DNA of 20,315 bases. It comes from a virus. A model generated the notes under the pieces. The model saw only the letters and a program-made list of their open reading frames with translations, did no database searches and had not been told where the DNA came from. Below, piece after piece: positions 1 to 20,315 of this stretch (the stretch's first letter is position 1; each line of letters opens with the position of its first letter). The DNA lies in the IMG/VR virus record IMGVR_UViG_3300031586_000027, positions 1-20,315 of that record; one strand, given 5' to 3'. Position numbers and translations under genes: made by a program.

Positions 1-152
1 TTGGCAATTAACTGTTCTTCGTTATGGTCGGTTATCCTTTGGTCGTGTTCTTCACGCTCCATATTCTCTTGTTCTTTTCTATACTTGCCTTTCCAGTGAT
101 TATGAATTTTTAATGTTTTATCAGCCTCGCGTAACTCCTCAATTATTCCCAT
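1..152 (-). CDS. Small charged protein of unknown function, partial at left edge
   Basis: An open frame starts at the ATG at 152-150 and runs without a stop to the window edge, giving at least 50 residues. The start is supported by a GGAGG six bases upstream, inside the end of the preceding gene (stop at 156-158). The visible part is very polar, begins MGIIEELREADKTLKIHNHW and is rich in Glu, Lys, His and Gln, so it is probably helical or coiled-coil. It is the last visible gene of the small-gene operon that starts at the promoter near 1680. I recognise no family, and the C-terminus is outside the window. Confidence 0.55.
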   Translation of the reverse strand, partial: MGIIEELREADKTLKIHNHWKGKYRKEQENMEREEHDQRITDHNEEQLIA

Positions 153-155
153 CAC

Positions 156-317
156 TTACCTCCAAAAAGTCTCTTCATAATATATCTGGTTAACTATAGT
201 CTCAGGTAATTTACCCACTATCGTCTCAACCTCTTCGATAGCATCTCTTATGGTCATCCCTTTGATTTCGTGTAGATATTTAACTTGCTCTTGGACTGTT
301 GGTAAAGGCGTAACCAT
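156..317 (-). CDS. Small protein of unknown function (53 aa)
   Basis: ATG at 317-315 and TAA at 158-156 enclose 53 codons. The start overlaps the stop of the upstream gene as TAATG, which suggests translational coupling. The protein begins MVTPLPTVQEQVKYLHEIKG and has a short acidic middle segment (DAIEEVE). It has no membrane segment and no cysteine motif. A G-rich stretch seven to eight bases before the ATG can serve as a weak ribosome binding site. It sits in a run of similarly small genes and its stop lies four bases before the next ATG. No function can be assigned. Confidence 0.6.
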   Translation of the reverse strand: MVTPLPTVQEQVKYLHEIKGMTIRDAIEEVETIVGKLPETIVNQIYYEETFWR

Positions 318-622
318 TATAACCCCCAGCTTCTAAGTTTGGCTTGCCATCGTTCTAAGTGTATTAGGGATAATGGTATAATGCCGAGTGCGGGAATATT
401 CTTTTGATTCACTTGGTATCTATCCTTTTCTATCCACTCTGCCACTTCCTTTATCCCAGCCTTAAATATGAGTCCATAAAGGCGGTCTAGTTGCACAATA
501 TAATTAACCATATCCTTACCATCGCCCATTTTGTTTTGTGCGTCTTCTTTGTCTTTGGCTATAACAAAGGTGGTATCACCATCGCCCCAATTTATATGAA
601 ATAGCGTGTCTTTAGCTTCCAT
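317..622 (-). CDS. Hypothetical phage protein (101 aa)
   Basis: ATG at 622 has a good AAGGAG site seven bases upstream, and the stop at 317-319 overlaps the next ATG. The N-terminal half is acidic and polar (INWGDGDTTFVIAKDKEDAQ). The C-terminal half carries a segment AGIKEVAEWIEKD and ends in ERWQAKLRSWGL. That ending recalls small phage proteins that finish with a conserved Trp-Gly-Leu tail, but I cannot name the family. It is the largest gene in the left operon. There are no membrane segments and no recognisable catalytic residues. Confidence 0.65.
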   Translation of the reverse strand: MEAKDTLFHINWGDGDTTFVIAKDKEDAQNKMGDGKDMVNYIVQLDRLYGLIFKAGIKEVAEWIEKDRYQVNQKNIPALGIIPLSLIHLERWQAKLRSWGL

Positions 623-623
623 C

Positions 624-824
624 TTAAAACTCCTTTCTAACTGGTAGACGAATTCTTGCCCCGCTCTTGGGATTTATTTCCCTTCCACTGATTAGTTTTA
701 TTAAGTTACCATTCTTATCGTGTTCACGCCCACACATCAAACATACAATATCACCATACCAATCTGGCTTTCCCAACGGATGACCGCAATGCTTGCACCT
801 GTTACTTGATAACATGGTGACCAT
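624..824 (-). CDS. Zinc-ribbon small protein (66 aa)
   Basis: The protein has two CxxC knuckles, CKHCGH at residues 10-15 and CLMCGR at residues 28-33, separated by about 14 residues, the pattern of a small treble-clef or zinc-ribbon fold. The C-terminus is basic (GARIRLPVRKEF), so nucleic acid binding or a protein-adaptor role is plausible. The ATG at 824 is preferred over the in-frame ATG at 815 because AGGA lies about six bases before it. This start makes the gene overlap the preceding 59-codon gene by 23 bases. Function is unknown beyond likely zinc binding. Confidence 0.65.
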   Translation of the reverse strand: MVTMLSSNRCKHCGHPLGKPDWYGDIVCLMCGREHDKNGNLIKLISGREINPKSGARIRLPVRKEF

Positions 825-981
825 CTTTTATCCTGTCCTTTACCCACTCAAGCTCGTCTATCCTAGCCCGGGCAGACATTTGATGTGCCTTTAACTGTGC
901 TGGATTATTCACTGTGTAAGACAAGTCACGAATTCTCTCGGTGATTAAGGTGTCTAGTTTCTCCAGTTCTGTTTTAGTCAT
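802..981 (-). CDS. Small helical protein of unknown function (59 aa)
   Basis: ATG at 981-979 has a strong GGAGG six bases upstream, located at the end of the preceding gene, and TAA is at 804-802. The protein starts MTKTELEKLDTLITERIRDL and continues as a mostly charged, heptad-like helical sequence ending in DRIKDGHHVIK. It is likely a short alpha-helical or coiled-coil protein. It lies between two zinc-ribbon genes in the left operon. The strong ribosome binding site and the four-base junction with the upstream gene make it a credible gene despite its size. No family is recognised. Confidence 0.6.
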   Translation of the reverse strand: MTKTELEKLDTLITERIRDLSYTVNNPAQLKAHQMSARARIDELEWVKDRIKDGHHVIK

Positions 982-984
982 TGT

Positions 985-1149
985 CTACCTCCTATTCCTT
1001 GCACATTTCCCACAAACGACATTAGGTTGTTTAGCCCTTTTGCCTATTACTTTTTCTTTAATAAGCATAGGAGTGCCAGTTAGTCTTATCCCACATTCAG
1101 AACAGTAATCAAAGTTAATCTGTGGTTCTATCCTTGCTATCATCATCAT
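985..1149 (-). CDS. Zinc-ribbon small protein (54 aa)
   Basis: The frame begins with three consecutive ATG codons (1149, 1146, 1143). AGGGG just upstream sits too close to the first and better spaced for the second or third, so the true start is probably 1146 or 1143. The protein has two CxxC pairs, CSEC at about residues 16-19 and CGKC at about 46-49, spaced like a four-cysteine zinc ribbon. The segment between them is basic (IKEKVIGKRAKQ). Its TAG at 987-985 overlaps the ribosome binding site of the next gene. Probably a small nucleic-acid-binding or adaptor protein. Confidence 0.6.
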   Translation of the reverse strand: MMMIARIEPQINFDYCSECGIRLTGTPMLIKEKVIGKRAKQPNVVCGKCARNRR

Positions 1150-1178
1150 TCCCCTGTCCCATAAAGAAACAGTAGATT

Positions 1179-1343
1179 TTAGCTAATATTTTCGTCATTC
1201 TTCTTCTTCAGTATCTTAGAGATACGCTGTTTACTAATCCCAAACGTCTGCCCTATTTCTCTCAAACTTAGTTCAGGATGATGTGCGTGGTATTCCTTTA
1301 TCAAATCATTCCTTGCTCGCTTGGTGTTACTTTCATACTTCAT
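1179..1343 (-). CDS. Very small helix-turn-helix DNA-binding protein (54 aa)
   Basis: ATG at 1343-1341 follows a GAGG seven bases upstream, and TAA is at 1181-1179. Residues 27-46 form a textbook helix-turn-helix: LSLREIGQTFGISKQRISKI. It has the LREIG first helix, a GIS turn and the KQRISKIL recognition helix that is typical of sigma-70 region 4-like and related phage regulators. The N-terminus (MKYESNTKRARNDLI) is basic. The protein is barely longer than the HTH itself. It probably binds DNA and could regulate this operon or the neighbouring late operon. It could also be a small terminase-related or sigma-like fragment, but its length argues for a stand-alone regulator. Confidence 0.7.
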   Translation of the reverse strand: MKYESNTKRARNDLIKEYHAHHPELSLREIGQTFGISKQRISKILKKKNDENIS

Positions 1344-1346
1344 GCT

Positions 1347-1442
1347 CTATCCTCGCTTGACAAACCTTTCCCCCCATGGAATATCATTCAATACCGGTAA
1401 AGTTCTATATCGCTTTTTACTACATTGCCCGCAACTTCGCAC
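1347..1442 (-). pseudogene. 3' part of a frameshift-split zinc-ribbon gene
   Basis: This frame overlaps the end of the 65-residue frame at 1420-1617 and continues for 31 codons to a TAG at 1349-1347. It contains CGQCSKKRYRTLPVLND, a convincing second zinc knuckle, followed by a basic ending WGERFVKRG. The only possible start is a GTG at 1442 with no ribosome binding site at proper distance. Removing one base from the T4 run (minus strand; 1443-1446) joins it to the upstream frame and yields an 89-residue protein with CPIC at 28-31 and CGQC at 62-65. I therefore read it as the displaced C-terminal half of that gene rather than an independent gene. Confidence 0.55.
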
Positions 1443-1617
1443 AAAAGGCTATATAAGCCTTAACTTGTTCAATATTCTTACTAAACATAACCTTGCGAGG
1501 ACTGACAGATTTCACTTTATGTTGGCATATAGGGCAGAAGTAGTCTACTCGTACAACCTGTTTGGCTTCATCCAACTTCGCACCTATCTCGTTAAAGTCC
1601 AATTTGTGAATTCCCAC
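1420..1617 (-). CDS. Zinc-ribbon protein, 5' part (65 aa, apparently frameshifted)
   Basis: First gene after the promoter at 1654-1682. GTG at 1617 has a GGGAG about six bases upstream. The protein carries a single knuckle FCPICQHK at residues 27-34 followed by a basic stretch (KVKSVSPRKVMF), and ends abruptly at CAKLRAM. A zinc ribbon needs a second CxxC, and exactly that (CGQC) lies in the +1 frame just downstream. A frameshift at the T4 run, either real or an assembly error, therefore probably truncated the gene. The intact product would be about 89 residues. Likely role: zinc-stabilised small adaptor or nucleic-acid-binding protein. Confidence 0.55.
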   Translation of the reverse strand: MGIHKLDFNEIGAKLDEAKQVVRVDYFCPICQHKVKSVSPRKVMFSKNIEQVKAYIAFCAKLRAM

Positions 1618-1653
1618 CTTGTTCTCCCTTCAGCATTTATCTTCATAATTGAA

Positions 1654-1682
1654 AGCATAGCATACTTCCACGCCTTTGTCAA
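1654..1682 (-). promoter_or_regulatory. Sigma70-type promoter for the left small-gene operon
   Basis: On the minus strand, TTGACA (1682-1677) is followed after 17 bases by TATGCT (1659-1654), which is preceded by TGC, an extended -10 element. Initiation would fall near 1647, about 30 bases before the GTG at 1617. The promoter sits directly downstream of the late-operon terminator, which supports a separate transcription unit. A short palindrome ACTCA-N6-TGAGT (1708-1723) lies about 26 bases upstream of the -35 box and could be an operator, but this is weak. Confidence 0.65.
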
Positions 1683-1760
1683 TAGGAAAGGCAACCAGTT
1701 TTACAAAACTCAATAACCTGAGTATGAATATCATTATAGTGAGTGCTCAAAAAAATGGAA

Positions 1761-1789
1761 CAAAAAAAGAAGCTCCGTTTTCACGGAGC
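1761..1789 (-). terminator. Rho-independent terminator of the late operon
   Basis: On the minus strand a perfect 7-bp GC-rich stem, GCTCCGT/ACGGAGC (1783-1789 with 1772-1778), encloses a four-base loop and is followed immediately by TTCTTTTTTTG. This is a canonical intrinsic terminator. It lies about 65 bases after the last lysis gene and before the promoter at 1654-1682. It is one-directional, because the plus-strand side lacks a T tract. Confidence 0.85.
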
Positions 1790-1853
1790 AATACAATATA
1801 CTAAAGTCTTATATAAAACGGCTTAAAATCCATCCTATACGTTCTGAGGGGTA

Positions 1854-2168
1854 TTACCAGAGTCCGAGCTGTCCTGCGGTTACACTTCCAATTAAAGCTA
1901 AAGCAAGGAGTCCAACTACCCACTTGAGGGCTTTACACCAAGTAGCCGTACTCCTGACAGTGCCGTTTATTTCCTTTTGAAGTTTCACCATATCTTTAAC
2001 TTGACCATACAATCCCATATCATCTGTACCTGGCACACCCAATAGTACCGTTTTGAGCTGTTGTATTTCTCTATATACTTGCTCGATAGTTATCTCTGGC
2101 ATATCATACATCCTTCCATTTTCATAGCAAGGGGGATAACCATATGTTTCAAAGAAGTCTTCATCCAC
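1854..2168 (-). CDS. XhlA-like coiled-coil protein with C-terminal membrane anchor
   Basis: The 104-residue protein has an acidic, Tyr-rich N-terminus, a central helical segment (residues about 26-72, EQVYREIQQLKTVLL then QVKDMVKLQKEIN) and a single hydrophobic C-terminal segment at about 82-100 (WVVGLLALALIGSV). This layout matches haemolysin XhlA-type proteins, which associate with holins. GTG at 2168 is chosen because AGGAGG lies five to six bases before it; an overlapping ATG is in another frame. It is the last gene of the lysis cluster and is followed by the terminator. It probably acts at the cytoplasmic membrane with the holin. The assignment rests on architecture, not on clear sequence motifs. 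Confidence 0.6.
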   Translation of the reverse strand: MDEDFFETYGYPPCYENGRMYDMPEITIEQVYREIQQLKTVLLGVPGTDDMGLYGQVKDMVKLQKEINGTVRSTATWCKALKWVVGLLALALIGSVTAGQLGLW

Positions 2169-2177
2169 TTAGCCCTC

Positions 2178-2711
2178 CTAAACCTTAACTTCTTTTCCTT
2201 TGAGCTGCTTAATCATAGCTGCCATAGTGGGATAAATGTTATTTTGAAGCAGTGGCTTGCCCATAAAGCGACAGAAAGCAGCCGTCAGTTCTTGGCAGTG
2301 ATACTCATCATCTACTACTCGCCAGAACCTCCCTGTAATCTTCTCCCACAAGAGAGCTAGAGCTGTTCCGAAGTAGCTCGTAATATCATAGGGCCTGCCA
2401 GAGAACAAGAATATGAAAGCCTCTATCATATCGGGGTCTGGTTTCTTATCGAACCAGCGAAAGGCTTTACAGTTTTCTTTGAGGTAATCATAATCAACCG
2501 AGAGCGGATGGCAACCGCCCATATCGGCACACATCGTAACGGCCATATCGGGAAAGACATGTAGAACTGGCTCCATGTGCCAGATTTCAAAGTCGTTCTC
2601 CCGGCACCACTGGTCATACTCTCTGTCGAGCCTTCGGATGAGCCAGTGAAGGATTGCAGGTATGATACCCTTGCCTTTCCGATAAAGTAAAATATCGCCT
2701 GAAGCCACCAT
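2178..2711 (-). CDS. Permuted papain-fold (YiiX/NlpC-P60-like) hydrolase, candidate lysis enzyme
   Basis: The 177-residue protein opens with SGDILLYRKG (residues 4-13), the first strand typical of YiiX-like and other permuted NlpC/P60 proteins. It then has two His (H45 in WHMEP and H51 in VLHV) where the family places its catalytic His, a GRPYD motif near residues 105-109, and YHCQELTAAF near residues 137-146, whose C139 fits the family's catalytic Cys at the start of a helix. The family uses a Cys-His pair to cleave amide or thioester bonds in peptidoglycan, peptides or lipids. Position among holin-like genes suggests cell-wall degradation, but the actual substrate is not evident. The ATG at 2711 has only a modest AGGA site. 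Confidence 0.7.
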   Translation of the reverse strand: MVASGDILLYRKGKGIIPAILHWLIRRLDREYDQWCRENDFEIWHMEPVLHVFPDMAVTMCADMGGCHPLSVDYDYLKENCKAFRWFDKKPDPDMIEAFIFLFSGRPYDITSYFGTALALLWEKITGRFWRVVDDEYHCQELTAAFCRFMGKPLLQNNIYPTMAAMIKQLKGKEVKV

Positions 2712-2722
2712 TTCTTTTTATC

Positions 2723-2944
2723 CTATATTATAGTGTGATGGATTTCCGTAGTCATCAAATCTGGTAACTTGATGTTCCTCAGTACCTCTTGCCCTCTTTT
2801 TACAAATTCGGGGTATGTTTCCCTTCTCATTAAGGGTTGATATAATGGACAACTTAGTTCATGTTCACCTGCAGTAGACATTCTACAGCAAGTGCACATA
2901 TCAGGAATATCATAGGTTTCACCACCCGTTAAAGTAATCCGCAT
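2723..2944 (-). CDS. Small cysteine-rich protein (73 aa)
   Basis: The ATG at 2944 overlaps the stop of the upstream holin candidate (TAATG) and has a strong AAGGAGG site. The protein contains a cluster MCTCCRMSTAGEHELSCPLY (residues 16-35) with four Cys and one His, compatible with metal binding in a compact loop. The remainder is polar, with no membrane segment. It lies between the holin candidate and the hydrolase, so it is probably cotranslated with the lysis genes, but nothing in the sequence shows a lysis role. Family not recognised. Confidence 0.6.
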   Translation of the reverse strand: MRITLTGGETYDIPDMCTCCRMSTAGEHELSCPLYQPLMRRETYPEFVKRGQEVLRNIKLPDLMTTEIHHTII

Positions 2945-3129
2945 TATTTCCTCCTTATTTTACCTATTCCGAAATCTATTCCCATCTTACTTAGCCCAGC
3001 ACCCATAACACCCCATAATATCATATCAACTTCTTGTCCTGTGGCTATCATAAAAACTACACCTGAAAAGGCAGCACAGGTAAAATACGGAATAACAAAG
3101 GCTTTGAATAGAGCCGGTAAATCTTTCAT
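2944..3129 (-). CDS. Putative holin (61 aa, two hydrophobic segments)
   Basis: Residues about 8-29 (FKAFVIPYFTCAAFSGVVFMI) and 34-49 (VDMILWGVMGAGLSKM) are hydrophobic and are separated by a short polar turn (ATGQEVD). The protein ends in the basic tail GKIRRK. Short length, two membrane helices and a charged C-terminus are the usual features of class II phage holins. The start is ATG 3129, two bases after the stop of the 34-codon membrane-protein gene, with a GGGGG stretch upstream. It would act in the host membrane to trigger lysis. Small-holin families vary greatly, so the name rests on topology and on its neighbours, the XhlA-like gene and the hydrolase. Confidence 0.6.
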   Translation of the reverse strand: MKDLPALFKAFVIPYFTCAAFSGVVFMIATGQEVDMILWGVMGAGLSKMGIDFGIGKIRRK

Positions 3130-3130
3130 T

Positions 3131-3235
3131 CTACCCCCAATGATATAATATACTCAATGCCGTGCAAGCCGTGAAATACATAAGAAGCCAAAGACAAAGA
3201 GCTATGAATAAACACAGATGCCATCTGATGCGCAT
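3131..3235 (-). CDS. Tiny membrane protein (34 aa) next to the holin
   Basis: An ATG at 3235-3233 is preceded by GAGG with a five-base spacer, and a TAG follows at 3133-3131. The product begins MRIRWH (basic N-terminus) and then has one continuous hydrophobic stretch, LCLFIALCLWLLMYF, before ending at HWG. It fills the gap between the fibre-like gene and the holin candidate almost exactly, eight bases from one and one base from the other. A single-span peptide beside a holin could be an antiholin or a second holin component. It could also be a chance frame, but the ribosome binding site and the tight spacing argue for a real gene. Confidence 0.5.
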   Translation of the reverse strand: MRIRWHLCLFIALCLWLLMYFTACTALSILYHWG

Positions 3236-3243
3236 GTTAACCT

Positions 3244-3672
3244 CTAGCTATTATTACTCCGTGAAAGCTCCACCCACTCAGTCCCATTATGGATAAACAT
3301 GATTCTATCGTCCACATGGTCCATCGCAAAGTTCACTCCACCCTCAAGTATAAACGCATCAGCCCCCACCCCATCGGCTATAGTTACAGTATCGGCACCG
3401 CCCGTTGTGGTAGCTTTAAGTATTAAAATATCGCCTTCGCTCCCCCCTTCACAGGTATCTAATTGGTCAGCACCTGCACCTATACCACCCTCAACTGTAA
3501 TAGTATGATAAGCCTTGGTTTTTGTAACTACCCCTCCGCTTATTGTTAGTTCTACAGCGGCTTCTAGTGCGATGTTTTCTTTTAGGAAATCAATATTGTC
3601 CCTTACTTGCTCATTCATTTTGGCAACAGTTAAGACTGCTGCTAGCCATGTATGTACGGGTGTCCAACCCAT
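3244..3672 (-). CDS. Small fibre-like virion protein (142 aa)
   Basis: The N-terminus WTPVHTWLAAVLTVAKMNEQ followed by VRDNIDFLKENI matches a pattern common in phage tail-fibre or baseplate-associated proteins (a tryptophan-rich start, then an N-x-x-(V/L)-R-D-N helix). The rest is Gly/Thr/Val-rich and beta-strand-like, ending with IMFIHNGTEWVELSRS, the typical finish of small trimeric fibre domains. ATG at 3672 has a full AGGAGGTGA site four bases upstream. It is the last tail gene before the lysis cluster. Most likely a receptor-proximal or structural fibre component. Confidence 0.6.
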   Translation of the reverse strand: MGWTPVHTWLAAVLTVAKMNEQVRDNIDFLKENIALEAAVELTISGGVVTKTKAYHTITVEGGIGAGADQLDTCEGGSEGDILILKATTTGGADTVTIADGVGADAFILEGGVNFAMDHVDDRIMFIHNGTEWVELSRSNNS

Positions 3673-3682
3673 AATTCACCTC

Positions 3683-4522
3683 CTATGAACCTAAAATATG
3701 AGGCCCATCTAATTCGCTTATATCTAATCTAAAGAGTGTTAAAAGCTCATAGACTCGTTGAATCTCTAATCCCCATGTGCAAACTGGTATTCCAATAGGG
3801 TCGCCTGTAATTGTAATAGAATTTATAAAACAGTCGGCGCTTAGGCCGAGATTAGCGCAGAGAACTGTTATTATATCAGTTATTTCCCTCGTAATTATCT
3901 GTGTTCTCAAAACATCAGTAGTACCTTTTATTACACAAGATATTCTTGCTATTGGGTCTTTATATTTTGTTATATAATTACCAACCAGCGCTTGCATTTC
4001 CTCTTCTTCGGTGCCTTCTGTCCATGTTAAATTCATTACCCTTCTGCCATATTTGGCTATGGAGGTTGCATCGGTAGCCCTGACTGATAAAGTACTGGAC
4101 ACTGGCTCTTCATGTGTAACTTCTGTCCCTGTTTGGTATTTGACTTTAACCTCAAAATATATTTTCATGGTTTTGCTGCCCGTATTCGTTATCTCAACAA
4201 CCTTAGTTCTATCATCACTGGTGCTTTTCAGCTTGATATTATAGGCATAATAGGACTTACCATCCAGGTCTTTTGCATGATGATTGCCTAATTTCCAACT
4301 TAGAGGATTTGACAAAGTAGTGGTAATATGCCTTATGTGAAGGAAAGGTGGGCTGACTTCCATTCTGCGTGCATAGGTTTTCCAGCTATAAGTAGGGTCT
4401 ACATCTACCACAGTCTCGGATTCAATGATGCCGATCTCGCTGCGGACATCATTGTATATTTCTCTATCATCCAATTCGTAGCGGATTTCTGCCATTGTAT
4501 CATCTACAGTAAAATCAGACAT
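3683..4522 (-). CDS. Tail-tip/baseplate protein, C-terminal part of a split protein (279 aa)
   Basis: The protein starts MSDFTVDDTMAEIRYELDDR and includes EIYNDV. Its C-terminal half contains YGRRVMNLTW followed by a helical stretch and VGNYITKYKDPIARISCVIK, which I recognise as the later part of a phage tail protein family whose N-terminal part is encoded at 5137-5682. Residues about 90-160 look like an inserted beta-sandwich (KLKSTSDDRTKVVEITNTGS). The ATG at 4522 lies 8 bases inside the upstream gene, in the +1 frame. Taken together with the two preceding genes, this is best explained as one ancestral tail-tip protein now made in three pieces. It likely sits at the distal tail. Confidence 0.6.
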   Translation of the reverse strand: MSDFTVDDTMAEIRYELDDREIYNDVRSEIGIIESETVVDVDPTYSWKTYARRMEVSPPFLHIRHITTTLSNPLSWKLGNHHAKDLDGKSYYAYNIKLKSTSDDRTKVVEITNTGSKTMKIYFEVKVKYQTGTEVTHEEPVSSTLSVRATDATSIAKYGRRVMNLTWTEGTEEEEMQALVGNYITKYKDPIARISCVIKGTTDVLRTQIITREITDIITVLCANLGLSADCFINSITITGDPIGIPVCTWGLEIQRVYELLTLFRLDISELDGPHILGS

Positions 4523-5135
4523 TCCTGTGATACCTCGATTCGTAGACCCAGATTCCCGATTTACTTATATAGTTTCTACCACCATAAACAAATTCCAGAT
4601 TCCTGATTGCTTCTAGTGAAACCTTGTCACCAATTATAGATTTATCAACACTGCCACTACCAGAATCACCCCATTCTTCAAAATGGAATTGAGTGTTAGC
4701 AAAGGAAGTCCAAGTCACACCAGAATCATTGCTCCTAGCATAGTGTTCACCTGCTGATGGACTACCCCACCACAGAAGTGCACTTGCAACGCCGGTTGGG
4801 GCTCTAACCACGATAGCATATAGCGTATAACCACTCAATTGATAAGGAGACATATTGATTTCCCGCAATTCAGTGGCGGGGGATATTGGCAGCGTATTGC
4901 CATCAGTCGTTCCACTTGATAAATCAGACCCAATGGGTTTTCCCAAAGCATGAAGCCTAATACTTACTGTAATAGTATTGGGATTACCCATGAGTTCAGA
5001 CAATCTCAATTTAACAGAAGATAGAATATGTTTATTATAATTATAAAATATTGTTGCATACCAAGTTGCCCCATTAAAAGCCACTGCTCCCCCTGGAGGG
5101 TCTGGGTCAAAATAAGTATAGCGTTGACTGCACAT
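4515..5135 (-). CDS. Tail-tip protein with choice-of-anchor R-like beta-sandwich (206 aa)
   Basis: Residues about 35-155 resemble the choice-of-anchor R type domain: ILSSVKLRLSELMGNPNTIT early, GKPIGSDLSSGTTDGNTLPI in the middle, YTLYAIVVRAP, then SNDSGVTWT and FHFEEWG at the end. This is a jelly-roll fold that may bind sugar. The C-terminus, IRNLEFVYGGRNYISKSGIW to YESRYHRNV, does not belong to that domain. It reads like the middle of the tail-tip family encoded by the flanking genes. ATG 5135 follows GGAG seven bases upstream, one base after the preceding stop. The gene may thus be an adhesion domain inserted into, and splitting, a tail protein. Confidence 0.6.
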   Translation of the reverse strand: MCSQRYTYFDPDPPGGAVAFNGATWYATIFYNYNKHILSSVKLRLSELMGNPNTITVSIRLHALGKPIGSDLSSGTTDGNTLPISPATELREINMSPYQLSGYTLYAIVVRAPTGVASALLWWGSPSAGEHYARSNDSGVTWTSFANTQFHFEEWGDSGSGSVDKSIIGDKVSLEAIRNLEFVYGGRNYISKSGIWVYESRYHRNV

Positions 5136-5136
5136 A

Positions 5137-5682
5137 TTAAAACTCCGTAGTCGAAGGGTAATTTACAATAGCTCCACCATCAATATCTATGGTTCTTTTG
5201 CTTGCGGGCCAACCAGCATTGTCTAAAACATAACCTATAGCTGCTCCATCTGTTACCATTGACCTTTCTGTTTTATCAACGGCTATCATATTTCGTGCCA
5301 GCAAATCCATGCCGTCAGTGCAGTAAAGATAAGCCTCTTGTACATCTATAAGGGGATTAACTGAAATCCGGGATATGAAACCAGTATAAAAGTCTATAGC
5401 AGCCCCTCCAGTAACGGTAGCTCTCACTCTCACTGGTAGCCAAGGTCTCATCTTCCCAAATAACGGGCCAGCTCCATAGGTCGGAGAAAAGCGTTTATCT
5501 TCATTATAGAGGGTTAAGTCTAAAGTTCCTGCTGGAATATTACCCTGTTCTACCTTTTTCCCTCTATCGATATAAATGTTTTTAATATAACTGGTAATGT
5601 CATCTATGGCTTCTGAGAAATCAGGAGTATCTTGCCAATCTGTAGCATCCCAATCGACATGAACCTTATATGTAATACTCAT
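5137..5682 (-). CDS. Tail-tip/baseplate protein, N-terminal part of a split protein (181 aa)
   Basis: The protein begins SITYKVHVDWDATDWQDTPD and has DDITSYIKNIYIDRGKKVEQ, a beta-rich segment AGTLDLTLYNEDKRFSPTYG, MRPWLPVRVRAT, FYTGFISRI, and GAAIGYVLDNAGWPASKR near the C-terminus. This order (W-D strand, bilayer of strands, PV-R-V-R-A, TGF-RI, A-I-x-x-x-L-x-x-A-G-W) is that of a widespread siphophage tail-tip family in which the intact protein is longer. It follows the tape measure gene with an ATGA overlap, the position of distal-tail proteins. Its truncated end suggests the remainder is in the next two genes. Confidence 0.65.
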   Translation of the reverse strand: MSITYKVHVDWDATDWQDTPDFSEAIDDITSYIKNIYIDRGKKVEQGNIPAGTLDLTLYNEDKRFSPTYGAGPLFGKMRPWLPVRVRATVTGGAAIDFYTGFISRISVNPLIDVQEAYLYCTDGMDLLARNMIAVDKTERSMVTDGAAIGYVLDNAGWPASKRTIDIDGGAIVNYPSTTEF

Positions 5683-7058
5683 GGTGCACTACTCCCAGGG
5701 AAGTATTCCAATCTATTGATGCCAGAAAAGGATGTTCTGCGAGTATCCTGCCCTATAATCTCCTTGACCTTTCTACTAAATGCCCTCAGTGAGGATTCAT
5801 CTCCCATAAAATTACCGATATGGATAGTTATTGATTGTGGATTTATTGCACCTGCTCCCCCAGCTAATGGAACAACGGCTTCTGGCCCTCGCTCACCTAA
5901 TAGGGCTAAGGTAGGTCTTGTGACCAGCCCCCCCTTAGCTCCTGCAACAATAGGTACACCCAATTCTTCCCCCGCTCCTATTAAGGCAGCATTCTCGCCA
6001 ACGCCTTTTAGATATTGTATTAAGCCAGTAATAGCAAGACCAGCAGCTACTACTCCCGCAGCTATCATTGCCCAACCTGCAGGCCCCATAGCTGCAAGCA
6101 TAGCAATCAAGGAGGCCATTGTTCTTATTATCGCTGGAATCAATGTCTTGGTTAATACACCTGCTACCATTAGAATTCCTGCTTTTATTTGAGGGAGAAA
6201 GCCTATAAATAATAGCATCGGGCCACCAGTTATAGTAAGTGCTGTCATCACACCAAGAAAAGCAACTAATGCCTTTGTCAATTTAGGATGTTCTTTTGTC
6301 CATTCTATGATTCCCTTAATAGCCTCCGTAATCTTAAGAATATGCTCAGTCAATACTGGCATAAGCTCATCAGCTATTGTGTGCATAATCCCAGTCATAG
6401 AGCCTTTTAGACTCAAGAGTGCATCTTGGAATTTTTCCGCAGCAGCAGCAGCCTCCGCATCAAAAACGAGACCGAGGTCATGAGCTTCCTGCCTTGCGGC
6501 AGCTAATTCCTCAGTCGTCATATCTAGCATGGGGATGAGCATCGTTCCTGCCCGCCCAAATATATCAACGGCAGTAGCTGCTTTGATAGCCTGATTTTCT
6601 AATTTGCTTATGGCTTCAGCAATCGCCCAAAATTGTTCTTCAGGTGAAAGCTTCATTAGTTCTTCGGCTGAAAGACCGATTCTATCAAAGGCTCTGATAT
6701 AAGTGGTCATACCTTCAGATGCATCTACTAAGGTCTTGCTCATTTTCTTAGCAGCTTTTTCTATAGAGCCTAAATCTGTCCCAGCTAAGCCAGCTACATG
6801 TCTCAATTCAGAAAGGGCTTCAGTGCCAAAACCAGTCCGCTTTGCCATCTTAGCGACTTCATCGCCTGCCTTTGCATAGCTAGTTACCATTTTGCCAAGT
6901 GCTATTGCGAGTCCCACACCCATAGCTGTTATAGCCAAGCCAGCTTTTTTGAAATTGGCAGACATTTTATTGGTAGACTTTTCAATTTCGCCGAAAGCAG
7001 TCTTTGTTTTATCTTCAGCTTTTAGTGTTAATTTGGCATCGCCTAAATCCATTGCCAT
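5679..7058 (-). CDS. Tail tape measure protein
   Basis: The 459-residue protein has a polar N-terminus, a hydrophobic glycine-rich segment at about 40-57 (LAITAMGVGLAIALGK), a long helical region with motifs common in tape measures (AKRTGFGTEALSELRHVAGL, LSPEEQFWAIAEAI), a hydrophobic block at about 260-352, and the hallmark GERGPEAVVPL at 388-398. The protein sets tail length and probably helps DNA passage through the membrane. By the usual 1.5 angstrom per residue its length suggests a short tail of about 70 nm (inference). The gene follows the G/GT chaperone genes and its ATG at 7058 has AAGGAG nearby, inside the end of the GT frame. An ATGA overlap joins it to the next gene. Confidence 0.9.
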   Translation of the reverse strand: MAMDLGDAKLTLKAEDKTKTAFGEIEKSTNKMSANFKKAGLAITAMGVGLAIALGKMVTSYAKAGDEVAKMAKRTGFGTEALSELRHVAGLAGTDLGSIEKAAKKMSKTLVDASEGMTTYIRAFDRIGLSAEELMKLSPEEQFWAIAEAISKLENQAIKAATAVDIFGRAGTMLIPMLDMTTEELAAARQEAHDLGLVFDAEAAAAAEKFQDALLSLKGSMTGIMHTIADELMPVLTEHILKITEAIKGIIEWTKEHPKLTKALVAFLGVMTALTITGGPMLLFIGFLPQIKAGILMVAGVLTKTLIPAIIRTMASLIAMLAAMGPAGWAMIAAGVVAAGLAITGLIQYLKGVGENAALIGAGEELGVPIVAGAKGGLVTRPTLALLGERGPEAVVPLAGGAGAINPQSITIHIGNFMGDESSLRAFSRKVKEIIGQDTRRTSFSGINRLEYFPGSSAP

Positions 7059-7060
7059 TT

Positions 7061-7683
7061 CTAATTCTCCTTACCGCCAAAGGCAGCATTTAGCACCTTT
7101 GCGGTAGCTAACATCTGTTTGGGAGTCTGCTGTCTTGCCCTTTCTTTGGGCATGAAATCATCGGGAGTAAAGGTTTTAGTATTCTTACCTCGCCACATAT
7201 TAGCCAATACAGTGCAAATCAAAGCCGTTCTATGATTTAGCCACTCTTGATTGTTGTTGTACCTCTCTATAAGAGCATTAAATTCCTTTATAGTCAATGC
7301 CCAGAATTCTTCCTCTCCCAACCCTAAGTCATATCGTCCCATTGCCCATAAGTCTAGCCACGTTGGGACTTCCTTACTAAAGGGCGGTTACTTGCCTCAG
7401 TTGTCGGAGTTGATTGCTCCAAGCATGTTGATAATGCATCTATTACTATCCTAAGATTGCTGATATCAATCATGCAAAGAACATCATCGTAGGTTAGTTC
7501 CTTATCTTCATGTAACAGGCAGGCAAATACTAAAGCAGCCGTTTCTTCTAAGGAAAACTTACTAAGATTGAATCCCTTTAGAAGATTCATATTAGTGAGC
7601 TTCTGGAACTCAAGCATCCCCTTCAATGTCAACCGCAAGCGGCGTTCCTTATCCAGAGTTATCGTAACCAATTTGTCTATCAA
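7061..7683 (-). CDS. GT-type tail assembly chaperone made by -1 frameshift
   Basis: Slipping back one base at CCCTTTA (7378-7384) joins the first 102 residues of the short chaperone frame to 105 residues of the downstream frame, giving a 207-residue product. The downstream part begins SKEVPTWLDLWAMGRYDLGL and continues EEEFWALTIKEFNALIERYN, a well-known tail assembly chaperone (T domain) motif, and ends AAFGGKEN at 7061. The only ATG in that frame (7342) lacks a ribosome binding site, and conserved family sequence lies upstream of it. That supports frameshift expression rather than separate initiation. In lambda, G and GT bind the tape measure and recruit tube subunits. Confidence 0.8.
7350..7384 (-). 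promoter_or_regulatory. Programmed -1 frameshift site and stimulatory stem-loop
   Basis: The heptamer C CCT TTA (7384-7378) fits X XXY YYZ perfectly in the zero frame. The minus-one frame has a stop (TAA) just upstream and is open downstream, so the shift must occur between it and the zero-frame TAG, where this heptamer lies. Six bases after it, AAGTCCCA can pair with TGG, then CTA bulged, then GACTT (7371-7350), forming a candidate stimulatory hairpin that contains the zero-frame stop codon. Confidence 0.8.
7354..7683 (-). CDS. G-type tail assembly chaperone (109 aa)
   Basis: The non-shifted product starts at TTG 7683, with AAGGAG about eight bases upstream, and ends at TAG 7354-7356. The sequence IDKLVTITLDKERRLRLTLK, then GMLEFQKLTNMNLLKGFNLS and LEETAALVFACLLHEDKELT, is typical of small siphophage chaperones that bind the tape measure. 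The C-terminus past residue 85 (STPTTEASNRP) is low complexity and holds the slippery site. It lies between the tail tube and tape measure genes, the standard position. It is probably needed in excess over the frameshifted form. Confidence 0.8.
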   Translation of the reverse strand: MIDKLVTITLDKERRLRLTLKGMLEFQKLTNMNLLKGFNLSKFSLEETAALVFACLLHEDKELTYDDVLCMIDISNLRIVIDALSTCLEQSTPTTEASNRPLVRKSQRG

Positions 7684-7705
7684 TTTTTCACTCCTTTTTT
7701 CTTTC

Positions 7706-8119
7706 TTATGGCGTTAAGGTAGGTTTGTCAGACAAGGCTATTGTAGATGTGAAAGGCACTAAACCTTCAGGCGTTGCATCACCGGCTGAAAAACCAATGC
7801 AATAACCTTTGCCGTTCCATACTGCCGAACTTACTCCTACAGGGAAAGTAATAATCCAGTCTTGTTCTGTTCTGGCATTCATGTCGGCCAATAGTAATAC
7901 CTGACCAGCATCGTCTGGGTCAAGCCAGCCCTCAATATCTAAATCGCCTGGGTCAATCAGTCCTGGAATATACTCCCTATATGTATCTGCGGTAGCAAGG
8001 GTCGTAGCATCCACTTTAGCTACTGTAAGTGTTACCGAGCCTATTCTAGTCACCTCTCCTATAACCACACTATGCCATGTAAATGTAGTTCCATAACCTA
8101 TATTCGCTGCTGTTGCCAT
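7706..8119 (-). CDS. Tail tube protein
   Basis: The 137-residue protein begins ATAANIGYGTTFTWHSVVIG and has strand-rich motifs VTRIGSVTLTVAKVDATTLA, GDLDIEGWLDPDDAGQVLLL and WIITFPVG, characteristic of lambda gpV-like siphophage tail tube proteins. Length is usual for the single-domain form. It polymerises as hexameric rings around the tape measure. The gene is directly upstream of the G/GT chaperones, and ATG 8119 has AGGAGGTAA upstream, one of the strongest ribosome binding sites in the window, as expected for an abundant protein. Confidence 0.8.
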   Translation of the reverse strand: MATAANIGYGTTFTWHSVVIGEVTRIGSVTLTVAKVDATTLATADTYREYIPGLIDPGDLDIEGWLDPDDAGQVLLLADMNARTEQDWIITFPVGVSSAVWNGKGYCIGFSAGDATPEGLVPFTSTIALSDKPTLTP

Positions 8120-8144
8120 TTCGTTACCTCCTATGAATTATTTT

Positions 8145-9155
8145 TTAAGTTGGGTCGCCCACTCTTATTGCTGAATAGAACAGAGTCGTAGCTGCAGCGG
8201 GGTGAACACTGGGTAAGAAGCTAACATAACCATCTGGGTCATTGAATAACGCAGGCAAGAGTGGCCCCACTATTGTCTTTTGCTCTGCCCCTACTGTCGG
8301 AGCCAATGCCTCAAATCGCCCAAATCTATCCCTGTAATCTACAAAAGCTAGGGTTGTAGCAGTTGCATCATGGCGGAGTTTAGCTCCCGCCATTCCAGGT
8401 TCTACTGGATAAGCTGTGCCATCTATAACAACGGTGTCAATATAAGCTGACCTTGCTGGTGCAGCTTCCCAGAGTTCGATTCTAATCCTATCAAGCACAT
8501 AGGCAGTTGCAACTTCCCCTGATTCTGCTGTATCCCATGCAGCATTCACCAATGTCAATAAATCTGCTAATGTCTGACCTCCACCCCACTCAAAGACTGA
8601 AGTTCCATCGGGAGTATGTCCTCCAAAACCAAACGGGTCTGCTGCTGCCAATGTTTCCTTAACCCATGCAGCTCCCCCATTATGGCCTTGCAATGGGTAA
8701 CAGGTTACTTCCAGCCATCCATGGTCTGTCCCCAATGATACGAGGGAAGAATGGACGAAACGGAACTCTATCTGTGCAAAGTTGGCAACTACAGCCGAAG
8801 AATAATGATAGAAGCTCCATTCTGGTGCTACATCATCAATAGCTTCTGCAAGGTCGTTGAGTGTTATGGTTGTCGTTGGAGTGAATTGCAAGTGAGTTGA
8901 AACATCACCACCCGCACCCGTTTTATCAAGTAATACTGAATATTCTCCCGTCGCTCCCTGGTGTTGTGCAACTGACCAGGTTGCTGTATCCTGCAAGGGG
9001 GCTATCTCACTTCTCGCAATCAGAATGACATGCCCGTTATTGGCAAATCTCAGTCCCTGCGTATGAGTCGTATCATCCCATACAACCTCCCTTGATTCGG
9101 AATCGAATACACCCGCCTTTACTGCATCTGTTACTGGTATAATTTGATATGACAT
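8145..9155 (-). CDS. Unknown virion protein between tail terminator and tail tube (336 aa)
   Basis: The protein begins with a segment (RFANNGHVILIARSEIAPLQ) like small decoration or tail-accessory beta-sandwich proteins. It continues with a strand-rich domain (HLQFTPTTTITLNDLAEAID, then FYHYSSAVVANFAQIEFRF), an aromatic and glycine-rich middle, and a C-terminal segment with FNDPDGYVSFLPSVH. There is no signal peptide or membrane segment. ATG 9155 has ATAGGAGGTAAC upstream, so it is probably highly expressed. Its place between tail terminator and tube genes, usually adjacent, suggests a tail-associated decoration or tail-proximal fibre. Function unknown. Confidence 0.65.
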   Translation of the reverse strand: MSYQIIPVTDAVKAGVFDSESREVVWDDTTHTQGLRFANNGHVILIARSEIAPLQDTATWSVAQHQGATGEYSVLLDKTGAGGDVSTHLQFTPTTTITLNDLAEAIDDVAPEWSFYHYSSAVVANFAQIEFRFVHSSLVSLGTDHGWLEVTCYPLQGHNGGAAWVKETLAAADPFGFGGHTPDGTSVFEWGGGQTLADLLTLVNAAWDTAESGEVATAYVLDRIRIELWEAAPARSAYIDTVVIDGTAYPVEPGMAGAKLRHDATATTLAFVDYRDRFGRFEALAPTVGAEQKTIVGPLLPALFNDPDGYVSFLPSVHPAAATTLFYSAIRVGDPT

Positions 9156-9213
9156 CTTTGTTACCTCCTATATAGATTTATTGATAAAACGCCTAGAATC
9201 GCCTCCTAGTGCG

Positions 9214-9654
9214 TTAGGTGGTATCTCTAATCGTTATCGAATAGAAAGTTAATACTCGGAAGTAATTCGGAATTTCAATATCCACTAGGTCTTGCCCATG
9301 AACTTCCTCCCTTGCTTTCATTATGTAATATAGAACTAAGTCTATCGTGACAGGTTCACTATCTAAGCCCTGCAATACATCATATAAAAGACGATAAACC
9401 TTACGAGCCTCAATAGGACTATCAGCCCAGCAATCGAACTGAACACTGGGGGAGAAAATGTGGGGCAATTCAGCACTGGCACTTCCCCCACGTGAGAAGT
9501 AGCTTATAGCTGGTAAAGTTGCATTCTCAGGAAGTCGAGGGCAATAGAGCCTTTCAGAGCCAGCCCCACCTAGTAGGGTGATTAGCGGGTCTGCCAATAC
9601 CGATGCTGTCGTTAAATAAGTCCTTATCAATCTATTGGTATCTACTAAACTCAT
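9214..9654 (-). CDS. Tail terminator/completion protein (DUF3168-like)
   Basis: The 146-residue protein has an N-terminal helix (LVDTNRLIRTYLTTASVLAD), LYCPRLPENATLPAISYFSR, a central SVQFDCWADSPIEARKVYRL motif and a C-terminal strand region (FRVLTFYSITIRD). The P-x-x-x-L-P-A-I-S-Y followed by a V-Q-F-D-x-W pattern is characteristic of siphophage tail terminator or completion proteins. It caps the tail tube and joins it to the neck. The gene overlaps the gp10-like gene as ATGA and follows the usual neck-gene order. Confidence 0.75.
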   Translation of the reverse strand: MSLVDTNRLIRTYLTTASVLADPLITLLGGAGSERLYCPRLPENATLPAISYFSRGGSASAELPHIFSPSVQFDCWADSPIEARKVYRLLYDVLQGLDSEPVTIDLVLYYIMKAREEVHGQDLVDIEIPNYFRVLTFYSITIRDTT

Positions 9655-9977
9655 CTCAATTCTGCCTTTATGCCAGCAGGCAATTTATGGGCATTCTTAT
9701 CTAAGGCTGGTTTGAAATAGGGGCGGGGTGCCATTTTAACTGTACCCGTTTCAAGGTAGCCTCCATAACCACTCGTAGAATAGACAGCACCTTCTAACCC
9801 TTTGGCTTCATACTTGATTGACCGGGCATTATTACCAGTAAGTTTTGGGCTACCCTTAATAGCATCATTGGCAATATCTACCACCACATCTTTCAGTGCT
9901 TTCTCCGTAGCCTTATTAACCTTATCTTTTACCTCTCTAGTCTTGAGATTTAATATGACGTCTGTTTTAAACTTCAA
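9651..9977 (-). CDS. HK97 gp10-like neck/tail-completion protein
   Basis: The sequence contains DAIKGSPKLTGNNARSIKYE, then SGYGGYLETGTVKMAPRPYF and KPALD, the motif set of the HK97 gp10-like (minor tail or neck) family. A TTG at 9977 overlaps the upstream stop as TTGA and has GAGGAT about eight bases before it. I prefer it to the upstream in-frame GTG at 9998, which has no ribosome binding site and would deepen the overlap. The product is about 108 residues, usual for a compact member. It likely forms part of the head-tail interface. Confidence 0.75.
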   Translation of the reverse strand: MKFKTDVILNLKTREVKDKVNKATEKALKDVVVDIANDAIKGSPKLTGNNARSIKYEAKGLEGAVYSTSGYGGYLETGTVKMAPRPYFKPALDKNAHKLPAGIKAELR

Positions 9978-10300
9978 CGACTTATCCTCAGCCAACACTG
10001 TTTATGGTGACTTGCCAAACTATCAGCGTAATCCTGCACCAATAGTACCTCATAGACATTACCATCTATAGTTATCCTATCCCTTTCTGTGATAGTGATG
10101 TCTCCAAGGAATAGCTTATAATCGGCTACGACAATCTCAGCACCTACTTTAATTTCCCTACCTGCAGAAGCTACGAGACGGCAATCTTCATCAGTATACC
10201 TGTCATGCCATGCCAAGGCAGGATTGCCATAATCATCAGGAAGACCTTCGGTAAAATATTCTATCTTGCAAGTTTGAATTAACAGGGATGTATAGCTCAT
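9974..10300 (-). CDS. Head-closure/head-tail joining protein (HCP1-like)
   Basis: The 108-residue protein starts SYTSLLIQTCKIEYFTEG, followed by DDYGNPALAWHDRYTDEDCR, VGAEIVVADYKLFLGDITIT, and ends in IDGNVYEVLLVQDYADS. This is the common pattern of phage stopper proteins (small beta-barrels that plug the connector): a loop with DxxG near a W, then the R-I-x-x-x-G-x-x-Y-E-V-L finish. It overlaps both neighbours as ATGA, in the typical order connector, closure, gp10-like, terminator. Confidence 0.7.
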   Translation of the reverse strand: MSYTSLLIQTCKIEYFTEGLPDDYGNPALAWHDRYTDEDCRLVASAGREIKVGAEIVVADYKLFLGDITITERDRITIDGNVYEVLLVQDYADSLASHHKQCWLRISR

Positions 10301-10653
10301 TCTATATCCTCATCAATGGTAGTATCTTCTACCCCGGATAAGTCCATAGATGCGTATGTAAGATAGGGTGTTGATTCAACCTTCGCCCTTAATTCGTCCC
10401 TTAATTTATTCATCTTATCAATTATCTTTTGAGTGTAAGCATAGTCGCCTATCTTTTCACTATCAGGACTGGTGGCATATTTAGCCATCCAAGCCTCTAG
10501 TGCATCGGCAGCCGCTAAACTAATATTGTTGGCATTCTCAGTCAGGAAATAATTTATTTCCGCATCTTCGAATACATAATCTGTGGCATCCGTATCGCCT
10601 ATTATCAGGCGAACCTTACCTACATTTGTGGTAATATCATAAGGTAAACTCAT
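10297..10653 (-). CDS. gp6-like head-tail connector/adaptor
   Basis: The protein begins MSLPYDITTNVGKVRLIIGD and includes VFEDAEINYFLTENANNISL and AAADALEAWMAKYA, a helical pattern common to small adaptor proteins that dock onto the portal. ATG 10653 is preferred over the ATG at 10665 because GGAGG precedes it by five bases and lies downstream of the earlier ATG. This start gives 118 residues and an ATGA overlap with the preceding long gene. Position at the head of the neck gene group supports the assignment. Confidence 0.75.
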   Translation of the reverse strand: MSLPYDITTNVGKVRLIIGDTDATDYVFEDAEINYFLTENANNISLAAADALEAWMAKYATSPDSEKIGDYAYTQKIIDKMNKLRDELRAKVESTPYLTYASMDLSGVEDTTIDEDIE

Positions 10654-12743
10654 AAGAGCCTCCATATTCTTCTACATAATCGAGATATAGGCAACTGGAC
10701 TATAGCTAAACGAGTAGCCTTTATCCCAACACTGATACATTCGGAAATACGCCTTGTTAATGTCCCTACTGGTGTGATGATTCCCCCGCCAACAGCTTGA
10801 TAAAAAATACCTATCAGAAGTGTCGCTAATGTCCCAATTGGCGTAATGGCTCCACTTCCCACAGCTAGGAGCACTTTTCTACCAAGAGTACCTACTGGTG
10901 TTATTATGCCTTGACCCACATTAAAGGCTAGGATTTTCCTTCCCAAAGCACCAACTGGGGTGATTGCACCAGCTCCAATACTGATAAGGGTTTTTAATCC
11001 CAATACTCCGATAGGTGTTACGATTCCATTGCCTACACTAAATGCTTTAATTGCTCGCCCCAGAGTGCCGACAGGAGTTATAATACCAGCACCCATTGCT
11101 AGGATTATCTTCCGAGCTAAAGTACCAATGGGGGTTATAGCACCAGCCCCCACAGCTAAAAATATCTTTCTACTAAGAGTACCTACAGGGATTATAGCAC
11201 CCTCGCCTACTACCAAAAGTAACTTAGCAGCTAAAGTACCAACGGGAGTTATGACACCAGAACCTATAGCCAGGAGTATTTTCAAACCAAGAGTGCCGAC
11301 AGGAGTTATGACCCCACTTCCCACAGCCTTAGCTATCTTCAGGCTTAATGTGCCTATGGGAGTAATCGCTCCGTCCCCAGTACCTTGAAGGAATCTAAGA
11401 ATTGCTCCCAAAGTTCCAGTCGGTGTAATTGCTCCATCTCCAATATCAACACCGAGGAATATCTTTAGATTCAAATTACCTATTGGTGTTAAGGCACCTT
11501 CACCCACGGCTTGTTCTGTTGGTCCCCCTGCTGTATATTCAATATGGAGTTTGGCTGCCTCAGCTGAAGCCTCTTCATAAGCAGAAATGTCATAACGGTT
11601 CGAATTCGCTGCTGTCCCGTCATCATCATGGAGGATTACTAAAGCGTTATTTGCTGACCAACCACCCCGTCCTACTATTTCCTCAATGACCGTAGAAATA
11701 TCTGGCGAGTTATGCCAAGTGTTAATTAGCCACAACCCTGTTATTTCCCAAGCCACCGATGCTGTAGTGCGTGCTCGGCTGTTCATGCCAGAACAAGTTT
11801 CACCATTAAAATTACTGGCATCGTCTTCGTCTTCCCCATTAACATGAGTAGGAACGGTATAATTTCTACCAGAGTATGCCCAGTAAGTTAGGTAACAATT
11901 GCTACAAGTCGCCCCTTGCGGAACATTTACGGTCTGGAACCGCAAACCAATATTACGATAATCAGGGCTAGCTACATTTCCAATATATAAAAAGTCTAGC
12001 CCGCTGTGAATCCAAGAGCATGCAGAACGATTATTGGCATCATCATCCCCGTCACCAACTTGTTCATCAACCTCTGTAGCATCTAAAATGGGATAAACTA
12101 TGGGCTGGGCTATTTCCCCTAGCTCAGTAAGAACCTCTAGCTTTAACTTCTCATTCCTGCCACCAACAACGAGCTTTTCTTCCATCTTGATAGGTTGCTT
12201 ATTAGCATCCCTAGCAGGTTTGAGTGGTAAAAGTTTAGCTACCCCCTTGATTTCCTGAATATCTACATCGAAATCAAGAGGTGCTTTGTCTGACTTAATC
12301 AGCCTTTGTAATTTAACTCTAGTATTCTGAACCTCAAGGATAACATCGGTATCAGGATAGATATTCTCCCAGATAACACGATTACCTTCTACCTTTGGGA
12401 TAGGAATAGTCGGGGGTAAATCCGTCCCGCCTATTCGTCCTATCTCACCTAGCTTAACCCCTTTTCTGGCAGCCTTTAGTCTGACATCAAACTCACCAGA
12501 CTCCTTAGACTTATAGTGGAAGCCAGGCATACCAGTGAGGTAAATATCAAGGTCGTAAGGTGCTTTGGTTACTCTCCCATTGACTATAGTGGTATCAATA
12601 TCTTTCCACTGCTCGGACTCATCTCGTGGATTGTCCTTGTAGTGGACAGAGCCAATAGTGCCGTCCCAAGCATATTTACGCCCACCCAGAGAATGGGTCT
12701 TGCTGTTTCTAGTTCGCCTCTCTATCAGTTCAATTGGAGGCAT
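10650..12743 (-). CDS. 697-aa virion protein with DNRLRE-like domain and 13 tandem repeats
   Basis: Residues 1-215 hold GRKYAWDGTIGSVHYKDNPR and ESEQWKDIDTTIVNGRVTKA, a segment seen at the start of other phage surface proteins. Residues about 222-404 form a DNRLRE/CBM-like beta-sandwich: FLYIGNVASPDYRNIGLRFQ, NCYLTYWAYSGRNY, then SVAWEITG and VIEEIVGRGGWS to KLHIEYT. Residues 413-665 are thirteen repeats of about 19 residues, each with a core like VGSGVITPVGTLGLK. A basic C-terminus follows, with no signal peptide. Probably a long surface or fibre protein; the repeat number may change by recombination. It is transcribed immediately before the connector gene. Confidence 0.7.
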   Translation of the reverse strand: MPPIELIERRTRNSKTHSLGGRKYAWDGTIGSVHYKDNPRDESEQWKDIDTTIVNGRVTKAPYDLDIYLTGMPGFHYKSKESGEFDVRLKAARKGVKLGEIGRIGGTDLPPTIPIPKVEGNRVIWENIYPDTDVILEVQNTRVKLQRLIKSDKAPLDFDVDIQEIKGVAKLLPLKPARDANKQPIKMEEKLVVGGRNEKLKLEVLTELGEIAQPIVYPILDATEVDEQVGDGDDDANNRSACSWIHSGLDFLYIGNVASPDYRNIGLRFQTVNVPQGATCSNCYLTYWAYSGRNYTVPTHVNGEDEDDASNFNGETCSGMNSRARTTASVAWEITGLWLINTWHNSPDISTVIEEIVGRGGWSANNALVILHDDDGTAANSNRYDISAYEEASAEAAKLHIEYTAGGPTEQAVGEGALTPIGNLNLKIFLGVDIGDGAITPTGTLGAILRFLQGTGDGAITPIGTLSLKIAKAVGSGVITPVGTLGLKILLAIGSGVITPVGTLAAKLLLVVGEGAIIPVGTLSRKIFLAVGAGAITPIGTLARKIILAMGAGIITPVGTLGRAIKAFSVGNGIVTPIGVLGLKTLISIGAGAITPVGALGRKILAFNVGQGIITPVGTLGRKVLLAVGSGAITPIGTLATLLIGIFYQAVGGGIITPVGTLTRRISECISVGIKATRLAIVQLPISRLCRRIWRLL
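10749..11507 (-). repeat. Tandem repeat array of about 57 bp, 13 units
   Basis: Within the long virion gene, thirteen units encode (V/I)G-x-G-x-I-T-P-(V/I)-G-T-L followed by a short basic/hydrophobic tail. Most units are 57 bp; others are 60, 63 or 69 bp, always multiples of three, so the frame is kept. Units are diverged at the DNA level, which implies an old array with some room for copy-number change. A plus-strand frame at 10960-11388 is only the antisense image of these repeats. Confidence 0.85.
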
Positions 12744-12754
12744 ATTTATTCCCC

Positions 12755-13366
12755 TTAGCTTCCAGCAGTAAAGTCTACCTCAAAGGTGTACTCTATCTGA
12801 TTCCCAGGGACAACGTTGATAGCACCATGCTTTGTCCTATCCATGAGCGTCCCCGCAGCATTAACATTGAAAAGCCCATGCTCAGTGATAGCCTCGGTGT
12901 CGTCCATCGTTAGGGTCTCTACCGACTTATAGGTGTCATGGTCTGTCTCAACCTGAGTGCCGTCTCCCCTTGCAATACCGCTAGGAGCGCCCAGAGCAGT
13001 ATCAGTTATATTCTCTGCACCAACACCCAGTCCACACTCGTGCCATTTGAAGTCGCCGAATAACGCTGATTCCGTTATAAGTTGGTCAACTATAAAGTCA
13101 ACAAAAGCTGTAGTTACTACCCGATGTCTCCGCTCCCGCCTACCTTTCTCATTTTCCCTCCAAAGCTTAGGACATTTCTCATGGTCATTAGCCATCAGCC
13201 ATTGACGGTATTCCTCATTTATCTCTTCTGAAGGAATGATTAGCCCGCCTGGAGTTACTGGTTGGAAAAGTTTGCACCTGAGTCGGGTATCCATCTTTAC
13301 CAGTCCAACTCCCAATTTAGCCCCTATATCCCATTTGAAGTTGCTTAATATGTCCTTAATGTTCAT
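12755..13366 (-). CDS. Virion accessory protein (203 aa)
   Basis: The protein starts NIKDILSNFKWDIGAKLGVG and includes RHRVVTTAFVDFIVDQL, then FKWHECGLGVGAENITDTAL and ETLTMDDTEAITEHGLFN. The middle part, with WHECGLGVG-A-N-x-x-D-T-A-L, recurs in a family of phage structural proteins often next to fibre genes. It has no signal peptide or membrane segment. ATG 13366 follows AGGAGG with a seven-base spacer. It belongs to the accessory island between capsid and connector; it is probably part of the virion surface. Function beyond that is unknown. Confidence 0.6.
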   Translation of the reverse strand: MNIKDILSNFKWDIGAKLGVGLVKMDTRLRCKLFQPVTPGGLIIPSEEINEEYRQWLMANDHEKCPKLWRENEKGRRERRHRVVTTAFVDFIVDQLITESALFGDFKWHECGLGVGAENITDTALGAPSGIARGDGTQVETDHDTYKSVETLTMDDTEAITEHGLFNVNAAGTLMDRTKHGAINVVPGNQIEYTFEVDFTAGS

Positions 13367-13393
13367 TATTTGCCTCCTAGTTTTTTAGTCTCC

Positions 13394-13909
13394 TTATGTT
13401 GACCACGGCCAAGTAGTTAGTAAGGGTATTGGATTAGTTATCTCTATATGTCTTATCACAACCACGCTAACTTCTAATTCATCAGTATTTCCAGAAGCTG
13501 ACTTTATTCTGCCCCACAGCTTGGCATTAGCAGGGCAATTCTGGCTCCAAAAACCAAGTATCTCTGTTGCCTTTGCTATTGGAGTACCCAATATTAAACG
13601 CCTTTCACCCATAATCTGAGCCGTAGTGGGGTCTGACCCGCCAGCCGTACTATACCCTAATTGAATGAGATAGGTTGTCGCAGCATCAGCCGCTTCTATC
13701 ACCAGACCTACCACTTCATAACAGAAGTCAACAGTAGTTATTGGTATAATCTCTGCCCAGCTACCGAATGTATTGGCAACGCCAGCAGCAGCTAGGGTTT
13801 TTGTAGCCTGTACATCTTGAGGATAGACACGACTTCGTGAATGTTCGTGGTGTTCTTGAACCGCTACATTATAGAGTGTATCTACTATCTTTCCTTCTTT
13901 ATCAATCAT
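13394..13909 (-). CDS. Virion accessory beta-sandwich protein (171 aa)
   Basis: The sequence has RVYPQDVQATKTLAAAGVAN, FGSWAEIIPITTVDFCYEVV, TYLIQLGYSTAGG, IMGERRLILGTP and ANAKLWGRIKSASGNTDELE. The alternation of strands and the I-L-G-R-I-x-S-x-x-G motif are typical of small fibre or decoration domains found in phage surface proteins. The start ATG overlaps the upstream stop (ATGA), so expression is coupled to the LamG-like gene. Probably structural, perhaps fibre-associated. Confidence 0.55.
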   Translation of the reverse strand: MIDKEGKIVDTLYNVAVQEHHEHSRSRVYPQDVQATKTLAAAGVANTFGSWAEIIPITTVDFCYEVVGLVIEAADAATTYLIQLGYSTAGGSDPTTAQIMGERRLILGTPIAKATEILGFWSQNCPANAKLWGRIKSASGNTDELEVSVVVIRHIEITNPIPLLTTWPWST

Positions 13910-14625
13910 GACCTAAACCATTCCACTGTTTTTTCCCATACCTGTTGCCATTCGATTTCATTTATGTATCTCTCAAACCACGCTCTGGGTCGCCAGAGCA
14001 TACCATTGAAAAGATTAGAACCCGCAGCAGCATCACGCCCAATATGAAGGTTACGATTGCAACTATCTGCATCAACCAAACCACCAGCCGAACAGGTTGT
14101 AGTAATGATTCCGAAGCTGTCTATATCACCACGCCAGAATTGAACACCTGCCCCTGAACGGCTAACGCCCAAAAACCACCATTTGTTAAAAGCCCAGTTC
14201 CGAGAGTAGCAAGAGGTGCGTTCAAAACCCACACCTTGACTTGCGTGGTGGTGTCTTAAGGTCAGAATTTCGTTTGTATAGTGATATAACTCCCATCCAT
14301 CAACATTTACAAGGAAACGGCTCAGCAGGGTTTTATCATCAGCCCCCCCTGGTGTAAGCCAAAACCATCCACCAATACTATAGTCCTGACTGGTAAAATC
14401 CAAATTCCCAGTATCCGCTGCCGAAGCCCACAGATAATCATTCACCCCATTGAGAGTAAGAACTTGTAAGTATGAATCAAGCGTTGTCCATACACCTCCA
14501 ACGTCTACTATAGTTACAAGAGGCTTCGTCTTAGCCAAGCTGTGAGTGATAGTTCCAACACCCTCTCTGAACGGAAGGTCTAATGCCATATTTCTGTTTA
14601 TAGCTAAAGCATCGTAATGTATCAT
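13906..14625 (-). CDS. LamG-like (concanavalin A-like lectin fold) virion protein
   Basis: The 239-residue protein contains LQVLTLNGVNDYLWASAADT, SIGGWFWLTPGGADDKTLLS, GWELYHYTNEILTLRHHH, WWFLGVSRSGAGVQFWRG and LHIGRDAAAGSNLFNGML, the strand order of the LamG/pentraxin-like jelly roll. Such domains bind glycans. ATG 14625 is chosen because GAGGAGG lies four bases upstream and its codon overlaps the upstream TGA as ATGA; an earlier in-frame codon at 14652 has no support. No signal peptide. Likely a receptor-binding or surface decoration module placed on the virion. Confidence 0.65.
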   Translation of the reverse strand: MIHYDALAINRNMALDLPFREGVGTITHSLAKTKPLVTIVDVGGVWTTLDSYLQVLTLNGVNDYLWASAADTGNLDFTSQDYSIGGWFWLTPGGADDKTLLSRFLVNVDGWELYHYTNEILTLRHHHASQGVGFERTSCYSRNWAFNKWWFLGVSRSGAGVQFWRGDIDSFGIITTTCSAGGLVDADSCNRNLHIGRDAAAGSNLFNGMLWRPRAWFERYINEIEWQQVWEKTVEWFRS

Positions 14626-15086
14626 GGAGCCTCCTCGTAGAAAACTTCCCAATCATAGGCTCGGTTAGTTCCAGCCGTCTTTTCAATAGTAATTCCAAAG
14701 CCGTATCTGTTGGGTTTAAGGTCTACATTGATTAAGTCGGGGTCTTGAGCACCAGCAAAGGTCGTTGCACTTTGCAGGATTAGATTTAACCCCGGGCCAA
14801 TACGATAGCTGACTCTTATAACAACTGTTTCCGTAGCAGTATGATTAGTGAAGTCTATCTTGCAGCATCTAGGTTCGAATATTCCCGCTGGACTTTCTTC
14901 AGTGTAAAGAATCTGCTCGGCACCAGTGGTCGTGATTTGCCCTGCGACCTCGGTTAAAATAGCCTCAGAATCTGTTACTTCTCGGATAGCATTAGCGTCT
15001 TCTTCAATAAGGTCAACATCTGCTTGAAGAAGTGCAATAAGAATCAATAGAGATGCGTCATTATAGGGATTAAATACGCCACCCAT
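14622..15086 (-). CDS. Virion accessory protein (154 aa)
   Basis: The protein starts GGVFNPYNDASLLILIALLQ. It then has a helical, acidic stretch and a beta-rich C-terminal domain: FTNHTATETVVIRVSYRIGP, KPNRYGFGITIEKTAGTNRA and YDWEVFYEEAP. That last domain recurs in phage virion proteins. The start ATG 15086 overlaps the upstream TAA (TAATG), with AAGGAG 10 bases upstream. A GTG at 15095 is possible but its ribosome binding site would be too close. Probably a decoration or fibre component. Confidence 0.55.
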   Translation of the reverse strand: MGGVFNPYNDASLLILIALLQADVDLIEEDANAIREVTDSEAILTEVAGQITTTGAEQILYTEESPAGIFEPRCCKIDFTNHTATETVVIRVSYRIGPGLNLILQSATTFAGAQDPDLINVDLKPNRYGFGITIEKTAGTNRAYDWEVFYEEAP

Positions 15087-15388
15087 TATTGCCACTCTCC
15101 TTCGCTAATAGTAACGGAGCCATCTTCTCCAACGTCACAGATAGCAGCAATGTATCCCAGGAATAAGTCCTGAGTATCCATATTAAACGCACCGTTGGGT
15201 GTTAGCTTTATCCCATCACCCACTACGGCGGGGTTACCTCTTGCGAGATAAACAACGACATCTAAATCATTAATTATCTTTAAGTCGGCTCTATGGTCAT
15301 TTGCAGGCACTATGATGACACTTGCGTCTGTTACACCAGCGTGACCATCGTTTGCTCTTTCTATTGGAAATATTCTTGGGTCAGCCAT
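15086..15388 (-). CDS. Small beta-rich virion protein (100 aa)
   Basis: The protein starts ADPRIFPIERANDGHAGVTD and has DLDVVVYLARGNPAVVGDGI, then KLTPNGAFNM and a final ICDVGEDGSVTISEG. Its motif YL-x-x-G-x-x-AV-x-x-x-GI-x-L is also found in the gene at 16659-17099, so the two appear to be paralogues of a small decoration-type fold. ATG 15388 is preferred over an upstream TTG because AGGAGGG lies just before it. It lies between the secreted-protein gene and the small accessory genes. Confidence 0.6.
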   Translation of the reverse strand: MADPRIFPIERANDGHAGVTDASVIIVPANDHRADLKIINDLDVVVYLARGNPAVVGDGIKLTPNGAFNMDTQDLFLGYIAAICDVGEDGSVTISEGEWQ

Positions 15389-15402
15389 ATTCCCTCCTTT
15401 AC

Positions 15403-15975
15403 TTATGATAACCAAGCATTGATAACACTTAAAGCATCTGACATTGATATTTCACCTTGTAGCCATCTGTTGACCTCGCCTAGAGCATAGGACATATCAG
15501 GTTTAATCTTCACAGAGGTCTCTGGTATATCCTCACGAATTTGGACTCGACCGCCATATCCAGTAGTAGAACCAGCGTAGTAGAGAACGTAGCCTTCAAA
15601 GACAAACTCATCCATCGGCTCACCCTCTATGATAACTTCATAGACGGCTGTTACTTCCGTTCCCGCATCAAAGCTCTCAGCCCAGATGCACTCAACCATG
15701 CTTTGGCTTTCTGGATTGTCAAAGACTGTGCGGGCATAAGATGTCGAAGGTGAACACTCAACTATCTCAGCATCAACGACTTCCAAGTTGTCAGCAATGC
15801 CTATAGAGTTCGTCTCATCCTCTGGACAGGTAAAGGTTACTTCTACTGTAAACCACTCTCCCGACTCTACATATTCTGGATGACTTCTTTCTACATTACT
15901 TGACAGTGCACTAGCAGGAAAGACTAATAATATCACTAAGAGAAGTATCAACATTGTGTATACAAACTTTTTCAT
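15403..15975 (-). CDS. Secreted protein with signal peptide and beta-sandwich domain (190 aa)
   Basis: Residues 1-23 form a clear signal peptide: MKKF, then a hydrophobic core (MLILLLVILLVFP) and an ASA cleavage site. The mature part starts with SSNVERSHPEYVESGEWFTV, which is like bacterial and archaeal cell-surface Ig-like (DUF11/PKD-type) domains that carry a P-x-x-x-x-x-G-x-x-F-x-V-x-V-x-F start, followed by a strand-rich region. The C-terminus has MSYALGEVNRWLQGEISMSD, then SVINAWLS, like the helix ends of dockerin-like tails. ATG 15975 has AAGGAG. A secreted protein inside a virion gene island is unusual; it may be a lysogeny or infection factor rather than a virion part. Confidence 0.7.
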   Translation of the reverse strand: MKKFVYTMLILLLVILLVFPASALSSNVERSHPEYVESGEWFTVEVTFTCPEDETNSIGIADNLEVVDAEIVECSPSTSYARTVFDNPESQSMVECIWAESFDAGTEVTAVYEVIIEGEPMDEFVFEGYVLYYAGSTTGYGGRVQIREDIPETSVKIKPDMSYALGEVNRWLQGEISMSDALSVINAWLS

Positions 15976-15985
15976 TGTTTTCTCC

Positions 15986-16657
15986 TTATTGATTAGCTAC
16001 ATAGGTGAAAAGTAGGCCAAGATTATAGGTTGTCTGACCTAATGTATCATTAGCATGAGCAGCATCCCTATAAAGACAAAAGCCGAGGTAATCGCCAATC
16101 GCTAAATTAACTAGAGTGAGTGGATTTGGAGGTTCTTGTACATTTAGAAGACTATTACCTCCACTAGCGGTGACTCCGTAAGCTGGGGTATCTGTATGTA
16201 GGTTATAAGCCTCCCCTTGAGCAGCATACCAAGCAATAAGTTTCCAGTACATATTATTTACACCACCACCAAGACATGTCCATACTAATTTAACAGATGA
16301 AAAAGACACAAAATCATCAGGAACTTTCGTTGTAAAATAGCCTCTGTCTAGGACACTATCACTTAAATCCATTGTGGCGTATATTCCTAAAGCTCCACTT
16401 GATACCCCCTCACTAGGGAAACAAGCTGCAGGTATAAATAGTTCTCTAGTTACATCGGTATGCTGTGCTGCACCATGAGGGTCAGCAACACCACCAGGAG
16501 CAGCCCAAGCGGGGTCATTAGCACCCATTGTTAGGACCTCTCCCGCCGCACCCGCAGCAAGTCGTTCAGAGGCAGCTACACCACGCCTTAGAACATCACC
16601 TCGTGTGGTTAGTATTACATCAACATTGGGACTTGGATTATCTAATCCACCTTTCAT
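15986..16657 (-). CDS. Tail-fibre-like accessory protein (223 aa)
   Basis: The N-terminal segment TTRGDVLRRGVAASERLAAG, followed by GAAGEVLTMGANDPAWA, is a known repeat-type module of phage tail fibres. The remaining part is strand-rich (YWKLIAWYAAQGEAYN, LVNLAIGDYLGFCLYRD) and likely a globular head domain. There is no signal peptide. The ATG at 16657 lies one base after the upstream stop, with GGAGGG eight bases upstream. Its position just downstream of the capsid gene region suggests head-associated or surface fibres rather than a tail-tip fibre. Confidence 0.6.
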   Translation of the reverse strand: MKGGLDNPSPNVDVILTTRGDVLRRGVAASERLAAGAAGEVLTMGANDPAWAAPGGVADPHGAAQHTDVTRELFIPAACFPSEGVSSGALGIYATMDLSDSVLDRGYFTTKVPDDFVSFSSVKLVWTCLGGGVNNMYWKLIAWYAAQGEAYNLHTDTPAYGVTASGGNSLLNVQEPPNPLTLVNLAIGDYLGFCLYRDAAHANDTLGQTTYNLGLLFTYVANQ

Positions 16658-16658
16658 T

Positions 16659-17099
16659 TTATACTCCCTCCGTTACAAGAAGTGTCATTCCTCCAGAGGC
16701 ACAGATACCATTAAATGCTCCAACATTCATATTGCCAGACCTTCGACTTATCTCATAACTTCCACCAGCAGCATTCAAGCGTATACCCTGATTCATTACT
16801 GCCGCAACTCCAATTTTCAGATAGATAGGTTCAGTCCCATCATTGACAAATAAAGCATAAAGTCGATTGGCATTAGCAGCAAGAGCTACAGTTGTGGCAT
16901 TAGCAATTACTGGCTGGGTATGTGTTGGTGTAGTATAGACACCGGGGTCAGCACTAGCGGCAACAAGAGCCTGAAGTGCTATTAGTATCTCATCTGAATT
17001 AACATCCTCTACACCGATGCGATATGTGCCATCTGGATTGGCTGGTAGTCCGATGTTCGGTATTATCGCTCTAAGGATTTCCGTGTTTATAAGTGCCAT
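16659..17099 (-). CDS. Small decoration-like virion protein (146 aa)
   Basis: The first 60 residues are mostly helical (NTEILRAIIPNIGLPANPDG) and the C-terminal part is a beta-rich domain: ANRLYALFVNDGTEPIYLKI, NQGIRLNAAGGSYEISRRSG, and GICASGGMTLLVTEGV. This domain resembles the small protein at 15086-15388, with matching positions in YL-x-x-G, A-V, G-I-x-L and the closing glycine-rich strand. ATG 17099 has AGGAGG five bases upstream. Immediately downstream of the capsid gene, it is a candidate capsid decoration protein. Confidence 0.6.
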   Translation of the reverse strand: MALINTEILRAIIPNIGLPANPDGTYRIGVEDVNSDEILIALQALVAASADPGVYTTPTHTQPVIANATTVALAANANRLYALFVNDGTEPIYLKIGVAAVMNQGIRLNAAGGSYEISRRSGNMNVGAFNGICASGGMTLLVTEGV

Positions 17100-17131
17100 A
17101 TTGTCCTCCTATTCTAGCCAAGACGAGGGGT

Positions 17132-17186
17132 AAAGGAGCTAACCCCCCGTCCCGACTAGCAAGTTCCTAGTTTAGAAAGCTCCTTT
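17132..17186 (-). other. Long inverted repeat after the capsid gene
   Basis: A 9-base arm AAAGGAGCT (17132-17140) pairs perfectly with AGCTCCTTT (17178-17186), separated by 37 bases. Inside, ACTAG and CTAGT form a second 5-base stem. The outer arm starts at the capsid gene's stop codon. No T-tract follows, so it is not a standard terminator. It may stabilise the capsid mRNA or limit readthrough into the accessory genes. Confidence 0.5.
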
Positions 17187-18352
17187 TAGCTGGATGTTGC
17201 TCCACCCATGTAAGTAGCACGCCAATCTTGAGTAATTCCACCAAAGACCAGGCGGACTCGATAAAGCACATTATCAGTAGCAAAGTCGCCGCTCATTGGG
17301 CCGATTGCTCCACCACCAACAGTTACCTTATCGCTTGCCTTCATGCAAATCTCTGGTCGTTCATGTCCGCTCATGTGAGCAACTTCAAGAGCCGCTATAT
17401 CCTTCGGGTCGGCAAACAGATACCAGGCAGTGTTAGCAGAAAGCGGGTAGGTCGGCTCATTGATAAGGCTACATATAGGTAGATATGGATCAACTACTAA
17501 AGTTAAACCATATTGCGGGAGAACGTTGGTCGTCGGCCAAGCTGTCCCACCAGCTCCACCTGTATATATCTTGTTGGCCGAAGTCAGGATTTGGCGAGCT
17601 GTCATCTCAAGGGCTGGGGGTACTACCAGGAATTTAGCCCTGTTCTGAATTGGCTCACCATTAGCATCCAAAAATCCTGCCATAGCCTCAAGCCCCTGCT
17701 CCAAGAAGCCGATAGTTAGTGCACCTGCCGTCTTGTTTATCTCACCAGCAAAAGTAGAGTACAGAGGTCCACCAAAGGTATGAGCAGCAGTACCCGCCCC
17801 ACCAGTCTGGTCGTAAGCATACAAGCAAGTGGTAACACGATGCTCAGTTCTTACTGCAGCTCTAGCAAAGCGTTCTGGTGTATCCTTGAGAGCACCTAAA
17901 TCATCGTTGATTAGTGCTTCCCAAGAGATGTCAAACTGTTTACCATACTTGTCCACATTCAGTGTATATCTGTCCTCACTCCTCTCACTTGCCAGGTATT
18001 CGCCCTTCTCAGCTACTTTAGCAAGCAACTGGTCTCCGCCGGTAATAGCATACCTATAGGCATCCTTGAAATCCTTTACAGTAGACATCTTGACAAATGC
18101 CTTCCATACCGGGTCAACAGCCTTATAGGATGCTAAGACCTGTCTATCCAGGACATCCCCAAACAGTTTTGGGAAGTCTGAAGTTGTCAGTGCTTCCTTT
18201 ATCAGGTATTCGTGTTTATGAGACGGAAGGTTATTAGCGTTTGAGAGCAGGTCAACAGTCTCCTTTAGTTTCTGCTCATAGCCTTCGCCCCTATCTATTT
18301 CGTTAAGAGCGACATACCCCTTCCAGTCCTCCATTAGTTTCATCATTTCCAT
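17186..18352 (-). CDS. Major capsid protein, Mu gpT-like HK97 fold
   Basis: The 388-residue protein has KYGKQFDISWEALINDDLGA (the E-loop-to-spine region typical of Mu gpT-like capsid proteins), PERFARAAVRTEHRVTTCLY, then a P-domain with AKFLVVPPALEMTARQILTS and a C-terminal domain with AWYLFADPKDIAALEVAHMS. It has the length of the family. The N-terminal part (residues about 1-60) is helical and may act as a delta-like scaffold, but no cleavage site is certain. ATG 18352 has AGGAGG 11 bases upstream. It forms the capsid shell, with the preceding protease/scaffold and the neighbouring decoration protein. Confidence 0.85.
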   Translation of the reverse strand: MEMMKLMEDWKGYVALNEIDRGEGYEQKLKETVDLLSNANNLPSHKHEYLIKEALTTSDFPKLFGDVLDRQVLASYKAVDPVWKAFVKMSTVKDFKDAYRYAITGGDQLLAKVAEKGEYLASERSEDRYTLNVDKYGKQFDISWEALINDDLGALKDTPERFARAAVRTEHRVTTCLYAYDQTGGAGTAAHTFGGPLYSTFAGEINKTAGALTIGFLEQGLEAMAGFLDANGEPIQNRAKFLVVPPALEMTARQILTSANKIYTGGAGGTAWPTTNVLPQYGLTLVVDPYLPICSLINEPTYPLSANTAWYLFADPKDIAALEVAHMSGHERPEICMKASDKVTVGGGAIGPMSGDFATDNVLYRVRLVFGGITQDWRATYMGGATSS

Positions 18353-18378
18353 GATGTTATTTTCCTCCTGTGTTATTT

Positions 18379-18645
18379 CTATTCTTTTGCCGCTTCTACA
18401 CCCTTCTTAATATCATCTAGAGTAACAGCACCTTCTTTTACGGCAAGATAGGTATTGAAGTTACGCTGTGATTGGTCAATCCCCAACAATCGAGCCTCAC
18501 GTTCCGCCACAAGTTTGTCTATCTCCGCAATTCGCTTTTGATACAACTCTACTTGATGGCTCAGTTGATAATACTCATCTACTAATTGAGCAATCTCAGT
18601 TGAGGCTTTTTGTTTTCGTTTTTCTTCTTCAGCATAAAAATCCAT
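18379..18645 (-). CDS. Small coiled-coil protein (88 aa) before the capsid gene
   Basis: The protein starts MDFYAEEEKRKQKASTEI and then has a heptad-like helical segment LVDEYYQLSHQVELYQKRIA and AEIDKLVAEREARLLGID, so it is mainly coiled coil. The start ATG 18645 is preferred over a longer in-frame start at 18771, which would overlap the decoration gene; AAGGAG lies seven bases upstream. It sits between the decoration protein and the capsid gene. It may be an assembly accessory or minor capsid protein. Family not recognised. Confidence 0.6.
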   Translation of the reverse strand: MDFYAEEEKRKQKASTEIAQLVDEYYQLSHQVELYQKRIAEIDKLVAEREARLLGIDQSQRNFNTYLAVKEGAVTLDDIKKGVEAAKE

Positions 18646-18667
18646 TAATTCTCCTTTTTTACTTAGT

Positions 18668-19657
18668 TTATGACTGTGCTTCCGAAACCATGATGTACCT
18701 AACGTTGCCATTGATGATACATCGTAGAGCGAAAGCAGGCGTGTCCGTGTTGGCTGCATATTGAACAGCACTTAGATTTACAAACTCGAATACGTTATCG
18801 GCAGTAGCATAGCCAGTCGCATCACCGTCCATCACGAATCGGTGAATTGAATGAACTGTCGCAGCTCCAAAGTCTGTTGCGTCTCCCTCGGCCCATAGTT
18901 CAGACATACCGCCTGCGATAGTGCCCATTAAAGCTCTGTCTGGCCCCATTAAAGTTCCCCTACATCCTACACCCAACCCGGTTACTGTGCCATCGGTGTC
19001 ATATTCAAGTCCGAAATGCCCACCGTGGGCAGTTAACACTCCGACAGCTTCTGCTATTGTCCTTCCCCTAAGAGCCTCACCTGAGCTACCCACACCATTC
19101 AGGCCTAGGGCCATGTATTGGCCACGCACATCACCGCTGGTAGCAGTTGAACGATAGCGATATTCACGAGCATTAGCTAGTGTTCCTATTGCTTCGAAAA
19201 CAGTACCATCTCCAACCTGCTCATATTCATCATCAGGGTCAAAGTGAACCTTGACCGGGATAACATCGGTTACTCCTTCAGCAATGGCATACAACGCATA
19301 ACCAAACCTCTGTGAAACGCTCTTGTCATAGTTCTTGCTTAGGATACAAGTGGTAAGATTGATGAATATTTCATCACCAACTGCTACTGCGCTGTTACCA
19401 TTCTGGTCAGTTGCTACAACTGATAGCTGCCAGATACCCTCAGTATCAATAGCAACCAAATCAGTAGCCGCAGCTGCACTTTTGAAAGCCACACCAACAA
19501 TGTTCTCACCGACTACTACGGGGTCACCCTTGTCGACTAAACTATCAGTGTGTGAAGGGTGAGTAATCTGGCTTTCAGTGAAGGTCAGATGCCTACCTTC
19601 ATAGGTGCTGGAAACCTCATCTCCAGCGGTTCCTGCTGTGTATACTCCATAAGGCAT
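18668..19657 (-). CDS. DUF2190-like decoration protein with C-terminal extension (329 aa)
   Basis: Residues about 38-118 match the DUF2190 pattern: DKGDPVVVGENIVGVAFKS, DTEGIWQLSVVATDQNGNS and AVGDEIFINLT, a small beta-tulip-like fold of capsid decoration proteins. The rest (about 130-329) is a further domain with REYRYRSTATSGDVRGQYMA, EYDTDGTVTGLGVGCRGTLM and IAGGMSELWAEGDA. Typical DUF2190 members are about 110 residues, so this one is roughly three times as long. ATG 19657 has AGGAGGT upstream, and two matching stem-loops precede it. Confidence 0.75.
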   Translation of the reverse strand: MPYGVYTAGTAGDEVSSTYEGRHLTFTESQITHPSHTDSLVDKGDPVVVGENIVGVAFKSAAAATDLVAIDTEGIWQLSVVATDQNGNSAVAVGDEIFINLTTCILSKNYDKSVSQRFGYALYAIAEGVTDVIPVKVHFDPDDEYEQVGDGTVFEAIGTLANAREYRYRSTATSGDVRGQYMALGLNGVGSSGEALRGRTIAEAVGVLTAHGGHFGLEYDTDGTVTGLGVGCRGTLMGPDRALMGTIAGGMSELWAEGDATDFGAATVHSIHRFVMDGDATGYATADNVFEFVNLSAVQYAANTDTPAFALRCIINGNVRYIMVSEAQS

Positions 19658-19686
19658 TTTAATTACCTCCTAAGTTAATCAGGATT

Positions 19687-19739
19687 CAAGGTTTGAAATT
19701 TACCTTGTCCTGTAGATTAGGGTTTGCAATTTACCCTAA
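19687..19739 (-). promoter_or_regulatory. Pair of matching stem-loops in the decoration gene leader
   Basis: Two 21- to 23-base inverted repeats lie 31 bases apart. In minus-strand order, TTAGGGT-N9-ACCCTAA (19739-19717) is followed by CAAGGT-N9-ACCTTG (19707-19687). The stems differ at two pairs, each with a compensating change, and the nine-base loops, AAATTGCAA and AAATTTCAA, differ at one base. The last stem ends about 17 bases before the AGGAGGT site of the decoration gene. They could be operators for a dimeric protein or RNA hairpins regulating translation. Confidence 0.65.
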
Positions 19740-19744
19740 CCTGC

Positions 19745-20315
19745 CTACCGTCCGGCGACGGCGGTTTCAGCCTGTTCATCAGTCATACCTAGTCGCTTGA
19801 AGGACTCTTTAAGAGCTTCATGGTCTTTGGCTGGGTCTGATTTTGATTCACCCATGCCCTTAACTGTGCCTGCCTCAGACAGTTTGGCGATATAATCTAC
19901 CTCAGACTTTATCGCTTCCTCTATTCCTTCAGCAGACTCGGAATCCTTGAACCTCTCAATAAGACGTTCCTTAGCAGCCGGTGGTAGCTCAGCCTTATCT
20001 ACAGCCTCTTTAATAGTGGCTTGTGCTTCAGCCTTTGCTTTTTCCTTTATTGCCTCAGTTATCTTGGTTTTGAGGTCGTCTCGCTCTGTGGTCAGCGTTG
20101 TTATCTGACCTTCGAGTTCTGTAACTCTCTCTTCTAGTTCCATTTTGTGTTTTACCTCCTTGTGTACTTCTTCCCTGACACTGGTCTCTATTGATTTAAC
20201 CAAATCAGGGCGTCTCTCCTTTAGGGCTGATAGTTCGACCAAATCCACGTCTCGGTTTCTATCAGATTCATAAAATGTAACGCTGCCGCCGGCCCCAGGT
20301 TCAGTCACAAAGTCA
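19745..20315 (-). CDS. Prohead protease-scaffold protein, C-terminal part (partial)
   Basis: The frame is open to the right window edge; codons for DFV precede TEPGAGGSVTFYESDR, giving the DFVTEPGAGG end motif of prohead protease domains. After it come LVELSALKERRPDLVKSI, common in such fusions, and a long charged coiled coil (EVKHKMELEERVTELEGQIT, then ERDDLKTKITEAIKEKAK), the scaffold. It ends with FKRLGMTDEQAETAVAGR. The protein would serve as both protease and inner scaffold, cleaved during maturation. A GTG at 20308 is inside the motif and is not the start. The catalytic domain lies outside the window. Confidence 0.75.
   Translation of the reverse strand, partial: DFVTEPGAGGSVTFYESDRNRDVDLVELSALKERRPDLVKSIETSVREEVHKEVKHKMELEERVTELEGQITTLTTERDDLKTKITEAIKEKAKAEAQATIKEAVDKAELPPAAKERLIERFKDSESAEGIEEAIKSEVDYIAKLSEAGTVKGMGESKSDPAKDHEALKESFKRLGMTDEQAETAVAGR

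Follow-up and report, generated by a model that had tools for sequence, protein, structure and literature searches.

The window, a 20,315-base virus record, carries every recognised structural gene on the minus strand. Between the genes for the major capsid protein and the head–tail adaptor lies a run of nine open reading frames (ORFs; i1–i9, 109–697 aa), hereafter the island. The features considered below are, in the reading direction:

19745–20308, minus strand: C-terminal part of a scaffold/protease-like gene, first among the recognised structural genes
18668–19657, minus strand: gene with a head-decoration N-terminal match (phrog_122)
17186–18352, minus strand: major capsid protein (HK97-type; phrog_133, phrog_4523, E 1e-48), upstream boundary of the island
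17114–17159, minus strand: hairpin in the 86 nt that separate the capsid gene from i1, with an 18-bp stem and the loop TAGCTCCTTT
16659–17099, minus strand: i1, 146 aa, sharing a family with i4 in its C-terminal part
15986–16657, minus strand: i2, 223 aa, fibre-like (phrog_23837, virion structural protein, E 8e-5)
15403–15975, minus strand: i3, 190 aa, with an N-terminus resembling a signal peptide by eye
15086–15415, minus strand: i4, 109 aa, a small accessory domain that recurs in islands (18-row family alignment)
14622–15095, minus strand: i5, 157 aa, predicted N-terminal helix and beta domain (34-row alignment; AlphaFold2 pLDDT 84)
13906–14652, minus strand: i6, 248 aa, putative concanavalin A-like lectin fold (LamG) by a family match to Laminin_G_3
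13394–13909, minus strand: i7, 171 aa, recurrent after i6
12755–13366, minus strand: i8, 203 aa, without relatives in the searched sets
10650–12743, minus strand: i9, 697 aa, with an N-terminal region (about residues 1–410), about 13 units of a 19-residue repeat and a short basic tail
10297–10665, minus strand: head–tail adaptor (phrog_1732, E 2e-14), downstream boundary of the island

The nine genes that the sequence-only reading had placed between capsid and connector are borne out as tightly packed minus-strand ORFs that fill positions 10650–17099. The first of them starts 86 nt after the capsid stop, neighbouring ORFs are spaced by −31 to +27 nt, and the last shares 16 nt with the adaptor ORF. 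This spacing suggests that the island is cotranscribed; a scan of the window for promoters and terminators found sites no more numerous than in its shuffles. The adaptor matches PHROG families without a named function. A member of its family also comes after the capsid gene in Methanoculleus virus L4768/Blf4: the window gene agrees in family and order with Blf4 ORF16, which has been named a head–tail adaptor (PMC8540584). This virus is the nearest cultured capsid relative (41% for the capsid protein) and displays the same capsid–adaptor–closure–neck order as the window, where the adaptor is followed by head closure, neck and tail terminator genes, an unassigned gene (8145–9155), the major tail protein, more tail genes, a 459-aa tape measure and post-tape-measure genes of the window's own.

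The gene at 18668–19657 joins its decoration-type N-terminal part (phrog_122) to a C-terminal part of about 190 residues, and in several relatives a second, shorter copy stands just before it. An ORF at 18379–18771, called from GTG, overlaps this gene by 104 nt; an internal start is likely.

A search of IMG/VR with the capsid protein returned 47 related loci, the records of 16 of which were fetched in pieces. In the 24 loci that contain both the capsid and the adaptor anchors, a few of them near-copies of each other, the gap between the two genes ranges from 70 bp (L003, where the island is absent) to 7,689 bp (L043), with 6.5 kb in the window. The earlier expectation that capsid and connector genes are close neighbours is right for L003 and for Methanoculleus virus L4768/Blf4, whose 163-bp gap holds a 46-aa ORF and no such block, and the comparison of synteny in related contigs that had been proposed as a check shows a block of variable content at this site.

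The clearest view of this variability is given by the loci G010 and G011, whose capsid proteins are 98% identical. DNA matches between them reach 98 bp past the capsid stop and resume at the adaptor start (96%); no DNA match was found between these two points, and among the island proteins only the repeat proteins align clearly (23–25%). Because wholly different islands stand here beside nearly identical capsid proteins, the island is an exchangeable cassette. In the decoration gene, which precedes the capsid gene, these loci differ as well, with 46% over a part of the gene. A quick tree of 32 capsids, unsure in its details since two long branches meet in it, requires 10 or more changes in whether i5 is present and 7 or more in island size class. 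A diversity-generating retroelement was considered and gained no support: 17 related records other than the window's own, possibly all fragments, gave no RVT_1 match.

The genes i4, i5, i6 and i7 keep the same order wherever they recur, including in contigs whose backbones are different. The i5 family, used as a query, found 38 loci, many with the capsid–island–adaptor order, and in some of them the capsid profile found no capsid gene. The i5–i6 module occupies L104:9899-11600, L099:6928-8225 and L109:9758-12258, contigs in which this profile matched no gene, and it is accompanied by i7 in L104 and L109. L104 does have a capsid gene, from the separate family phrog_283, a few genes upstream of the module; L099 carries the module with a terminase fragment on one side and the portal gene on the other. 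Three distinct sites were obtained in an attempt to derive the host from tRNAs, none decisive, and a scan of cellular genome contigs yielded only a distant capsid relative.

The hairpin recurs after capsid genes. Its loop motif, CTCCTT in DNA, is present within 150 nt after the capsid stop in 28 of 48 capsid loci, and 21 of these 28 carry stems of 10 or more, compared with 2 of 1146 other genes. With the loop as the anchor, the two arms of a hairpin pair with each other over a mean of 13.2 bp, and swapped arms over 6.6; pair types vary at every stem position while the CUCCUU loop is conserved. MAFFT alignments of the hairpin were dropped, the arms being out of register with the loop. The fold of the window hairpin has a z score of −3.0 against dinucleotide shuffles, and an Rfam search of the window gave no match at E ≤ 1. 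Just upstream of the hairpin, AAAGGAGCT could pair with the loop; AAGGAG occurs between the capsid stop and the loop in 11 of the 28 loci. The CUCCUU loop resembles the anti-Shine-Dalgarno end of 16S rRNA. Among the matches listed by a loop-pattern scan of viral contigs, 13 of 79 have stems of 9 or more. In G010 and G011, the hairpin falls within the conserved part. It also follows a distant capsid relative in L188 and lies near a capsid-like gene in L139 and L177. As a guess, the hairpin might set the expression of the island relative to the capsid gene.

Within the island, the lectin-like label of the sequence-only reading gains support for i6. Eight of the 11 members of its family match Laminin_G_3 (E ≤ 0.01, best 1.3e-13); the window member has no match of its own, and its relatives support a concanavalin A-like lectin fold for it. 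The i5 model is most similar in the PDB to carbohydrate-binding modules, albeit weakly and among many unrelated folds (chitosan-binding module, E 4e-3, TM about 0.34), and PDB profile searches with the i4, i5 and i6 families gave nothing convincing. Searched by tblastn against the phage collection at E 1e-5, i6 and i9 found no match. The fibre-like label stands for i9, which has a repeat stalk and a weak PHROG 'virion structural protein' match, and more weakly for i2, which resembles the C-terminal part of a G002 protein encoded after the tape measure (30%).

The small proteins invite another explanation, in which they are capsid cement or decoration that stabilises the shell and has no part in host binding. 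The block does follow the capsid gene, i1 and i4 could be decoration-like, and many relatives start the island with a gene of about 100 aa that is likewise small and apparently beta-rich. Cement would not account for the lectin fold of the i6 family, the long repeat proteins or the domains shared with the post-tape-measure site. Nor would it account for the subtilase-family gene with a prodomain (Peptidase_S8, E 1e-45) that is the last island gene before the adaptor in L039 (L039:4426-6366), and L003 dispenses with the block altogether. We therefore regard a purely stabilising role as quite improbable.

The label 'secreted' for i3 derives from its signal-peptide-like N-terminus; its C-terminal end shows a dockerin-like motif by eye. 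No relatives of i3 were found in the sets searched, nor a tblastn match in the phage collection, and the protein may be secreted and not part of the virion. Such a beginning, together with the widely variable gene content, would fit a block of moron genes that act in or on the infected cell, for instance by blocking superinfection, and are not virion parts. Against this explanation, which we consider very improbable, stand the matches to 'virion structural protein' families in i2 and, more weakly, in i9, the combination of lectin and repeat stalks, and the domains shared with tail-region genes.

The last island gene of the window and of several relatives encodes a protein built from an exchangeable N-terminal region and a repeat stalk of 18–28 residues per unit. 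Long or repeat-bearing genes hold this position as i9 and in L008, L020, L022, L035, L043, L009/L007, L079 and L085. Computed repeat periods are 18–20 residues in the first set measured and 28 in L009/L007, and the strongest lag in L022 is 40, twice 20; the repeats of L079 and L085 were read by eye. The modules occur in different combinations: the N-terminal region of i9 is common to L079 (28% over 486 columns) while their repeats differ, and L079 and L022 have, by eye, the same repeat type (GLTxSATIDR) behind different N-terminal regions. A protein search of viral contigs with i9 returned no relative, L079 and L034 having been found only through other queries, and a model of its N-terminal region and stalk was unreliable (pLDDT 36), with no usable fold.

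In most of these last-gene proteins the C-terminal tail is basic, and Arg-hydrophobic pairs follow one another in it at 5-residue intervals. A pair score of at least 3 was reached by 10 of the 41 genes within two places before the adaptor, some of the ten being copies of one another, and elsewhere by 3 of 814 genes of 150 aa or longer, two of these being island i6 genes. The i9 tail of the window has only 2 such pairs, not above its shuffles, and the L009/L007 tail scores are not clearly above theirs.

Several island domains also reappear after the tape measure in relatives. An island pair in L035 (112 and 478 aa) matches a post-tape-measure pair in G014 at 56% and 51%, an L022 protein matches the window's gene at 4515–5135 at 39%, and L043 and G011 share a match at 47%. 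These relationships raise the possibility that the island products are side fibres of the tail or baseplate whose genes lie upstream of the adaptor by chance. In keeping with this, the C-terminal segment of the G014 repeat protein matches a tail-protein family, and a Prophage_tail gene comes next. The L035 repeat protein, however, shares the N-terminal region of its G014 counterpart and ends in a basic tail, and the window possesses post-tape-measure genes in addition to its island; we judge a tail location unlikely. To judge from the same pair of proteins, the C-terminal end might decide where a fibre is mounted; this contrast between island and post-tape-measure tails draws on one post-tape-measure repeat protein. 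A tentative extension, doubtful as it stands, is that the basic 5-residue-phased tail is a docking signal for head or neck, and that receptor-binding regions and stalks form one pool that serves both the tail tip and another mount close to the capsid.

By eye, G014 also encodes integrase-like and repressor-like ORFs (L057:15026-15973 and 16559-17185, minus strand), which would suggest that some members are temperate.

Taken together, we favour, with a probability of roughly 0.6, the interpretation that the capsid–adaptor site is an exchange site for accessory virion-surface genes, whose products would be displayed on the particle and bind glycans, the long protein being mounted on capsid or neck. 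The capsid gene and its hairpin would be followed by a variable series of genes for small proteins rich in beta structure, for a lectin and, in many cases, for a long protein in which a repeat stalk joins an exchangeable N-terminal region to a basic tail at the C-terminus. The products on the virion would bind host or environmental glycans at first contact, and the long protein would stand off its basic C-terminal end, anchored on capsid or neck. The adhesion-type part of the sequence-only reading gains from (i) the i6 lectin fold, (ii) the repeat stalks, (iii) the sharing of domains between two sites, (iv) the L039 subtilase and (v) the exchange of the block. Its head-mounted part is plausible, for head or neck alike, from the capsid-adjacent position, the basic tails of island proteins and published precedents for head filaments.

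One such precedent is gp76 of phiCbK, proposed as the head filament on grounds that resemble those for the island (a lectin domain, repeats and a position near head genes) and not detected in phiCbK virions (PMC3556154). It is one conserved protein of 2,799 aa, whereas the island is multi-gene and exchangeable, with a small separate lectin. Hoc of T4, pb10 of T5, gp12 of SPP1 and gp8.5 of phi29 are capsid proteins that aid attachment, often via carbohydrates (PMC7602432). The role proposed for the island, an attachment aid on the virion surface, is alike. No sequence link between these four proteins and the island was found. Like Hoc-type proteins, the island is not needed in every related virus, as the gaps of 70–7,689 bp show. 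In the island, several genes make up an exchangeable block. In phage 7-7-1, capsid fibres touch flagella, the fibre proteins being unidentified (PMC12796354). The island may thus function as known devices of this kind do, but as a set of several exchangeable genes, a form of which no description was found in the literature searched, most subscription journals being outside its scope.

If this interpretation is true, these uncultured tailed viruses form a group that maintains, next to the capsid gene, a site for swapping surface genes and shares parts between it and the tail-tip site, and two different parts of the particle might then govern host range and first contact. Adhesion genes should in that case be sought in such genomes not only downstream of the tape measure but also next to the capsid gene.
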